64,000 nt of DNA from Spirosoma aerolatum (GTDB taxonomy: Bacteria; Bacteroidota; Bacteroidia; Cytophagales; Spirosomataceae), in contig NZ_CP020104.1 in the NCBI RefSeq assembly GCF_002056795.1, forward strand, positions 5,279,501-5,343,500. Direction: 5' to 3'. The position numbers and the translations under genes were made by a program. The notes below the pieces were generated by a model. The model searched no databases. It had not been told where the DNA came from and saw only the letters and a list, made by a program, of their open reading frames with translations. The first letter of the stretch is position 1. Each line of letters begins with the position of its first letter. This document shows positions 1 to 64,000 of the stretch, one piece after another.

Positions 1-30
1 ATCCTTTATCGTAACAGGGGTGTTTTTCAT
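1..30 (-). CDS. LacI-family transcriptional regulator, N-terminal fragment (runs off left edge)
   Basis: Read on the minus strand from an ATG at 30-28, the first ten codons give MKNTPVTIKD and stay open to the window edge. The V-T-I-K-D stretch is the usual opening of the LacI/GalR DNA-binding helix-turn-helix, which typically continues as IA..AGVS. Only ten residues are visible, so the family call rests on that start plus the LacI-type palindrome at 171-182 in the divergent upstream region. If right, the protein is a cytoplasmic sugar-responsive repressor or activator that probably controls its own promoter. Confidence 0.5.
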   Translation of the reverse strand, partial: MKNTPVTIKD

Positions 31-170
31 GATGACAGAACGCGATTATCAAGTATAACTTTTAGAAGAAAGTCTCCTCAAGATACCTTAAACTAACTAA
101 AATATCAGCAAAACCAGGCAATAAGTTAGTTTAAAAAAATTTAAACATTTTAAGTCTAGGTTTCTTTTAT

Positions 171-182
171 GCAAACGTTTGC
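171..182. promoter_or_regulatory. LacI-type operator palindrome
   Basis: A perfect 12-bp palindrome, GCAAACGTTTGC, with a central CG. It is typical of LacI/GalR and CcpA-like operators. A further GCGTTTGC lies at 187-194, and the block is flanked by ATGCAA and TTGCAT. It sits about 140 bp upstream of the LacI-like start at 30 and 270 bp upstream of the sigma-factor gene at 455. Autoregulation of the LacI-like gene is the simplest reading. The rest of 31-454 is AT-rich and holds no gene I can support. Confidence 0.5.
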
Positions 183-454
183 GGTAGCGTTTGCGGAATC
201 GATTGCATAAAAACAAGTCCAATTAAAGGGAAATTCGCCTTGACAAGTTGTACTAAGAGGGTATATTAGTATATAATACCCAGAAGAATAGCCTTAAGCA
301 TAACTTTTCGGGCATAGCGCAATTCCATAGCCTTTTAGCCTAGAATTGTACTTTATCGCGATAAGCCACAAAGCAGCTTTAATAAATAGCGACTCTTCTG
401 CCAAAAGCTGTTTCACACAGTATAGCTCGTTTACCCTTTTCCAGACATACGATT

Positions 455-1048
455 ATGGCTAGGTTGGCCTTTGTTCCTACTGATGAAGTTCTTCTTGCTC
501 AACTCTGGCTCCGGTTCAAAGCGGGTGATGGGCAGGCGTTCAATCAATTAATCAAGAAGCGTTACCGGGTGCTGTTTACCTATGCTACCCGCTTTACCCA
601 GAATCACGAGTTAATCAAAGACTGTATTCAGGAATTGTTTCTGGAGCTTTGGTATCGGCGGGCCAATGTGGTCGAAACCGACTATGTGACCATCTACCTC
701 ATCAAAGCCTTACGCAACAACCTGTTTCGACTACTCAAAAAAGAAACGGGTCGGGAAACGCTGCTGGAAGACTGGGAGGCAACGGGTGCCTTGCTAACCG
801 ACGGCCGTACGTATGAAAGCGACTGGATACTTGACGAATTCAGTACGGAAAAAGAAAATCGCCTGCGGCAACTCATCGACAAGCTTCCAGCCCGGCAGCA
901 GGAAGTTATCTTTCTCAAATTTTACAAGGGTCTATCGAACGAAACCATTGCCCAGATGATGGATGTAGAGCGCCAAACCGTCGCCAATTTCCTGTATCGG
1001 GCTTTGGGAACCATGAAATCAACCCTACGCACGCAGGCGTTTGCCTAA
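455..1048 (+). CDS. RNA polymerase ECF sigma-70 factor
   Basis: A 197-aa alternative sigma factor. Region 2 is visible at about residues 27-72, including DCIQELFLELW, which matches the -10-recognition helix of ECF factors. Region 4 is at about 137-192, with LPARQQEVIFLKFYKGLSN followed by the helix-turn-helix EIAQMM-like segment. The length is normal for the Bacteroidota ECF type that often works with a FecR-like anti-sigma factor. No FecR or TonB receptor gene is adjacent, so it is an orphan here. The next gene on the strand starts about 240 bp later, and co-transcription is not evident. Confidence 0.9.
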   Translation: MARLAFVPTDEVLLAQLWLRFKAGDGQAFNQLIKKRYRVLFTYATRFTQNHELIKDCIQELFLELWYRRANVVETDYVTIYLIKALRNNLFRLLKKETGRETLLEDWEATGALLTDGRTYESDWILDEFSTEKENRLRQLIDKLPARQQEVIFLKFYKGLSNETIAQMMDVERQTVANFLYRALGTMKSTLRTQAFA

Positions 1049-1117
1049 ATGATTGAATTGTCGTTTTTTGCGCCAGCCTTTATTCAATCATTCAACAATT
1101 CTTTCATTCAATCATCA
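1047..1117. repeat. Imperfect palindromic TTCAATCATTCAA element, copy 1
   Basis: Starting at the sigma-factor stop codon is an AT-rich imperfect inverted repeat built from TGATTGAAT and ATTCAATCA units around a GCGCCAGCC-like centre. The right half (about 1068-1115) resembles the centre and right arm of the long palindrome inserted in the RNase P RNA gene at 60702-60804: GCGC-AGCC, then TATTCAATCATTCAA, then a second TCATTCAAT unit. It looks like a decayed copy of the same dispersed element. The remainder of 1118-1290 contains no recognisable gene. Confidence 0.6.
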
Positions 1118-1290
1118 ACTACTCTCCACGTCGGATTTGTGTAAAACAATCTCTTATTTGTGTATTTATCGTCGCTGGTTTAAATCCTATTTTTGCTCCC
1201 GATTAGTCAATACGTATTTCGTACCTGACCGATAGCTTTTTACGACTATATTGTTGATTAGCTGTTCGTCAACCACTTATCCGGGAGTTT

Positions 1291-4200
1291 ATGCGACGAA
1301 TACCGCCGATACCGTTTACTTACCCCTATCTAGTACTGCTGGCAAGCCTGCTTGGCTGTTGTGCTGTCGGTTTCCTGCAAAGCTGTAGCCATGTCGACAA
1401 ACCTGTAGCCATTCTCCAATTGGCTGATAAGCTACCCGAAACCGTCGATTATAACCTGCACGTTAAGCCGATTCTGTCTGACAAATGCTTCTTTTGCCAT
1501 GGCCCCGACAAGAATAGTCAGAAAGCTGGGCTGGAACTAGCCACCCGCGAAGGGGCATTGGCGGCTTTGAAAAAAACGAACGGTAAACATGCCATCGTTC
1601 CGGGCAATCTGGCGAACAGTGAAGTCTATCACCGGATCATCACGACCGACGAACACGAGATGATGCCGCCCAAAGCCTCGAACCGGGTTCTGTCGGATTA
1701 CGAAAAAGCAATTCTCGTTAAGTGGATCGAACAGGGGGCCGAATACAAACCCCACTGGGCGCTGATCAAACCCAAACAGTCGGAGTTGCCGACCGTTTCC
1801 AATACCCGCTGGCCTAAAAACCCGATTGACTATTTCATCTTGCACAAACTGGACGAAAAGGGACTGAAACCTTCGCCCGAAGCCGACAAGGAAACGCTGC
1901 TCCGCCGGGTAACCCTCGACTTAACCGGATTACCTCCTACGCTCAATGAAATCGACGCGTTTCTGGCCGATCATTCGCCTAATGCCTATGAGAAAGTAGT
2001 CGATCGGTTACTACAATCGCCCCACTATGGCGAGAAAATGGCCGTCGACTGGCTCGATCTGGCTCGCTATGCCGATACGCACGGCTACACCGTTGATCGT
2101 TACCGACCCATGTGGCCCTGGCGCGACTGGGTGATTCAGGCATTCAACCGTAATCAGCCATTCAGCCAGTTTCTGACCTGGCAACTGGCTGGCGACTTGC
2201 TTCCCCATCGCAACAACGACCCGACCTCCCACGAACAACGGCTGGCTACGGCCTTCAACCGCAATCATTCGCAGAACATGGAGGGGGGGATTATCAACGA
2301 AGAATTCCGGGTCGAATACGTTGCCGACCGAACCAACACACTCGGCACGGCCATGCTGGGCCTTACCGTCGAATGCGCCCGCTGCCATGACCATAAGTTC
2401 GACCCCATTTCGCAGAAAGATTATTATAGTCTGTTCGCCTTTTTTAACAACGTCGATGAGATCGGGCAAATCTCCTGGGACGATGCCATGCCCGTGCCAA
2501 CCATGCTCCTCTCCGACAAAAAACAGGATAGTTTGCTGGCCTTCATCGATACTCGCATCAAAACGGGCGAACAGTCGTTAAACAAAATTATATCGACCGA
2601 AAAACGGAGCCTTGCAAAGTGGAAAGCTGCTAATCATAATACCGTGACATTCGACCCAAAGAAAGGTTTACAGGCCCGGTTTACATTCGACAAGCTGGTT
2701 AATGGCCAGTTTGTCAGCGAGGTATCGCCTGTCGATAAAGGCACCGTCGTCGATCCGGTACTGGCAGCCGGAAAGTTCGGGCAGGCATTCCAATCCAATG
2801 GCGATGACATTTTGAATTTAGGTAAAGTAGGCATCTTTAACCGTGCACAACCTTTCTCCATTGGCGTCTGGGTCAACATTCCGAACGGATTGAATAAAGG
2901 GGTCATTCTGCACAAAGGTCAGGGCGATATTCTCTACAATTTCCGAGGGTATTTCCTGAATATACGCGATGGGAAAGCCGAACTTCGGATGGCGCACACC
3001 TGGCCGTATAACAGCATCAATCGGGTAAGCCAGCAACCCCTCCCCAAACAAAAATGGGTTCATCTCACCATGACCTACGATGGATCGAGTAAAGCCAATG
3101 GGTTGAAGCTGTATCTGGATGGCCGGGAAATGCCCATGACCACCGAACGGGACAACCTGTATAAAGACATTACGTTTGCCCGATCGCTGAGCAAGGATCA
3201 ACCCGGTTTGCAGGTAGGAGCCGACATGCGAGGTACGGGCATCAAAAACGGGCTGGTCGATGAATTAGTCGTCTACAACCGTGAGCTGACGGCCCCGGAA
3301 GTTACCCTACTGGCTCAATCGTCGGGTAGTAGCTCACCCATCTCTACCACCGTATCGGAACCTAACGCGTTGCTAACCTATTACCTGACAAACGTATCGG
3401 TTCCATATCAGCAACAGCGGGAAGCCCTCCAGCAGCTACGCACCGAGCGTAATCGGCAGGTCGAAGCTGTTCCTGAGCTGATGGTGATGGAAGAAATGAA
3501 AACGCCCCGCCCGACATACCTCCTCAAACGCGGGGTATACGACGCCCACGGCGAACGCGTTCGACCCGATGTGCCAGCCAGTATCTTACCGTTTCCAGCC
3601 AATTTCCCGCGCAATCGACTCGGTCTGGCCCAATGGCTGCTGCACCCCGACAATCCGCTGACGGCCCGTGTAGTGGTCAACCGCTATTGGCAAACCTATT
3701 TTGGTACAGGTCTACAAAAATCATCCAACAATTTTGGCAATCAGGGTGGGCTTCCCTCCCACCCTGAACTCCTCGACTGGCTGGCGATTAACTTCCGGGA
3801 ATCCAACTGGAACATGAAAGCCATGCAAAAGCTGATTGTCATGTCAGCTACCTATCGACAATCATCACGCGCAACGAAGGAAAGCCTCCGGCAAGACCCG
3901 GAAAACGTCTGGCTGTCGCGTGGCCCAATGTCGCGTTTAACGGCTGAGATGGTTCGCGACAACGCGCTGGCCGCCAGTGGGTTGCTATCCGCTAAAATTG
4001 GTGGCCCCAGCGTAAAACCTTACCAGCCCGAAGGGCTATGGGCCGTCAACAACACCACCTATGAGCAGGACAAGGGCGAAAGTTTGTATCGACGAAGTTT
4101 GTATACGTTCTGGCGCCGGACGAACCCGCCCCCGTCGATGAATACCTTCGATGCGCCCTCCCGTAGCTATTGTGTCGTCCAGCGACAGAAAACCAGTACA

Positions 4201-4542
4201 CCCCTGCAAGCACTGGTTTTACTCAATGATCCGCAGTTTGTCGAAGCCGCTAAAGTCGTTGCCGAACGTTCATTTACACGTTCCACAACTCGCTCAGAAC
4301 GACTTACAAACCTGTTCCGTCTGTTAACAAGCCGTAAACCGATTCCGAACGAAATGGCTATTCTGAACCGATTGTATGAGCAGGAATACCAGAAATTCAA
4401 AAAAAATCCGGCCAAAATGAACGGCTGGTTGCAGGCAGGCGAATACAAGCTGACAGAAAATACGGATAAACCTGCGCTGGCTGCGGGGGCCGTCGTTGCC
4501 AGCACGGTTATGAACTCAGAGGCATTTATTACCAAACATTAA
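1291..4542 (+). CDS. PSCyt1/DUF1549-LamG-DUF1553 cytochrome-type lipoprotein
   Basis: A 1083-aa exported protein of the type first recognised in Planctomycetes. The N-terminus is a hydrophobic signal with a lipobox-like FLQSC ending at Cys32. A class-I c-type haem motif CFFCH is at residues 66-70 (PSCyt1). DUF1549 (PSCyt2) follows at about 175-390 and carries a second CARCH motif. A LamG-like lectin fold is at about 470-680, and DUF1553 (PSD1) fills the C-terminal third. It is probably periplasmic or outer-membrane anchored. The DUF1501 gene follows after 26 bp (or 5 bp from its alternative start), the standard pairing. The exact substrate is unknown; a role with polysaccharide or organic matter breakdown is often proposed. 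Confidence 0.88.
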   Translation: MRRIPPIPFTYPYLVLLASLLGCCAVGFLQSCSHVDKPVAILQLADKLPETVDYNLHVKPILSDKCFFCHGPDKNSQKAGLELATREGALAALKKTNGKHAIVPGNLANSEVYHRIITTDEHEMMPPKASNRVLSDYEKAILVKWIEQGAEYKPHWALIKPKQSELPTVSNTRWPKNPIDYFILHKLDEKGLKPSPEADKETLLRRVTLDLTGLPPTLNEIDAFLADHSPNAYEKVVDRLLQSPHYGEKMAVDWLDLARYADTHGYTVDRYRPMWPWRDWVIQAFNRNQPFSQFLTWQLAGDLLPHRNNDPTSHEQRLATAFNRNHSQNMEGGIINEEFRVEYVADRTNTLGTAMLGLTVECARCHDHKFDPISQKDYYSLFAFFNNVDEIGQISWDDAMPVPTMLLSDKKQDSLLAFIDTRIKTGEQSLNKIISTEKRSLAKWKAANHNTVTFDPKKGLQARFTFDKLVNGQFVSEVSPVDKGTVVDPVLAAGKFGQAFQSNGDDILNLGKVGIFNRAQPFSIGVWVNIPNGLNKGVILHKGQGDILYNFRGYFLNIRDGKAELRMAHTWPYNSINRVSQQPLPKQKWVHLTMTYDGSSKANGLKLYLDGREMPMTTERDNLYKDITFARSLSKDQPGLQVGADMRGTGIKNGLVDELVVYNRELTAPEVTLLAQSSGSSSPISTTVSEPNALLTYYLTNVSVPYQQQREALQQLRTERNRQVEAVPELMVMEEMKTPRPTYLLKRGVYDAHGERVRPDVPASILPFPANFPRNRLGLAQWLLHPDNPLTARVVVNRYWQTYFGTGLQKSSNNFGNQGGLPSHPELLDWLAINFRESNWNMKAMQKLIVMSATYRQSSRATKESLRQDPENVWLSRGPMSRLTAEMVRDNALAASGLLSAKIGGPSVKPYQPEGLWAVNNTTYEQDKGESLYRRSLYTFWRRTNPPPSMNTFDAPSRSYCVVQRQKTSTPLQALVLLNDPQFVEAAKVVAERSFTRSTTRSERLTNLFRLLTSRKPIPNEMAILNRLYEQEYQKFKKNPAKMNGWLQAGEYKLTENTDKPALAAGAVVASTVMNSEAFITKH

Positions 4543-4568
4543 CTAGGTTGTCATTGAATGACAACTTA

Positions 4569-6026
4569 ATGACGATGAACGATAAACGCATACAAAGTCT
4601 GGCCGATACGTTTACCCGGCGGTCATTTTTGACAAAGGCGGGTATTGGCCTGGGGTCGCTGGCATTAGGGTCTTTGCTGCCCGGAAATCTGTTTTCGACT
4701 CCGTCGCCAACGTCGTCCGTTCCGCTTGTTCCGCACCGGTCTCCCAAAGCCAAACGGATTGTGTACCTGTGTCAAAGCGGTGGTCCGTCCCAGCTCGAAC
4801 TGTTCGACTACAAGCCGTATCTGGAAAAGATGCACGGCAAAGACCTGCCCGAATCGGTCCGCAAAGGGCAGCGCCTGACGAGTATGAGTGCTCAGCAATC
4901 CTCGTTACCGCTGGTTCGCTCCCCCTATGCCTTTGCCCAGCACGGCCAGAGTGGTGCCTGGGTGAGTGAGTTAATGCCTCACACCAGCCGGGTGACCGAC
5001 GATCTGTGTTTTATCAAGTCGATGTTTACCGAACAGATCAATCATGACCCGGCACTGACATTCTTCCAGACTGGTAACCAACTGGCCGGTCGGCCCAGCA
5101 TTGGCTCCTGGATTAGTTATGGCCTGGGGTCCGCCAACGAGAACTTACCCGCCTTCATCGTACTGGTTTCGAAAAATGCCCCGCAGGATCAGCCCCTCTA
5201 TGCCCGGCTTTGGGGCAATGGCTTTCTACCGTCCAAACATCAGGGGGTGCAATTTCGATCCGGTGCCGATCCGGTATTGTATCTGAACAATCCATCGGGA
5301 TACACTACGGCCGACCGACGCTATATGCTCGATGCACTCAAAGACCTCAACCAGGTACAGGAAGAACTCTACGGCGACCCGGAAGTAGCCAACCACATTG
5401 CTCAGTACGAAATGGCCTTTCGGATGCAAACGTCCGTACCAGAAGTCAACGACTTATCCGACGAACCCGATTGGGTATTTGACCTATATGGTCCTGAAGC
5501 CCGTAATCCAGGAACGTTTGCCGCGAATTGCCTCATGGCCCGTCGATTGCTGGAGCGGGATGTCAAGTTTGTGCAACTCTATCACCAGGGTTGGGACCAA
5601 CATGGCGACTTACCCAAGGGAATCCGTCGTCAGTGTCAGGCAACCGACCAGCCTTCGGCCGCGTTGGTTCAGGATTTGAAACAACGGGGATTGCTCGATG
5701 ATACCATCGTTGTGTGGGGTGGTGAATTTGGACGTACCAACTATTCACAGGGGAAACTGACAAAGGACAATTACGGTCGCGATCACCATCCGCGCTGTTT
5801 CACCGTCTGGATGGCAGGTGGCGGTGTAAAACCGGGAATTACCTATGGCGAAACGGATGAATTCGGGTACAACATTGCCCATAACCCCGTGCATGTACAT
5901 GATTTCCAGGCAACGCTGCTCCACCTGATGGGCATCGACCACGAAAAACTAACCTACGAATTCCAGGGCCGTCGCTTCCGTCTGACCGATGTTGAAGGCA
6001 AAATTGTGAAAGGAATTTTAGCGTAA
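4569..6026 (+). CDS. DUF1501 family exported protein
   Basis: A 485-aa protein with a twin-arginine signal (TRRSFLTKAG) about 15 residues from the chosen ATG at 4569. An in-frame TTG at 4548 would add seven residues. The body is the DUF1501 domain, related to the alkaline phosphatase/sulfatase fold, with typical blocks such as CQSGGPSQLELFDYKP near the start and WGGEFGRTNYSQG in the C-terminal third. It is the regular partner of the preceding DUF1549/DUF1553 protein. The biochemical reaction is not established. It is probably folded in the cytoplasm and exported by Tat. Confidence 0.88.
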   Translation: MTMNDKRIQSLADTFTRRSFLTKAGIGLGSLALGSLLPGNLFSTPSPTSSVPLVPHRSPKAKRIVYLCQSGGPSQLELFDYKPYLEKMHGKDLPESVRKGQRLTSMSAQQSSLPLVRSPYAFAQHGQSGAWVSELMPHTSRVTDDLCFIKSMFTEQINHDPALTFFQTGNQLAGRPSIGSWISYGLGSANENLPAFIVLVSKNAPQDQPLYARLWGNGFLPSKHQGVQFRSGADPVLYLNNPSGYTTADRRYMLDALKDLNQVQEELYGDPEVANHIAQYEMAFRMQTSVPEVNDLSDEPDWVFDLYGPEARNPGTFAANCLMARRLLERDVKFVQLYHQGWDQHGDLPKGIRRQCQATDQPSAALVQDLKQRGLLDDTIVVWGGEFGRTNYSQGKLTKDNYGRDHHPRCFTVWMAGGGVKPGITYGETDEFGYNIAHNPVHVHDFQATLLHLMGIDHEKLTYEFQGRRFRLTDVEGKIVKGILA

Positions 6027-6057
6027 TCAACCATCACCCTTACCCTTATTTTGACCA

Positions 6058-7158
6058 ATGAATCAGCCTCAAACCCGCCGAACGTTTCTTAAACAGTCAA
6101 CAGCAGCCGTTGCTAGCTCGATGGTAATCAATCTTATTGGTTACGCCCGAAATCCAGACAGTGATGTGATTGGTCATGGTGCGTATCGTTACCGCGTCAA
6201 TAAGGAATGGGGCATACTCGACCCAGCCAAAACGCCTGTGTTTAACTGCCATGAAATGGTCAAAGACTCGAAAGGGCGGCTGATTATGATCAACGATGAG
6301 GTCAAAAACAACATTCTGGTCTACGATAAATCGGGAAAATTGCTCGATTCGTGGGGTACTCGCTACCCCGGTGGACATGGCCTCACGCTAGCCAGCGAAG
6401 GGGGCGAAGACGTCCTGTTCATTACGGACTGTGGCTATTTCTTTGGGCGCGACAACAAATGGCACGCACAATCGGGTGGCATTTTCAAGACAACCCTTGA
6501 TGGCAGCCTGCTCTTCAGCATTGGTCACCCGTCGACCATTGGCATCTACAAACCCGATCAGAAATTCATGCCGACCGAAGTTGCCGTTGCGCCCAACGGT
6601 GATTTCTACGTGGCCGATGGCTATGGTTCCGACTACATCATTCAATACAATCATCAGGGCCAATACATCCGCCATTTTGGAGGCCATAACAACGCCAATC
6701 CCGATCATAACCTCAACAACGCCCACGGAGTAGCGGTTGATCTACGACAACCCAATAACCCCAAACTCATCTGTACCTCGCGGGAAGACAACGCCTTCAA
6801 ATTCTTCACCCTCGACGGAAAATACCTCGAAACCGTTCAACTTCCCGGAGCGTATGTTTGTCGGCCTGTAATTAATGGAGAGAACATTTACGCGGGTGTA
6901 TGCTGGTCGAAATCACGGGAAACAGGCAAGCGATTCGACAATTCAGGCTTTGTGACCATTCTGGACAAGAACAATCGAGTGGTGTCAAATCCGGGCGGAA
7001 CACAACCTGAATACAAAAACGGAGCGCTCCAGCAACTCTATCAGGACGGCAACACGTTCTACCACGGCCACGACGTGTGCGTTGATGAAGACCATAATCT
7101 ATACGTCTGCCAGTGGAACGCCAAACGAACCTATCCCATCAAGCTGGAGCGCGTGTAA
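6058..7158 (+). CDS. Tat-exported NHL-repeat beta-propeller protein
   Basis: A 366-aa protein beginning with a Tat signal (TRRTFLKQSTAAVASS). Repeated blades of NHL type follow, for example PTEVAVAPNGDFYVADGYG and the later AHGVAVDLRQPNNPKL and HGHDVCVDEDHNLYVCQW. These give a six-bladed propeller suited to ligand binding or a peptidyl-glycine lyase-like reaction. It starts 31 bp after the DUF1501 stop and is probably the third gene of the operon. It ends inside a strong inverted repeat. The function is inferred only at fold level. Confidence 0.8.
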   Translation: MNQPQTRRTFLKQSTAAVASSMVINLIGYARNPDSDVIGHGAYRYRVNKEWGILDPAKTPVFNCHEMVKDSKGRLIMINDEVKNNILVYDKSGKLLDSWGTRYPGGHGLTLASEGGEDVLFITDCGYFFGRDNKWHAQSGGIFKTTLDGSLLFSIGHPSTIGIYKPDQKFMPTEVAVAPNGDFYVADGYGSDYIIQYNHQGQYIRHFGGHNNANPDHNLNNAHGVAVDLRQPNNPKLICTSREDNAFKFFTLDGKYLETVQLPGAYVCRPVINGENIYAGVCWSKSRETGKRFDNSGFVTILDKNNRVVSNPGGTQPEYKNGALQQLYQDGNTFYHGHDVCVDEDHNLYVCQWNAKRTYPIKLERV

Positions 7159-7230
7159 TTTTTTTCGACAGGATTAACAAGATTAAACAGGTTTGGGTTT
7201 TAACCTATTGAAATCCTGTCGAAAAAAATT
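7157..7230. terminator. 19-bp perfect inverted repeat after the NHL gene
   Basis: Arms at 7157-7175 and 7212-7230 are perfect reverse complements, AATTTTTTTCGACAGGATT and its complement, with a 36-nt loop. The left arm overlaps the stop codon of the NHL gene. The run of A/T at the base allows it to act as a terminator in both directions. The ACAGGATTAACAAGATTAA sequence at 7169-7187 resembles a repeated intergenic motif I associate with several bacterial genomes, so it may also be a mobile palindrome. Confidence 0.6.
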
Positions 7231-7342
7231 AGTCCAGTGCCTATTGAGCCTCAATTTGAGCAAAAACAGGAAGAGTCTTGAGGTAAGTCATTTCTGGAGC
7301 AGGCCGGTTGGTTGACCTTTGAGTCAATTAAACCATTGCACT

Positions 7343-7762
7343 ATGAAACACAGAGAGCCTGTTTCGAACATTATGACCCGCACGGTATTCACCGTCAACC
7401 TCAACGATGACCTCCACCAGGTTATTGACCTCATCAATCACCACAAAATCAGACATGTGCCTGTTATCGACGCCAATGAAATCGTTGGCATGATCAGCAA
7501 AACGGACGTCAACCGATTGACGTTCAGTTCGCTGTTCGAAGGCCAGGAAGATGCCGACGAAGCCGTTTTACAGATACTCACGATTGACCAGGTAATGACC
7601 CATAAGCCCCGGACGATTCCCGTCGGTATGACTATTCGGGAAGTAGCCGAAGTGTTTGCCGAAGAAGAATTCCATGCCCTGCCCGTTGTCGACGACGAGA
7701 ATAAACTGGTTGGTATTGTGACAACTACCGATTTGATTCAGTACCTGCTCGATCAGTACTAG
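7343..7762 (+). CDS. Tandem CBS-domain protein
   Basis: A 139-aa protein made of two CBS domains, about residues 8-60 (VSNIMTRTVFTVNL, then HKIRHVPVID) and 75-137 (IDQVMTHKPRTIPVGM, then EFHALPVVDDENKLVGIVTTTDL). Such stand-alone pairs bind adenine nucleotides or related ligands and act as cytoplasmic sensors. I take ATG at 7343 rather than the in-frame TTG at 7319, since the family begins at about MKHREPVSNIM. It is monocistronic. The 181 bp after it contain no gene I can support. Confidence 0.9.
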   Translation: MKHREPVSNIMTRTVFTVNLNDDLHQVIDLINHHKIRHVPVIDANEIVGMISKTDVNRLTFSSLFEGQEDADEAVLQILTIDQVMTHKPRTIPVGMTIREVAEVFAEEEFHALPVVDDENKLVGIVTTTDLIQYLLDQY

Positions 7763-7943
7763 TCCAATTCCTGCTTAACGAGTAGTGATGTCAGTGATAC
7801 ATAACCGGCATCACTACCAGCGTTGTTGTCTGGAACTATACCCTATTCGTCCTATCAGGATTTGCGTAATAGACAGTTAAACAGCCTGATTGACCATGAT
7901 GCATGGTGAATTTGTAGCCTGCATACTCCTGATTTTACGAGCA

Positions 7944-8657
7944 TTACCAGAAAAGACCATAGCGGATGGTGACCAGAGAAGGCGTAGATAAAGTATAAGA
8001 TCCTCTGTGATGGATCAAGGGCGAAATGGGTATTGTTGCATCTATATCCAGATACTTATTCACTCCTAATTGGAGTTGGCTACCAACCTGAAAATACCCA
8101 TATTGTAAAAAATAGAAGGACTCATTTACTTCTCCTTCATTCACAATATGATCCAGCATTTGACCTCTTGAGTATTTCATCAAGTCATATCGTATTCGAT
8201 ATCCCTGGTTGTATTGTGCATTTGCAAACAGAACATTGTGTGTTTGGAAAGCCACGTAATGGCTAAAGAAGCTATGCCGGTCGGCTCGTTGACGCATGTG
8301 CCTTCCTACTGAAAAATAATATCGCACACCAAGAGGCATTTCAACGGTGTATAGCTGGATTCCCTTCTGAAAGCTATAATTCGTCTCCAACCTCCCAACC
8401 AAAGCGAATCCACTCTTCATTTTCTGTTCCATACCTACCTGCAAACCCGCCGTTAGCCAGGTGGGAGCAAAGGAACTTTGTCGAAATAAAGGCAATGTCA
8501 ATCCTGCCTTGATAAGCCGGGTTCGGTTTGGCACGGGTGATGCAAGGGTGTCTGTTGGCTCCTTGCCTGAATCGAAAACTCGGTTAGGCTCTGACAAACT
8601 AGTCTGTGCGCCTGCGCTGGAACAAAAGAGCCATAGAACGGTAAATAGATGTTTCAC
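7944..8657 (-). CDS. Secreted outer-membrane beta-barrel-like protein, uncharacterised
   Basis: A 237-aa protein with a signal peptide (KHLFTVLWLFCSSAGAQ) cleaved after AQ. It is rich in alternating aromatic/polar strands and ends in IRYGLFW, the aromatic terminus typical of outer-membrane barrels. The start is a GTG at 8657, chosen because it places the Lys-His pair directly before the hydrophobic core; another GTG at 8666 is possible. It lies 13 bp downstream of a second barrel gene on the same strand and is probably co-expressed with it. No family name is recognised. Confidence 0.6.
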   Translation of the reverse strand: MKHLFTVLWLFCSSAGAQTSLSEPNRVFDSGKEPTDTLASPVPNRTRLIKAGLTLPLFRQSSFAPTWLTAGLQVGMEQKMKSGFALVGRLETNYSFQKGIQLYTVEMPLGVRYYFSVGRHMRQRADRHSFFSHYVAFQTHNVLFANAQYNQGYRIRYDLMKYSRGQMLDHIVNEGEVNESFYFLQYGYFQVGSQLQLGVNKYLDIDATIPISPLIHHRGSYTLSTPSLVTIRYGLFW

Positions 8658-8670
8658 ACAGATCACACAT

Positions 8671-9300
8671 TTAATTGAATCGATAGACTAACCCCACCTG
8701 CAAATTACGGTTATAGAAGTCATGACGGTAGCCAGCCGTACTGGCTTGGCCAAACGTTAAAAAATCATATTGGGTAAACGAGCGGAAATAACTAAGCTCA
8801 ACTCCCAGGTTCCGAAAAGAATACAAGAGCCGAACGGTCGCACCCACTTCAACGGGGTAACTATTTCGACCAATTTCATCATGCTTCGCCAGCATTATAT
8901 TCAATTCAGGACCAGCATACACGGTTAACTGCCTCATAAGCTGTAGACCGAACTGGGGTGTAAATCCGGCATAGTAATACTTGGCCTGGATACCCACATT
9001 CCCGCTTGTATTCAAAACCCGCACCCCCTTCATCTGAACGTTTGCATCCAGCCTATACACTAGATCAGACTGCAGGTTTTTCTGAAAAAATCCTCCTATA
9101 TAGAATCCGGCAAATGGCCGCATACCAGCCAATGGCCCAATATTATAAGCTCGAACAGCCGTATGCGAATAATTAACTCCCACCCGTAAGCCGACAAAAC
9201 GTCTTGTGTCCGGCTGGTATTTGTAGAAATCAGTACCGCTCTGGGCAAATCCATCCCAGGACAGTACGATAAGTATGACACTCAGATAACCTTTCATCAA
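8671..9300 (-). CDS. Outer-membrane beta-barrel protein, uncharacterised
   Basis: A 209-aa protein with an N-terminal signal peptide (MMKGYLSVILIVLSWDGFAQ). Amphipathic strands follow (RFVGLRVGVNYSHTAV, YYAGFTPQFGLQLM, VEVGATVRLLYSFRN), ending in QVGLVYRFN. The pattern fits a small PorT/OmpW-sized barrel of the outer membrane. It is the upstream member of a two-gene minus-strand unit with 7944-8657. Its function is unknown. Confidence 0.65.
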   Translation of the reverse strand: MMKGYLSVILIVLSWDGFAQSGTDFYKYQPDTRRFVGLRVGVNYSHTAVRAYNIGPLAGMRPFAGFYIGGFFQKNLQSDLVYRLDANVQMKGVRVLNTSGNVGIQAKYYYAGFTPQFGLQLMRQLTVYAGPELNIMLAKHDEIGRNSYPVEVGATVRLLYSFRNLGVELSYFRSFTQYDFLTFGQASTAGYRHDFYNRNLQVGLVYRFN

Positions 9301-9345
9301 CGTAGGCAGGAAAGTACATACACTTCGTTTAGCCCTTGAGGCCCC

Positions 9346-10623
9346 TTACAGGAATACGGAAAAATAGCCTTGCTTTCCTTGCTGAGTGCCCATAAATAGC
9401 AGTCGTTCATTACCAAGCCAGCGGGGGGCGTAATCGGCCGATGGAATCAGGCCGGGTAACATATTGATCTGGCGCACTTTGCCAGTTGACAAATCCCGAA
9501 CCCATAGACTATAGACAGTAGCCGACGGACTGGTTCGCGTACTTAGAAAAGCTAGCCGTTTACCATCGGGCGAAAACGACGGCGTTGTATCGACCCAGCC
9601 GGGTTGCGCGTCAAAAAATTTCACCTCGCCACCCCCATCGGGAGAGTACAAGGAAATAACACCCCGCCACTGTTGGCTATTTCCCCCGCTCCGACCGCGT
9701 GAAACGGCGATAAACTGACCATCCGGCGACCAGTCTATGTTGGTTTGCCGAATATAGGTTGATGCACTGATGGGCAACGCAGGTGTCAATGGAATTGCTG
9801 CACCACCCGATGCCGCTAGTTTCCAAAGGCGGGATTCTTCATTGGAAACGGTGGAAAACGCCAGCCACTTACCATCCGGCGACCAGTCTATTCCCTGTAT
9901 CCAGGCGGCATCCGGCACAGGCAAGGTTCGCGTTTGTTCGGATGCAATATCGTAGATAATAAGTCCATTTTCTGCTCTGGAAGGATAGGCAAGCTGTCCG
10001 CCATCTCGCGAAAATGACGCTTTCGCTCCCTGCTGGGTTACCAGCTTTGTTGAAACAGGCTGTTCGTTCTGTAAGTTAACTACATACAGCGGATTAATGT
10101 ACTGTCCTGCACCCTGCTCAATTGATAACGAGTACGTAGCCTTCTTACCATCCGCTGTCACATCCCCTCCCATAACAGTTGTTGAACTTCCAAATCCGGG
10201 ATAGTAAAGCGACTGCGATAGGAATCCGTTTGTGACCATAACCACATTGGAGTTCACCGGAGGGGCACTTTTGTTGTTCGATATAATCCGGGCAACCAGT
10301 TGCTCACCAGCCGAAGCTACTGGAATACGAATTGATTTTTGGTCAGCGCTTAGGGTCTGATACGTGCGAAACGGCCCTAACTCGCCGGAGGCAATCTGTA
10401 CGTCATAGGTTTCAGCTTCGACATCCGCAATATCGGGGCAGGGTGCCGTAATGCAAATGATACGAACTTCCTGCCAACTGAGTGTATAGTCAGTGCCACT
10501 TACAGCAATCTGCAGGTTAACTGGTCTTACCCGTTTAGTTGGATCAACCGCAACGTCCTCATTCTCCCTACAGGAGCTCAGACACGCAAATACAATCGAC
10601 CAGAGCAGTAAACGCTTCATCAT
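9346..10623 (-). CDS. PD40/TolB-like beta-propeller lipoprotein
   Basis: A 425-aa lipoprotein. The signal MMKRLLLWSIVFACLSSC ends in a Cys suitable for lipidation. An N-terminal Ig-like part (about 30-130) is followed by WD40-like PD40 repeats with the characteristic WSPDGKWLAFST, WSPDGQFIAVSR and FSPDGKRLAFLSTR motifs. These make a TolB-type propeller. It probably sits at the periplasmic face of an envelope membrane. The gene stands alone between the two barrel genes and the DUF5703 gene. A role in protein interaction is inferred from the fold; no enzymatic motif is seen. Confidence 0.8.
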   Translation of the reverse strand: MMKRLLLWSIVFACLSSCRENEDVAVDPTKRVRPVNLQIAVSGTDYTLSWQEVRIICITAPCPDIADVEAETYDVQIASGELGPFRTYQTLSADQKSIRIPVASAGEQLVARIISNNKSAPPVNSNVVMVTNGFLSQSLYYPGFGSSTTVMGGDVTADGKKATYSLSIEQGAGQYINPLYVVNLQNEQPVSTKLVTQQGAKASFSRDGGQLAYPSRAENGLIIYDIASEQTRTLPVPDAAWIQGIDWSPDGKWLAFSTVSNEESRLWKLAASGGAAIPLTPALPISASTYIRQTNIDWSPDGQFIAVSRGRSGGNSQQWRGVISLYSPDGGGEVKFFDAQPGWVDTTPSFSPDGKRLAFLSTRTSPSATVYSLWVRDLSTGKVRQINMLPGLIPSADYAPRWLGNERLLFMGTQQGKQGYFSVFL

Positions 10624-10742
10624 AAGACCAGTAGTTTTACGTTTTAAAGACCCCAGTCAGTGCTAAAAGGTTGGGATACTACTTATCTAATAATCAATAA
10701 CTAACTTGTTGATCTTCAGCCATCGCCCTGCCAGTGGAAACG

Positions 10743-13037
10743 TCAGGGCAGAATCACATCGTTTACTCGGCCCGTCGGTGTCACCTTCAGATCCTGTATT
10801 TTTCCATCTACGATTTTGCCTTCCACCGTCGTATTATAAGGTGCGTGCAGTTTGAAGGTTGCGTTCCAGGTTTTGGGCCAGGCAGGTAGCAGTCGAATCG
10901 TTCGGCCATCGGTTTGCATCAGCATTTCCTGTAGGCCAATCATGCCCGAACCACCCCAGTTATGGTCGGGTGTCCAGTCGAAGCCGGGCCCCCAGAACGT
11001 CGGAAACCGATGTGAGCCATTTTTGAATTTGAGGGTTGTTAACCGGGCTGCTTCGTCGGTAAGGCCAAGCCGGGCCGCAAAAATATTATGTTGTCGCCAG
11101 CCGACATGGCTCCGGTATTTCACCACCAGCGTATCGTATGTCCAGGTATTAACAGCTACATCCAGACCGGGTTTGCCGATCCCATACAGCCCCCACGGAA
11201 ACACCGGATACAATTGGGGGGCTTCCGAATTCTGGATTCGGGCCCAGGCCTGCGCGGGAGCCAGCGTTTTATGGCCGTTGTACTCACCAAACGGCAGGGG
11301 TGGAATCCGTTTGCGCATGGTTGCCCATTTCTCCCGGATTTTTGGGTTCAGATACCGTTCGGGCAGTTCCAGCATCCGGTCCAGAATAACTGTCAAGGCG
11401 GAAATCACAGTGGTCGAATTGTAGGTCATCTTGTAGGTTTCGGCCGCCGAACTGGGGTAGAAAATATACTGCCCCTGCCCATCGAAGGATTTACTGCCCC
11501 GCTGTTTGGCCAAAAACTGATAATGTTCGTCATAAAACGTCAGGCAGCTTTCAATCAAGGGGATGTATTCACTAATGTCGCGACCTTCGTATCGTTCTGT
11601 ATCCAGCATCATCAGGCAGAATTCAAATACGGTTTCCCATTCGTATTCGAGCCAGGCATTGTACTCCACACCGGGATCATAACCTTCAGGACGTTTTAGC
11701 CCATATTCCATGATGTTAGGGAGGCCAAAATTTTCGATCTGCTCCGTAAAACAGGCTCCATCATGCCCCCAGTAGACCCTACTCCGCAACTCGGCATTCC
11801 GCAGCGAACGCAGATAAAAGTCGAACTGGGGTTTGAGCATATCAAAATCACCACTTTTGACGAATGGGAAATACACCAGCCGCTGGTTCTGTGCGGTCAT
11901 GGTACCCCCACCCCAGAGCCGGAAATCGGGAGAGAAAGCATATTTTGTATCGGCAAACTCCGGGTCGAAGGTGAACAGGCCCCCGTTGAACTTCGTCGGC
12001 CATTTGCCGTAGGCATTACAGCCCAATTGATAGCGGAATAGCTGATAGTTTCGGGAAATGGCTGCTACGGCGGTGTCTTTACTGTCAATGGCGATGTAGC
12101 TACGGTTCCAGAATTGCCCCCACCAGGCCACACTTTTCTGCCGAGCCGTTTTGCGGTTCTGTACTGCCTGCTGAACGATAGTCGCCAATTCGGCTTTCCA
12201 GGCATCAAGCGTGGGCGATTGTGACCCGTTGAGAAAAATCTCGATCGGCTGCGAACGGATCGGTTTCTGACTGGCTATCGACCATGCCTTGTATCGGGTG
12301 CTAACATATAGACCGGAATCGGTTCCAACGGGTTTCATACCAGCGCCCCGCATCATGCCCCCGAACGTATTGTTTATGAGTGGGTTGAACAGACTATCTT
12401 TTACAGAAGCCATCCCTTCCATCCGCACGGTATAGTCAAAAACCGATTCGACGTCGCTGCGATTACGGTGGTAAAACAGAATATCATTGCCCTGAAAATC
12501 AATCACATCTTTTCGGGTAATCACATCAAATTTCGGGGGTACTTTGTACGAATTTGCCCGGTACTCCGTACCCTGTACCCAATGATCGACATACCGCCAG
12601 GATTCATAAGAAGCCGTCACGCTAATGGGTTTGGCACTCTGCACATCCACATGCACTACGGGCCTGAAGACATCGACCCAGAGCGATACCTGTGTATTCG
12701 CTCCACTAATGGTTACGCCCCCTTCGCCCAGGTGTAACTCCTGCCGGAAATCGGACCCCTGAAATGGATTAGACGAAAGTTTCAGCCGAACCCGGCCCAG
12801 CTTAAGCATGGCGTTGTTCTCATCGAACGTACCACTCTGGGCCAGGTAAAAAAGCACATCGCCTTTTTCGACCCATACGTTCAGACCAATATCGCCCCCA
12901 CCGCAAGGCATCGATTCCGACGAGTTTCGGCTCTGACTAGTCCAGACAACATTATAGGCCTTGATCGACGGGGACTGGGCAAAACCCGAGTGAACCAGTA
13001 GGCATATAATCAGAAAGCACAAGTGGGTATACTTCAT
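10743..13037 (-). CDS. DUF5703 / GH95-like secreted glycoside hydrolase candidate
   Basis: A 764-aa secreted protein with a signal peptide (CFLIICLLVHSGFAQ). The N-terminal block WTSQSRNSSESMPCGGGDIG followed by LNVWVEKGDVLFYLAQSG is the DUF5703 signature. The remainder has the (alpha/alpha)6 barrel pattern of GH95-like glycosidases, with conserved stretches such as RVYWGHDGACFTEQIENFG and WTPDHNWGGSGMIGLQEML. A periplasmic glycan-hydrolysing role is likely, substrate unknown. An AraC-type regulator lies divergently 160 bp away and may control it. The 119 bp downstream hold no gene. Confidence 0.75.
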   Translation of the reverse strand: MKYTHLCFLIICLLVHSGFAQSPSIKAYNVVWTSQSRNSSESMPCGGGDIGLNVWVEKGDVLFYLAQSGTFDENNAMLKLGRVRLKLSSNPFQGSDFRQELHLGEGGVTISGANTQVSLWVDVFRPVVHVDVQSAKPISVTASYESWRYVDHWVQGTEYRANSYKVPPKFDVITRKDVIDFQGNDILFYHRNRSDVESVFDYTVRMEGMASVKDSLFNPLINNTFGGMMRGAGMKPVGTDSGLYVSTRYKAWSIASQKPIRSQPIEIFLNGSQSPTLDAWKAELATIVQQAVQNRKTARQKSVAWWGQFWNRSYIAIDSKDTAVAAISRNYQLFRYQLGCNAYGKWPTKFNGGLFTFDPEFADTKYAFSPDFRLWGGGTMTAQNQRLVYFPFVKSGDFDMLKPQFDFYLRSLRNAELRSRVYWGHDGACFTEQIENFGLPNIMEYGLKRPEGYDPGVEYNAWLEYEWETVFEFCLMMLDTERYEGRDISEYIPLIESCLTFYDEHYQFLAKQRGSKSFDGQGQYIFYPSSAAETYKMTYNSTTVISALTVILDRMLELPERYLNPKIREKWATMRKRIPPLPFGEYNGHKTLAPAQAWARIQNSEAPQLYPVFPWGLYGIGKPGLDVAVNTWTYDTLVVKYRSHVGWRQHNIFAARLGLTDEAARLTTLKFKNGSHRFPTFWGPGFDWTPDHNWGGSGMIGLQEMLMQTDGRTIRLLPAWPKTWNATFKLHAPYNTTVEGKIVDGKIQDLKVTPTGRVNDVILP

Positions 13038-13197
13038 AAGAATAGAACGCCGATTTTATGATTGGTATGATCAATTAGGATTTCAAAAGATCATACCAAT
13101 CATAGCGATCCTAAAAATCCGTGTTCTATCCCGATTAGTAAATTCACAATAACGGCTTTCTTTTGTCGAAATCCGACTTTGTCTTTTCCAACAACTC

Positions 13198-14070
13198 ATG
13201 TTCGACGTCATTAAAAGTCTCCGACTAAGCTTATTACACATGGGATTCATACAGCTTGACTCGCGCTGGCAATACGACCATGTGATCAGCCCATTTTCGC
13301 GGTTATACCTGATTACCAACGGCGAAGGCTGGGTTTGGCATAACGGGCAAAAGTTCATATTAAAACCCGGTTATCTTTACCTAATACCCAGTTTTACCTA
13401 TAGCCGCTACCACTGCGATCAGTTTCTGGAGCAATATTATATCAGTTTTTTCGACGAAATGCCTGAGGGGCTGTCTATTTACGACCTTACCTCTACACTA
13501 TATGAAGTAAAAGCAGAGCCTGTCGATTATAGCCTGATGGAACGCCTTCTGGCCCAAAATCCCGGTCGGACAATCCAGCAGCCTAATCCGAAAGAATATG
13601 ATAACCGACCTGAAGTACTTAGTTTTAACCAGCCCAAACCGAGCCAGTCGCTGAGTCAGTTTGTCGAAACGAATGGTATATTATTGCAACTTTTTTCCCG
13701 CTTTCTGGGGGCTGAGAACAATGATGACCGACAACGAGCGAAAGGTATACATCAACTGGCGTCGGTACTACAATACATCGACAGTCATTTACACGATAAG
13801 CTCACGGTTGAACAACTAGCGACCAAAGTCCATCTTAATGTCGACTATTTTTCACGACTATTTTTAACTATTGTAGGCATTCGTCCGACGGATTACATCA
13901 TCAATAAGCGCCTGGAACGAGCCCAGCTCCTGATGACAACGTCATCAATGGCGTTAAAAGCGGTAGCCGAATCTGTTGGTATTCCCAGCATTTATTACTT
14001 CTCCCGGCTCTTCAAACGCCGATTCGGTATACCACCCGGACAGTACCGCGAAACGGCCTGGACGATGTAA
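13198..14070 (+). CDS. AraC-family transcriptional regulator
   Basis: A 290-aa cytoplasmic regulator. Residues about 15-100 form the cupin-like sensor half (LITNGEGWVWHNGQKFILKPG then YLYLIPSFTYSRY). The C-terminal 100 residues are the AraC double helix-turn-helix, with LTVEQLATKVHLNVDYFSRL and AVAESVGIPSIYYFSRLFKR followed by FGIPPGQYRE. It is divergent from the DUF5703 hydrolase gene, so sugar-induced control of that gene is a reasonable inference. Confidence 0.9.
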   Translation: MFDVIKSLRLSLLHMGFIQLDSRWQYDHVISPFSRLYLITNGEGWVWHNGQKFILKPGYLYLIPSFTYSRYHCDQFLEQYYISFFDEMPEGLSIYDLTSTLYEVKAEPVDYSLMERLLAQNPGRTIQQPNPKEYDNRPEVLSFNQPKPSQSLSQFVETNGILLQLFSRFLGAENNDDRQRAKGIHQLASVLQYIDSHLHDKLTVEQLATKVHLNVDYFSRLFLTIVGIRPTDYIINKRLERAQLLMTTSSMALKAVAESVGIPSIYYFSRLFKRRFGIPPGQYRETAWTM

Positions 14071-14198
14071 CTATTTTTCAGCTTGGCCTACCTGATTACG
14101 AGCCTAATACTCGAATATACGGCTGGTCTGTTGAGTCGATGTTAACCTTACGCGGTATTTATGGTTAATTAAGCATTGAAACTATCAACTCAACAGCG

Positions 14199-14894
14199 AT
14201 GAAAACACTTGTTACGACAGCAACACTGCTTGTTGCCTTTACACTGACCGTTCAGGCTCAGAGTAGATCCGATTCGACGGGCAGGGATAAACCCATTTTA
14301 TCGGAGGAGACCCGACAGAACATCAACCAGAAAAGTAACCAGGCGGCCGAAAAATTTGAGGAAACACTCGACCAATCGATTTCGTATCAGCAACGCAATC
14401 AGCTTAGCTGGTTTCAACCGGGCAACTTGTTTTTGGGCGGTAGCCTCGGAATGGGTGCAGCCAATGGGCAGGCATATTTGGCGTTGAATACACGAGTCGG
14501 CTATTTCTTTCAGCCTGGCTTTGCAGCTGGTCTACGCTTCGACACCGATCGATTAGTAGGTAATAAATACAACTCCCGTCAAATCGGCGCTTTTGCCCGA
14601 TACTATCCATTTAGGACCCGCATAAGCAGTTTTCTGGGTGCCAGCCTGAACAGTGGTCGGGAATTTTCGGACAACCTGCCTCCTGAAGCAAAGGCCAAGT
14701 ATACCAGCGTAGGGCTGGAAGTTGGGGTGATGGCCTGGATTCTGCATCGCCTGGGCGCTGAACTCTCCTACGAAAGCAATTTTTATAACAAACTCGATCC
14801 AACCGTCAGTCGAGGTAAGGGTAATCGAATCAAACTAGGTGTAAATTATTATTTCGGCCAGATAAGCAATCGAGGTGTGAAGCTGACCCGATAA
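14199..14894 (+). CDS. Exported outer-membrane beta-barrel protein, uncharacterised
   Basis: A 231-aa protein with a clear signal peptide (TATLLVAFTLTVQAQS). A short polar, probably helical linker (about 30-65) precedes strands such as GNLFLGGSLGMGAANGQAY, LNTRVGYFFQPGFAAGLRF and IGAFARYYPF. It ends in strands including IKLGVNYYFG. This is the usual layout of a small Bacteroidota outer-membrane barrel. It stands alone, 128 bp after the AraC gene. Function unknown. Confidence 0.65.
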   Translation: MKTLVTTATLLVAFTLTVQAQSRSDSTGRDKPILSEETRQNINQKSNQAAEKFEETLDQSISYQQRNQLSWFQPGNLFLGGSLGMGAANGQAYLALNTRVGYFFQPGFAAGLRFDTDRLVGNKYNSRQIGAFARYYPFRTRISSFLGASLNSGREFSDNLPPEAKAKYTSVGLEVGVMAWILHRLGAELSYESNFYNKLDPTVSRGKGNRIKLGVNYYFGQISNRGVKLTR

Positions 14895-15043
14895 CTCAGG
14901 TAGGCTAATGAAGGGAAGCACCTATTGCACCATTGGCACACAAAAACAAGATTTTTTAGTCATCCGTGTTTACGATCCTATTAATTAGCTAACGGCCACT
15001 GAGATTAACTTTCTCGATCATTTAAACAATACACAACAACGTT

Positions 15044-16267
15044 ATGAAAAGGAACATACTAACCGTAGCAGCGATTTTGGCTGCTGTCGTGGGCTTATCA
15101 TCCTGCGCTGCCACAGAGCGCTGGGTTTACGGCAATTCAAGTAATAGTCGGCAGGACATTGCGCCCCAACGCACAACGAGTACAATGCGCGATCGACAGT
15201 CGGATCGTGATCGCGACGAAACGATATTTAGCAGCCGTCGTAATCGCGATGATCGTCGTTCATCCGACGACGATTACAACGATCAGTATACGGGTACGTA
15301 TCGCAACCCATACCGCTCTGGTAACGATCGTTACGACCGATCGGATCGGCGGTCAGATAATCGCAGCTACATGAACTCCTACCGCGATTATGATGATCGG
15401 GATTATGACGACCGCGATTATAACCGTCGGGATTACAATAGCCGGGATTCGTATACTGACCGATCCTATAATCGGCGGGATGGTTCGTATGCTCGGCAAT
15501 CGGACGATCGTCGATACGACGACCGGGACAGGGACTCCTACAATGGCCGTTCTGACTATGATCGTAACCGGAATGACTCCTACAATAATCGCTCGGATAA
15601 CTACCGGGATCAGCGCGATAACGGGAATACTTATAACGACCGTCGATACGATGACCGCAATTCGTCGGATAACCGGATGCGTTATAATGATCGGGACAAT
15701 GATAACGACCGATCCAATACTGACGACCGTGATCGCCAGTACAATGACCGCCGACGCGATAACGGCAATCGGGATTCGTATTCAATGAACGACAATCGTC
15801 GGAATATGGATCGAAATAACAACGATGACCGGAATGATAATCAGCAGATGAATTCGTCGCCCAATCGGCAACGCTCCGATGATATGGATAACCGGGGAAA
15901 CTCCGACAACCGAGGCAATGATTCGGATATGAACCGCTCAAACAATATGAGTGGGGGACGCTCATCTGATTTCATGCGTGACCGGCCTATGAACCGCGAT
16001 CAGCGCGACCTGATGGACCGTATAGCGGAGCAGATGGATAAGCTTGATCAGAAAATTGATGAGGCAAAGACCGATGTGAAAAATGAAAGCCGCCGGGAAC
16101 GCAATAAGCGAGAAGAGCGTGTACGCGATCTGGAAGATAAACGGAGTCGGTTGTCGTATGCCTACTATAAAGTGCAGCGGTCGAGCGACGATGAATTCGA
16201 CAAGCTAAAAAAAGAGACCAACAAGCTCGTCGATGATGTAACGGACGCACTTAGTGACAAAAAGTAA
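15044..16267 (+). CDS. Asp/Arg/Tyr/Asn-rich disordered lipoprotein with C-terminal coiled coil
   Basis: A 407-aa lipoprotein. The signal MKRNILTVAAILAAVVGLSS is followed by Cys21 for lipidation. Residues about 45-305 are a low-complexity stretch of degenerate YDDRDYNRRDS-like units that are almost only D, R, N, Y, S and G, and so probably disordered and polyampholytic. Residues about 310-407 (RDLMDRIAEQMDKLDQKIDE onward) are a charged coiled coil. A hairpin terminator follows at 16287-16321. The convergent neighbour at 16395-17288 shares the D/R/Y-rich style at its N-terminus. I recognise no family; a surface or periplasmic tether is one possibility. Confidence 0.7.
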   Translation: MKRNILTVAAILAAVVGLSSCAATERWVYGNSSNSRQDIAPQRTTSTMRDRQSDRDRDETIFSSRRNRDDRRSSDDDYNDQYTGTYRNPYRSGNDRYDRSDRRSDNRSYMNSYRDYDDRDYDDRDYNRRDYNSRDSYTDRSYNRRDGSYARQSDDRRYDDRDRDSYNGRSDYDRNRNDSYNNRSDNYRDQRDNGNTYNDRRYDDRNSSDNRMRYNDRDNDNDRSNTDDRDRQYNDRRRDNGNRDSYSMNDNRRNMDRNNNDDRNDNQQMNSSPNRQRSDDMDNRGNSDNRGNDSDMNRSNNMSGGRSSDFMRDRPMNRDQRDLMDRIAEQMDKLDQKIDEAKTDVKNESRRERNKREERVRDLEDKRSRLSYAYYKVQRSSDDEFDKLKKETNKLVDDVTDALSDKK

Positions 16268-16286
16268 TCTCGAATTCGATTCCATC

Positions 16287-16321
16287 AAAAAGGGGCAGCT
16301 CATTGTAAGCTACCCCTTTTT
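16287..16321. terminator. Bidirectional hairpin terminator
   Basis: Arms AAAAAGGGGCAGCT and AGCTACCCCTTTTT pair over 14 bp with one G-U, around a 7-nt loop, and have A/T tails on both sides. It lies 19 bp after the lipoprotein gene and can serve both that gene and the convergent gene ending at 16395. Confidence 0.85.
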
Positions 16322-16394
16322 GATATAGAGACTGTTAACCTATTGACTGGCCGGGGCTTTTGTCATTCTTATACACTTTCTATCGGTAAATCCG

Positions 16395-17288
16395 TTAAAA
16401 TTTAACCCCCAGGTTAACGCCCAGTATCCGCCGTTGGCTATTGCCGCTGCTCAACACATCAGCAAAACCATGATGGTATACAAAGCTTAACATGATTGGT
16501 CCCGCATCGAAGCCAAGGTTCACCAGCCCGTTGATAGTAGCCGCCTGAAAATCAGCGTTGCCGAGGTTGAAATCATTTTTGTCGGTACTCAGTGGTGTAG
16601 CATATTCAGCCCCAATTGCCAGCCGAACGGCCGACACTCCCCGATCCGACTGCGCCAGTTTAACACCAATGTAGGCAGGAACATGCAGATAACGCTGATC
16701 AATATTGGCCGTAATATCACTCACACTGCCAACCTGCCCATCACCGGCCCGATAAAACTCAGAGCTTGATGTCAGGTATTCGGCACCAATCTGCCCGTAT
16801 ACACGACCACCACCCCGCACAAAAAAGCCTAACTGATACCCTAGTCGCCCAGTCAGTTTTTTGTTGTTCACGCTTTCACCTTCAAAACGGGTCGAGTTGG
16901 CCCCGCCGTAAATACCAAACGTAAAATGCTTGTATTTCTCCCGACGCTCCTGACGTTCGGTTGCTTCCTGATTGCGCATGCCATCTTCAAACCCCTCGTC
17001 ATATGCCTTGCTCAAATCCTCCTCACTGAACCGTCGATTGTCGTCATAGCGATCCTCATATCGGTTTTCATACCGGGGATATTCCTCATTACGGCGATTG
17101 TAGTCTCTACGCTCATCAATCACCCGTTCGCGTTCTCGATCACTTTGCCGATCATACCGACGTTGGTCCCGCATACGATCCGAACGGTCATTATACCGAT
17201 CATCGTACGAGTTGTACTGCTGCCCCAAAGCAAGGGTCGCACTACAGAGACTCGCCAAAATAAAACCTGTTTTTGAAAAAGTATTCAT
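16395..17288 (-). CDS. Outer-membrane barrel protein with D/R/Y-rich N-terminal region
   Basis: A 297-aa protein. I start at the ATG at 17288 (MNTFSKTGFILASLCSATLALG), which gives a proper signal peptide; an upstream in-frame start would add eight residues. Residues about 22-90 are rich in YDDRYNDRSD-type units. A short acidic helix follows (LSKAYDEGFEDGM), and the last about 170 residues look like a beta barrel (FTFGIYGGANSTRF onward, ending GVNLGVKF). It converges with the disordered lipoprotein gene, and the similar composition suggests that the two polyampholyte segments may act in the same envelope assembly. Confidence 0.65.
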   Translation of the reverse strand: MNTFSKTGFILASLCSATLALGQQYNSYDDRYNDRSDRMRDQRRYDRQSDRERERVIDERRDYNRRNEEYPRYENRYEDRYDDNRRFSEEDLSKAYDEGFEDGMRNQEATERQERREKYKHFTFGIYGGANSTRFEGESVNNKKLTGRLGYQLGFFVRGGGRVYGQIGAEYLTSSSEFYRAGDGQVGSVSDITANIDQRYLHVPAYIGVKLAQSDRGVSAVRLAIGAEYATPLSTDKNDFNLGNADFQAATINGLVNLGFDAGPIMLSFVYHHGFADVLSSGNSQRRILGVNLGVKF

Positions 17289-17445
17289 AAAAAATAGCGT
17301 TGAGTATACCATTTACAACCCCCAGTTAAAGGGAATGTTTGACAGATAGATCTGAAAACGGCCGTCCACTTGTATCAGGATACGTGCGTAAGCTACTTTA
17401 CCAGAGTTGCGGACCATTTAAGCAGATTACCAGATTTGTATATTA

Positions 17446-17587
17446 TATTTTTGTTATATACCATACAACTATATTAGTCTGTCTATTATTTTTACACCCG
17501 ATACCCCTGCCAGTTTACAACATACCCATGAACTATTTAGGGATTCAATAGGTAACTGATCCTTATACGGCTCCCTATTGAATCCCT
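17446..17587 (+). ncRNA. Candidate small RNA ending in an intrinsic terminator
   Basis: The 505-bp gap between 17288 and 17794 has no convincing protein gene. It does hold an exact TAnnTTTG box (TATTTTTG, 17446-17453) followed about 85 nt later by a perfect 14-bp hairpin (17539-17552 with 17574-17587) and a T-rich tract. With a start near 17460 this would give an RNA of about 130 nt. No -35-side element is clear and no known family is recognised. The hairpin could instead be an attenuator for the cation-efflux gene at 17794. Confidence 0.3.
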
Positions 17588-17595
17588 TTCCTTTT
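17539..17595 (+). terminator. Rho-independent terminator with no obvious gene upstream
   Basis: AGGGATTCAATAGG at 17539-17552 pairs perfectly with CCTATTGAATCCCT at 17574-17587 around a 21-nt loop. It is followed by TTCCTTTTTTT. The nearest upstream gene on this strand ends at 16267, beyond another terminator, so it most likely ends an unannotated short transcript. Confidence 0.6.
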
Positions 17596-17793
17596 TTTAG
17601 TCAGACCAGCCAGTTGGCTACAGATTATCAACTATATTCAACTAGGTAGCCCAGATACCTTAACCCTGGGCGAGTCGAACGCGTTAAACTAGCCGGATAA
17701 GTAGCCTTAAAAAAAAGTTAACAGCCGTTCGCTGGTCAAAATAGTTAAACACACACGGACTACCATATCGCTTCACCACCAGGCGTATATCTC

Positions 17794-18678
17794 ATGGAGC
17801 AGCCCATTAAACCCCATCGGGCCGAGCGGGGACAAAAAACAACACGCATCGGCATCGCTGTCAGCATTGTTTTGCTGGTGATCAAAGGAACGGCCGGATG
17901 GCTGGGTCATTCCTATGCCCTCATTGCCGATGCCATCGAATCAGGAACCGATGTGATCACGTCCACCTTTGTCTGGTTTGGGCTACGGGTTGCCGCCCGT
18001 AAACCCGACGAAAATCACCCCTATGGGCACGGGAAAGCGGAACCACTGGCCGCTATTGTGGTGTCGATGGCCCTGCTGGGCGCGGCTATTTTTATTGCTT
18101 TCGAAAGTATTCATAACATCCAGGTGCCGCACGAGGTCCCGGCTCCGTTTACGCTGGTGGTTCTGGCGGGGGTCGTTATTGTGAAAGAAGTGCTGTTCCG
18201 GCGCATCGTTCAGGTGGGCACCGAAACCGAAAGCAGTGCGGTAAAAGCCGATGCCTGGCACCACCGCAGCGACGCCATTACGTCGTTGACCGCTTTTGTG
18301 GGCATCAGCATTGCCCTGATTGGTGGACCAGGCTATGAAAGTGCCGACGATTGGGCGGCTCTGCTGGCCTCAGGATTTATTGTTTTTAACGCCTACCACA
18401 TTTTCCGACCGTCGTTTGGCGAAATCATGGATGAATCCCCGGCTGGCGACTGGAAAGCTGAAATCGAAGCTATCGCGCTAACGGTTCCGAATGTGAAACG
18501 GGTCGAAAAATGTATTGTCCGGAAAACGGGGTTTGAGTATTTCGTGGATATGCACGTACAGGTTCCAGCCCATCTGACCGTGAAGCAGGGTCACGACATT
18601 GCTCATGCCGTGAAGCGGACTATTATGGCCGAAAAACCCGCTGTATATGACGTATTGATTCACATCGAACCCCATTAG
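17794..18678 (+). CDS. Cation diffusion facilitator (CDF) family transporter
   Basis: A 294-aa inner-membrane metal/proton antiporter of the CDF family. Transmembrane segments are visible from about residue 22, with a metal-site-like ADAIESGTDV in TM2 and the hallmark ADAWHHRSDAITS of TM5, where the HxxxD pair binds Zn, Fe or Mn. The C-terminal 80 residues (VPNVKRVEKCIVRKTG onward) are the cytoplasmic ferredoxin-like domain. The PYGHGKAEPL loop is typical. It is monocistronic. The metal cannot be told from sequence alone. Confidence 0.92.
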   Translation: MEQPIKPHRAERGQKTTRIGIAVSIVLLVIKGTAGWLGHSYALIADAIESGTDVITSTFVWFGLRVAARKPDENHPYGHGKAEPLAAIVVSMALLGAAIFIAFESIHNIQVPHEVPAPFTLVVLAGVVIVKEVLFRRIVQVGTETESSAVKADAWHHRSDAITSLTAFVGISIALIGGPGYESADDWAALLASGFIVFNAYHIFRPSFGEIMDESPAGDWKAEIEAIALTVPNVKRVEKCIVRKTGFEYFVDMHVQVPAHLTVKQGHDIAHAVKRTIMAEKPAVYDVLIHIEPH

Positions 18679-18742
18679 CAGGCTTTTATGAACATGTTTG
18701 CCTGGCAAGCCCATAATAGCCTGCATACATTACCTGTACGGT

Positions 18743-19477
18743 TCAATCGAGTAGCTGTATCCGGTTCAGCCCACCTTCAACGACTCTCAGCTTACAGATG
18801 GCTTCATTGAGTAATAACTTGATCGTGTCGTAGTCGGGGTTGATGGCTTCGGTAATCAGTTGAACAATTGTTTGGTGAAGTTGCAGTACTTCGGGTCGTA
18901 CTTCATCGCGGGCGATGGCGGCAATCTGCTCCAGTTCGGCATTCCGCTGCTCCAACAGGTTTTTCACGGTGCTGAGTGCCTTGTTAGAACGGCGGAGTTC
19001 CATCAGATTGACCACCTGCTTACCCAATGCTTTCAGCGCGTTAAGTTGGGATTCATTGAGTTGCTTTGGAGCATTATCGATCACGCACAACGATCCCAGC
19101 GGAAAGCCTTCATTATTTACCAGAGGAACTCCGGCATAGAAAACCACATGCGGATCACCCGTTACCAGCGGATTGTCGGAGAATCGTTCATCCTGCCGCG
19201 AATCCGGTACGATAAACACTTCGGACGGGTTCAGAATACTATGCGCGCAAAAGGAAAAGGCACGAGGAGTTTCGCGCGTGTCGAGTCCATGATTCGATTT
19301 AAACCACTGCCGTTCATCATCGACAAGGCTAATCAGAGCAATGGGTGTTTGGCAGATTTCAGACGCTAATGTCGTTATGGCATCATAGTCGGCTTCTGGC
19401 AATGTATCAAGAATGTCATAACTTTTTAACGCGTCGATCCGACTCAGTTCATCAGTGGGTAAGAGGGCACTTTGCAT
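18743..19477 (-). CDS. GAF-domain sensor protein
   Basis: A 244-aa protein with one GAF domain at about residues 10-165. It contains the typical [20 protein letters not shown] and [20 protein letters not shown] blocks found in GAF domains fused to kinases and cyclases. The C-terminal 75 residues ([20 protein letters not shown] onward) form a coiled coil ending without a kinase or cyclase domain. I use the ATG at 19477; an upstream in-frame start adds 27 unrelated residues. It is a cytoplasmic ligand or redox sensor with unknown output. Confidence 0.85.
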
Positions 19478-19666
19478 TCGTTCGTTGATTAGGTTCGTTT
19501 GGAAAGCAAAGCTAAAACCAACGCAGCTTTTTAGACACAAAATCAGCCATTCAAGCATCCTTTATTTACTACACGCAACAATTGCATCCTTTTTGGATAC
19601 CAAAACAGAACAATAAGATACATAATCAACCTCCGGCTTTATTCCTGGCATGTTGAAAGAAGCATT

Positions 19667-20683
19667 TTACTCGTTCGGAGCATACGCATGGACGGCTTCC
19701 AGCAGGCGTTTCTGAATGGAACGACGCAGCCGGTCGGGCTCAAGCACGACCATCGCTTCGCCAAAGCCCAGAATTTCCTTTTCCAGCTCGAAATTGTGCT
19801 GCACATATAGCCGAATGATAATTCCCTCGCCGGTTCGTTCCAGTACTTCCTGTGAGTGATGAAGCGGCTTGGTTTCTACATATGGGGCATGCCGATGCGT
19901 AACAAACAACTTCACCCTGATTGGCCGCATATTATCGCTGACCGACACCCCGATCACATCCCGGTAATACAGTTCAGGGTCAATATGACTCACGACATAA
20001 TCGACCTCTGGGGCGGGTGTTATGGCATGCATACGGTCGAGCGCGAGGTTCATGATTTGTCCTTTTCCATCCCGTACACCCACCGCAAACCAGCGGTTTT
20101 TGAACTCTTTCAGCCACCATACATGGAAGATAAACGTTTGAGGCAGCCGTGCCGAAAACGACTGATAGTCAAGACAAACCACTTGCTTCTGAATGACGGC
20201 CTGATACAGTACATCCAGAAAATGAAGCCCTTTCAGCCCCTCGTTTTTTTCGAAATCAATAACCGGAACAGACTTCTGGGCTGTCGAATACACGTAATCT
20301 TCCAGTTTCTGCACCACGTCGTTCAGGGCCGTAAAGTGCGAAAACCCTTTAAACTGTTTCAGCACCTCGACGGCCTCATTCATCCGAAGCAAATCGCCAT
20401 CCGACAACGGAATATTGGTAATGCTGTATGCTGGATCGTCGTAGGTGTAGTATTTTTTATCGACGACCACAATGGGGGCAAAATAGCCTAGCTTATCGCT
20501 CCGCATCAGCTGCAAATCGGCCTGAATGGTTCGTCGGCTGATGCCTTTGTCGATGCCTTCGTACTCGTAGAGCGCTTCCGATACTTTTTCGATCAGGGCT
20601 TCCAGCGTCCATTTCCGCTGCCGATTGCGCAGGCAGGCATCCAGTGTTTTGTACCGAATCAGGGCATTCCGATTAACAGGCAT
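19667..20683 (-). CDS. WYL-domain transcriptional regulator
   Basis: A 338-aa regulator starting at ATG 20683 (MPVNRNALIRYKTLDACL), the normal start of this family. An upstream in-frame extension runs into the promoter region and is not credible. Residues about 8-75 form a winged helix-turn-helix (RKWTLEALIEKVSEALYEYE and ISRRTIQADLQLMRSDKLG). The WYL domain follows at about 150-245, with WLKEFKNRWFAVGVRDG in the place of the classic WYL motif, then a WCX-like C-terminal part. WYL proteins sense nucleic-acid-like or nucleotide ligands. It is divergent from the tRNA-like RNA/slipin/rtcB unit, and a palindrome in the shared promoter is its likely binding site. Confidence 0.9.
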   Translation of the reverse strand: MPVNRNALIRYKTLDACLRNRQRKWTLEALIEKVSEALYEYEGIDKGISRRTIQADLQLMRSDKLGYFAPIVVVDKKYYTYDDPAYSITNIPLSDGDLLRMNEAVEVLKQFKGFSHFTALNDVVQKLEDYVYSTAQKSVPVIDFEKNEGLKGLHFLDVLYQAVIQKQVVCLDYQSFSARLPQTFIFHVWWLKEFKNRWFAVGVRDGKGQIMNLALDRMHAITPAPEVDYVVSHIDPELYYRDVIGVSVSDNMRPIRVKLFVTHRHAPYVETKPLHHSQEVLERTGEGIIIRLYVQHNFELEKEILGFGEAMVVLEPDRLRRSIQKRLLEAVHAYAPNE

Positions 20684-20736
20684 GGTGATTAGTGTTGGTT
20701 GTTGGCTATTTTTTGAGAAAAATGAAAAAAATCTCT

Positions 20737-20763
20737 CAACTGCGCAAAAAGACTGCGCAGTTG
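20737..20763. promoter_or_regulatory. 10-bp inverted-repeat operator between WYL gene and the RNA/slipin/rtcB unit
   Basis: CAACTGCGCA (20737-20746) and TGCGCAGTTG (20754-20763) are perfect reverse complements with a 7-bp spacer. The site lies 54 bp before the WYL start and just upstream of a plus-strand -7-like box at 20769-20776. On the minus strand a TCTTTTTG box (complement of 20745-20752, one mismatch to TAnnTTTG) lies inside it. A dimeric regulator bound here could control both directions. That it is the WYL protein is inferred from position. Confidence 0.6.
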
Positions 20764-20768
20764 CCCCG

Positions 20769-20776
20769 AATCTTTG
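20769..20776 (+). promoter_or_regulatory. Probable -7 promoter box for the structured RNA / slipin / rtcB transcript
   Basis: AATCTTTG followed by CA differs from the Bacteroidota TAnnTTTG consensus only in the first base. It would start transcription near 20783, placing the whole structured region 20832-21296 in the transcript. The adjacent palindrome covers the position where the upstream promoter element would be. Confidence 0.4.
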
Positions 20777-20886
20777 CAACGATGGAAACATCAATACCCA
20801 AACCAGATGCGGGTTTCTGTATAGCCCCATAGTATCGCAGCCACTGGCTGATACCGATATGCTGTTGGTTATGGATGCGTTCTGTC

Positions 20887-20952
20887 TCTATGTGTTGGAG
20901 GTTCGAGTCCTCCCTTTGTTTTGGCAAAGTAGCTTAAGGGTAGAGCAATAGG
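20887..20952 (+). ncRNA. Circularly permuted tRNA-like RNA module (YrlA-like)
   Basis: All tRNA elbow parts occur in permuted order. TCTAT (20887-20891) is the anticodon-like 3' strand. A 5-nt variable loop follows, then the T-arm GGAGG-TTCGAGT-CCTCC (20897-20913) and the acceptor-like 3' strand CTTTGTT. After two bases comes the 5' strand GGCAAAG (20923-20929). T8-A9 lead into the D-stem GCTT/GAGC with loop AAGGGTA (20936-20942), base 26 A, and ATAGG (20948-20952), which pairs back to TCTAT. U8-A14, G18G19 and the full T-loop consensus are kept, so the tertiary elbow should form. The stem opens where a tRNA has its anticodon arm. This matches the published layout of bacterial Y RNA (YrlA) tRNA-like domains. 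A hairpin at 20832-20854 precedes it. Function in RNA repair is inferred from the neighbours. Confidence 0.75.
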
Positions 20953-20956
20953 AAAT

Positions 20957-20994
20957 GCAGGTTCGAATCCTGCTATCAACTCTAAAGGTTGATC
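20957..20994 (+). ncRNA. Second T-arm plus acceptor-like stem, partial permuted tRNA-like unit
   Basis: Five bases after the first module is another perfect T-arm, GCAGG-TTCGAAT-CCTGC (20957-20973). It is followed by TATCAAC (20974-20980), which pairs over six of seven positions with GTTGATC (20988-20994) around a 7-nt loop. That is again the permuted order T-arm then acceptor stem. A canonical D-arm does not follow; 21004-21032 can instead fold as a hairpin (GGAAGAC with GTCTCC). GATCC/GGATC (20991-20995 with 21034-21038) offers a competing pairing. It may be a diverged second Y-like RNA or a switching element. Confidence 0.5.
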
Positions 20995-21039
20995 CATTGG
21001 TTGGGAAGACGGCCACTTCTAAAAAGGTCTCCAGGATCC

Positions 21040-21296
21040 ATAATCAGCAAGGAGCTATCGGGTTGCTCGATCGGTTCGCCGGGTGAGTGACAGTTTAGCC
21101 AGGGCCAGCAGGCCGATACCGCGTTTGTCGGTGTACAGTGCTTTGCCGGATGCAAACGGGTCGATTTGTTAACGGATACCGTGTTACGGCACTCTCCTGA
21201 AAACACCTCGCCCCTACTCGTTCGTCGAACCTCTGTACCAACGCACTCGCCAACCGGCTTCCGCACAGGCTAAATCGATAGCTCCAGACTGATTAT
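21040..21296 (+). ncRNA. Large structured RNA region closed by an 18-bp helix
   Basis: ATAATCAG-CAA-GGAGCTATCG at 21040-21060 pairs with CGATAGCTCC-AGA-CTGATTAT at 21276-21296: 10 bp, a symmetric 3x3 internal loop, then 8 bp. Nested inside are GCCGG (21078-21082) with CCGGC (21254-21258), GTGAGTG (21083-21089) with CACTCGC (21244-21250), GTACAG (21133-21138) with CTGTAC (21233-21238), and AGTGC (21137-21141) with GCACT (21189-21193). Local hairpins include a UUCG-capped one at 21070-21084. The last overlaps the second helix and two helices share bases, so alternative folds exist. The region ends 33 bp before the slipin start. It could be a stand-alone RNA or a long leader. Confidence 0.55.
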
Positions 21297-21329
21297 TCAT
21301 TCATAACCATTTACAAACACCAAAAAACA

Positions 21330-22433
21330 ATGAAAACTGTACGCATCCAGGCCTGGCAAATCGGGCTTGTGTTCAAACAGGGCGGGTATCAAAAACTGAT
21401 TTCGGAAGGCACGTACTGGGCCTGGCCGAACGAGACCGTCTATGTCTACAACCGGGGAGAGCGGTTACAGAATCCCCCCTGCGATCTGGACGTGCTCTTA
21501 CAGTATCCCGAGGTAGCGGCCTCACTTGATGTGATCGACGTGAACGATCATGAAATTGCCCTGCAATACGAAAAAGGGCTTTTTCAATCTATCCTGACCA
21601 AAGGCCGCTGGGCGTACTGGAAAGGTATCAAGCAGTACGACTACCTCAAAGCCGATTTAAGTCAACTCGATATTCCGACAACGATCGACCTCAAATCGCT
21701 GATGCCAGCGCCTTTGTCGGCCTATGTCCGTACATTCACGGTAGAAGCACACGAGCAAGGCGTTTTGTTTATAGACTGGACATTCGAACGAGTGCTCAAG
21801 CCGGGGGTTTATTACTGGTGGAAAAATAACACGCCCCTTCATGTACTGAAAGTGGATACGCGCCAGCAGCAAATGGAAGTGTCGGGTCAGGAGATTCTGA
21901 CCAAAGACAAAGCCTCTCTACGGCTGAGTTTTTTCGTTCAGTTTCAGGTGCAGGATGTTATAAAAGCGCTGGTCGGCAACAAGGACTACGACAAGCAGTT
22001 GTATGTGGCTATTCAGTTGGCTCTGCGTGAGTACATTGGTGGCCTGACACTCGACGAACTGCTGGATAAAAAAGGGGAACTGGCACCGTTTGTGCTCGCA
22101 GCCACGGCAGGCAAAGCCGCTGATCTGGGTGTTGAGTTGCGAAACGGTGGGGTACGTGATATTATCCTGCCGGGCGATATGCGCGACATCATGAACCAAG
22201 TCCTGATGGCCGAAAAGAAAGCCCAGGCCAACAGCATCATGCGCCGGGAAGAAACCGCTTCAACGCGCAGTCTGTTGAACACGGCCAAGTTGATGGAAGA
22301 CAACGAAATGCTCTGGAAATTGAAAGAGATGGAGTACGTCGAGAAAATTGCGGATAAGATCAGTTCGATTTCCGTATCGAACGACAGCTCGATGGTCGAT
22401 CAATTGAAACAACTTTTCGTACGGCCAACGTAA
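21330..22433 (+). CDS. Slipin / SPFH (band 7) family protein
   Basis: A 367-aa protein of the stomatin/slipin class. The N-terminal half (KTVRIQAWQIGLVFKQGGYQ, then GTYWAWPNETVYVYNRGE) and the central SPFH domain (about 125-280) contain VRTFTVEAHEQGVLFIDWTF and GVYYWWKNNTPLHVLKVDTR. The helical C-terminus (LMAEKKAQANSIMRREETAS) is typical. No clear transmembrane segment is seen, so membrane contact would be peripheral. It lies between the structured RNA region and rtcB, 64 bp before the latter, and is probably in the same transcript. Slipins form ring-like scaffolds. A role in positioning RtcB or the RNA is an inference. Confidence 0.85.
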   Translation: MKTVRIQAWQIGLVFKQGGYQKLISEGTYWAWPNETVYVYNRGERLQNPPCDLDVLLQYPEVAASLDVIDVNDHEIALQYEKGLFQSILTKGRWAYWKGIKQYDYLKADLSQLDIPTTIDLKSLMPAPLSAYVRTFTVEAHEQGVLFIDWTFERVLKPGVYYWWKNNTPLHVLKVDTRQQQMEVSGQEILTKDKASLRLSFFVQFQVQDVIKALVGNKDYDKQLYVAIQLALREYIGGLTLDELLDKKGELAPFVLAATAGKAADLGVELRNGGVRDIILPGDMRDIMNQVLMAEKKAQANSIMRREETASTRSLLNTAKLMEDNEMLWKLKEMEYVEKIADKISSISVSNDSSMVDQLKQLFVRPT

Positions 22434-22494
22434 CGCGGGTGGAAACCCGCGATTTATAACTACTTAAAACAGCGCGGGTTTCCACCCGCGTTAC
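22430..22494. repeat. Pair of inverted GTAAC-tagged hairpins (REP/BIME-like) between slipin and rtcB
   Basis: Positions 22430-22451 and 22473-22494 are perfect 22-bp inverted copies separated by 21 bp. Each copy reads GTAAC then CGCGGGT-GGAA-ACCCGCG in its own orientation, so each is itself a 7-bp hairpin with a GGAA or TTCC loop. This head-to-head arrangement of tagged hairpins is like the BIME units formed by REP elements. Related single units are at 52668-52689 and 59046-59068. In the transcript it may modulate the slipin/rtcB ratio. Confidence 0.8.
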
Positions 22495-22497
22495 ACA

Positions 22498-24039
22498 ATG
22501 GAAACACCAATATCAATCGATAATATTTTAACACTTGGGCCCATTCCCGAATCGTTGCATACCCCCTTTCTGCGGGTAGCCAATGGGCTGGTTCAGCGGG
22601 CCGGGTACCCAACCGAAAAGGTGATGGGATTACTGGCGCAAATGCTTCAGAATCCTAAAAAATTCGCTTACTCGAAAAACAAGGTGACGAATCTGGCAAA
22701 GGCCATCTATGACCTCAACAAACAGGGCATTGCCATTCCGTTGAGCGAAGCCGGGGCTGCGTATCTGCCTCCCGAACCCGCACCATTCACGCTGAATACG
22801 AGCGGAAACCAGACCGAGCAAACCTTCGACCTGCGTTCCGGCCCGTTACCCTATGCCATATTTGGTCGGGAGAATATTGAAGAAGGTGCCCTGAAACAAA
22901 TGGAAACGGCTGCCAGTCTGCCGATTTCGGTAGCGGGTGCGCTCATGCCCGATGCGCACCAGGGGTATGGCCTGCCCATTGGTGGTGTGCTGGCAACGGA
23001 TGCCAATACCGTAATTCCGTTTGCTGTTGGGGTCGATATTGCCTGCCGAATGTGCCTGTCCATCTTTGATTTACCGCCCGCTTTTTTGAAACGGGAACCG
23101 CATCTATTGAAAAAATCGCTGGTGGAACAAACTAAGTTTGGCATCGGTGGCGAAACGCGGGCGAAGTTCGATGAGTCGGTGATGGATCTGCCCGAATGGA
23201 CAGCGACCAAAGTAATCCGCGACCTGAAAGACAAAGCCTACCGACAGCTCGGAAGCTCAGGAACGGGTAACCACTTCGTCGAATGGGGAATCGTAGAGGT
23301 TTACGAATCAGCCGACCCGTCGAAAACGACTGGCCTGAATCTACCTTCGGGTGAGTACCTGGCGCTGTTGTCGCACTCGGGTTCGCGTGGGTTTGGGGGT
23401 AACGTGGCAAACTATTACTCCAAACTCGCCATGCTGAAAACGAAACTACCCAAACAGGCAGCGCATCTGGCCTGGCTCGACCTGAATACCGAAGAAGGGC
23501 AGGAATATTGGATTGCGATGAACCTTGCGGGAGAATATGCGTCGGCCAACCACCACGAGATTCATAACAAGCTGGCCAAAGCCCTCGGCGAAAAACCGCT
23601 GGTGATGATCGAAAACCACCACAACTTTGCCTGGAAAGAGCAAATGCCCGATGGCCGCGAGGTGATTGTGCACCGAAAGGGGGCCACCCCCGCCGGACCG
23701 GATGTACTGGGAATCATACCTGGCTCGATGACCCAACCCGGTTTTGTGGTACGGGGGCGCGGTGATACCGACTCACTCAACTCGGCCTCGCACGGAGCCG
23801 GACGGTTGATGTCGCGGACGCAGGCGTTCAACAACATCACCAATTCGCAGTTGAAGAAAGCCCTGGAAGCGGCCGATGTGCAGTTGATCGGTGGCGACCT
23901 CGACGAAGCCCCAATGGTCTACAAAAACATCGAAACCGTCATCGACGCCCAGCGCGACCTGGTCTCTGTTCTGGCAAAGTTCACCCCGAAAATCGTCCGC
24001 ATGGCCGACGCCAACCGTAAAGAAGGCCGCGAAGATTGA
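22498..24039 (+). CDS. rtcB: RtcB family RNA-splicing/repair ligase
   Basis: A 513-aa GTP- and Mn-dependent ligase that joins a 2',3'-cyclic or 3' phosphate end to a 5'-OH end. Hallmarks are DAHQGYGLPIGG, GVDIACRM with metal ligands Asp180 and Cys183, GTGNHFVEWG, HSGSRGFGG, NHHNFAWKEQ and SHGAGRLMSR. In the last, His432 corresponds to the histidine that becomes guanylylated. The first about 115 residues are an extra N-terminal region compared with the about 400-aa E. coli enzyme. No RtcA cyclase, archease or Ro60 gene is nearby. A terminator follows at 24053. The neighbours suggest regulated repair of cleaved tRNA-like RNA. Confidence 0.93.
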   Translation: METPISIDNILTLGPIPESLHTPFLRVANGLVQRAGYPTEKVMGLLAQMLQNPKKFAYSKNKVTNLAKAIYDLNKQGIAIPLSEAGAAYLPPEPAPFTLNTSGNQTEQTFDLRSGPLPYAIFGRENIEEGALKQMETAASLPISVAGALMPDAHQGYGLPIGGVLATDANTVIPFAVGVDIACRMCLSIFDLPPAFLKREPHLLKKSLVEQTKFGIGGETRAKFDESVMDLPEWTATKVIRDLKDKAYRQLGSSGTGNHFVEWGIVEVYESADPSKTTGLNLPSGEYLALLSHSGSRGFGGNVANYYSKLAMLKTKLPKQAAHLAWLDLNTEEGQEYWIAMNLAGEYASANHHEIHNKLAKALGEKPLVMIENHHNFAWKEQMPDGREVIVHRKGATPAGPDVLGIIPGSMTQPGFVVRGRGDTDSLNSASHGAGRLMSRTQAFNNITNSQLKKALEAADVQLIGGDLDEAPMVYKNIETVIDAQRDLVSVLAKFTPKIVRMADANRKEGRED

Positions 24040-24052
24040 TGAATATAGTTTC

Positions 24053-24083
24053 CCTTCCCGAAAGCGCGAAACTTTCGGGAAGG
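24053..24083 (+). terminator. Hairpin terminator after rtcB
   Basis: CCTTCCCGAAAG (24053-24064) and CTTTCGGGAAGG (24072-24083) form a perfect 12-bp stem with a 7-nt loop, 13 bp after the rtcB stop, followed by CTTTGT. Confidence 0.75.
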
Positions 24084-24100
24084 CTTTGTAAATCACATCT

Positions 24101-24229
24101 ATGCCAACAAATAAGCCGGGCAACATGAGCGATAGCAACGAACGAGAAATTCCTTATGAGCGGATGTTGTTTTTTAGCGATGCCATCGTGTCTATTGCTA
24201 TTTTACTATCCGCACCATATAAAAAATAG
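24101..24229 (+). pseudogene. 5' remnant of a TMEM175-type (DUF1211) membrane protein gene
   Basis: An ATG at 24101 opens a 42-codon frame ending at TAG 24227-24229. Residues 20-37 (ERMLFFSDAIVSIAILLS) match the signature of the first transmembrane helix of TMEM175-family potassium channels, in which FSDGVFAI-like motifs line the pore; compare the full-length gene at 53118-53717. The frame then breaks off into unrelated sequence, so the remaining about 150 codons have been lost by deletion. It has no expected function. Confidence 0.7.
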
Positions 24230-24265
24230 CCAACAAAGATTCATAAGTACGATACCTACCAATCC

Positions 24266-24829
24266 ATGACAACAGACATATTTACGCTAACGATTCATAT
24301 GGTGTCGAGCCTGGATGGTAGGATTGCCAAAAAGGACAATAGTGTTTCCTGGTTCGAAACTGCTGACCACTACGAAAAAGGCATTGAACTGACCGAGCAG
24401 GCTACCACCGAATTTCTGAAAACCATCGATTGCTATGTGATGGGTGCCCGCACCTATGAGCACGCACTGGAACTGTCGAAATTGTACGGCTGGCCGTATG
24501 GCGATGTGCCTACATTCGTCGTAACCAGTCGGGACCTGCCCATTGAGCGACCCAACATCGAACGCTACTCGGGCGATTTGAGCGTGCTGGTGAATGAACG
24601 GCTGAAACCAGCTTACAAAATGGTTTGGGTAGTCGGCGGGGCGGAGCTTGCCAACCAGTTCATCCGGTTGAAACTGGCCGACGAAATCCGTTTATCCATC
24701 CTACCCATTATTCTGGGCGACGGTGTTTTGTTCTTTGAGCAGTTCGGTCCAGAACAGGCATTGCATTTACGTGATGTGCGAGCCTATAAAAGCGGTATGG
24801 TTGAGCTCATCTACGAACTCAAAAAGTAA
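24266..24829 (+). CDS. RibD C-terminal / dihydrofolate reductase-like protein
   Basis: A 187-aa protein of the RibD C-terminal domain family with a dihydrofolate reductase fold. It opens with TIHMVSSLDGRIAKKDNSVSW and carries YVMGARTYEH, VVTSRDLP, MVWVVGGAELANQFIRLKL and the late LPIILGDGVLFFEQFG blocks. Such proteins bind NADPH. Most free-standing members have unknown substrates and are not essential riboflavin enzymes. It is monocistronic. Confidence 0.85.
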   Translation: MTTDIFTLTIHMVSSLDGRIAKKDNSVSWFETADHYEKGIELTEQATTEFLKTIDCYVMGARTYEHALELSKLYGWPYGDVPTFVVTSRDLPIERPNIERYSGDLSVLVNERLKPAYKMVWVVGGAELANQFIRLKLADEIRLSILPIILGDGVLFFEQFGPEQALHLRDVRAYKSGMVELIYELKK

Positions 24830-24908
24830 ATGGCTACTTGCGCAACGGTGGTAGGGCTACTTACGGTTTTTAGCACCCCTCCCCCATTCAGCAAGCAGCC
24901 TGATCTAC

Positions 24909-25283
24909 TTACTGCCGACGGCGCTCCCGCATGGCGCTGCGCATCTCGTCCCGCAGTGCTTCGTATTGCTTATACTGGTCTTTGGTCAGCACTTCCTTCA
25001 TCTCTTTGTCTTTACTTTTCATCATGGCTTTGGCTTCGCGCATGGTCTTGAGGTTACGTCCACCCGTCTCCATCAGCGACTGAGCCTGTTTGGCATATTT
25101 CAGATTAATATCGGCTACCGATATTTCCTGTTCGGGCGATAGCGTCAATACGTCTTTCATGCGGGCCGTTTGGCGTGTGGCGCGTTCTTCAGGGATTCCG
25201 ATGGGTCGTTGCTGGGCATATGACACCAACGAAAAGAGAACGAGTGAAAATACAAATACAGAACTTAACAGGTTGTTTTTCAT
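24909..25283 (-). CDS. Small periplasmic Spy/CpxP-like helical protein
   Basis: A 124-aa exported protein. Start ATG 25283 gives a good signal peptide (NNLLSSVFVFSLVLFSLVSY with AQQ after it). The mature part is helical and highly charged (RMKDVLTLSPEQEISVADIN, then LTKDQYKQYEALRDEMRSAM). This pattern, with an L(T/S)xEQ repeat at both ends, is seen in Spy/CpxP-type periplasmic proteins of Bacteroidota. A chaperone or metal-stress role is only inferred. The 244 bp upstream hold nothing recognisable. Confidence 0.65.
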   Translation of the reverse strand: MKNNLLSSVFVFSLVLFSLVSYAQQRPIGIPEERATRQTARMKDVLTLSPEQEISVADINLKYAKQAQSLMETGGRNLKTMREAKAMMKSKDKEMKEVLTKDQYKQYEALRDEMRSAMRERRRQ

Positions 25284-25527
25284 ACGAATTACTAGATTGG
25301 TTGTTTTATCTATTAGCAGACAATACAAACCTACTTAACCATGAAATCAACCGCTGAGAAACGAAGGCGAAGGCGACAGATTAACGCGTCAACCGTCCGC
25401 AAGACCTGCCGAAGGATTTTTCCTCTTTTACACACCTAGTGTTGATGCACGGCTATCTGATCCGCTTATGCATACGGTTACGTAAGTATAGGAATAAATC
25501 GTATGCCCATCCTTCATAGATTCGAAT

Positions 25528-26646
25528 TTACCGTTTCGATAATCCTGCGAAAGCCGTAACCCGCTGCCGGACATTTTCCCGAATATTCATCCAGAACAGG
25601 TTGTAATCCAGCACATGCAGGTTTTTCATGTGCTTTAACCGATCATCGATCCCATCGGGCAAACTGACCCATAGAATAGCCGACTGGGGTTCAATACCCG
25701 CCCCAATGCTATGTGGCAACAATTCATTGAAACCCCGTAATGCCCCGGCATGCAGATCGCTGAAAGCCCATTGCGTAGCAGTTGTCCAGGCCAGTGGATT
25801 GATACAGAGCGAGTTTCCATTTTCCTCTTCTACAGGCCGGGGAATCTCCCCTTTTGCATACGACCGCCAGCCCACCACACAGCCCGTTGCCGTTGGCGAA
25901 TCGCCCCAGGGCAATTGCTTAAAGGCTCGCTTCTCAATCTGGTAACCCACCACGTAGGCGCAGACCAGTTGCTGTTGCAGCGGCTTCCCATCAAAAAACT
26001 CCTGCAACAGCCGAATCGCGTGCAAACTCCCCTGGCTATGCGAGGCAATCACAATGGGCCGCCCATGGTTGTGGTGACCGAGGTAGTACAGAAACGCTTT
26101 TCTAATGTCGCCATACGCCAGATCGAAGGCAGCCTGTGCTTTGGGAGAATCCCGCACGAAAAACGCTTTCAGGCTGGCCTGTCGATACCGGGGGGCAAAA
26201 ACGCGGCAGCTCCCATTAAACACCGATGCCTGATACAGAATAGGCCGTAAGTCGGTCGTACGGTTCAGCGCCGTATCGCGCAGGTCGGCATTCCAGGCCG
26301 AATTTCGTAGCTCAGCCAGCAGATTAGTCCGTTGCTGAGTCGGAGCAGATGCGTCGGCTTCCGAATGAATCCCCGTTCCGAACGTAGTTGGGTGAATAAA
26401 GAATACATCGGCCAGCGTATCGCGTTGTTCGGCTTTCAGAAAGGCGGGGATACTGTCGGCCACATCGTGCTTGTCAGGCGAAGCTGCCCAATAATAAAGG
26501 TTGCTGTAGTCCGGTACCGGGCCAGTAGTAGGCGCTGCGTTCCGGTCGAAATTCCGCTCCATCATCTGTTGCATCAGCCGGCCTCGCTGTGCCAGGGTAG
26601 TCTGCGCCATCAGTAAGGTAGCGACTATAAAAAGGCTGTTTTTCAT
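25528..26646 (-). CDS. DUF3089 alpha/beta-hydrolase-like exported protein
   Basis: A 372-aa protein starting at ATG 26646 with signal peptide MKNSLFIVATLLMAQTTLAQ. The DUF3089 domain occupies most of the rest: DVFFIHPTTFGTG near the start, then the nucleophile elbow PIVIASHSQGSLHAIRLL, where the Ser in SHSQGS is the likely catalytic serine. The conserved CVVGWRSYAKG and a late YNLFWMNIRENVRQRV follow. It is probably a periplasmic esterase or lipase. It is the last of a three-gene minus-strand set after the LytS-type kinase and LytTR regulator, with a 17-bp gap. Confidence 0.85.
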   Translation of the reverse strand: MKNSLFIVATLLMAQTTLAQRGRLMQQMMERNFDRNAAPTTGPVPDYSNLYYWAASPDKHDVADSIPAFLKAEQRDTLADVFFIHPTTFGTGIHSEADASAPTQQRTNLLAELRNSAWNADLRDTALNRTTDLRPILYQASVFNGSCRVFAPRYRQASLKAFFVRDSPKAQAAFDLAYGDIRKAFLYYLGHHNHGRPIVIASHSQGSLHAIRLLQEFFDGKPLQQQLVCAYVVGYQIEKRAFKQLPWGDSPTATGCVVGWRSYAKGEIPRPVEEENGNSLCINPLAWTTATQWAFSDLHAGALRGFNELLPHSIGAGIEPQSAILWVSLPDGIDDRLKHMKNLHVLDYNLFWMNIRENVRQRVTAFAGLSKR

Positions 26647-26663
26647 GATGATTCTCCAAAATG

Positions 26664-27461
26664 CTAAAAGGCTTCCATCCATTTTTTGAATTGGCTTACC
26701 CGATCTTTACTGATGAGCACCTGAACACTGGATTCGGGTTGGAGCCGCAACTGGAGCCGTCCATTAAAGTATAATTCGGCCTCCCGAATGCTGTTGCGGG
26801 CTACAATAAATTGTCGATTGGCTCGAAAAAACTGCTGCGGATCAAGTTGGGTTTCCAGTTCTTCCAGATTCAGGTCGATGGCGTAGCTTACCGGTCGTTC
26901 CGACAGTCGGCGTTCGTTGGGCCGATCATACAGCGTTGCCGACACTACGCCACCCTCAATCGCGAAATAGGCCACATCGGCCACGTTTATGGGCAACAGC
27001 TTATCCCGAAACGCTAGCAAAAAACTCTGCCGATACGCTGGGGGCAAAAACGCCCGCCCACTCAATAAGGTCTGCATCTGCTGAATCAGATGGTGGGCAA
27101 CCGGCTGGGCCAGGGATCGGTATTTTTGTAGACTCCCTTCAAGCGACTCACGATCAATGGGTTTCAGCAGATAATCGATGCTATTGTATCGAAACGCCCG
27201 TATGGCATATTCATCATAAGCGGTTGTAAAAATGATCGGGCAGGGCACCGTCACGGTTTCGAGCAATGAAAACGACAGTCCATCGGCCAGTTGAATATCC
27301 GAGAAGATCAGATCCGGTGTCGGCAGCGTTAGCCATTGGGTCCGCCCATCTTCTACGCTATCGATCACACCCGTTACGTGCAACTCCGGTTCGATTTCCC
27401 GGAGCAAGGCCATGATGTGGCTCGCTGCCGTTTGTTCATCTTCAATAATCAAGACACGCAT
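26664..27461 (-). CDS. LytTR-family response regulator
   Basis: A 265-aa response regulator. The receiver domain is residues 1-118, with phosphoacceptor Asp in PDLIFSDIQLADG and the switch Thr in CPIIFTTAYDEYAIRAF. It is followed by YLLKPIDRESLEGSL and a LytTR DNA-binding domain at about 160-262 (FFRANRQFIVARNSIREAEL). It lies 20 bp downstream of its histidine kinase gene and presumably is phosphorylated by it. Confidence 0.92.
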   Translation of the reverse strand: MRVLIIEDEQTAASHIMALLREIEPELHVTGVIDSVEDGRTQWLTLPTPDLIFSDIQLADGLSFSLLETVTVPCPIIFTTAYDEYAIRAFRYNSIDYLLKPIDRESLEGSLQKYRSLAQPVAHHLIQQMQTLLSGRAFLPPAYRQSFLLAFRDKLLPINVADVAYFAIEGGVVSATLYDRPNERRLSERPVSYAIDLNLEELETQLDPQQFFRANRQFIVARNSIREAELYFNGRLQLRLQPESSVQVLISKDRVSQFKKWMEAF

Positions 27462-27481
27462 GACAGTTCATTGATTTCGGT

Positions 27482-28543
27482 TTATCGGAGTTGGTTTAAG
27501 GACTGACCGGACGTTAGCGGAATAATTGGTAAATGCACGCTAAACTCGTTGTCGGTTCGGATAAGCTGAATCGATTTACCAGTCAGTAGCCGATACCGAT
27601 TATCCAGATTCGACAAGCCACTCCCCATGCCATCGGTCGGCTCGGCTTTGGGCCGTCGTGCATTCCGAACAACAATCCATTCATGGGTTGGGTCAGTCGT
27701 CAGGTGAATGGTAAGGGGACGGGCGTTCGAAACAACGTTATGTTTGACCGCATTTTCGATCAGTAGTTGCAGCGACATAGGTGGTATCAGCCAGGGAGCC
27801 TGCGCTGGTAATGCATTTTCGATGCGCAGATTCGTGCCAAAGCGAATCGTCAGCAGATAGGAATAGGCAGAGGTAAACTGCATTTCGTCGGCAAAGGGGA
27901 CCAACGTCTGCTGTTGTGTCTGCAACGAGTACCGTAATACCTGCGATAATTTTGCCAGATACTGCTGACTCTTAGGCTCTCCTTCCCGAATAAGCGAACT
28001 GAGGGCGTTGAGCGAATTGAACAGAAAATGAGGATTAAGCTGCGCCCGGAGCGTGTCGAGCTGCGCTTGCAGACTCTGCCGTTTTAGCTGCTCGTTCTCT
28101 GCCTGCATAGCCCGGTTCTCTTGCAGAACGGTCAGGAAATAACCGATTGGCAGGGCCGTTACCCAAACGAAAAAACTGCGAAAGTAGGATGTTATAACCA
28201 CCAACATGGGCCGATCGGGATACCAGAGCACTAACAAGGCGACAAACGCACCCGTTAAAAAAACGTAGAGGATGAAGTTGATTCCGTACCACCCCACCAG
28301 ACCAAACCGGTTTCGGTATAGCTTTCGGCCGAGCACGTATCGGTTGATTTCGATAAAGAAGAAGGCAAAGAGGACATGAAAAATCAGGCGACTTACAGCA
28401 AGCCCTGGTCCTACATCGGGGGCTCCTGGCAAAAAGGACAAACGCGCCCTGGCTGTTAATCGCAACAGCGGTAGGTTCACCAGCACCCCAATAATCAGCG
28501 ACGCTACTGCGGCAATCTGACGCCACGACAAACGACTATTCAT
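27482..28543 (-). CDS. LytS/YehU-type sensor histidine kinase
   Basis: A 353-aa inner-membrane kinase starting at ATG 28543. Four hydrophobic segments lie in the first about 145 residues (IAAVASLIIGVLVNLPLLRL, LIFHVLFAFFFIEINRYVLG, GINFILYVFLTGAFVALLVL, FFVWVTALPIGYFLTVL). A coiled coil leads to the His_kinase domain, with phosphoacceptor His in LRAQLNPHFLFNSLNALSSL. A HATPase region has the N-box LLIENAVKHN and a GSGLSNLDNRY G-box. It pairs with the downstream LytTR regulator. Confidence 0.92.
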   Translation of the reverse strand: MNSRLSWRQIAAVASLIIGVLVNLPLLRLTARARLSFLPGAPDVGPGLAVSRLIFHVLFAFFFIEINRYVLGRKLYRNRFGLVGWYGINFILYVFLTGAFVALLVLWYPDRPMLVVITSYFRSFFVWVTALPIGYFLTVLQENRAMQAENEQLKRQSLQAQLDTLRAQLNPHFLFNSLNALSSLIREGEPKSQQYLAKLSQVLRYSLQTQQQTLVPFADEMQFTSAYSYLLTIRFGTNLRIENALPAQAPWLIPPMSLQLLIENAVKHNVVSNARPLTIHLTTDPTHEWIVVRNARRPKAEPTDGMGSGLSNLDNRYRLLTGKSIQLIRTDNEFSVHLPIIPLTSGQSLNQLR

Positions 28544-28722
28544 ACCCCAAGATACGCAGGTACGGAGGCTTGGTTGGCAAAAAACAAATGAAACCCCCAA
28601 AGTCGAACGTTAGGCTGACAATTTGGTGGGCGAGAACACACCTATGCATTCATCACCCCAGTGTTTACGAACACGTCTATATGGGCTAGCTTCTCTATTT
28701 TTTTACGTGTCGGCTCTTCCTG

Positions 28723-29457
28723 CTAGAGCAATCCAATATGTTCAATTAATTCTAAAAACGTTTTTTTCTGGCTTTTGCTGATGGGCAATTGATGGTTGCC
28801 TATGGACACAACATTGTTCTGGATAAAATTGATTTTATAGAGGTTAACCATGTACGAACGGTGGATTCGCAAAAACTGATGCGAGGGGAGCACGTCCGCC
28901 ATCTTTGAAAACGATTGGAGTACAATATGTTTAGCCGTATCGGTATAAATCCGTAAATACTCACCCAAGCCTTCTACAAACAGGACATCATCAAAATTGA
29001 GCCGCACAATTTTATAGTCGGATTTTACAAAGAAAAACGGAAGTGTAGGGGCTTTAGCAGCAGGTAAAACCTTTATATTAAGTCGATTCTGGGCTAAAAC
29101 CTCCCTAATCTGTCGACTCAACTGAAGGGTAGGATTGTCGGGCGATACAAAACCAGCGGCCCCTACCATAAACGCATCGGCAGCCACAGCCCTATTGGCA
29201 CTACAGACCAGAATAGGCGGACAAAAGTCAAGCTCCTGCCAAACCAGAAACGCCTGAATAGGCAACTGCTCAACCACTACAAACGCCAGATTATAGTCGT
29301 CTTCCTGCAGGCGTTTCTCAAACTGCCCTATCTCGCTGACCACCCGTATCGTATTGCTCGACGAGGCATTGTGCAGGTGTTGCTTTAGCCAACGACTGGC
29401 GTCGTAGGTCTCTTCATAGATCAGGCAATTGAGCGATTCTGTACTCTCGGAGGTCAT
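28723..29457 (-). CDS. LytTR transcriptional regulator with degenerate receiver-like domain
   Basis: A 244-aa protein. Residues 1-125 follow a receiver-like pattern, but the phosphoacceptor position appears as Glu in LAFVVVEQLP, so control by phosphorylation is doubtful. Residues about 140-240 are a LytTR DNA-binding domain (FVKSDYKIVRLNFDDVLFVE, SHQFLRIHRSYMVNLYKINF, QLPISKSQKKTFLELI). It is divergent from the PqqD/ATP-grasp operon with 136 bp between, and is the obvious candidate regulator of that operon. No partner kinase is adjacent. Confidence 0.85.
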   Translation of the reverse strand: MTSESTESLNCLIYEETYDASRWLKQHLHNASSSNTIRVVSEIGQFEKRLQEDDYNLAFVVVEQLPIQAFLVWQELDFCPPILVCSANRAVAADAFMVGAAGFVSPDNPTLQLSRQIREVLAQNRLNIKVLPAAKAPTLPFFFVKSDYKIVRLNFDDVLFVEGLGEYLRIYTDTAKHIVLQSFSKMADVLPSHQFLRIHRSYMVNLYKINFIQNNVVSIGNHQLPISKSQKKTFLELIEHIGLL

Positions 29458-29593
29458 GTACCGTTTACTGAAATTTTATGTCCGTTTGCTGAACGTTTCG
29501 ATGCGTCTGCTGAATCGTCCGTAGGGTTTATGGCTTAGACGTCGTCTTTCTGGCAAATCCTACGGTCATCGGGCCGATAAAAACGAACTTTTT

Positions 29594-29836
29594 ATGAAAC
29601 TCAAAAAAAGCGTTGCCATTAGCGAAAATGGGTTTGTCTTCAACGCATCGCGAGGAGACTCCTTTTCGACAAACCCATCCGGAACCCAAATTCTGGACTG
29701 GCTCAGGCTGGGCAAAACAGATGGTGAGATGAAGGCCCTGTTACTGGCTCAGTATGAAATTGATGAAGCCACCTGCGAGTAAGACCTGTACGATTTCATT
29801 AAGATCTTGAAACAATATAACCTGTTAGACGTATGA
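29594..29836 (+). pseudogene. PqqD-like peptide chaperone gene interrupted by an in-frame TAA
   Basis: The frame from ATG 29594 encodes 62 residues (MKLKKSVAISENGFVFNASR, then GDSFSTNPSGTQILDWL) and stops at TAA 29780-29782. The same frame continues for 17 more sense codons (DLYDFIKILKQYNLLDV) to TGA 29834-29836, and that tail is exactly the missing last helix of a PqqD-type domain. The second stop also forms an ATGA overlap with the ATP-grasp gene, showing the longer form is the ancestral product. PqqD-like domains bind leader peptides in RiPP pathways. The TAA is either a recent null mutation, a sequencing error, or yields a shortened protein. Confidence 0.75.
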
Positions 29837-30909
29837 ACAAGCTACCCGTAACCATCGCCGTCACAGGACTTAACAATTCTGACAATCCTGGCCCTGGCAT
29901 TCCCGTTATTCGCAGCCTACGCGAGAGCCGCTATCTGGATGTTCGGATTGTGGGGCTTTCCTACGAAAATCTTGAACCGGGTATTTATTTGGACGATATG
30001 GTGGATATGGTGTATTCCATTCCGTACCCATCGCTCGGCCACGAAACCCTGCTGGCCCGTCTGACCTATATCCATGAGCAGGAAGGGCTGGATGTAATTA
30101 TTCCAAACTTTGATGCCGAACTGTTCAGCTTTATCAAAATCAGTGACAGGTTAGTTAGTATGGGCATTCGCACGTTGTTGCCAACACAGGAACAGTTTGA
30201 TGCCCGATTGAAAGGCAAACTGGCCGAATTTGGCGAGCAGTTCCATATAAATGTCCCTAAAAGCGTGACGGTTTTCCGGGCCGACGAGTTAGGACAGGCG
30301 CTTCAATTGTTTAGCTATCCAGTGGTCGTAAAGGGCAAGTTTTATGAAGCCTACATTGCCCACACCCCTGAGCAGGCCCAGAGCTACTTCTATAAACTGG
30401 CAGCCAAGTGGGGTACACCTATCATTCTTCAGCAATTCATTCGGGGGCAGGAGTTTAACATAACGGCATTGGGCGATGGTAAAGGCCGACTGATGGGAGC
30501 CGTTCCGATGCGAAAAACGTACATCACATCCAATGGCAAAGGCTGGGCTGGAGTTTCGATAGAAGATGAAAACCTGCTTGAGATGGCTCGCGAAGTGGTT
30601 TCTCAGATGCGCTGGGGCGGAGGCATGGAGCTTGAACTGATGAAGGAGGACAGCACCGGCGATGTGTATCTGATTGAGATAAATCCGCGTTTTCCGGCCT
30701 GGGTGTATCTGGCGGCTGCCTGTGGTCAAAACCATCCCGACATGCTGGTTCGGCTGGCATTGGGCGAAGATGTAGAGCCTTCAGATGAGTATGAGGTAGG
30801 AAAGATGTTTGTCCGCTATTCGTGGGATATGATTTGCGACATGAGCCGCTTTCAGGAGATTGCCACCACGGGTGAAATGGCAATACGGCCTTTAGAGTTG
30901 GTACAATAA
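29833..30909 (+). CDS. ATP-grasp ligase, carbamoyl-phosphate-synthase-like
   Basis: A 358-aa ATP-grasp enzyme. The N-terminal pre-ATP-grasp part (TIAVTGLNNSDNPGPGIPVI) binds a nucleotide-type substrate. The ATP-grasp core runs from about 105 to 300, with YPVVVKGKFYEAYIA, PIILQQFIRGQEFNI and metal-binding GDVYLIEINPRFPAWVYLA. Such enzymes make an acyl-phosphate and ligate it to an amine or thiol. It overlaps the PqqD-like gene by ATGA and is followed after 32 bp by a PLP decarboxylase, suggesting synthesis of an amide-linked small molecule or peptide modification. Substrate unknown. Confidence 0.85.
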   Translation: MNKLPVTIAVTGLNNSDNPGPGIPVIRSLRESRYLDVRIVGLSYENLEPGIYLDDMVDMVYSIPYPSLGHETLLARLTYIHEQEGLDVIIPNFDAELFSFIKISDRLVSMGIRTLLPTQEQFDARLKGKLAEFGEQFHINVPKSVTVFRADELGQALQLFSYPVVVKGKFYEAYIAHTPEQAQSYFYKLAAKWGTPIILQQFIRGQEFNITALGDGKGRLMGAVPMRKTYITSNGKGWAGVSIEDENLLEMAREVVSQMRWGGGMELELMKEDSTGDVYLIEINPRFPAWVYLAAACGQNHPDMLVRLALGEDVEPSDEYEVGKMFVRYSWDMICDMSRFQEIATTGEMAIRPLELVQ

Positions 30910-30941
30910 ACCCGCCACCTAACAGAGAATTTTCTAACATC

Positions 30942-32309
30942 ATGGAAGTCTTACAAAAAATAAAATACGAACGTCCTGTTATTAAACAGCTTAATGCAGG
31001 CATAACCAACAAATTCGGGGCACAAACGGGCTTTATCCCCCATACACACATTGATGGTGTGGCGGTGAAAGACCTTATGGCTAAGTATGGTTCGCCGTTG
31101 TTTGTAATTTCGGAGCGAAGCCTTCGGCAAACCTATCAGGAAGCTTACAACGCGTTCGCCAATCGATACCCGAATGTGCAGTTTGCCTGGTCGTACAAGA
31201 CCAATTATATGAATGCGGTATGCCGTGTATTCCATCAGGAAGGCTCTTGGGCCGAAGTGGTATCACGGTTCGAGTATGAGAAAGCGTTAGGCAATGGCGT
31301 ACCTGGCGACAAAATCATTTTCAATGGGCCCGACAAAACCGCCGACGACCATCGGGTGGCAGTGCAGAATAACTCTCCCATTCATATTGACCATTTCGAT
31401 GAGTTGTATGGACTGATGGAAGTAAGTGCCAAACTAGGCAAACGCCCTAAAGTAGCTATTCGGGTCAATATGGACACAGGCGTTCAGCCTATGTGGGACC
31501 GCTTTGGGTTCAATTACGAAAGTGGTCAGGCATGGGATGCGATTACCAAAATAATCCAGACCGACAAAATGGATCTGGTAGGTTTGCATTGCCATATCGG
31601 AACCTTTATGCTCTCGACCAATGCCTACGCGGTGGCGGCTTCGAAAATGGCCGACCTGGCCCTGAACGTGAAACGGCAATTTGGCATCGACATTCAATAC
31701 CTTGATTTAGGCGGTGGGTTTGCCTCAAAAAATACGCTAAAGGGTGCTTATCTAAGCGGTACCGACATTACCCCATCGTTCCATGATTACGCCGAACAAA
31801 TCTGTACGACCCTGATTAAAGCGGGTTTCCGGTCGGAGGAGTTACCCTTGCTAATTCTGGAGACTGGACGGGCGCTGGTGGACGATGCAGGGTATTTGCT
31901 GGGTACAGTGCTGGCTAACAAACGCTTGTCCGACGGTCGACGGGCCACCATTATGGATTTTGGTGTCAATCTGCTCTTCACCTCGTTCTGGTATGAACAC
32001 GCCATTTCGCCTGCGCAGGATTGTAGCCAATATGCCGAAGATGCGGTGTTGTATGGCCCTCTCTGCATGAATATTGATGTGGTGCGTGAAAGTGTCAAGC
32101 TCCCTCCGCTCAACAAAGGTGACCAGGTGGTGGTGCATCGGGTGGGAGCCTATAACATGACCCAATGGATGCAGTTTATTTCGCTCCGGCCCAATATTGT
32201 TCTGATTGATATGGACGGGCAGCCGCACCTGATCCGCAAGCACGAAACGGTTGGCGATTTGACCCAGTTAGAATTGACTCCTACTCACCTTGAATCATTC
32301 GATTTATAG
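30942..32309 (+). CDS. PLP-dependent decarboxylase, Orn/DAP/Arg class III
   Basis: A 455-aa fold-type III enzyme related to diaminopimelate decarboxylase. Visible are the PLP lysine region WSYKTNYMNAVCRVF, the LVGLHCHIGTFM block, the phosphate-binding LDLGGGFASK, LLILETGRALVDDAGYLLG, and the substrate-side Cys in LYGPLCMNIDVV. It is longer than LysA, mainly through N-terminal residues 1-45. In this operon it is unlikely to be the lysine enzyme. It more likely decarboxylates an amino acid made or consumed with the ATP-grasp partner. The substrate is not predictable. Confidence 0.85.
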   Translation: MEVLQKIKYERPVIKQLNAGITNKFGAQTGFIPHTHIDGVAVKDLMAKYGSPLFVISERSLRQTYQEAYNAFANRYPNVQFAWSYKTNYMNAVCRVFHQEGSWAEVVSRFEYEKALGNGVPGDKIIFNGPDKTADDHRVAVQNNSPIHIDHFDELYGLMEVSAKLGKRPKVAIRVNMDTGVQPMWDRFGFNYESGQAWDAITKIIQTDKMDLVGLHCHIGTFMLSTNAYAVAASKMADLALNVKRQFGIDIQYLDLGGGFASKNTLKGAYLSGTDITPSFHDYAEQICTTLIKAGFRSEELPLLILETGRALVDDAGYLLGTVLANKRLSDGRRATIMDFGVNLLFTSFWYEHAISPAQDCSQYAEDAVLYGPLCMNIDVVRESVKLPPLNKGDQVVVHRVGAYNMTQWMQFISLRPNIVLIDMDGQPHLIRKHETVGDLTQLELTPTHLESFDL

Positions 32310-32362
32310 GTCACTACTAACCCTTTTTGTCACGAACCATTCATGCTCACACAAGCACCCCA

Positions 32363-32401
32363 GGGCATGAATACTCGGTTTTTAAATGCCCTCTTGAGGG
32401 C
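32363..32401 (+). promoter_or_regulatory. Mutually exclusive hairpins before the urea-transporter fusion gene
   Basis: GGGCAT (32363-32368) can pair with ATGCCC (32386-32391). GCCCT (32388-32392) can instead pair with AGGGC (32397-32401) to form a CTTG-capped hairpin. The two share bases 32388-32391, so only one can form. The segment sits 19-57 bp before the ATG at 32420, within the operon leader. It could tune translation; no ligand is implied. Confidence 0.35.
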
Positions 32402-32419
32402 GAGGTTTCTTGTTTTATC

Positions 32420-34630
32420 ATGAAAGATACCATCAAAACTATCGTTGACGGGGTTTTGAACAGCTACGCGCAATTGTTTTTTACCCAAGATAAAGTAACG
32501 GGCGTACTGGTGCTAGCAGCATCGCTAACGAACCCTCTTGTAGGTGTGTGGGGATTGATAGGGGCTGTATTGTGTATGCTATTGGGGCTACTGATGGGTA
32601 CCGACCGGACACTGATTCGGCAGGGAATGGTTAGCTTCAATGGGGTTTTGGTTTCGTTAGGACTGGCTTCAACGTTGGCGATCAACGGGGCATTTATAGG
32701 CTTGTTCGGAGTGGCCTGCTTGCTGTCGGTATGGCTGTCGATCACATTTTTTCATCGGTTGGGCAAACACAATCTACCCTCGTTGAGTGCGGCATTTTTA
32801 GGAGGGTATTGGGTGGTCATGATTGCCGTAGCCGGATTCTCCAGTATACACACACAAGCCATTTCGGCCGAAACGCCTGCCCACTGGTACGATTCGCTGG
32901 TGCAGCAGTGGCCCTTGCCCGATGGGGTGCGCTATTACCTGCAATCGCTGGGCTGCATTTTGTTTCAGGGAAACGTAATCGCCGGAGGGTTGGTACTAAT
33001 GGGGATTCTGTGGGCCTCTCGCATTAGTTTCACCTTATCTGTTCTGGGCTTCGGCATCGGTTATGGGCTTTTCAGCAGCCTCGGCGGTAACTCCATTCAT
33101 ATCAGCGACCACTTTATCGGGTTCAATTTCATCCTGACAGCTATTGCCCTGGGCGGGTTCTTCTATGTGCCCAACTGGCGTACCTACGGACTAGCGGCCC
33201 TGAGTATGCCGGTGGTTGTCTTGTTGGCGATGGCTGGCACCAATCTGTTTGGCAAAGTAGGCTTACCGATTGTGTCGCTGCCGTTTGTGCTGGTGGTTCC
33301 GATGGTTATTTACGTACTACGGATGGGCAATCGAATACCCGGCATGGTGGAGGTGATTTATCAGCACTATTCGCCCGAACTCAATCTGTACTCGTTCCGA
33401 AACCACCAGCAACGCTTCGGCAAGTCGACCTATGTCGAAATTGGGTTGCCATTTTTCGGAGAGTGGTCTGTTTATCAAGGCTATAACGGGCGGTTTACGC
33501 ACAAGGACGCCTATCGTTTTGCCTGGGATTTTGTAATTCGGGATGCAGCCGATAAAACCTTTCGGACAACGGGCCTGACTCCCGACGATTACTACAGTTA
33601 CAATATGCCGGTGGTGGCTCCAGCTTCGGGCTATGTGGTGGCTATTGTGGATGGCATTGAGGATAACCCTATTGGCAACATGAACATCAAGGAAAACTGG
33701 GGCAATGCCATTGTCATCAAACATGCCGATTACCTGTACTCGAAAATTGCTCACCTCAAAAAAGACAGTTTCACCGTTCGGCTGGGCGATTATGTTCGGA
33801 AGGGCGATGTGCTGGGAGCACTGGGTAATTCGGGGCGGTCGCCAGAGCCACACATTCATGTTCAGGTACAGGCTACCCCCGATGTCGGTGCGCCCACCAT
33901 CCAATATCCAATCACGTATTACCTGCTCAAAAACCAGCAACAGATTAGCCTGAAAAGCTACGATGTGCCGCAGGAAAATGAAACCATTGCGAACATCCGA
34001 ACCACCCCTCTTTTGCGCGATGCGTTTGGGTTTCTACCTGGTCAGACGCTTCGGTTCGACATCGAAGCCAGTGGTGAACATTGGATGGAGGAGTGGGTAG
34101 TAGGCACTACCAGTCTGAATCAGTCCTATCTGTATTGCGCGGTGACGGGTGCAACAGCCTATTTTGTCAACGACGGAACCATGTTTTACTTCTCGTTGTA
34201 TGTGGGGCCTCGACATGGCTTGTTGTACTATTTTTATCTGGCAGCCTACAAGGTTATGCTTGGATTCTATCGGAGTACCACCATCGACGACGAAATACCG
34301 CTTCAGCAGGTGGACAAAGGCGCAGGACGTTTGATTCAGGATTTTCTGGCTCCTTTCATGGTTTACCGCCATTATCGGTATCAACTGGCTTATACGTATA
34401 TGGACAACCACATCCGGCCTAAAACCTTGCGGATACACTCAACCATACACAAGGCCGTTTTAGGGCGCACACAACAGTTGTACAATTTTGAGTTGACTCT
34501 CGAGAATAAGATGCTTAGTCAACTAACCATTCAATACAGGGGTAAATTACTGACGGCTCGCCAGATTCAATCCGTTGCCGACTCAGCCGAAGCTACCTCC
34601 ATTCCTATTTTAATCGAAGAATTGGTATGA
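32420..34630 (+). CDS. Urea transporter (UT) fused to M23 metallopeptidase domain
   Basis: A 736-aa protein starting at ATG 32420 (MKDTIKTIVDGVLNSYAQLF). The first about 300 residues form a UT-family urea channel with repeated hydrophobic helices and LIRQGMVSFNGVLVSLGLAS, matching the UT signature. Residues about 340-520 are an M23/LytM-type peptidase: HKDAYRFAWDF supplies the first zinc His and Asp, and PHIHVQV the HxH. A beta-rich region follows (HWMEEWVVGTTSLNQSYLY). An upstream in-frame TTG at 32327 is less likely. It overlaps the next gene by ATGA. The fusion suggests a transporter whose periplasmic domain cuts or binds peptidoglycan. The role within this operon is open. Confidence 0.85.
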   Translation: MKDTIKTIVDGVLNSYAQLFFTQDKVTGVLVLAASLTNPLVGVWGLIGAVLCMLLGLLMGTDRTLIRQGMVSFNGVLVSLGLASTLAINGAFIGLFGVACLLSVWLSITFFHRLGKHNLPSLSAAFLGGYWVVMIAVAGFSSIHTQAISAETPAHWYDSLVQQWPLPDGVRYYLQSLGCILFQGNVIAGGLVLMGILWASRISFTLSVLGFGIGYGLFSSLGGNSIHISDHFIGFNFILTAIALGGFFYVPNWRTYGLAALSMPVVVLLAMAGTNLFGKVGLPIVSLPFVLVVPMVIYVLRMGNRIPGMVEVIYQHYSPELNLYSFRNHQQRFGKSTYVEIGLPFFGEWSVYQGYNGRFTHKDAYRFAWDFVIRDAADKTFRTTGLTPDDYYSYNMPVVAPASGYVVAIVDGIEDNPIGNMNIKENWGNAIVIKHADYLYSKIAHLKKDSFTVRLGDYVRKGDVLGALGNSGRSPEPHIHVQVQATPDVGAPTIQYPITYYLLKNQQQISLKSYDVPQENETIANIRTTPLLRDAFGFLPGQTLRFDIEASGEHWMEEWVVGTTSLNQSYLYCAVTGATAYFVNDGTMFYFSLYVGPRHGLLYYFYLAAYKVMLGFYRSTTIDDEIPLQQVDKGAGRLIQDFLAPFMVYRHYRYQLAYTYMDNHIRPKTLRIHSTIHKAVLGRTQQLYNFELTLENKMLSQLTIQYRGKLLTARQIQSVADSAEATSIPILIEELV

Positions 34631-35865
34631 AAAAAGCCGTCATCGTATTGGTTATGGCCCTTTTGCTGGGGTGGCAACCGGATGGTTTTACACAGCAGAA
34701 ACCAGATTATCTTTCCATGGAGGCACAGGTTCAGGCGGCTTATGCAAAGCGCGACTGGCAGAGCGTACTGAAATTAACTCAATTGGCCGTTCTGAACCGA
34801 ATAGACTATTTCGCATTGCGACAGCGGGCTGGTATTGCCAGTTTTTCGCGGGGCGATTTTACGCAAAGCATTGAGCATCTGACGGCAGCCCGGCGGTTCA
34901 ATCACCACGATGCCACTACATTGACTTACCTGTACTACAGTCTGCTTCAGGATGGAAGAGCCGCCGAAGCCGTTGCTCAAGCCCATGAATACCCTACGGC
35001 TGTTAGTGACCAGTTAGGTATACGACCTTCTCAGTTCATCACCTCCCTGACGATTGAAAGCGGGATAAAACTAAGTTCGATACCCGACCAGGTAGGCAAT
35101 GCCACGTATTGGACAGTAGGCTTCGGGCATCGGCTGAATCCGTTCATGCATCTGTATCAGACGGTTGGGTATCTGCGGCAGCTATATGGCAACGACCTCC
35201 TATTGAATCAGGTTCAGTATACCGCCCGTGCCGATTTGCGATTCTCACCCGACTGGCTGTTATCCCCTGCGTTTCAATGGTTTTCGGTAAAAGGAGCGGG
35301 TACGACCATCACCGACCTTCGCCAGAACGGAACCGTATTTCATCTGAATCTGACCCGAAGCGGAGCGGGCTGGAAACTGTTTCCGATATTAACCTACTCA
35401 ACAATCAACAATGCCATGCAGGCGGCTACCCCATTCGAAAGCAGCGCAAACACACCTGCATCAGGTAGCTTTTCGGAACGTCAATGGCAACTGGGTGTAG
35501 GTGGAGAGTATGCCCTGCATCGGCTTCGGCTAGTAGGAAGCTATGAACTACAGGCCAAAACAGGTTCAAACGGGCCCTGGAATTCCATCTGGAACCTCAA
35601 CGCTGGGTTTACGGCTTCGCCCGCCTTTCGCGTTCGGGCTGGCTATGGGTATTTCCATACCAACAATTTTCTGGAATCAACAACGGGGATTTTCAATAAC
35701 GTACCCGACCCAACCCTCGACAAAACAACCCTTTTATTCAACTGGGGCCTTGGCAAACGCAGTTCGCTCTATCTGCTCGGTCAGTATGAGCGCAAAGAAG
35801 CACCGATGCTGAACCAGAATTACCGCTACCTGACGGTTTCAGGCGGCATAACGTTCCATTTCTAG
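34627..35865 (+). CDS. YaiO-type outer-membrane barrel with N-terminal TPR region
   Basis: A 412-aa exported protein with signal peptide (KKAVIVLVMALLLGWQPDGF, then TQQ). Residues about 30-125 look like TPR helices (AQVQAAYAKRDWQSVLKLTQ, then FSRGDFTQSIEHLTAARRFN). The rest are amphipathic strands ending TVSGGITFHF, the YaiO-like outer-membrane barrel pattern. It starts inside the stop codon of the UT-M23 gene, which indicates translational coupling. It probably provides the outer-membrane part of the operon. Confidence 0.75.
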   Translation: MKKAVIVLVMALLLGWQPDGFTQQKPDYLSMEAQVQAAYAKRDWQSVLKLTQLAVLNRIDYFALRQRAGIASFSRGDFTQSIEHLTAARRFNHHDATTLTYLYYSLLQDGRAAEAVAQAHEYPTAVSDQLGIRPSQFITSLTIESGIKLSSIPDQVGNATYWTVGFGHRLNPFMHLYQTVGYLRQLYGNDLLLNQVQYTARADLRFSPDWLLSPAFQWFSVKGAGTTITDLRQNGTVFHLNLTRSGAGWKLFPILTYSTINNAMQAATPFESSANTPASGSFSERQWQLGVGGEYALHRLRLVGSYELQAKTGSNGPWNSIWNLNAGFTASPAFRVRAGYGYFHTNNFLESTTGIFNNVPDPTLDKTTLLFNWGLGKRSSLYLLGQYERKEAPMLNQNYRYLTVSGGITFHF

Positions 35866-35888
35866 TACACTAAAACCAATTCATTGCC

Positions 35889-36497
35889 ATGAAATTCACG
35901 CAGCAAATAGCCTTTATCCTTATTATCGGTTTTGTTTCATTGTCGCAAACCTACGCCCAGACCTTGAATGCTTTTAAAGAAAGCTATTCGTATGAATCCA
36001 AAAAAGAATACAAAAAAGCCATAGCGGCCTTAAGCAAAGCCAACGACGATTCGTATGAGGTAAACCTACGGCAAGGTTGGCTTCACTACCTGGCGGGCTT
36101 ACTAACCGAATCGGTAAATTATTATCAAAAAGCGATTACCCAACGCCCCACCTCCATCGAAGCTCGTTTAGGCTATGCCTTACCCGCATCAGCTCTCAAT
36201 AACTGGGACAATGTGACCGAGCAATATCAGGCCGTACTCCGACTCGATCCCAACAATACCGTAACCAATTACCGAGTCGGGCTAATGTACTATTACCGGA
36301 AAGAGTATAAAACTGCAGAAAGCTATTTTCAGAAAGTGCTTAAACTCTATCCGTTCGACCATGACAGCTTACTCATGCTGGGCTGGACCAAATACATGCT
36401 GGGTCAGGGCAATGAAGCCCGTGTTTTGTTTAACAGAGCCCTGCTCAACACCCCCACCGATTCATCGGCCACGCAAGGGCTAGCCGCCCTGAAATAA
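35889..36497 (+). CDS. Secreted TPR-repeat protein
   Basis: A 202-aa periplasmic protein with signal peptide (FTQQIAFILIIGFVSLSQTY, then AQ). About four TPR units follow (ESKKEYKKAIAALSKANDDS, GLLTESVNYYQKAITQRPTS, NNWDNVTEQYQAVLRLDPNN, YRKEYKTAESYFQKVLKLYP, LGQGNEARVLFNRALLNTPT). It begins 23 bp after the YaiO-like gene and is probably the last gene of the operon. A scaffolding role is inferred. The 268 bp after it hold no gene I can support. Confidence 0.8.
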   Translation: MKFTQQIAFILIIGFVSLSQTYAQTLNAFKESYSYESKKEYKKAIAALSKANDDSYEVNLRQGWLHYLAGLLTESVNYYQKAITQRPTSIEARLGYALPASALNNWDNVTEQYQAVLRLDPNNTVTNYRVGLMYYYRKEYKTAESYFQKVLKLYPFDHDSLLMLGWTKYMLGQGNEARVLFNRALLNTPTDSSATQGLAALK

Positions 36498-36765
36498 GCG
36501 CAGTGAGTCTGGTTTAAACTGGAAATAATGACCGCCAACCAGCCTAGAAGTTAGCCCCCTGGAGAGTCGGGGTATGGCTTTTCATGAGTTTTGTGTGTAT
36601 TGCCACCACGACTGATATGGTTATACGCATAGAGTTCTCATAAACACGCGATTTCTGAATGAAAAGGGTATTTTGAGCGCACTGAATACTTATTACCCGT
36701 GAACAGCGTATTCAGTACGCCATATTGAATCGTTTAGCCCTAACTTATTACTATAATCGACTCTC

Positions 36766-38028
36766 ATGCAGGCAACATCCCTGGCGGACAAATCGAAACC
36801 GGCCGCTTTTACCGAAAACAAATACCTCGTTACCCTTGTGTTCGTCACCTCCCTGTTTATGCTCTGGGGCATTGCCATTACGATGGGGGATGTCTTGAAC
36901 CGGCATTTTCAGAACGTACTGCACGTATCGAAGGCCGAGTCAGGGCTGGTACAGTTTTCCATTTTTGGGGCGTATGCGGTCATGGGTATACCGGCGGGTT
37001 TGTTCATGAAACGCTTTGGGTATAAAAATGGCGTTTTATTGGGCCTTGGGCTGTATGCCATCGGTGCGTTTCTGTTTGTTCCGGCGGCCAATGCCGAGTC
37101 GTTTGGTTTTTTTCGGGGGGCTTTGTTCATCCTGGCCTGCGGACTGGCTACGCTGGAAACCGTTGCACACCCCTTTGTAGCCGGTCTGGGTGACCAGCGC
37201 ACCAGCGACCAGCGTATTAATTTTGCACAATCGTTCAACGGATTAGGAGCCGTTATCGGGCCGCTGCTGGGTGGTTATTTCATCCTGCGAGGTGGTCAGG
37301 AACATTCCAACGACCTGGAATCTGTGAAGATGCTTTATGTTATTATTGGCGCCGTTATCCTGAGTATTGCCATTGCGTTCTCGTTCGTCAAAGTTCCCCC
37401 TGTCCAGGACGCTCATTCTCTCGAAGCCGAGGCTGATGCCTATGCCGTTCCGACTGAACCGTCTGATTTAAAAGCGCCTAAAACCCTTTTTCAGCATCCG
37501 CATTTTATCTGGGCGGCTATTGCCCAGTTGTTCAATGTGGCCGCACAAGGTGGCACCTGGGCGTTCTTTATCAACTACGGCGTCGAAAAAATGGGCTTCC
37601 CCGCCGAAAAAGCGTCCTATTACTTCTCCTTCAGCATGGTTATGATGATGATCGGGCGATTTGTTGGAACGTATCTGATGCGGTTCATTGCCCCAAATAA
37701 GCTGCTGGCAGGGTTTGCCCTGGGCAGTATCACCATGTGTTTGCTGATTGCACAGAGCTGGGGCTGGATATCGTTCGTGGCACTCATCATGCTCAACTTC
37801 TTCTTCAGCATCATGTTTCCCACCATTTTCAGTCTGGGTCTGAAAGGATTAGGCAAACATACCCAACAGGCCTCGTCCTTTATTGTGATGGGTGTAGTTG
37901 GCGGTGCCCTCTTTCCTCCGCTTATGGGACAGATTGCCGATAAAGATATTGCCTCTGCTTATTACCTGCCCATTATCTGCTACGCCGTTATCTTCCTGTT
38001 TGGCGCTAAATTTTCAAAAGTCAGGTAA
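36766..38028 (+). CDS. FucP-type sugar MFS permease (FHS family)
   Basis: A 420-aa inner-membrane symporter of the fucose-galactose-glucose-H+ family. Twelve hydrophobic segments are evident. Typical blocks are FMLWGIAITMGDVLNRHFQN, AVMGIPAGLFMKRFGYKNGV, LETVAHPFVAGLG, RINFAQSFNGLGAVIGPLLG and IMFPTIFSLGLKGLGKHTQQ. With KduI and a ROK sugar kinase downstream, hexuronate or a related sugar is a plausible substrate, though FHS proteins vary widely. A hairpin follows at 38048. Confidence 0.88.
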   Translation: MQATSLADKSKPAAFTENKYLVTLVFVTSLFMLWGIAITMGDVLNRHFQNVLHVSKAESGLVQFSIFGAYAVMGIPAGLFMKRFGYKNGVLLGLGLYAIGAFLFVPAANAESFGFFRGALFILACGLATLETVAHPFVAGLGDQRTSDQRINFAQSFNGLGAVIGPLLGGYFILRGGQEHSNDLESVKMLYVIIGAVILSIAIAFSFVKVPPVQDAHSLEAEADAYAVPTEPSDLKAPKTLFQHPHFIWAAIAQLFNVAAQGGTWAFFINYGVEKMGFPAEKASYYFSFSMVMMMIGRFVGTYLMRFIAPNKLLAGFALGSITMCLLIAQSWGWISFVALIMLNFFFSIMFPTIFSLGLKGLGKHTQQASSFIVMGVVGGALFPPLMGQIADKDIASAYYLPIICYAVIFLFGAKFSKVR

Positions 38029-38047
38029 TTTGGCATTTGTACGATAG

Positions 38048-38087
38048 GGTTTGACGTTGGTGACGATAAGCCTACCAACGTCAAACC
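38048..38087 (+). terminator. 14-bp hairpin after the permease gene
   Basis: GGTTTGACGTTGGT (38048-38061) and ACCAACGTCAAACC (38074-38087) are perfectly complementary around a 12-nt loop, 19 bp after the stop codon. There is no strong U-tract downstream on this strand, so it may only stabilise the mRNA end. Confidence 0.6.
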
Positions 38088-38228
38088 AAAAATATTCAGT
38101 CTACAAGGGAGTATTACAGACCAACTAACGACTATTTTAGTATAGGTAAGGGATAGCCATAAACCGACAGCTACTCTACCAGATTACCTCATACGCCTAA
38201 ACGCCTGCCGACAACAGGCAACCAGTAT

Positions 38229-39113
38229 ATGCAAACTGAATTGACCCCAGTGGCCCATAAACAGGCTGAACAGACGGTTACGTTTGAAAGCCGCTATGCT
38301 TCCTCACCAAACGAAGTGAAAGGGATGAATACAGAACAGCTTCGGCAGAATTTCCTGATCGAAACCCTATTCGTTGCCGATCAATTTCGCTGGGTACTTT
38401 CCTTTTTCGACCGCTACCTGACGGGGGGCGTTATGCCCGTAGCCGGAACGCTTACGCTGGAAGCACCCGATCAACTCAAGGCAACCTATTTTCTCGAACG
38501 CCGTGAACTGGGTATCATCAACGTGGGCGGCCCCGGACGCGTAATGGCAGAAGGGGTTGCTTATGATCTGGAATACAAAGAAGCGCTTTATATTGGTCAG
38601 GGAACCCAGGACGTACAGTTTCTGTCGCACGACGAGGCCAAACCTGCCAAATTTTACCTGAATTCGACACCCGCTCACCGCAACTACCCTACCCGAAAAG
38701 TATCGCGGGCCGAAGCTGATGTTGTCACGCTGGGTAGCCTTGAAACAGCTAATCACCGCACGATCAACAAGTTGCTCGTCAATAGTGTACTACCGACCTG
38801 CCAGTTGCAGATGGGCATGACTGAACTGAAAGCCGGAAGCATCTGGAATACCATGCCTGCCCACACCCACGACCGACGCATGGAAGTGTATTTCTATTTC
38901 GAAGTCCCTGAAGGGCAAAGCGTTTGTCATTTTATGGGTCAACCGCAGGAAACCCGCCACATCTGGATGCAAAACGAGCAGGCTGTCATTTCGCCCAACT
39001 GGTCCATCCACTCGGGGGCAGGCACCTCCAACTACACATTTATCTGGGGTATGGCAGGCGAAAACCTTGATTATGGCGACATGGATTTCAGTCCAATCAC
39101 CGAACTTCGTTAG
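38229..39113 (+). CDS. kduI: 5-dehydro-4-deoxy-D-glucuronate isomerase
   Basis: A 294-aa cupin isomerase that converts 5-keto-4-deoxyuronate to 2,5-diketo-3-deoxygluconate in pectin and glycosaminoglycan breakdown. Family blocks are ATYFLERRELGIINVGGPG, KFYLNSTPAHRNYPTRKVS, IWNTMPAHTHDRRMEVYFYF (metal-binding His residues), MGQPQETRHIWMQNEQAVIS and WSIHSGAGTSNYTFIWGMAGE. The first about 17 residues extend beyond the E. coli enzyme (278 aa), and the start may lie at the internal ATG 38328. It is cytoplasmic. Confidence 0.95.
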   Translation: MQTELTPVAHKQAEQTVTFESRYASSPNEVKGMNTEQLRQNFLIETLFVADQFRWVLSFFDRYLTGGVMPVAGTLTLEAPDQLKATYFLERRELGIINVGGPGRVMAEGVAYDLEYKEALYIGQGTQDVQFLSHDEAKPAKFYLNSTPAHRNYPTRKVSRAEADVVTLGSLETANHRTINKLLVNSVLPTCQLQMGMTELKAGSIWNTMPAHTHDRRMEVYFYFEVPEGQSVCHFMGQPQETRHIWMQNEQAVISPNWSIHSGAGTSNYTFIWGMAGENLDYGDMDFSPITELR

Positions 39114-39116
39114 CTT

Positions 39117-39208
39117 GTTTACGGTTTTCGGTTTATGATTTTCGCAGGACTGACGCATCATTAGTTTAACGCCAGACTTCCGAAAACCAAATACCGAAAA
39201 CTGAAACC
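39117..39208. repeat. TTTACGGT-TTCGGTTTA repeat, copy 1
   Basis: TTTACGGTTTTCGGTTTATG (39118-39137) is followed by the complementary-style CCGAAAACCAAATACCGAAA around 39180-39199, with GGTTTTCGG/CCGAAAACC as inverted cores. The 18-bp TTTACGGT(T/C)TTCGGTTTA motif recurs in the perfect-looking palindrome at 42744-42826. This is a dispersed intergenic palindromic element, here between kduI and the ROK gene. Confidence 0.6.
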
Positions 39209-39216
39209 TTTACCCA

Positions 39217-40137
39217 ATGCAAACTTACTGGGGTGTTGACCTGGGCGGCACCAAGATCGAAGGGGTTGTACTTACCGCTCCATCGCCCAATGCGATCCTG
39301 ATTCGCAAACGCATCGACACCGAAGCCCATTACGGCTACGATCACATTATCAATCAGATCGTTAAGCTCGTCAATCTCCTAAAAGCCGAAACGGGTATCA
39401 CCCCTGATAAGATCGGCTTCTGTACCCCCGGCACACTGGACCCTGGCCTGGGAACCATGAAAAACTCGAACATGACCAGTATCAACGGAATGCCCTTCCG
39501 CGATGATCTGATGCGGGCCCTGGGTATCCCCGTCACCACGACCAACGATGCCAATTGCTTTGCCCTTTCTGAGGCTACTATGGGCATTGTGCAGGACGTC
39601 ATTCCTGACTACCGGATGGTCTTCGGCGTCATTCTCGGAACGGGTGTGGGCGGTGGGGTAGTGTTTCGTGGCCTCGACGGACAGCCTGTCGTACAGGCCG
39701 GAAGGCAGGGGATCGGGGGCGAATGGGGCCATAATATTCTAGAAGAAAACGGCTATGCCTGCTACTGCGGCAAACGTGGCTGTAACGAACAGGTAATTTC
39801 GGGCCCGGCCCTCCAGCGGTTCTACCTCGAGCAAAGTGGTGAAAGTCGAAATCTGAAAGAAATTCTCGACCGGTATCATAGGCGAATCGATCCCTATGCC
39901 GAAGCCACCGTTGAACGGATGCTGGAGTATTTCGGGCGAGCCGTTTCAACCATCGTCAACATGCTCGACCCCGACGCTATTATTCTGGGTGGGGGCGTTG
40001 GCAACGTCGATTTACTCTATACTGAGGGTGTTGAGCGAGCCAAAAAATACGCATTCAACGATGGCCGATTGAATACGTTGTTTCTGAAGCCTAAACTGGG
40101 CGACAGTGCCGGGGTGTTCGGTGCCGCGTTGATGTAA
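39217..40137 (+). CDS. ROK-family sugar kinase
   Basis: A 306-aa ROK protein without a helix-turn-helix, so a kinase rather than a repressor. The ATP phosphate loop YWGVDLGGTKIEGVVL is at the start and the catalytic Asp in TTNDANCFALSEA. GVILGTGVGGGVV and the zinc motif GYACYCGKRGCNEQVISGPA follow. Fructose, mannose or glucose analogues are usual substrates. It sits 103 bp after kduI and is probably part of the same sugar module. Confidence 0.88.
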   Translation: MQTYWGVDLGGTKIEGVVLTAPSPNAILIRKRIDTEAHYGYDHIINQIVKLVNLLKAETGITPDKIGFCTPGTLDPGLGTMKNSNMTSINGMPFRDDLMRALGIPVTTTNDANCFALSEATMGIVQDVIPDYRMVFGVILGTGVGGGVVFRGLDGQPVVQAGRQGIGGEWGHNILEENGYACYCGKRGCNEQVISGPALQRFYLEQSGESRNLKEILDRYHRRIDPYAEATVERMLEYFGRAVSTIVNMLDPDAIILGGGVGNVDLLYTEGVERAKKYAFNDGRLNTLFLKPKLGDSAGVFGAALM

Positions 40138-40199
40138 GGACGTATGGAAGGGATGAAAGCAACACCAGGGTTTTACAGCCCTTCCGCTTCTCCGTCCGC

Positions 40200-41471
40200 T
40201 CATTGCTTCTCCATTTTTTTCCTCAACAATTCCTTCTCTGCCATCGAAGACGTAAGTTGAATGGCACGCTGGTAATGAATCCGGGCGGGTTCAAATTGGC
40301 CGTTCTGTTCGTATAGATCACCCAGAATAGCGTGATAATGATGCATGGAATCTAAGCCGGACAGGTTAGCCACTTCAGTCAGTGCTTTTTGTGGACCTTC
40401 TACGTTTGCCAGCGCAACAGCCCGATTCAACGCTACCACGGGCGACGGCTTTAGGCCCAGTAGCAGATCATAATACAGCAAAATGGTAGGCCAGTCGGTT
40501 GCCGCGTAGGTAGGAGCTATACAATGAAGCATGGCGATACCGGCTTCAAGATGATATTCACCGGGCGCTGCTCCCTCGGCCGAACGATTCAGGTATACAT
40601 GCCCCCGTCGAATGAGAGCCTGGTTCCAGCGACTTCGATCCTGATCGGCGAGCAGGATGATGGCCCCGCTAGCATCAGTTCGGGCGTCGAAACGGGCAGC
40701 CTGAAAACACATAAGTGCCAATAGCGCATCAACAGTAGGCTGCTGGGTGCGAGGGGTCTGCGCAAGCAACAGACAGAGCCGCATGGCTTCTTCGCATAAA
40801 TCCTGCCGGATCAGTTGATCAGGGTTCGATGAATTATACCCCTCGTTAAACAGCAAGTAAATGCTTTTCAGAACAGCATCCAGCCGAACCAGCAATTGAG
40901 CGCCCATTGGAACGTCGAGCTGGATACCGTCTTGCCGGAGCTTTTCTTTGGCCCGGTAAATCCGTTTGGCAATTGTTTCTTCGGTAGTCAGAAAGGCACC
41001 AGCAATTTCCCGAACGCTCAGCCCGCAAAGAATTTTCAGGCACATCGCCATCTGCGATTCGATGCCAATAGCCGGATGGCAGATCGCAAATAGCATCCGT
41101 AACTGGCTGTCCGTGATTTCTTCATCGAAAAAGAAGCGCTCCTGCATCGTATCGGCGTTTTCCTGTTGATGCCAATAATCCGTTTGAACACTGATTTCCC
41201 GAAACCGCTTTTCACGACGAACTACATCCAACGCTTTGTTCCGGGCTACTCGATACAGCCACGCGCCCGGATTATCGGGAATGCCCTGAAATCGCCAGCT
41301 TTGCAACGCCTGTACCATCGTATCCTGCACAATGTCCTCTGCCTGATCAACCCGATCGAACCCAAGCATGCAGGTCAACACCGATACAATCCGACCAGCT
41401 TCGTGCCGGAACAGGTGACTTACGAGCTGACCAGGTTCGGTTGAGGATACTATGTTGTCAGGCATGTGCAT
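40200..41471 (-). CDS. ECF42-type RNA polymerase sigma factor with C-terminal DUF6596/TPR domain
   Basis: A 423-aa sigma factor starting at ATG 41471 (an in-frame TTG at 41483 adds four residues). The N-terminal 170 residues hold sigma regions 2 (DRVDQAEDIVQDTMVQALQS, NPGAWLYRVARNKALD) and 4 (LRMLFAICHPAIGIESQMAM, GLSVREIAGAFLTTEETIAK). The C-terminal 240 residues are the helical TPR-like extension characteristic of ECF42 (SIYLLFNEGYNSS, GLKPSPVVALNRAVALANVE, RIHYQRAIQLTSS). The YCII/DGPF gene upstream is the standard partner of this group. The extension regulates activity instead of an anti-sigma factor. Confidence 0.92.
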   Translation of the reverse strand: MHMPDNIVSSTEPGQLVSHLFRHEAGRIVSVLTCMLGFDRVDQAEDIVQDTMVQALQSWRFQGIPDNPGAWLYRVARNKALDVVRREKRFREISVQTDYWHQQENADTMQERFFFDEEITDSQLRMLFAICHPAIGIESQMAMCLKILCGLSVREIAGAFLTTEETIAKRIYRAKEKLRQDGIQLDVPMGAQLLVRLDAVLKSIYLLFNEGYNSSNPDQLIRQDLCEEAMRLCLLLAQTPRTQQPTVDALLALMCFQAARFDARTDASGAIILLADQDRSRWNQALIRRGHVYLNRSAEGAAPGEYHLEAGIAMLHCIAPTYAATDWPTILLYYDLLLGLKPSPVVALNRAVALANVEGPQKALTEVANLSGLDSMHHYHAILGDLYEQNGQFEPARIHYQRAIQLTSSMAEKELLRKKMEKQ

Positions 41472-41623
41472 GCGTATAGTCAATTTAGCGCCATCCGCTC
41501 AGAATAAGCTCTATAAAGTAGCTAGATGGGATTAATAGTTTAAGTTTCAGATAATCTGCGTTCTGCTAATCCGGCGGCCCCGTACGAAATCAGACCTACC
41601 GGACTAACAGAACCTAGAGATGC

Positions 41624-41977
41624 CTATTCGAAGTTGATGATCGGCCGAACTTCAACGGTGCCCTCCGAATCGAACATGGGACACCCTTTCGCCAGTTCGA
41701 CGGCCTCATCCAGACTAGCTGCCGTCAGCAACATATAGCCCCCTACAATCTCTTTCCCTTCGGTAAACGGCCCGTCGGTAATAACCTGTCCGCCTTTCGT
41801 CATGGTTTTCCCAATGGGTGCCAATGCATCGGTCCCGATCAGTTTTCCCTGTGCGGCAATACCCCCTATCCAGGTATTCCATTTTTGAATTTCGGCCTGC
41901 ATGGCTTCGGGCGACATATCCATCAATGCAGTTTCCTGAGAATACGGCGAGTGAAAGACGAGCATAAATTTGTCCAT
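41624..41977 (-). CDS. YCII-related (DGPF) protein
   Basis: A 117-aa ferredoxin-like-fold protein of the YCII family, with the diagnostic ITDGPFTEGKEIVGGYMLL segment and MLVFHSPYSQETALMDMSPE at the start. It is upstream of and codirectional with the ECF42 sigma gene, 152 bp apart. This DGPF-ECF42 pairing is conserved in many bacteria. Its biochemical role is unclear. Confidence 0.92.
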   Translation of the reverse strand: MDKFMLVFHSPYSQETALMDMSPEAMQAEIQKWNTWIGGIAAQGKLIGTDALAPIGKTMTKGGQVITDGPFTEGKEIVGGYMLLTAASLDEAVELAKGCPMFDSEGTVEVRPIINFE

Positions 41978-42269
41978 TCGATTTGATTGTTTTAGAGGTT
42001 ATTGATTTGTTTTTCGTCACTAAGACGAATGGCGGCCCGTAAATCGGACAGGTAAGCTAAAAATTTTTCTTTTTTTTATTTATCAGACTGACATACACTC
42101 GTAATCAGCACAGTAAGTTTCACAAAAAATGGGCTTATTCCTTACGAAAAAGACTGGTAATACCTGGGAAGCCTGCCATTTTATCAGTTAAAAAGCAACT
42201 TTCCCCGTTTACTTGTTGTACTAAAAAGAAGGCATTGCCATAGCAGGCGATGCTGTAAATAAACCAATC

Positions 42270-42737
42270 ATGAACATTACAAAAAACAAGGTAGCTGCTA
42301 TCCATTATACCCTGCGTGATGATCAGGGGACTATTTTGGATTCGAGCCAGGGCCGCGACCCATTGTACTACCTGCACGGAGCACAAAACCTGATTCCGGG
42401 TATGGAAGAAGGCCTGGAAGGGCGTACGAAAGGCGACCACTTTCAAATTGACGTAACGCCCGAAAAAGGCTATGGCAAACGCGACCCACAGCTTGTTGAG
42501 GCAGTACCTCGCCGGGCATTTGGTGGCCAGAACATAGAAGTTGGTATGCAGTTCCAAACCAACGACGGTCAGGTAGTTACCGTAACCGGTGTTGATCCTG
42601 AAAACATTACGGTTGACGCCAACCACCCTCTGGCCGACCAGAATCTCCATTTCGATGTCGAAGTAATTGAGGTCCGCGATGCTAGTCCCGAAGAATTGGC
42701 TCATGGCCATGTTCACGGACCTGGTGGGCATCATTAA
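42270..42737 (+). CDS. SlyD-like FKBP-type peptidyl-prolyl isomerase
   Basis: A 155-aa protein of the SlyD class. The FKBP half opens with KVAAIHYTLRDDQGTILDSS and has PLYYLHGAQNLIPGMEEGLE. The insert-in-flap chaperone domain lies at about 70-125 (RDPQLVEAVPRRAFGG, GVDPENITVDANHPLADQNL). The C-terminus is short and His-rich (HGHVHGPGGHH), consistent with metal binding. It acts in cytoplasmic folding. The 292 bp before it contain nothing recognised. Confidence 0.93.
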   Translation: MNITKNKVAAIHYTLRDDQGTILDSSQGRDPLYYLHGAQNLIPGMEEGLEGRTKGDHFQIDVTPEKGYGKRDPQLVEAVPRRAFGGQNIEVGMQFQTNDGQVVTVTGVDPENITVDANHPLADQNLHFDVEVIEVRDASPEELAHGHVHGPGGHH

Positions 42738-42743
42738 TAGTTC

Positions 42744-42826
42744 ACAGTTTACGGTCTTCGGTTTACAGTGGCTGAAGCAATAAGTCTTATCGCGTTAGCC
42801 ACTGTAATCCGAAGACCGTAAACTGT
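42744..42826. repeat. 30-bp near-perfect palindrome, TTTACGGT-TTCGGTTTA repeat copy 2
   Basis: Arms 42744-42773 and 42797-42826 are reverse complements with one mismatch, around a 23-nt loop. The left arm starts ACAGTTTACGGTCTTCGG and shares 18 bp with the element at 39118. It fills the gap between the FKBP gene and tsaC and abuts the tsaC promoter. It is a likely mobile or dispersed palindrome and could act as a terminator. Confidence 0.8.
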
Positions 42827-42829
42827 ACT

Positions 42830-42837
42830 TATCTTTG
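42830..42837 (+). promoter_or_regulatory. TAnnTTTG promoter box of tsaC
   Basis: TATCTTTG followed by CAC is an exact Bacteroidota -7 box. The ATG at 42843 lies only 5 bp after it, so the transcript probably begins at or next to the start codon and is essentially leaderless. Confidence 0.65.
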
Positions 42838-42842
42838 CACGT

Positions 42843-43793
42843 ATGTCCCAGATAGGAACCGACATACAGGCAGCAAAGGCATTTCTGGAAGCAGGAAATG
42901 TAGTAGGTATCCCTACTGAAACGGTCTATGGATTAGCGGGTAATGCGCTCAATTCCGATGCTGTACTCACCGTCTTTCGGGTTAAGAACCGCCCCTCTTT
43001 CGATCCGCTCATTGTCCATACGGATTCGCTCGATAAACTTAGTCAATTTGTTACGGAGATTCCGGAAGCAGCTCAAAAGCTGGCCACGACTTTCTGGCCC
43101 GGTCCGCTTACGCTGCTGCTTCCCAAGCAAGACATCATCCCCGACCTGGTAACTTCTGGCTTACCCCGTGTAGCCGTCAGGATACCGAATCACCCCTTAA
43201 CGCTTGCCTTGCTACGCTCGCTGGATTTTCCCCTGGCGGCACCGAGTGCCAATCCCTTTGGCTATATAAGCCCTACGACGGCTCAGCATGTGGCCGACCA
43301 GCTTGGCAATCAGGTGCCGTATATTCTGGACGGGGGTGCAGCGGGTGTCGGTCTCGAATCAACGATTGTAGGATTTGAAGAGAATCAGCCTACGGTGTAT
43401 CGATTGGGAGGACTGGCCATTGAACAGATCGAGCAGGTGATTGGCCCGGTTGAGGTCCGTACGCACTCTACGTCGAATCCCAAAGCACCGGGGATGCTGA
43501 GCAGCCATTATGCCCCCCGTAAACCGCTTAAACTTCTGGCACCGGGCGAAAGTCCGCAACCGGGCAAGCGTGTTGGTGCTTTGGCTTTCCGGGAACCATT
43601 TGGTGGAATTCTACCCGGAAATCAACGTATTCTTTCTCCTACCGGCGACCTGGCCGAAGCGGCAAAAAACCTGTTCGCCTACTTACGCGCCCTGGATTCA
43701 CTGCCTGTCGATGTTATTTATGCAGAGCCTTTACCCAATCAGGAACTCGGCTGGGCCATGAACGACCGTTTACGACGAGCGAGTGTGCAGTAA
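42843..43793 (+). CDS. tsaC: L-threonylcarbamoyladenylate synthase (Sua5/YrdC/YwlC family)
   Basis: A 316-aa enzyme that forms threonylcarbamoyl-AMP from Thr, bicarbonate and ATP for t6A37 modification of tRNA. The YrdC domain fills residues 8-190: VGIPTETVYGLAGNALN, FRVKNRPSFDPLIVHTDSLD, FWPGPLTLLLPK, VAVRIPNHPLTLALL, APSANPFGYISPTTAQHVAD, GLESTIVGF. The C-terminal Sua5 domain begins after KAPGMLSSHYAPRKPLKLL. The length fits the two-domain Sua5 type. Cytoplasmic. Confidence 0.95.
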   Translation: MSQIGTDIQAAKAFLEAGNVVGIPTETVYGLAGNALNSDAVLTVFRVKNRPSFDPLIVHTDSLDKLSQFVTEIPEAAQKLATTFWPGPLTLLLPKQDIIPDLVTSGLPRVAVRIPNHPLTLALLRSLDFPLAAPSANPFGYISPTTAQHVADQLGNQVPYILDGGAAGVGLESTIVGFEENQPTVYRLGGLAIEQIEQVIGPVEVRTHSTSNPKAPGMLSSHYAPRKPLKLLAPGESPQPGKRVGALAFREPFGGILPGNQRILSPTGDLAEAAKNLFAYLRALDSLPVDVIYAEPLPNQELGWAMNDRLRRASVQ

Positions 43794-43894
43794 TTTTTTT
43801 TGTCACTATTTTTGTTTTTTATTTACTAGAAAGTTGACACTAGCCTAGCTAATTGGTGGCACGTTTCTGATTTAACTATCAACTACGATCAAGT

Positions 43895-44180
43895 ATGACC
43901 TCTGAAGAATTAACAAAAGATCAATGCAGAAGCAGGAACACCAATCGTTAGGTTACCAATTCCCCCATGAATAAGAAAACACATTTCTATTTAGGACAAG
44001 CAATTCAATTCTTTATGAAGTCCGCTTTAAGCCAAGCGGGTATATTTTTGCGAACGACCCAGCTCTGGAGCCGTTTGTTTTTGAGATAAGCATCGTTGTC
44101 ATTGACAATCCTACCGGAAATCGCCCTCCGGGTGATCCGCTAGTCCCTCCTACAATTCATTCGATTTTCCGCTCTATCGT
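43895..44180 (+). pseudogene. Frameshifted remnant of a small unknown gene
   Basis: Three overlapping frame pieces form one coherent protein: MTSEELTKDQ from ATG 43895, then NAEAGTPIVRLPIPP in the next frame, then NSILYEVRFKPSGYIFAND and PFVFEISIVVIDNPTGNRPP in the third frame, through about 44160. Codon use and sequence in the last piece look truly coding. The 3' end runs into the tail of the convergent kinase gene. At least two frameshifts or stops are needed. I do not recognise the family; a roughly 90-aa cytoplasmic protein is the likely ancestor. Nothing else is seen in 43794-43894. Confidence 0.5.
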
Positions 44181-45230
44181 CCCTGCCGCTTTGGTAGCGA
44201 GTTCAATAATCATGGGCAATAAATGGCCAAAGCGGGCATCCTGGCTGTAGCCTTGCTTCCAGCGGGCGTAAATCTGCTGGGCAATTACGGCATTCTTGTA
44301 AAGGCCAAACACGTAATAGAAGACAATATCGGTCAGGTCACGACCGCTTTGGGCTTCGTAACGGGCTACCACTTCCCGACGGGTTAGGTTTCCGGGGAGC
44401 CAGGTCAGGTTAAAATTTCGATAGGCCGGACTATCCCCTGCCTCAGACCAATACGCCAGTGTGGCGCCTAGGTCCATCAGCGGATCGCCGACGGTGGCCA
44501 TTTCCCAATCCAATACCCCTTTAATTTCCGGCGTTGGCTCGCCAGTGCGTTCATCAGGAGCCAGAATGACGTTATCATACTTATAATCGTTGTGCAGAAA
44601 AGCGGGCGGTTGCTCACGCGGGTAGTTCTGTTGAAGCCAGTCGCCAACCTGGTCCATAGCCGGAATTTTATCCGTCTCGGCTTGTCGGTATCGCTTCATC
44701 CAACCCACTACCTGTCGCTGTACGTAGCCATCCGGCTTACCAAGCTGAACAAGCCCGGTCGCTTCAATATCCAGCCGATGAATGGCTACCAGATTATCGA
44801 TCAACGATTCAGAAAGCTGACGCATACGTTCGGGAGCGAGTGTCAGCGTTGGCGCCATCGTTGCCCGTAAAATAATACCTGGAATGCGCTTCATGATATA
44901 AAAAGGCGCTCCGAGTACATCCGTTGTTTCGCAATACACAATCGGCTCCGGTATGTTAGCATAGTGACCTTTTAGTAACGACAACACCCGAAACTCACGA
45001 CCCATATCATGCCCACCTTTGATATTGGCCCCAACGGGCGGTCGACGTAATACGTATTCGTCATGAGCCGTTTTGAGCCAGTAGGTCAGGTTTGAAAAGC
45101 CCCCTGGAAACTGCCGTACGTCCACAACCTCACCCATGTCTGGGACGTGCTCGTGGAGATATGTAGTTAACCGAAGTTGATCCAACTCGTCGCCCGTCCG
45201 AACCGACCGGGGCATATCAGGAGCAATCAT
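44157..45230 (-). CDS. APH-type phosphotransferase (ACAD10/11 N-domain or LvaA-like)
   Basis: A 357-aa aminoglycoside-phosphotransferase-fold kinase. ATG 45230 (MIAPDMPRSVRTGDEL) is preferred over an upstream in-frame start. Conserved blocks are QFPGGFSNLTYWL, EYVLRRPPVG, FYIMKRIPGIILR, the catalytic FLHNDYKYDNVIL (Brenner HxD) and metal-binding GVLDWEMATVGDPLMDLG. This subfamily is fused to acyl-CoA dehydrogenase in animal ACAD10/11, and an acyl-CoA dehydrogenase gene lies one gene upstream here. It probably phosphorylates a hydroxyacyl-CoA rather than an antibiotic. Confidence 0.85.
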   Translation of the reverse strand: MIAPDMPRSVRTGDELDQLRLTTYLHEHVPDMGEVVDVRQFPGGFSNLTYWLKTAHDEYVLRRPPVGANIKGGHDMGREFRVLSLLKGHYANIPEPIVYCETTDVLGAPFYIMKRIPGIILRATMAPTLTLAPERMRQLSESLIDNLVAIHRLDIEATGLVQLGKPDGYVQRQVVGWMKRYRQAETDKIPAMDQVGDWLQQNYPREQPPAFLHNDYKYDNVILAPDERTGEPTPEIKGVLDWEMATVGDPLMDLGATLAYWSEAGDSPAYRNFNLTWLPGNLTRREVVARYEAQSGRDLTDIVFYYVFGLYKNAVIAQQIYARWKQGYSQDARFGHLLPMIIELATKAAGTIERKIE

Positions 45231-45438
45231 TTGATGCTGGGATGTGTAAAATAAACTGTAGAAAGTAAAGCGGCTAAGGTCGACCTCATACTTTATGTCT
45301 ATCAGTACACTGTAATTTAAGTTTTCTGTCATTCCGACGGAGGAGGAATGACAGAAAATACGCAAAGGGTTTTATTACACTGGAATCAGTCAGTGAGGGT
45401 CAGTTTTTATTAGTTACAGCCTTATACTAAGCACCAAT

Positions 45439-46068
45439 TTATACCAGTCCCTGTTCCCTGGCAAAGTTAAGCAAGCCAATGGGCGTATCGATACCCAGTT
45501 TGCGGGCTATGTTCCGGCGGTGGGCATTCACTGTAAATTCGCTGATAAACAGCTGTTCGCCAATCTGACGGGTTGAATACCCCTGCACAACCAGCCGGAT
45601 TATTTCGACCTCGCGTTTCGTTATCTGGTATTTTACAGTGAAATCATCGACCAATCGTTCCGATGTATGGACAGCCACTCCTGTTTCAGGAAACCAGTTT
45701 TCACCAGCAGCAACTGCCCGAATAGCGGCTTTCAGGGTCGCCGAACGACTCGTTTTCAACAAGTACCCATTAGCGCCTAACGCTTTCATTTCCTTGATCA
45801 ACTTCGGCTGATCATAACTGGTGAAGATGATCACTTTAAGATCAGGTCGTTTTTCTTTCAGCGTCGTCAATGTAGCGATGCCGTCCATATGCGGCATATT
45901 CAGATCGAGCAAAACCAGGTCGATTGACTGCTTTTGCAGGCGGTCCAATAGCTGATGTCCATTGGTTACAGGGTCAAGCACCTCTACCTCGTCCATCTCA
46001 TCAAGTACCGACCGTACCCCATCAACCAGTAGAGGGTGATCATCTGCTATAATGAGCCGTAATGGCAT
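45439..46068 (-). CDS. NarL/FixJ-family response regulator
   Basis: A 209-aa regulator with receiver domain 1-120 (LRLIIADDHPLLVDGVRSVL, phosphoacceptor Asp in IDLVLLDLNMPHMDG, KVIIFTSYDQPKLIKEMKAL, GYLLKTS). A LuxR-type helix-turn-helix follows at about 145-205 (YQITKREVEIIRLVVQGYST, QLFISEFTVNAHRRNIARKL). No histidine kinase is adjacent. It lies 41 bp downstream of the acyl-CoA dehydrogenase gene and may be co-transcribed with it. Confidence 0.93.
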   Translation of the reverse strand: MPLRLIIADDHPLLVDGVRSVLDEMDEVEVLDPVTNGHQLLDRLQKQSIDLVLLDLNMPHMDGIATLTTLKEKRPDLKVIIFTSYDQPKLIKEMKALGANGYLLKTSRSATLKAAIRAVAAGENWFPETGVAVHTSERLVDDFTVKYQITKREVEIIRLVVQGYSTRQIGEQLFISEFTVNAHRRNIARKLGIDTPIGLLNFAREQGLV

Positions 46069-46109
46069 AGGTTTCCTGATTTAACACGAAGTAGCCCTAA
46101 TATAAACAC

Positions 46110-47372
46110 TTATTCCTGCTGAGACGCCATTAGTTTACGGAACTGCCGGATTTCCTTTACCTTTTGTTTAATGTCCAGACCATACCGTTTGAGGATACTA
46201 ATTGCTAAATTCTGCTTATGCACTTCATCAGCCCCATCCCAGATGCGGGCACCTCGTTCGTGCCGATACATCGCCGACAGTACGGTATCGTCCGTTACGC
46301 CCAACGCGCCATGTACCTGAATAGACCGGTCCAGTACGCGCAGGAATGCGTTAGCCACGAAGAATTTAATAGCCGATACAGCCTCACGGACATTGCTTAC
46401 GCCAACCGTATCGATCATGTAGGCCGTATTGAGTACATACAGCCGACAGGCATCAATTTCGGCGCGGCTCTCGGCAATAAAGTCCTGGATAAACTGCTTT
46501 TCACCAAGCATCACATAATCTTCAATCTCTCGGGTAGCGGCTCGTTTGCAGAGCAGATCCAGTGCTTTTTCAGCATTACCGATCCAACGCATACAATGAT
46601 GGACACGTCCCGGCCCCAGACGTTCCTGCGCCAGTCGAAAACCCATTCCCTCACCAGCAATGACGTTCGACATGGGCACCCGGCAGTTGGTATAGGTCAC
46701 TTCGGCATGACTAAACCACCCTTCACCCGCTTCGCCGAAGACCGGAATATTCCGCTCAATAGTAAAGCCGGGGGTATCGGTTGGCACAATAATCATACTG
46801 GCGCGTTGGTGCGGTGCTGCCTCTGGATTCGTTACGGCCATCACCACCGCAAAGGCAGCGCCATCGGCGGAGGAGGTAAACCACTTTCGACCGTTAATGA
46901 CGTAGCTATCCCCATCTCGCACCGCCAGCGTTGCCATACGCGTTGGATTAGAACCGGCAAAATCAGGTTCGGTCATCGAGAAGCAGGAACGGATTTCACC
47001 TGCCATAAGCGGCTTCAGATACCGCTCTTTCAATTCGGGCGATGCAAACTTGTGCAGGAGTTCGATATTACCAATGTCGGGAGCCTGGCAGCCAAAGACA
47101 TAGTGCCCGAAGAATGGCGCATAGGCCAGTACTTCGCTAATCTGCCCGAACTCGCAAAGCGTTAGCCCATGTCCACCCTCGGCTTCAGAAAGTGCCAGGC
47201 CCCAAAGGCCAGCCGCTTTGACCTGTTCCCGTTTTTGATCAAGAATAGGCAGAATGGCTTTCAGGTTCTGATGCGAAAAGCCGGCTTCGAGCGGAATCAG
47301 TTCTGTTTCGACAAACTCACGAACCCGCACTAGTAAAGGTCGGACCCGTTCGGTGGTAAAAATGGTTTCCAT
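46110..47372 (-). CDS. Acyl-CoA dehydrogenase (ACAD10/11-like)
   Basis: A 420-aa FAD flavoenzyme with the N-terminal helical domain, a middle beta domain (SMTEPDFAGSNPTRMATLAV, YVINGRKWFTSSADGA) and a C-terminal helical domain (GRVHHCMRWIGNAEKALDLL, QVHGALGVTDDTVLSAMYRH, then GARIWDGADEVHK). This matches the ACAD10/11 branch. Together with the APH-type kinase at 44157 it suggests conversion of 4-hydroxyacyl-CoA by phosphorylation and elimination, as known for the levulinate (Lva) pathway and ACAD11. Assignment to that route is inference. Confidence 0.88.
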   Translation of the reverse strand: METIFTTERVRPLLVRVREFVETELIPLEAGFSHQNLKAILPILDQKREQVKAAGLWGLALSEAEGGHGLTLCEFGQISEVLAYAPFFGHYVFGCQAPDIGNIELLHKFASPELKERYLKPLMAGEIRSCFSMTEPDFAGSNPTRMATLAVRDGDSYVINGRKWFTSSADGAAFAVVMAVTNPEAAPHQRASMIIVPTDTPGFTIERNIPVFGEAGEGWFSHAEVTYTNCRVPMSNVIAGEGMGFRLAQERLGPGRVHHCMRWIGNAEKALDLLCKRAATREIEDYVMLGEKQFIQDFIAESRAEIDACRLYVLNTAYMIDTVGVSNVREAVSAIKFFVANAFLRVLDRSIQVHGALGVTDDTVLSAMYRHERGARIWDGADEVHKQNLAISILKRYGLDIKQKVKEIRQFRKLMASQQE

Positions 47373-47392
47373 GCGGGAAATTAGTAGATTTT

Positions 47393-48292
47393 TTATGGAA
47401 TTAGCATCGTCAGTTCGTCGCTCCTACCCTGTAACCCGCCGGTATGTATGGCCACAACCGTAGCTCCTTCTGAAAAATAACCGCGCCGGGCCAAGTCGTA
47501 AATTCCGAACAGCATCTTGCCCGTATACACCTGATCGAGTAGAAGGCCTGTTTTTCGCTCAAACGCCCGGATAAACTCGATCAGTTGCGGAGTCGTTCGG
47601 GCATAGCCCCCGAAGTGATAATCCGGGAGTAACGTTAGGTTCGTCGGCTTAGATTCCGCAACCCTGATAATCTGAAACGCGAAACCCGAATCGGCTTTCA
47701 AGACTACAAATCCGATAACCTGCATTCTTTCGGGAGCCGAAAGAGCTAATCCTGCCACAGTTCCACCCGTACCCACCGGACAACATACATAATCGGGAAT
47801 AGCGCCCAATTGAGCGATTAGTTCAGGGATAATTTCGGCGGTTCCCTGAATAGCCAGCTCGTTGGTTCCTCCTTCGGGCAGGATATAACACGATCCAAAT
47901 TGAGCGATTAAATCGGCCCAAAATGCTTCCTCTTGCTTCTTCCGATAGTCGGCCCGGCTGACAAAATGAAGAGTCATGCCATAGTCTTCGCAGGCCTGCA
48001 AGGTTTTGTTACGCGGTGCCTGGGCCAGCTCGTCGCCCCGTACAACCCCAATCGTTCGAAAGCCAAACGCCTGACCAGCAGCCGCTGTAGCATACAGATG
48101 ATTGGAATAGGCCCCGCCAAACGTCAGTAGCGTATCGAAACCCTGCTGGCGAGCAGCCAGCAGGTTGTATTTCAGCTTTCGCCATTTATTGCCCGATATA
48201 TGCGGATGCAACAGATCGTCCCGCTTGAGCAGCAACCGGATGTTGATTGATTCGGGAAAGGGGTTATCCAGTGATTGTAAAAGCGAATGCAT
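47393..48292 (-). CDS. ACC deaminase / D-cysteine desulfhydrase family PLP enzyme
   Basis: A 299-aa fold-type II PLP enzyme starting at ATG 48292 (MHSLLQSLDNPFPESIN). An upstream in-frame extension of 31 residues lies in the promoter area. The PLP lysine is in HISGNKWRKLKYNLLAA. The serine/asparagine loop LLTFGGAYSNHLYATAAAG, the phosphate cup CPVGTGGTVAGLAL and a late VVAIHTGGLQG fit the family. Reactions include D-cysteine desulfhydration or 1-aminocyclopropane-1-carboxylate deamination. It follows the acyl-CoA dehydrogenase gene by strand order and is separated from it by 20 bp. Confidence 0.88.
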   Translation of the reverse strand: MHSLLQSLDNPFPESINIRLLLKRDDLLHPHISGNKWRKLKYNLLAARQQGFDTLLTFGGAYSNHLYATAAAGQAFGFRTIGVVRGDELAQAPRNKTLQACEDYGMTLHFVSRADYRKKQEEAFWADLIAQFGSCYILPEGGTNELAIQGTAEIIPELIAQLGAIPDYVCCPVGTGGTVAGLALSAPERMQVIGFVVLKADSGFAFQIIRVAESKPTNLTLLPDYHFGGYARTTPQLIEFIRAFERKTGLLLDQVYTGKMLFGIYDLARRGYFSEGATVVAIHTGGLQGRSDELTMLIP

Positions 48293-48373
48293 TGTAACGT
48301 GGTGATACGGCAAACCGACATCCTGTCCACTGGTATTACTAAACAAGGCGGACGGGATATCGGCGTTACAACG

Positions 48374-48381
48374 TAAATTTG
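48374..48381 (+). promoter_or_regulatory. TAnnTTTG promoter box of rluD
   Basis: TAAATTTG is an exact -7 box 16 bp before the ATG at 48398, leaving a leader of roughly ten bases. Confidence 0.5.
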
Positions 48382-48397
48382 CCAAATTTATCAGCTC

Positions 48398-49429
48398 ATG
48401 AACGACATAGCCGAAGAATTTTCGGAAGAGGAAGAATTATACGAACACCACCGGATTGTGGTCGATAAGGGGCAGAGTCTGCTGCGAATCGATCGTTTTC
48501 TGATGGATCGACTATCAAACGCCACCCGAACCAAAATTCAGGCGGCTATTGATGCCGAATCCGTTCGGGTTAATGGCAACCTCACTAAAGCCAGTTATAA
48601 GGTTAAACCAGCCGATGTGATCACGATTTCGCTGGCACACCCACCTCGTGACACTGACATTAAACCCGAAAATATTCCGCTCAATATCGTTTACGAGGAT
48701 GAAGACGTATTGGTACTCAATAAACCGGCGGGTATGGTAGTCCATCCGGCACATGGCAACTGGGATGGCACACTCGTAAACGGTCTGGTTTATCATTTTC
48801 AGCATTTGCCTACCTCCCGAAATGGCGAAATCCGTCCTGGACTCGTTCACCGGATCGACAAAGACACCTCGGGGCTGATGGTCATTGCCAAAACGGAATA
48901 TGCCATGACTCACCTGGCCCGGCAGTTTTTTGAGCATACTATCGAACGAACGTATAACGCTCTGGCATGGGGCATCCCCAATCCGCCCGACGGTACCATA
49001 ACCGGCTACATTGGCCGCTCCGTTCGCGACCGTAAAGTACAAGCCATTTACGACGACGAAACCAAAGGTAAGTGGGCCGTTACACACTACAAAACGCTTG
49101 AAAACCTACGGTATGTGGCACTGGTCCAATGTAATCTGGAGACCGGGCGAACTCACCAGATTCGGGCGCACATGAAGCATATTGGTCATCCGCTTTTCAA
49201 CGACGCCATGTACGGGGGCGACCGCATTCTGCGGGGCAATCCCGTCGGGAGCTATAAAGCGTTTGTCGATAATGCTTTTAAGTTACTCCCTCGGCAGGCC
49301 CTTCATGCTAAATCGCTGGGCTTTGTTCATCCCCGTACCCGCCAATGGCTCCAGTTCGATTCGTCCTTACCCGATGACTTCCAGTCGGCTCTGGACAAAT
49401 GGCGAAAGCTTATACTGGCTAATGAATGA
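48398..49429 (+). CDS. RluA/RluD-family 23S rRNA pseudouridine synthase
   Basis: A 343-aa enzyme with an N-terminal S4 RNA-binding domain (SLLRIDRFLMDRLSNATRTK, then VRVNGNLTKASYKVKPAD). The RluA catalytic domain has LVLNKPAGMVVHPAHGNWDG and GLVHRIDKDTSGLMVIAKTE, where the Asp in HRIDKDTSG is catalytic. GRTHQIRAHMKHIGHPLFND follows. The layout matches RluD, which makes pseudouridines in helix 69. Cytoplasmic; has its own promoter. Confidence 0.93.
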   Translation: MNDIAEEFSEEEELYEHHRIVVDKGQSLLRIDRFLMDRLSNATRTKIQAAIDAESVRVNGNLTKASYKVKPADVITISLAHPPRDTDIKPENIPLNIVYEDEDVLVLNKPAGMVVHPAHGNWDGTLVNGLVYHFQHLPTSRNGEIRPGLVHRIDKDTSGLMVIAKTEYAMTHLARQFFEHTIERTYNALAWGIPNPPDGTITGYIGRSVRDRKVQAIYDDETKGKWAVTHYKTLENLRYVALVQCNLETGRTHQIRAHMKHIGHPLFNDAMYGGDRILRGNPVGSYKAFVDNAFKLLPRQALHAKSLGFVHPRTRQWLQFDSSLPDDFQSALDKWRKLILANE

Positions 49430-49557
49430 TGAATTTTGTGCCGATGAGCTACCTTGTACAATGAAAAAAGATAATATTGTGTCTGATAAAAGTTTTCGGG
49501 TTCACCCTGTGTATCATTTGACTTTATCCGTGAAACTGTTTGAACTTTTATTTTCGG

Positions 49558-49643
49558 GCCTGCTTCACCCCTAAATTCCATGAAAAGAACTGGGTTCCTT
49601 GGTAAGCAAAGTTCTCTTCAGGGGATTTAGGGGTGAAGCAGGC
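49558..49643. repeat. Long hairpin with 19-bp perfect arms
   Basis: GCCTGCTTCACCCCTAAAT (49558-49576) and its exact complement at 49625-49643 bracket 48 bp that can pair further: TCC/GGG with a wobble, and AGAACT (49586-49591) with AGTTCT (49610-49615). It is in the 376-bp gap between rluD and the GNAT gene, which otherwise holds no gene. Size and structure suggest a MITE-like palindrome or an mRNA end structure. Confidence 0.7.
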
Positions 49644-49805
49644 TGATTTGTAGATAACTTTAGTACGTAGAACGGAAAGGATAAACAGGTTCAATAGTAT
49701 TTACCACGATCCAGATGAATTACTGAAATAAATCCGTAGTATTATTCTCTCAGCAAAGCAATCACTACTTAAAACTCATTCATCACTCATCATTCATTAT
49801 TGCAA

Positions 49806-50258
49806 ATGATATCAATTCGTCCCGGCACCCTTGAAGATGTACCTGAAGCATTTGAGCTAGTCATGGAACTGGCCATTTATGAACGAGCCGCCGATGAAGT
49901 TACGAATACCGTCGAACAGATGGCGTTGGATGGCTTTGGCCCTAATCCCCTTTTTCGGATGCTCGTTGCCGAAGATTCCGATAGCCAACGACTCGTTGGT
50001 ATGGCCCTGTATTTCTATCGATATTCGACCTGGAAAGGAAAACGGTTGTATCTGGAAGACATCATCGTCAAAGAAGAATTTCGGGGCTACGGAATCGGAA
50101 AACTACTGCTGGATGCCACCATCGAAACGGCCCGCGAAACCAATTGTACGGGTATGATGTGGCAGGTACTCGACTGGAATGAACCCGCCATCGGCTTCTA
50201 CAAACAATTCGGCACTCGCTTCGACGACGGCTGGACCAACTGCCACCTGGATTTTTAA
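49806..50258 (+). CDS. GNAT N-acetyltransferase, diamine acetyltransferase-like
   Basis: A 150-aa acetyltransferase from ATG 49806 (MISIRPGTLEDVPEAFELVM); an in-frame TTG at 49800 is possible. The blocks YERAADEVTNTVEQM, DGFGPNPLFRMLVAE, ALYFYRYSTWKGKRLYLEDI, EEFRGYGIGKLLLDATIETA (acetyl-CoA loop) and LDWNEPAIGFYKQFG closely follow the spermidine/spermine or thialysine acetyltransferase (SSAT) pattern. An amine or polyamine substrate is therefore likely. Cytoplasmic. Confidence 0.9.
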   Translation: MISIRPGTLEDVPEAFELVMELAIYERAADEVTNTVEQMALDGFGPNPLFRMLVAEDSDSQRLVGMALYFYRYSTWKGKRLYLEDIIVKEEFRGYGIGKLLLDATIETARETNCTGMMWQVLDWNEPAIGFYKQFGTRFDDGWTNCHLDF

Positions 50259-50328
50259 ATCAGTATCAGGAGTAAGGAGCGCCAATGACCCTCCTTACTC
50301 CTCGCTCTTAATACTACCTATAATTCCC

Positions 50329-50336
50329 TATCTTTG
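50329..50336 (+). promoter_or_regulatory. TAnnTTTG promoter box of the AsmA-GT51 gene
   Basis: TATCTTTG followed by CAG is an exact -7 box, 24 bp before the ATG at 50360. Confidence 0.6.
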
Positions 50337-50359
50337 CAGCTCGCGAATTGTGACCGAGC

Positions 50360-52663
50360 ATGACGTATCGTCAACAAAAGGCCCTCCGAATTGCGGGTTG
50401 GGCATTTCTAAGTATTTTTTTACTGGCCTGTGTAGGAGCGGGTATTGCCTACTCCAAACGGGAAAGTCTTTTACAGTCTACACTTGAACGGGCCATCCGT
50501 AAAGCCAAACGTGACTATAAACTCAATGTCCACATCGGTTCGGCCAAATTTACCGGGCTGAGTTCGGTGGCATTTCAGGACATTTCCGTTGTCCCCGAAG
50601 ACCGCGACAGTCTGGCCCATATCCAGCAAGTAGAAGTAGCCGTTCGGTTCTGGCCCTTACTAACCGGAAAGATTGGCCTATCCGGCATGCTGCTCGACAA
50701 CGGATTTATTCAGGTTGTCAAGCGCGACTCCCTGTCGAATATCGATTTTTTATTGCACAGGAAGCGGGATTCTACAGCCGTGGAAGAAGCGCCCAGAGAA
50801 ACCACTCGCAAAACGGATTTATCCGAAGTAGCTGAAAATCTGATCGATAACATCCTCTCTAAAATTCCTGACGACCTGAACATCAACAATCTGGCGTTTC
50901 GGGTGATGGATAATAATGATACGCTGAACCTGCTGACTAAATCGGCCATCATTCAGAACGAAGAGGTTCGGTCTACCATCTTTCTCAACGGCAATCAGGC
51001 AACCTGGCATATAGCAGGAACCGCCGATCCGGCCGACCGGGAATACAACCTGGCTCTGTATGCCGATGGCAAGCCGATTGAGATACCGTATATCCAGAAA
51101 AAGTACAATTTAAAAGTACAGGTTGATACCCTACGGGCCGAACTGCACGATGTCGACAGGACGGGTGGTGAGTTTCGGATGGAAGGGGCTGGCTCGGTTC
51201 GAAATTTACGCATCAATCACCCTGCTATTGCCCGTACGGATGTGCTGGTTCCCCGAGCGGCTATGGACGCCCACCTGTTCGTTGGTAAAAATTATGTTGG
51301 CGTCGATAGTTCGTCAACACTCCATCTGGGCGAAGTGAGCGCTCATCCTTTTCTGAAATATACGCTTTCCGAAACCCCAGATCAGTCCAACCTGAAGCAG
51401 GCTCGTCATACCTCTCCGGACGACGAGGAGCCTGTAGGGCCGGGGAAAATTTATGAAGTTCAGCTCCATACCGGTCAGATGGAGGCTCAATCGCTGTTTA
51501 ACTCATTCCCCCAAGGACTGTTCGAATCGCTCGAAGGAATGCAGGTAGCCGGCAAACTGAAGTACGACGTTACGTTCCGACTGGACACATCCCTCCCCGA
51601 TTCGGTTGAATTCAACTCTGGCATGACCTCAGAAGGCTTTCAAATCCTGAAAATGGGGCAGACCGATTTTGCCGAAATCAATCATCCGTTTGTTTATACG
51701 CCCTACGAAAAAGGCAAACCCGTCCGCGACATAATCGTTGGGCCGAGCAATCCCGATTATACCCCAATCAACGAAATTTCACCTGATCTTCGCAATGCGC
51801 TGCTGACCTCGGAAGATTACAATTTCTTCACTCACAAAGGATTTAACGAAAAAGCCTTCCGTGTATCGATTGCTACCAATTTTAAGGAAAAGTCGTTCAA
51901 ACGGGGAGCCAGTACAATTTCGATGCAGTTGGTTAAGAATGTGTTTCTGAATCGTAATAAAACGTTATCCCGTAAGGTCGAAGAAATTCTGATTGTCTGG
52001 CTCATCGAAAACCAGCATATCGTTCCGAAAGAACGGATGTATGAAGTATATCTGAACATCATTGAGTGGGGCCGGAATATTTATGGCATTGGCGAAGCCG
52101 CTCGGTATTATTTTGCCAAGCGCCCCGCTGATCTTGACTTAGGGGAGAGTATTTTTCTAGCTTTTGTCGTCCCTCGTCCTAAACACGCTCTCGACTGGTT
52201 CTTGCCCGATGGCACCCTGCAAACCCGAAATGTGCGCGGTTATTTCCGATTGATTGGGCGAATCATGGCACGGCGTGGCCTCACGGCTCCCGACTCCGGC
52301 GCTTATGGTTTCTATGGCGTTCGGCTTCGTGAAGGTCTCCGCCATGAAGTGGCTCCTGTCGATACGACGATGCAAATGGAGGACTTTCTGCCCAACCCGA
52401 ATGGCACTGAACTCGATGACGATGAAGAAGAAAGCGGCACTGGAATCGGTAATTTTTTCCGTCGCCTTTTCAAGGGTAAAAAGGCCGATGAGAAGAAAGA
52501 AGAAGAGCCAACAGTTCAGTCAGAACGAACCGAGTCTGCCTCACCCGAGGTAGCTCCAACCGATACCGTCAAAACGCGCAAGCAACTTCGTCAGGAACGG
52601 CGCGAACAGAAACGCCGGGAAAAAGAAGCCAAGCGATTACAGGAAGAAGGCAACATCCCGTAA
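50360..52663 (+). CDS. AsmA-like / GT51 peptidoglycan glycosyltransferase without transpeptidase
   Basis: A 767-aa membrane protein. One N-terminal transmembrane helix (IAGWAFLSIFLLACVGAGIA) is followed by an AsmA-like periplasmic region to about residue 420. A GT51 transglycosylase domain is at about 450-640, with the catalytic-Glu block LTSEDYNFFTHKGFNEKAFR and KRGASTISMQLVKNVFLNRN, then EEILIVWLIENQHIVPKERM, VYLNIIEWGRNIYGIGEAAR and YYFAKRP. No penicillin-binding transpeptidase domain follows. The C-terminal 80 residues are low-complexity, rich in Glu, Lys and Arg (REQKRREKEAKRLQEE). It polymerises glycan strands or acts in envelope assembly. Confidence 0.88.
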   Translation: MTYRQQKALRIAGWAFLSIFLLACVGAGIAYSKRESLLQSTLERAIRKAKRDYKLNVHIGSAKFTGLSSVAFQDISVVPEDRDSLAHIQQVEVAVRFWPLLTGKIGLSGMLLDNGFIQVVKRDSLSNIDFLLHRKRDSTAVEEAPRETTRKTDLSEVAENLIDNILSKIPDDLNINNLAFRVMDNNDTLNLLTKSAIIQNEEVRSTIFLNGNQATWHIAGTADPADREYNLALYADGKPIEIPYIQKKYNLKVQVDTLRAELHDVDRTGGEFRMEGAGSVRNLRINHPAIARTDVLVPRAAMDAHLFVGKNYVGVDSSSTLHLGEVSAHPFLKYTLSETPDQSNLKQARHTSPDDEEPVGPGKIYEVQLHTGQMEAQSLFNSFPQGLFESLEGMQVAGKLKYDVTFRLDTSLPDSVEFNSGMTSEGFQILKMGQTDFAEINHPFVYTPYEKGKPVRDIIVGPSNPDYTPINEISPDLRNALLTSEDYNFFTHKGFNEKAFRVSIATNFKEKSFKRGASTISMQLVKNVFLNRNKTLSRKVEEILIVWLIENQHIVPKERMYEVYLNIIEWGRNIYGIGEAARYYFAKRPADLDLGESIFLAFVVPRPKHALDWFLPDGTLQTRNVRGYFRLIGRIMARRGLTAPDSGAYGFYGVRLREGLRHEVAPVDTTMQMEDFLPNPNGTELDDDEEESGTGIGNFFRRLFKGKKADEKKEEEPTVQSERTESASPEVAPTDTVKTRKQLRQERREQKRREKEAKRLQEEGNIP

Positions 52664-52667
52664 CGCA

Positions 52668-52689
52668 GTAACGCGGACAGGATGTCCGC
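52668..52689 (+). repeat. GTAAC-tagged hairpin (REP-like), single copy
   Basis: GTAAC (52668-52672) is followed by GCGGACA-GGA-TGTCCGC, a 7-bp hairpin with a 3-nt loop. It lies just after the GT51 stop codon. A second GTAACGC immediately precedes it (52660-52666). The tag plus GC-rich hairpin matches the inverted pair at 22430-22494 and the copy at 59046-59068. Confidence 0.6.
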
Positions 52690-52708
52690 ATTGTTTAAAT
52701 ATATCAAC

Positions 52709-53080
52709 ATGAAATCACTCATTCGCGTTATTCTGGTTCTCCTTGTTATCGGTGGCGTCATTGCTATTGTCATTTCGCAACGAAATCACACAGTCCTTTC
52801 GGCTAACACCATTGATCTGCGCGTAGACTGTTCCGATATCGATAATGTACTGGTTACTTCATCGGTGAATGTAGCCGTTCAAAATTTATCGTCCCGTTCA
52901 CACAACGATATATCCGTCAAGATCAGGGCCTACGATGAAGCAGGTAATCTACTGAAAGAAAAGTATACCACTTTCTCCCGAATGCTCCCGCCCAAAAGCA
53001 TATTTGATAAACCCGTGACTTTACCAGCAAAAACCAAACGCTGCGATTGCCAGATTGTCAGCTCGCACCCATTCAACTAA
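52709..53080 (+). CDS. Small membrane-anchored protein, LEA14/FxLYD-like
   Basis: A 123-aa protein from ATG 52709 (MKSLIRVILVLLVIGGVIAI), with one N-terminal transmembrane anchor. About 90 residues of beta-sandwich type follow (VLVTSSVNVAVQNLSSRSHN, ISVKIRAYDEAGNLLKEKYT, LPAKTKRCDCQIVS). The pattern resembles FxLYD or LEA14-like domains. An upstream in-frame ATG at 52682 lies inside the REP-like hairpin and is unlikely. It follows the GT51 gene by 45 bp. Function unknown. Confidence 0.65.
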   Translation: MKSLIRVILVLLVIGGVIAIVISQRNHTVLSANTIDLRVDCSDIDNVLVTSSVNVAVQNLSSRSHNDISVKIRAYDEAGNLLKEKYTTFSRMLPPKSIFDKPVTLPAKTKRCDCQIVSSHPFN

Positions 53081-53117
53081 AAGTAGTAAAGATCTCGTTC
53101 AGCGTATGCTTCAGGCG

Positions 53118-53717
53118 TTAACGGGTCGAATTATACAGAATAAAATAGAGCGGAATACAGGCATAAATGCTCATCGATACCCACGGATGAACGAAAGCCA
53201 GTATACCACCTATCAGATAGAACACTGGTCCAAATACTACCGACCGAATCGTCGCCTGCCGAAATTGGACTAAATCGATCTCTGGTTTTAAGACGAGTTT
53301 GTTTCGAAGCGCGTACCAACGGATAAAACTAAAGGTCAGGGCCATCATGGCCAGAACGAATCCAAACATAAAGGCAGCCAGCGGATTCGAAAGATAATCG
53401 CCCATAAGGGCCGTTGGAAATGGAATAAATGAACACCACAACAGCAACAAAGCATTAAGCCAGAAAAAGCTGTGGGTCACCCGCTCAATCTGGTCCAGAA
53501 TTCGATGATGGTTCACCCAAATCACGCATACGATCAGAAAACTGATTACCCAGCTACTAATCTTGGGGAGTAATGAAACCAATGCCTCTCCCAGTTCACG
53601 AACCGATTCGGCTTGCACAAGATGTGGCACCTTAATTTCCAGTACCAGCAACGTTACAATAATCGCAAAAACACCGTCGCTGAATGCTTCTACCCGTGAT
53701 TTAGAGAAGTAATCCAT
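53118..53717 (-). CDS. TMEM175-family (DUF1211) potassium-channel-like membrane protein
   Basis: A 199-aa inner-membrane protein with six hydrophobic segments. The first helix carries the pore signature RVEAFSDGVFAIIVTLLVLE. Bacterial TMEM175 proteins form tetrameric K+ channels with a hydrophobic filter. It lies 9 bp downstream of the F420/NADP oxidoreductase-like gene on the same strand. A truncated relative is at 24101-24229. Confidence 0.9.
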   Translation of the reverse strand: MDYFSKSRVEAFSDGVFAIIVTLLVLEIKVPHLVQAESVRELGEALVSLLPKISSWVISFLIVCVIWVNHHRILDQIERVTHSFFWLNALLLLWCSFIPFPTALMGDYLSNPLAAFMFGFVLAMMALTFSFIRWYALRNKLVLKPEIDLVQFRQATIRSVVFGPVFYLIGGILAFVHPWVSMSIYACIPLYFILYNSTR

Positions 53718-53726
53718 TGTAGCAAC

Positions 53727-54347
53727 TCAACGCTTTAAAACGGTAAAAGCCATACTCCGCCCATACCCTTGAAAAAGGGCTAAATTGATCCAGTTTAGCG
53801 CTAATTGTTCTATGAGGGTAAGCTTATCGTTTCCGCCCAGGTCATAGCAGTCTGAAAAGCCAATTTCTCTGGCCAGTTGAGCGGCAATGGCTTTGCCTTT
53901 CAGGCTGTCACCTGCCATAAACATATCGGCGGCCTGGTCGCCATAATGTGGGTTGAGTATATTTTCAAAGCCGGTTGTGTTGAAACACTTTACCACATCG
54001 CGAGTGACTGTATTGGCCAGAATGGCATTGGTCGTGTTATCGAATCCGGCTGGTCCCATGCCTCGGACACTATTCATGGTATCGATAATGACTTTGTCAG
54101 TGGTGTCACCTAATTCCTGAACTACGTCTATCGTTTTCAAGGCAGGGGTAGCCAGCACAATAACCTCTGCCTGTGCAACCGCATGGTTTGGTGAAGTAAA
54201 GCGGTCTTCTCCGATTTTTGTGGCTAGCTTGACTGACTTTTCAGAAAGTGGAAATCGAGCGCCAATCAATACGGTATGGCCAACTTCAATAAAGCGTTGG
54301 GCTAATGCTCCTCCAACGTTGCCGGAACCAATAATAGCAATGATCAT
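53727..54347 (-). CDS. NADPH-dependent F420 reductase-like (NAD(P)-binding) protein
   Basis: A 206-aa Rossmann-fold protein. It starts MIIAIIGSGNVGGALAQRFI, a dinucleotide-binding GxGxxG loop, followed by GHTVLIGARFPLSEKS, VIVLATPALKTIDVVQELGD, IIDTMNSVRGMGPAGFDNTT and VVKCFNTTGFENI. This is the F420-NADP oxidoreductase-like/NpdG family. In Bacteroidota, which lack F420 pathways, these act on other substrates. Cytoplasmic; probably cotranscribed with the TMEM175 gene. Confidence 0.85.
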   Translation of the reverse strand: MIIAIIGSGNVGGALAQRFIEVGHTVLIGARFPLSEKSVKLATKIGEDRFTSPNHAVAQAEVIVLATPALKTIDVVQELGDTTDKVIIDTMNSVRGMGPAGFDNTTNAILANTVTRDVVKCFNTTGFENILNPHYGDQAADMFMAGDSLKGKAIAAQLAREIGFSDCYDLGGNDKLTLIEQLALNWINLALFQGYGRSMAFTVLKR

Positions 54348-54383
54348 CGTTAATAATCTGATAAATGATAATACAGAGTTGTT

Positions 54384-55166
54384 TCATTGTTTGTGCTGGC
54401 TACGTAGGGTATAGGCTAGACCAACCGTCAGTATTTTGTCGTCGGGCTGGATTTTCGTAATCACCACATTCTCATGCGTAAAGGTATAAATCGCATTGAA
54501 TGCCAGCCCCCGCCAGATTGGGAAATCAAAACCGATGTCGTATTGCCAGCGGTAGTTGTGGGTATCCGAAAAAGCGGGCTGATAGTAGGCATCGTAATAG
54601 AGTCGCAGGTAATTATCGAACAAATAATGCCAGCCACCCAACCAGACTGTGCCGCGCCAGATAGCAATAGATTGGGAGCCGTTGTACCGAGTCTCGTTAT
54701 ACATATCAGCCGTAAAACGGGTGTTCTCATAGACTGTCCCCGCCGATAGTTTCAGTACATGCCTGGGCTTGCTAATGAGTTGCAACGTGGCTCCGGCTCC
54801 GGTAAAATAGCGTAGGTCGATTTTTCGGCGGTAGTTGGTCGATATGTAGGCAATAGCAAACGGGTACACACGCCGTTCAGGGTGGTAGTAGAGATAATTC
54901 CGGCTGAACAGGTCATTGTCGGCTTTGACCGAGTAGAACGACTGATACAAACTGGAGTTCTGAGACTTGAACACCCACGCCCGAACCGGAGATATAATTA
55001 AATCCAACTTACTCCGCACAGTGCTCACGTCCACATTACCTTGCTGAAAATTGCCTGTCAATGACATCCGAATCTGAAATCGGGAAGAATCACTCTCATT
55101 AAGTTGGGCACAACTCATGGTTGCCAGCCCGGTCAGTAAGAAGACAGATAAAATAGCCTCCCTCAT
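54384..55166 (-). CDS. DUF481 family outer-membrane protein
   Basis: A 260-aa exported protein from ATG 55166 (MREAILSVFLLTGLATMSCA), with a cleavable signal. The barrel begins with FQIRMSLTGNFQQGNVDVST, the typical DUF481 opening, and ends KILTVGLAYTLRSQ. A Cys near the end of the signal (MSCAQ) could make it a lipoprotein, but the barrel pattern argues for a porin-like protein. It stands alone. Function unknown. Confidence 0.75.
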   Translation of the reverse strand: MREAILSVFLLTGLATMSCAQLNESDSSRFQIRMSLTGNFQQGNVDVSTVRSKLDLIISPVRAWVFKSQNSSLYQSFYSVKADNDLFSRNYLYYHPERRVYPFAIAYISTNYRRKIDLRYFTGAGATLQLISKPRHVLKLSAGTVYENTRFTADMYNETRYNGSQSIAIWRGTVWLGGWHYLFDNYLRLYYDAYYQPAFSDTHNYRWQYDIGFDFPIWRGLAFNAIYTFTHENVVITKIQPDDKILTVGLAYTLRSQHKQ

Positions 55167-55285
55167 TGGCTTATCAGTACATCCCAGGTGCATCGGAGAA
55201 GGATGGAAATAAATTTACTGCTCCAACGGAGGCATCGACCCTAAAATAGCCTGTAGAATGCCTCCGTTAGGATTACGTTTGTGGG

Positions 55286-55642
55286 TTAATAGAAAAACTG
55301 CTCCTGCACGATTTTTCCATCCTTTACAGTATACACGGCGATTTCATCCATCTTCATCCGGTTACCATCTTTGAAGCTTAGGTCGAGGCCAATTGTCATC
55401 GCGATTTGATTACCCGCAACCAACGGTCCGCCAACGCTCCCACCGTGAACTTCCTGAATCATAGCCTGAAACTGATTCCCTTTTGCTACGATAGCCTCCA
55501 ATCCCGCTACCGATTGCATACCCTGTGCACTGGCGGGCTCAATACTTTGGGCATCCTGAGCATACAATTCGCGCTGGGCTTGCTCATACTTACCCTCGCT
55601 GCAGAGTGCCACCAAACGGTCGGCAATTTCCTGTGTTGTCAT
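55286..55642 (-). CDS. SnoaL/NTF2-like protein
   Basis: A 118-aa protein of the nuclear-transport-factor-2 fold: TTQEIADRLVALCSEGKYEQ, AQRELYAQDAQSIEP, GLEAIVAKGNQFQAMIQEVH, MKMDEIAVYTVKDGKIVQEQ, FFY. Such stand-alone folds bind small hydrophobic ligands or act as isomerases. No catalytic residues are clear. Cytoplasmic, monocistronic. Confidence 0.85.
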   Translation of the reverse strand: MTTQEIADRLVALCSEGKYEQAQRELYAQDAQSIEPASAQGMQSVAGLEAIVAKGNQFQAMIQEVHGGSVGGPLVAGNQIAMTIGLDLSFKDGNRMKMDEIAVYTVKDGKIVQEQFFY

Positions 55643-55750
55643 ATAGTTTGAATGGATTTATGAACGAATAGCAACGGAGTTCCCATTGAATCGTCAGGTA
55701 AGACGGTTTCGATAGGAAATGACATCTATACCTAGTTACTTATTACTGCG

Positions 55751-56521
55751 CTATTCGCCCAATGCTTCGATAATGGCACGGGCCGTTTCGGCACCACTAA
55801 AGTTCTGCTGCCCCGTAATCAGATTTCCATCGCGAATGGCAAAGCCACGCCATAGACCCGCCTGCACATAGTTAGCTCCCAGTTTCTTTAGCTCGTCTTC
55901 AATACGCCAGGGCATTACATGCGTATCGCGTGCTAGCAGTCCATAATCCCATACGGCATTGTCCGCAAAATCTTCTTCGACATTGGCAAAGCCCGTTACG
56001 GTTTTGCCTTTGGCCAGGTACTCGCCATTGCTCAGTTTAGCATAGCGTAAAATGGCCGTTCCATGACAGAGCGCCGAGGTTACTTTACCACTTTCGTAAA
56101 ACTCAACAAACTTTTGGTGCAGCTCAATTGCGTTTTCGAACGTGAACATAGGGGCTTGTCCGCCCGCTACAACCAACGCATCGAAATCAGCTATGTTTAG
56201 CTCAGAAATTGGCTTTGTCGCATCGACCAGGGCTCGCAACTTGTCGGTATGAATGAAACCCTGCGAGATGAGGTCTGTCGATGAATACCCACTCGCGTCG
56301 TTGGGATCGCTCATAGCATCGGGCTCACATTTACCACCGCTTGGACTGAAAATTTCCACTTCATAGCCCTTCTCGGCGAATTCATAGTAGGGATGGGTAA
56401 GCTCACTCCACCAAAAACCAACCGGCCAGCCTGTGGTGGTTGAAACGGCCGGATTGGAAATCACAATTGCAATGCGTTTAGGGCGCTTTATATTAACCAG
56501 ATTTGGGTCTTTGAGGCTCAT
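55751..56521 (-). CDS. DJ-1/PfpI-family class-I glutamine-amidotransferase-like protein
   Basis: A 256-aa protein. The nucleophile elbow is SGKVTSALCHGTAILRYAKL, with Cys then His. Upstream come YYEFAEKGYEVEIFSPSGGK, PDAMSDPNDASGY and FDALVVAGGQAPMFTFENA. This matches the Hsp31-like/DJ-1 group with glyoxalase III or stress-protease-like roles. It is divergent from an HxlR regulator with interlocked promoters, suggesting induction by electrophile stress. Confidence 0.88.
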   Translation of the reverse strand: MSLKDPNLVNIKRPKRIAIVISNPAVSTTTGWPVGFWWSELTHPYYEFAEKGYEVEIFSPSGGKCEPDAMSDPNDASGYSSTDLISQGFIHTDKLRALVDATKPISELNIADFDALVVAGGQAPMFTFENAIELHQKFVEFYESGKVTSALCHGTAILRYAKLSNGEYLAKGKTVTGFANVEEDFADNAVWDYGLLARDTHVMPWRIEDELKKLGANYVQAGLWRGFAIRDGNLITGQQNFSGAETARAIIEALGE

Positions 56522-56564
56522 GATCTATCAGTTGTTTAGTCAGATTTTTGTTGATTGACCTGAA

Positions 56565-56591
56565 CAAAAGTAGAATACCTACGTACCTTTG
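56565..56591. promoter_or_regulatory. Interlocked divergent promoters of the DJ-1-like and HxlR genes
   Basis: On the plus strand TACCTTTG (56584-56591) is an exact -7 box for the HxlR gene. On the minus strand TACTTTTG (complement of 56565-56572) is an exact -7 box for the DJ-1-like gene. The two boxes are 11 bp apart, so each promoter overlaps the other. Confidence 0.6.
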
Positions 56592-56660
56592 TAAATATAT
56601 ATACATATAAGTGTGATACTCTCCTTTTAGAGAGTATCTGATTAACAACGAATTACTCGT

Positions 56661-57020
56661 ATGCCTGATTTCTTGCACAACGGAAAGCTCTACTATAATC
56701 CCGTAGAGTTTGCCATGGCCCATATCGGTGGCACCTGGAAAATGCCTATTCTTTGGCGGCTCAATAAGCAGGTTATGCGTTATAGTGAACTAAAAAAATA
56801 CCTGCCTCATATCAGTCATAAAATGCTGACGACCCAGTTGCGCGAACTGGAAGAACACGGGTTTGTAACGCGTACAGTTTACCCGGTCGTTCCTCCTCAT
56901 GTTGAGTATGCAATTACTGAAAAAGGCCGTCGGGTCATTCCTGTCATCGAAACAATCCGACAGTTTGGCCGGGAACTGATGAATGAATATGGAGTTGAAG
57001 AGCGTAAACCGCAACAATAA
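56661..57020 (+). CDS. HxlR-family transcriptional regulator
   Basis: A 119-aa winged-helix regulator: YNPVEFAMAHIGGTWKMPIL, LWRLNKQVMRYSELKKYLPH, SHKMLTTQLRELEEHGFVTR, TVYPVVPPHVEYAITEKGRR. The usual N-terminal Cys of redox-sensing HxlR proteins is absent from the expected position. It is transcribed away from the DJ-1-like gene through an interlocked promoter and probably represses it and itself. Confidence 0.93.
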   Translation: MPDFLHNGKLYYNPVEFAMAHIGGTWKMPILWRLNKQVMRYSELKKYLPHISHKMLTTQLRELEEHGFVTRTVYPVVPPHVEYAITEKGRRVIPVIETIRQFGRELMNEYGVEERKPQQ

Positions 57021-57050
57021 ATCGTTAGTCCCCTCAACGAAACATTCGTA

Positions 57051-57683
57051 TTAATCCCCGGTAATCGTAACGGCTTTGTGCAGGTACATTTCGCTTTCTA
57101 GCTGATCGAGCAAAAAAGCCGCTACGTCGGCCCGACTAATACTGGGCAGGGCGAAGGTTGAAAAAGGCAGGTGTTCCCCCAGTCGATAGTGTCCAGTTAG
57201 GGGTCCATCTGTCAGCCGGGTTGGCCGGGCAATGATCCAGTCGAGATCACTTTCCCGGATAGCTTTTTCCTGTTTCTCTTTTTCGTCGATAGATCCCTTC
57301 AGGAGCGTTTTAATAATCAATTTACTGGGCAAAGGCGCTTCCTCATAGCTGGTACCAACCCCTAACGACGACACTACCAATAACCTATGAACGCCACAGC
57401 GTTTCATAACGTCCATCAGATTAACGGTACCCTGTGCTACGGTCTCATCTTTCTGACCGGGTCGGCTCCCCAACGCACATAAAACAACATCCTGACGCCG
57501 GACGGCTGGCAACAGAGTTTCCAGGTTCAATACATCACCCGTAAAAACGGTAAGATTGGGATGTTGAATACCTAATTTAGATGGATCGCGGACAAAGGCT
57601 GTAACATAATGTCCGCGCTGAAGGGCCTGCTCCACTGCCTGTTTTCCAGTTCCTCCTGTGGCCCCTACGACTAGTACTTGCAT
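57051..57683 (-). CDS. NAD(P)H-binding SDR-like protein (atypical, NmrA/BVR-B type)
   Basis: A 210-aa Rossmann protein from ATG 57683 (MQVLVVGATGGTGKQAVEQA), with the GATGGTG dinucleotide loop. GHYVTAFVRDPSKLG, DVVLCALGSRPGQKDE, HRLLVVSSLGVGTSYEEAPL and DLDWIIARPTRLTDGPLTGH follow. This is the NAD(P)-binding_10 type related to biliverdin reductase B, with the active-site Tyr/Lys of classic SDRs not apparent. Substrate unknown. Cytoplasmic. Confidence 0.88.
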   Translation of the reverse strand: MQVLVVGATGGTGKQAVEQALQRGHYVTAFVRDPSKLGIQHPNLTVFTGDVLNLETLLPAVRRQDVVLCALGSRPGQKDETVAQGTVNLMDVMKRCGVHRLLVVSSLGVGTSYEEAPLPSKLIIKTLLKGSIDEKEKQEKAIRESDLDWIIARPTRLTDGPLTGHYRLGEHLPFSTFALPSISRADVAAFLLDQLESEMYLHKAVTITGD

Positions 57684-57753
57684 AAAAAATGGCTGATTCT
57701 GGTAAGTATAACGCAAAATCAGTCATTCAGTTTATACGATAATTCGCATACTT

Positions 57754-58431
57754 TTACGATTCCAGCAAATCAGGCCGACGGGTTCGGGTGCGTTCCAGTG
57801 CCTGCTCGTAGCGCCATTCATCAATTTTCGCTTCGTGGCCCGATAGCAAAATATCGGGTACTCGATGGCCTTCAAACTCAGCTGGGCGGGTATAAACCGG
57901 CGGGGCCAGTAAATTGTCCTGAAACGAATCGGTCAGGGCTGATGTTTCGTCGTTCAACACACCTGGCAACAGCCGAATGATCGCATCGGACAGTACACAG
58001 GCTGCCAACTCGCCACCCGACAGCACATAATCGCCGATACTGATTTCACGAGTCACGAATAATTCCCTGGCTCGCTCATCAATCCCTTTATAATGACCAC
58101 AGAGAATGATTAGATTCTTTCTTAACGAGAGCGTATTCGCTGTTTTCTGGCTCAGTCGCTCCCCATCGGGTGTCATATAGATGACTTCATCGTAGGTTCG
58201 CTCAGCCTGTAGTGCTCGTATGCAACGGGCAATGGGTTCAATCTGCATCACCATACCCGCACCGCCCCCAAAGGCATAGTCGTCTACCCGGCGATGTTTA
58301 TCCAGGGTATAATCGCGCAAGTCATGCACCACCACTTCTACATAACCGCCTGCCTGCGCCCGTTGTAGAATCGAGTGAGCGAAGAAACTTTCCAGAAGTT
58401 TGGGCAGGCAGGTGATAATATCAATCCTCAT
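57754..58431 (-). CDS. trmD: tRNA (guanine37-N1)-methyltransferase
   Basis: A 225-aa SPOUT methyltransferase that makes m1G37 next to the anticodon and prevents frameshifting. It has [72 protein letters not shown] and [20 protein letters not shown], the trefoil-knot S-adenosylmethionine site. [20 protein letters not shown] follows. It overlaps rimM by 11 bp and is the last gene of the rpsP-rimM-trmD order. Confidence 0.97.
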
Positions 58432-59008
58432 CCGTATCGTCCGTGTCGCCTTCGATTTCTGGCGTATCCTTCCCGCTTTCGTTCATGTAAATATCCAGCA
58501 ACCCATCAGGCAATACAACGTTGAGCTTTTTGCTGGCGCGATCTACCGAACGAACAATATCACTATTGATCGGAATTAGTACTTCCTTTCCCTGATAGTC
58601 CATCGTAATCAAATCCTGCGCATTCATGGCATATACGCCCTGCACAATACCCAATTCACCCGCTTCGGCATCCACTACCTGATACCCCACAATTTCATGG
58701 AAATAGAATCGGGTTTCATCAGTTATCGGTTCCAGTTCACTCAAGGGTAAGTAGGCACCACAGTTGATCAGGCGCTCCGCCTGCTCGATGGTATCGACAT
58801 CCTCGAAGGCAATAATAGCCCGGCTCCCCTTCACGATCGCAATCGATTCGATAAAATAGGGAATCAGCTCTCCCTTTACATCGAGCAGTACCGACTCCAG
58901 ATCGGCATACTCATCGGGCTGGTCAACATCCAGAAAAAGAACCAACTCACCATTCACGCCATGCGTTTTGGTAATATGGCCGACCTGGTAACAATCGTCT
59001 TTGGTCAT
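58421..59008 (-). CDS. rimM: 16S rRNA processing / 30S maturation factor
   Basis: A 195-aa RimM. The N-terminal beta-barrel has [20 protein letters not shown], and the C-terminal PRC-barrel has [19 protein letters not shown] and [20 protein letters not shown] with [13 protein letters not shown]. It helps assemble the 30S head around S19. A short acidic tail ([12 protein letters not shown]) is additional. It overlaps trmD and lies about 120 bp after rpsP, with a terminator and a REP-like hairpin between. Confidence 0.96.
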
Positions 59009-59045
59009 AGGTAATGCGGCTGAGTAGCCACTGTTTTGCCTAAAA

Positions 59046-59068
59046 GCACGGATTTTCAGCCGTGTTAC
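59046..59068 (-). repeat. GTAAC-tagged hairpin (REP-like) between rpsP and rimM
   Basis: On the minus strand it reads GTAAC then ACGGCTGAAAATCCGT-GC, a hairpin with CACGG/CCGTG arms. It belongs to the same tag-plus-hairpin family as 22430-22494 and 52668-52689. Confidence 0.55.
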
Positions 59069-59072
59069 TTAT

Positions 59073-59108
59073 AAAAAGAGCCTATTCGAGTACGAACAGG
59101 CTCTTTAT
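59073..59108 (-). terminator. Terminator or attenuator downstream of rpsP
   Basis: AAAGAGCCT (59075-59083) and AGGCTCTTT (59098-59106) form a 9-bp stem with TTCG/CGAA pairing inside the loop, flanked by A/T runs. It lies 22 bp after the rpsP stop in the direction of transcription and would reduce readthrough into rimM-trmD. Confidence 0.75.
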
Positions 59109-59128
59109 TAACAGGATTTCTGGAAAAA

Positions 59129-59671
59129 CTATTCCGCAGCAGGGGTTTCTTCAGCGGCTGGCGCTTCCGTAGCGGGCGCTTCTTCAGCAGCCACTTCGGC
59201 TACAGGCTCTTCTACTTTGTTTTTCTTAGCAATTGCTTCAGCACGCGCTTCATTTACCTTTTTCTCAGCTTCCAGACGAGCGGCACGAGCCTCTTCTTTA
59301 GTCTGCGCTTTGGTGTCAGCAGCACCGGCTTTACGGTTTTCTTTATCGCCTTGCCAGGTTGCGAATTTCTCGTCGGCCTGTTCCTGCGAAATAGCACCTT
59401 TGTTAACACCTACCTGCAGGTGCTTACGATACATTATACCTTCGTGCGACAATACCGAACGAGCGGTATCGGTTGGTTGTGCACCGACCAGAAGCCAGTG
59501 AAGAGCCCGCTCCGATTTCAATACAACCGTCGACGGATCGGTATTGGGGTTGTATGAACCGATTTTTTCAATGAACCGGCCATCGCGTGGAGAAGTCGAC
59601 TCTGCAACGACGATGTCGTACATTGCTCTTTTTTTGCGTCCACGACGCGCTAAACGAATTTTAACAGCCAT
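59129..59671 (-). CDS. rpsP: 30S ribosomal protein S16
   Basis: A 180-aa S16. The conserved core is residues 1-80: [40 protein letters not shown] and [20 protein letters not shown]. The remaining 100 residues are a Lys/Glu/Ala-rich tail ending in [17 protein letters not shown], an extension seen in Bacteroidota S16. E. coli S16 is about 82 aa, so more than half of this protein is tail. First gene of the rpsP-rimM-trmD set. Confidence 0.97.
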
Positions 59672-59723
59672 TTGTGCTTGTTTGGTTTTGATGGAGGGCG
59701 CACCTCCTCGTAAAACGTGGCCG

Positions 59724-59731
59724 CAAAGGTA
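59724..59731 (-). promoter_or_regulatory. TAnnTTTG promoter box of rpsP
   Basis: On the minus strand TACCTTTG followed by CGG is an exact -7 box, 52 bp before the rpsP ATG, giving a leader of roughly 45 nt. Confidence 0.6.
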
Positions 59732-59830
59732 CGAAAAAATAGATTAATCCCTTCTTACTGCCGTTGAATTATCACGTATTATTCATTAATATTTTGATTT
59801 TGTTGTGATGGCTCTTTTAAACGAGCTGGC

Positions 59831-59838
59831 TACTTTTG
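59831..59838 (+). promoter_or_regulatory. TAnnTTTG promoter box upstream of the GTP cyclohydrolase II-like gene
   Basis: TACTTTTG is an exact -7 box with TTG at 59803-59805 as a possible upstream element. It lies 79 bp before the ATG at 59918. No other feature is seen in 59739-59917. Confidence 0.45.
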
Positions 59839-59917
59839 CCCTCAGTACGTGTATAGTCCACAAGGGACTACGACCGATCCGGTGGTTCACGCTTATAATC
59901 CTCAAACACACTAGCGT

Positions 59918-60433
59918 ATGATAATCAAACTTGCCGAAGGTGACTTAAAAACAAAGTTTGGCGAATTCCATGAAACGCTTTTCTACAACGGCCAAAAAGA
60001 ATCAATTGCTTTAACTATGGGTGACGTAGCGGGGGCTGATGATGTCCTATGCCGGGTACACTCGTCCTGCCTGTTTGGTCACGCTTTCAACAGCATTGAA
60101 TGCGATTGTCGGGAGCAGATGGAAATCTCACAGCAGTTGATTCAGCAGACCGGGCGCGGTATAATTATCTGGCTGGACCAGGAAGGGAAAGGCAATGGTC
60201 ATTTCGCCCTATTGAAAAGTGTAGAACACAAACGCTTGGGACTCCCTCAGGCCGATGCCTATGAAGCTGTTGGCTTTAAAAAAGATGCCCGCGACTACAC
60301 GCCAGCCGCCGAAATCCTGAAAGCACTTGGCGTACGGTCGATTTGTATGCTAACCGACAATCCGAAGAAAGTGGATACACTTACTCAGCATGGCATTCAG
60401 GTAAACGGCACAAAAGCCGTAGCACTTCTATAG
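59918..60433 (+). CDS. GTP cyclohydrolase II family protein, short and divergent
   Basis: A 171-aa protein of the RibA family, which opens GTP as the first step to riboflavin. The zinc site is kept (RVHSSCLFGHAFNSIECDCREQ has all three Cys), as are ARDYTPAAEILKALGV and LTDNPKKVDTL. The phosphate/catalytic signature normally reading YLRQEGRGIG is WLDQEGKGNG here, so the Arg pair and Tyr are changed. It lacks a RibB (DHBP synthase) domain. It may be a GTP cyclohydrolase II variant for another pterin or nucleotide pathway. Confidence 0.75.
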   Translation: MIIKLAEGDLKTKFGEFHETLFYNGQKESIALTMGDVAGADDVLCRVHSSCLFGHAFNSIECDCREQMEISQQLIQQTGRGIIIWLDQEGKGNGHFALLKSVEHKRLGLPQADAYEAVGFKKDARDYTPAAEILKALGVRSICMLTDNPKKVDTLTQHGIQVNGTKAVALL

Positions 60434-60465
60434 GTCTGACGCCCCTTCTAAAAAAATCCCCATTC

Positions 60466-60940
60466 AACCCAGGCCTATAAGCCGGGTTCTGTCCTTCCGA
60501 ATTGGAATGGCTTATCATTTATCTGGGATGCCAGTCACCCGACACCTCGTTCGACCTACCCGCATCGGTTTGGCCTTTCGGCTTCTGGCGACGAGCAGCC
60601 GCACATCCGATGCTTATTTGGTCTTTCAGCCCCTAAGGGTTACCGTGCCCCGTTGGTCACCCAATGGGCGGTAGGCTCTTACCCCACCGGTTCGCCCTTA
60701 CCCAGGTTAATAATTGAATGATTGAGTTTTGAATGATTGAATAAAAACAACTGGCGCAAGCCTATTCAATCATTCAAAACCCAATCATTCAATTATTAAC
60801 CTGGGCGGTATGTTTTCTGTTGCCCTGTCTGTCGAATGGCCGTTCCCAGCCATCCGCCTTCCCGTTAAGAAGTAGGGTGCTCTATGCTGCCCGGACTTTC
60901 CTCATCTGCTCTTGCAGACGCGATAAGCCAGCCTGGGTTG
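60466..60940 (-). ncRNA. rnpB: RNase P RNA (type A) with enlarged P12
   Basis: On the minus strand the RNA starts near 60939 with AACCCAGGCTGGC, whose P1 partner GCCTGGGTT ends near 60466. Conserved regions are clear: GAGGAAAGTCCGGGC, ACAGAAAACATACCGCC, GGTAAGGGCGAACCGGTG, GTAAGAGCCTACCGCC, GATGCGGGTAGGTC and GACAGAACCCGGCTTATAG. Length is about 474 nt, roughly 100 more than usual, because P12 contains a 42-bp palindromic insertion at 60702-60804. It is the catalytic RNA that matures tRNA 5' ends. Confidence 0.96.
60702..60804. repeat. 42-bp-arm palindrome inserted in P12 of RNase P RNA
   Basis: Arms 60702-60743 and 60763-60804 are reverse complements over 42 bp with a single G-U, around a 19-nt loop containing CTGGCGCAAGCC. 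The arms consist of repeated TTGAATGATTGA units. It replaces the short tip of P12, so the RNA keeps its core. A decayed copy of the right half is at 1068-1115, supporting a dispersed or mobile element. Confidence 0.85.
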
Positions 60941-61013
60941 TATGGGGCTACAAAGCTACGTTTTTTTAGCCATTGTTTTCGCCCCCCCTATTCTATCGTA
61001 TAGGCCCGACCAA

Positions 61014-61058
61014 TAAAAAACTCCCGGTTTCTGTAGCGAACTACATGCAACCGGGAGT
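61014..61058 (-). terminator. Terminator of the susC-susD operon
   Basis: ACTCCCGGTT (61020-61029) and AACCGGGAGT (61049-61058) pair over 10 bp, with an inner GTAG/CTAC hairpin. On the minus strand the stem is followed by TTTTTT (61014-61019). It lies 23 bp past the SusD stop. Confidence 0.85.
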
Positions 61059-61080
61059 CGACTTATCAATTCAGGTTTTA

Positions 61081-62727
61081 TTACTTCGGATTCTTTGTAG
61101 CAGCACTACCACTGGCGGGTGGGTTATAGGCGATTTCATTATCCGGCACATCCCAATAATCTAGATAGCCATACGTAATGGTTGCTTTTGTGCTTACAAC
61201 GCCCGTCCGGCTCAGGGCAACCGCATTTTTACGCCCCGATTCCAGTAATCCCCAGCGACGTGCATCGTAGAACGACAGGGCACGGAACAAAAGGCCCACT
61301 CGACGCTCACGACGAAGTTCTTCTTTCGCAGCATCCAGCGTCAAACCCGTACCGGCCACAGCCGCCAATCCAGCGCCCTGCGCTTTCCGCACTTCGTCGA
61401 TCAACGCCAGGCCATCTTCGATTTTACCTGTATAGATCAACGCTTCGGCTTTCATCAACTGGTTCTCTTCATACGAACTGGCCATGTATAATTCATAACC
61501 ACCCGCATTGGTATTCGAATACGTAATAACTGATGCACTACCCTCCGAACCTGCGGCTCCCCGGTTGATCAGGTTCCAGCGGGTAAAGAATGCATTGCCC
61601 CGTGAGGTTTCACCAATGTATGCCGAACTCCGTTGCTGGAAGTTATTCGACAAGCGGAGGTCGCCCGTTTTGAAATCCTGAATCAGGCGTTCCGAAATTT
61701 TGTAGGTGTTGTTGGCACCCGTTGTTTTTCCAGAAACAGTTCCGGTAGTTGGCGACAGAAAATCACTGGTTGCGTTCGAACGACCCGTGAAGACCAGATC
61801 GGTAGCCTGTACCCCACTGTTGGTTAAGGTCAGGATGTCGGCCCACTGGGCTGCGGTCATATCCGCCACACGCGTGTTCACCAAAATATTCCGGGCTTTC
61901 ATGGTGTTGATATTCCGTACCCACATGGCTGGGGTCAACACACCGCCTTTACCCACCCGGTTGAAGCTAGGAATCAGTCCCTGCATCGTAGCTGTGTAGT
62001 CGGCACTAGCCGTTAAGCCACCCAGAATTTTAGCAGCTGCATCGAAATTTTTATTGGCCTCAGCAATGATCGCTTCTTTGGTTACATAGTTACCATTCGT
62101 GCCGTTCAGCACTTCGCCATTTGCCTTATCGTTAATGATCCCGGCGTAATATATTGAACCAATACGCGAGTAGGCATAGCCTTTCCACCAGTAAGCCCAG
62201 GCTTTCAGTACACCTTTTTTGGTATCTGCCTCGCCCGTAAATGTGACACCGTCAATATTCGCCAGCAGGGTATTGGCGGCATTGTTCAGGTTATACATGT
62301 AGGCCCATTCGTAATAAGTGGAGTTCTGGAAGCCTGTCGAGTTGACGTTTGCCGTTATGCGAATGAAATCAATCTGCTTGCTCGGTGAGTTCGGATTGAC
62401 CAGTACCGTACCGTCGTCGAGGGTAACCTGATTGGGGCAGCCGATCTGATTGATAAACACGTTGGCAATATCCGTTCCGATCACGTCGCCCATCAATTCA
62501 TGGTTACCGATAGCGCCCGACCAGAAATAGCCCGGCACCCCATCGTAGTACTTCACATCTTTGAAACCAGTGATGTAAAAGCCTTCGCCGAACGAGACCA
62601 AACCTGATTCCGTTTTCAGAGCCGGTGAGGAAGGCTGGTTGGGGTTTTCGACCTGGAGTTGTTCTTTACAAGACGCCATGAACCCCGAAAAAACCAGCGT
62701 TAATGCATATATTTTTAACTTATTCAT
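61081..62727 (-). CDS. SusD/RagB family nutrient-uptake outer-membrane lipoprotein
   Basis: A 548-aa lipoprotein with signal KLKIYALTLVFSGFMAS and lipid Cys after it (CKEQLQVENPNQPS). It is helical with TPR-like elements and the typical SusD C-terminus (EELRRERRVGLLFRALSFYD, then ARRWGLLES and an alkaline final domain). SusD caps the SusC barrel and presents oligosaccharides or peptides. It follows susC by 24 bp. The substrate cannot be named without the adjacent degradative genes, which lie outside the window. Confidence 0.93.
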   Translation of the reverse strand: MNKLKIYALTLVFSGFMASCKEQLQVENPNQPSSPALKTESGLVSFGEGFYITGFKDVKYYDGVPGYFWSGAIGNHELMGDVIGTDIANVFINQIGCPNQVTLDDGTVLVNPNSPSKQIDFIRITANVNSTGFQNSTYYEWAYMYNLNNAANTLLANIDGVTFTGEADTKKGVLKAWAYWWKGYAYSRIGSIYYAGIINDKANGEVLNGTNGNYVTKEAIIAEANKNFDAAAKILGGLTASADYTATMQGLIPSFNRVGKGGVLTPAMWVRNINTMKARNILVNTRVADMTAAQWADILTLTNSGVQATDLVFTGRSNATSDFLSPTTGTVSGKTTGANNTYKISERLIQDFKTGDLRLSNNFQQRSSAYIGETSRGNAFFTRWNLINRGAAGSEGSASVITYSNTNAGGYELYMASSYEENQLMKAEALIYTGKIEDGLALIDEVRKAQGAGLAAVAGTGLTLDAAKEELRRERRVGLLFRALSFYDARRWGLLESGRKNAVALSRTGVVSTKATITYGYLDYWDVPDNEIAYNPPASGSAATKNPK

Positions 62728-62751
62728 AGTTCAAGTTTTTGAGTGGGTTAC

Positions 62752-64000
62752 TTAAAATCCAATGTTCAGCGTAGCCTGATACGACTTAAAGTTTGGCATC
62801 GTACTATGGTCCGTACCCCGGTCCCAGGCCGAATTCGACGTACCCGAGCTGATCTCAGGATCGAAGCCCGTGTACTTGGTCAAGGTCCAGAGGTTACGTC
62901 CGGCCAGAACAAGCTGGAGCTTTTTGGTTGCCGGGATTTTAAACAACTTGGCAAAATCAAGTCCGATCTGGATGTTTCGCAAACGCAGGAACGAAGCATC
63001 TTCGTAGAAATAATCTTTCGTGCCGTTGGCCGTACGTTGTGCATAAACCCCCCGGTAGAAGGCCGTCCAGGCACCCGTCTGCCCATCAATAGTGAATGGA
63101 TTGGCGTACTCACTGTGGATACCATCCCGATACATCCATTCTTTGGTCTGGTTGTACAGATGGTTACCCGCTACCCAATCGAACTGGAAGCCGAATGTCA
63201 GGAAATTCTTGTAGCTAAAGTCGTTGATGAACGACATATTGAATTTCGGATTCGGATCGCCAAAGCTAAATTTGTCGGCTGTAAAGTACGGCTGCTTGGT
63301 AGCTTTGTTCACGACAATTCCATTGCTGGCAACCGTGTAGGCTTCCTGATCGGCCTGAGGAATAAAGAAGTTACCGTTCGGGTCTTTGGCATCGACGCTG
63401 TGAATCAGCTTATAGCCATACAACTGACCGATTTTTTCACCTGCCTTCAGCACATAGTTGGTGCTACCGGCGTTCGATGTCACAACAACCGGCGCATCGC
63501 CCCGAACCGAAATAATTTTCGAACTTTGCTTACCGAAGTTTATGGTCGTATTCCATTTCAGGGCAGAGCCGTTATATACCGTTGAATTTAACGAGAACTG
63601 GATACCGTTCGAGCCCAACGTAAAGGCGTTATCGATCAGCGTCCCCAGGCCGACGGAAGGCGCTACGTCGACGGAGTAGATCGCGTCTTTAGTCTGCCGA
63701 TCCCAGTAGGTAGCCGCCAGCGCAATACCATTCAGCCAGCTTGATCCTTTAAATAGGCTGAATACCATGTCGGTTCCGACTTCTATTTCCTGCGACACCT
63801 CTACGCCCAGCGCCGGGTTACTTTGCCCGTATGCATAATAAAAAGCCGTAGTATTGCCGACCGTGGTTGGTGTAATGGTCACGTAGCGGTCAAAGGGCTT
63901 GGGCTGAATACCGGCCTGACCGTAAGCCGCCCGTAGTTTCAACTCAGGCAGGAAACCATTGACCGTGCTGTTCTGCCAGAAAGGTAGGGCTGACAGCCGC
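62752..64000 (-). CDS. SusC/RagA-family TonB-linked outer-membrane receptor, C-terminal part
   Basis: The minus-strand frame is open from 64000 to the stop at 62752 (about 416 residues), so the 5' two-thirds lie beyond the window edge. Visible is the C-terminal half of a SusC barrel: LPELKLRAAYGQAG, GTDMVFSLFKGSSWLNGIAL, AATYWDRQTKDAIYSV, FGDPNPKFNMSFINDFSYKN, FEDASFLRLRNIQ-like YEDASFLRLRNIQIGLDF, and the final TLNIGF. It imports a substrate captured by the SusD partner using TonB energy. Confidence 0.93.
   Translation of the reverse strand, partial: RLSALPFWQNSTVNGFLPELKLRAAYGQAGIQPKPFDRYVTITPTTVGNTTAFYYAYGQSNPALGVEVSQEIEVGTDMVFSLFKGSSWLNGIALAATYWDRQTKDAIYSVDVAPSVGLGTLIDNAFTLGSNGIQFSLNSTVYNGSALKWNTTINFGKQSSKIISVRGDAPVVVTSNAGSTNYVLKAGEKIGQLYGYKLIHSVDAKDPNGNFFIPQADQEAYTVASNGIVVNKATKQPYFTADKFSFGDPNPKFNMSFINDFSYKNFLTFGFQFDWVAGNHLYNQTKEWMYRDGIHSEYANPFTIDGQTGAWTAFYRGVYAQRTANGTKDYFYEDASFLRLRNIQIGLDFAKLFKIPATKKLQLVLAGRNLWTLTKYTGFDPEISSGTSNSAWDRGTDHSTMPNFKSYQATLNIGF

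Follow-up and report, generated by a model that had tools for sequence, protein, structure and literature searches.

The window analyzed here (the whole stretch of DNA, 64,000 nucleotides) contains the gene for a WYL regulator on the minus strand, a 646-base gap holding a 66-base module at 20887–20952, a slipin gene and then the gene for the RNA ligase RtcB (Table 1). The start codon of the WYL gene at 20683 is our choice; the open frame reaches back to an ATG at 20830. The slipin shares 98% identity with the one in a Spirosoma sp. record, and an RtcB ligase gene lies close to a divergent regulator gene, as in bacterial RNA-repair operons. The 66-base module, M1, is one module within a larger leader RNA that the original prediction had not seen.

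Table 1. Genes and RNA features of the slipin–rtcB locus, with the basis of each assignment
Feature	Position	Strand	Basis or detail
WYL/WCX-domain transcription regulator, divergent	19667–20683	−	Pfam PF13280 and PF25583
Palindromic operator-like site	20737–20763	.	Core CTGCGCA-N6-CTGCGCA at 20740–20759; leader conservation
Possible Bacteroidota-type −7 promoter element, AATCTTTG	20769–20776	+	Conserved position in leader alignment
5′ stem A	20811–20827	+	20811–20813 with 20825–20827; 34 sequences
5′ stem B	20833–20859	+	20833–20837 with 20855–20859; 99.4% of cells paired, double changes in 3/5 pairs
M1, permuted tRNA core	20887–20952	+	Sequence reading, folding, covariation, covariance model, parser
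M1 anticodon-stem strands	20887–20891, 20948–20952	+	TCTAT facing ATAGG; ends open
M1 variable loop, 5 nt	20892–20896	+	Sequence reading
M1 T-arm	20897–20913	+	Stem 20897–20901/20909–20913 around TTCGAGT
M1 sealed acceptor-like hairpin	20914–20929	+	Six pairs and 4-base loop in fold
M1 linker T-A	20930–20931	+	Sequence reading
M1 D-arm	20932–20946	+	Stem 20932–20935/20943–20946; A14, A15 and GGG in loop
M1 base A26	20947	+	Sequence reading
Tertiary pair, position 48 (U20896) with position 15 (A20937)	20896–20937	+	15–48 covariation
Second T-arm (T2)	20957–20973	+	About 60–70 nt past the first T-arm (T1) in many relatives
Hairpin after T2	20975–20993	+	20975–20980/20988–20993; alignment of 22 leaders, two-sided changes by eye
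H-type pseudoknot, A-rich loop	21005–21029	+	Stem 1 21005–21008/21016–21019; stem 2 21011–21014/21026–21029
Rest of leader up to slipin, partly conserved	21030–21329	+	Alignment of 22 nearest leaders
Slipin-like SPFH/Band 7 protein	21330–22433	+	Pfam PF01145, E 8.6e-27
RtcB RNA ligase	22498–24039	+	Pfam PF01139, E 5.8e-83

Rotated tRNA core and its conservation

The original prediction placed a circularly permuted tRNA elbow at 20887–20952, with a 5-nt variable loop, a T-stem around TTCGAGT, the linker T-A, a 4-bp D-stem and base 26, and all of these parts and spacings are present where it put them. Its seven acceptor pairs have to be reduced to six, since seven would leave a loop of two bases and the fold has one of four. 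The ends do open at the anticodon stem, as judged by the folded closing strands and by double changes in all five closing pairs among relatives, the outermost pair being weak (unpaired in 17 of 45 sequences). The expectation that tRNA finders would miss M1 was also borne out, with no ARAGORN gene called in the window. Rfam at its cut-offs gives no match at the place of M1 or the leader. Elsewhere in the window, a class A RNase P RNA lies at 60462–60939 on the minus strand (263.1 bits).

Folded without constraints, the exact 66 bases form the rotated core at −15.3 kcal/mol, with one of its five closing pairs missing. This energy is no better than that of shuffled sequences (z −0.28), and the minimum-energy folds of longer stretches (20880–20960, 20887–20985 and 20860–21000) rearrange parts of M1; folding energy is thus no proof of the structure, and we did not use it as evidence. 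A pattern parser finds one full module on the two strands of the 64 kb, and 60 dinucleotide shuffles (3.84 Mb, one strand) produced no module reaching the parser score of M1 and two lower-scoring ones (score of 14.5 or more). A covariance model trained on homologues plus the window itself scores M1 at 68.6 bits and the next place in the 7.96-Mb genome at 32.1 bits. Chance hairpins are ruled out by these shuffles, by the gap between the two model scores and by the covariation described below.

Relatives were collected as loci of slipin homologues, 43 from named genomes and 30 from 150 genomes of the family; ten of the 73 duplicate another, which leaves 63 with the window's copy counted. In 62 of the 63, a T-arm pattern precedes slipin by 250 to 800 bases (with four of five pairs in L061), the single locus without it being the distant L043. 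The parser, which demands T-, acceptor- and D-stems, returned 87 hits, of which 14 were dropped for lying more than 800 nt upstream or scoring under 14.5, and 73 were kept: 48 M1, 24 M2 (the modules with a local anticodon arm) and one neither. Because modules were selected by their stems, and M2 was defined by its anticodon arm, the percentages of kept pairs given here are biased upward.

Among the 45 distinct M1 sequences of the 48, the window's included, 96.7% of 855 pair cells are paired (19 pairs, 15–48 among them), compared with 43–59% when partners are slid. Compensatory changes in relatives, the test that the original prediction had named for itself, are found, with double changes in 17 of the 19 pairs. 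All 24 M2 sequences give 98.3% of 480 cells paired over 20 pairs, 17 of them with double changes, and a slid-partner control of 31–45%. Shuffle controls of the M2 alignment matched or exceeded the observed values for double-change pairs and pair types in 3 of 500 cases, a count that is not a probability because the sequences are related. The alignments demonstrate a covarying secondary structure.

Bases 15 and 48 of a tRNA form the Levitt pair. The parser ignores this pair, apart from half a point given to A or G in position 15, and in the 48 M1 it is G-C in 38, A-U in six, U-A in one, A-C in two and A-A in one; G-C or A-U thus accounts for 44, and three M1 do not fit. The 24 M2 divide into 12 G-C and 12 A-U. 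At 19 loci outside the model, some of which are close kin (L107 and L108), the pair fits in 23 of 24 slipin-linked modules and in all ten Ro60- or YrlA-linked ones. The counts demonstrate that the tertiary pair is maintained together with the stems.

The same pair tells rotated from ordinary part order. If the locus had been left over from ordinary, linearly ordered tRNA genes, the D-arm of M1 (D1) would belong to T2, and at relaxed thresholds the Rfam tRNA model does span the D-arm and T2 (20930–20973; 24.7 bits, cut-off 29); it was this match that uncovered T2. Base 48 of T2 also fits position 15 of D1 in eight of 11 leaders from among those nearest the window; these leaders have an incomplete second module, and an alternative D1–T2 docking is possible in them. 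At the 16 loci with both modules, however, base 48 of T2 fits the following D-arm (D2) in all 16 and the preceding D1 in only five, which supports the rotated order and is not predicted by the ordinary one, so that a linear D1–T2 tRNA is rejected there. Plain decay would not be expected to leave compensatory changes either, and the M1 closing stem has double changes in five out of five pairs; we regard a linear remnant as very unlikely.

Processing of a circularly permuted tRNA gene into a working tRNA would agree with the rotated order of parts in M2, and such genes are described with this order in the accessible part of the literature source (PMC3978253). In contrast to these, the acceptor is sealed here and no mature tRNA is expected: a 4-base loop closes the stem, with no space for a discriminator base, CCA or processing spacer. 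The relatives are no independent test of an open acceptor, as the parser itself demands a closed hairpin. Moreover, M1 has no anticodon loop, and U33 is present in 17 and missing in four of the 21 seven-base M2 loops. Together these points make a working tRNA highly improbable.

Leader architecture and gene neighborhood

The operator-like palindrome upstream of M1 occurs in all 22 nearest leaders, 11 of them with the exact core and 11 with one or two changed bases, and its exact pattern is found once in the genome of the window. The WYL protein may bind it. The putative −7 element AATCTTTG resembles the Bacteroidota consensus. Between this element and M1 lie two 5′ stems common to 34 leaders. 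These are 34 of 39 stretches (L005, L009, L023, L062 and L068 were left out), the 39 comprising the window's own and one each from 38 of a further 59 loci; the remaining 21, with the Flavobacterium loci among them, gave no match to the 5′ pattern. Stem A consists of three pairs, of which two have changed on both sides and the third is invariant; a fourth pair (column 13–33) was discarded, being unpaired in 29 of the 34. Some shuffles reached two of the five measures for this alignment, with 12 of 500 matching or exceeding the number of double-change pairs and 84 of 500 that of pair types; here too the relatedness of the sequences keeps these counts from being probabilities.

Downstream, the stem-1 pattern of the pseudoknot is found in 51 of 60 loci examined, and a stem 2 of at least four pairs is possible in all 49 distinct ones, compared with 46.5% of mismatched locus pairs. 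Further hairpins are probable, from the alignment, in the remainder of the leader. From the pseudoknot to slipin, the plus strand showed no terminator-like site, and co-transcription of the leader with slipin and rtcB is therefore likely.

The second module of the window consists of T2 and the hairpin that follows it, which is perhaps an M2 remnant with no recognizable D-arm or anticodon arm. An outer pairing of an upstream GTTGGT with the ATCAAC that follows T2 was considered and set aside, since the local hairpin ATCAAC/GTTGAT seems to account for the changes at more loci (by eye). M1 is absent from eight of the 22 nearest leaders, all of which keep T2, and by this distribution is dispensable; one locus (L012) has M1 and lacks T2. 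Records with Chitinophagaceae, Flavobacterium and other names in their titles contain intact M2, in the order T-arm, acceptor, D-arm and anticodon arm. Of the 73 modules, 24 have an anticodon arm, and in 21 of these M2 the loop has seven bases, with 12 different central triplets (GTT in five). The number of rotated modules in the leaders of other Bacteroidota ranges from one to three, with three present in L017, L107 and L108.

Of the 63 fetched slipin stretches, 45 contain an RtcB match, 43 of these downstream on the same strand, and 33 have a divergent WYL match upstream of slipin; no RtcB match lay near 18 and no WYL match near 29 of the 63 loci, some stretches being short. In 32 of the 43 named loci, scanned with ARAGORN, at least one tRNA gene lies upstream on the slipin strand in 23 and at least five in nine. 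Ordinary tRNA arrays of up to 18 genes occur in this position (among L015–L042, for example L042:2058–3736 and L040:656–2428). A record titled Rickettsiales (L026), whose bin may be misnamed, encodes a slipin 55% identical to the window's behind a leader with the same rotated modules. A single scan of viral contigs for slipin gave one stretch and no confirmed relative.

Slipin served as bait in this collection, and a search of 395 Bacteroidota genomes with the M1 model is a fairer test of linkage. The model fires in all 395 at E 0.01, tandem tRNA gene junctions fitting it, and for this reason only fetched loci were judged, by their neighbors within about 1.5 kb and by eye. Besides the window's, 29 loci were fetched: 16 adjoin slipin, three of which (L090, L096 and L098) repeat modules already in the set, five adjoin TROVE (Ro60), one is a tandem YrlA, six are junctions of tRNA genes and the last is unclear. 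We regard the linkage to slipin, and in many loci to RtcB, as demonstrated. The tandem YrlA (L112:1319–2076) comprises five YrlA matches, two of them above the Rfam cut-off, near a weak RtcB match.

Relation to YrlA and Ro60

YrlA has been described as circularly permuted relative to tRNA, in the accessible part of the source (PMC11472068), so that a rotated elbow is no novelty in kind. YrlA (Rfam RF02553; structure 6CU1) and M1 have in common the rotated T-arm, the sealed acceptor-like hairpin, the D-arm, the open anticodon stem and a nearby rtcB. M1 could accordingly be an ordinary YrlA, a free small Y RNA tethering Ro60 to PNPase, whose sequence has merely diverged. The comparison with YrlA-type Rfam families proposed in the original prediction gave a divided answer: at relaxed thresholds YrlA is the best match, over 20868–20982, but its 40.9 bits fall below the gathering cut-off of 69, and the loci of 15 relatives contain no YrlA at the cut-off. 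The neighboring rtcB agrees with an ordinary YrlA, as in the Salmonella operon described in the available part of the report (PMC7790460), and the Ro60-linked modules of other Bacteroidota fit the same covariance model.

Ro60 itself is mostly unfound. A TROVE match is missing from the window's own 7.96-Mb genome and from 47 of 53 slipin genomes, absence from draft genomes being uncertain. In the six genomes that have TROVE, the gene lies directly upstream of the slipin-linked leader in three (G027, G085 and G102; loci L064, L065 and L072), with an apparent tRNA-Asp gene between, and elsewhere in the other three. One of the latter is L001, the window's nearest relative, and the two have identical M1. 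The pseudoknot pattern is missing in L064, L065 and L072. Ro60 may thus be a partner in some lineages. The sequence GNCGAAN0-1G, the Ro60-binding motif of the basal stem, is missing in the window and occurs within 150 nt upstream of T1 in six of 48 modules. We also considered whether stem B had taken up the Ro60-stem sequence, and rejected this, as the Rfam YrlA alignment begins at 20868, beyond stem B.

On the YrlA features examined here, M1 is not a standard YrlA, and ordinary YrlA function is in our judgment unlikely. A further difference is its setting: the conserved leader around it is longer and also has 5′ stems and a pseudoknot, such leaders hold as many as three modules, and the neighboring gene is slipin. 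We read these RNAs as a slipin-linked, mostly Ro60-less branch of Y RNAs. Among the matches listed from the open-access literature, we recognized no description of a Y RNA linked to slipin or of rotated modules that stand in tandem and carry anticodon arms, nor of the frequent lack of Ro60 or the leader architecture.

Possible roles of the leader RNA

Selection keeps the tRNA-like part of these RNAs, its tertiary pair included, in genomes mostly without detectable Ro60, and its role therefore probably does not hinge on Ro60 alone. In YrlA the tRNA-like part undergoes modification by DusA and TruB and also binds PNPase, according to the accessible part of the report (PMC8394870), which together with the conserved elbow favors a decoy for an elbow-recognizing protein. 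Based on these observations, we propose that M1 is the tRNA-decoy module of a structured leader, tying tRNA processing or damage to the slipin–rtcB operon or to slipin assembly, and we give this reading a probability of about one half.

In such a mechanism, the leader transcript would probably begin at a WYL-controlled promoter and extend to the slipin–rtcB RNA-repair genes. M1 would fold as the L-shaped core of a tRNA with its chain rotated, entering and leaving through the anticodon stem. The hairpin loop that seals the acceptor stem would preclude tRNA-like charging or trimming; with its acceptor end closed, the mimic should be unchargeable. The mimic would be bound by a protein that recognizes the elbow, be it an exonuclease like PNPase, a nuclease that attacks tRNA or a modification enzyme, and the bound mimic would tie tRNA processing or damage to the operon or to slipin assembly. 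Where an anticodon arm is present, the module could also act as cleavable bait.

Alternatively, the leader may be a cis-acting sensor in which a nuclease cuts the mimic, the cut shifts slipin–rtcB expression, and RtcB reseals the RNA and resets the system. The mimic precedes an RNA ligase gene, the plus strand has no terminator-like site on the stretch between pseudoknot and slipin, ordinary tRNA genes lie upstream in many loci, and the 21 second modules of relatives with seven-base anticodon loops show the 12 triplets noted above. M1 of the window, however, has no recognizable anticodon arm, so a role in response to anticodon nucleases cannot rest on the window RNA, and fragments of Salmonella YrlA went undetected during anticodon nuclease action in the portion of the report available (PMC7790460). 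We consider such a sensor unlikely.

A wider version, which we likewise hold to be unlikely, would make the leader RNAs of Bacteroidota the bait that a tRNA-damage response operon provides for itself. One to three unchargeable rotated mimics, many with lineage-specific anticodon loops, would head the slipin–rtcB transcript; anticodon nucleases would cut this bait as well as tRNAs, the cut leader would alter expression, and the resulting RtcB would reseal bait and tRNAs in a feedback loop. The anticodon module of Spirosoma seems decayed, and the lone D-arm could dock either T-arm as a two-state switch, with slipin replacing Ro60 as the protein partner.

Two further known systems resemble this locus. 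The Salmonella rsr-yrlBA-rtcBA operon likewise combines a divergent regulator, a tRNA-mimic RNA and the RtcB ligase, as far as the available parts of two reports describe it (PMC7790460, PMC9879122), and differs in that here a WYL-family regulator stands in place of the sigma-54 activator RtcR and slipin in place of Rsr (same sources). In Anabaena, a single regulator of translation stress, TrcR, controls a regulon that includes a tRNA array, RtcB and a slipin; there the genes lie apart, and no tRNA-mimic RNA is described in the accessible part of the report (PMC10272220). With variable anticodon loops ahead of an RNA-ligase gene, and ordinary tRNA genes frequently close by, the idea of a decoy or sensor for tRNA damage can be tested directly in environmental bacteria.

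Finally, tRNA finders can overlook RNAs built from rotated modules or convert them to false tRNA calls. In L037 (2406–2480) and L017 (3068–3163), ARAGORN calls of tRNA-Asn and tRNA-Phe, respectively, overlap rotated modules and are probably miscalls, although both loci count among the 23 with an upstream tRNA; annotation pipelines may split rotated-module RNAs into false tRNAs in this way.
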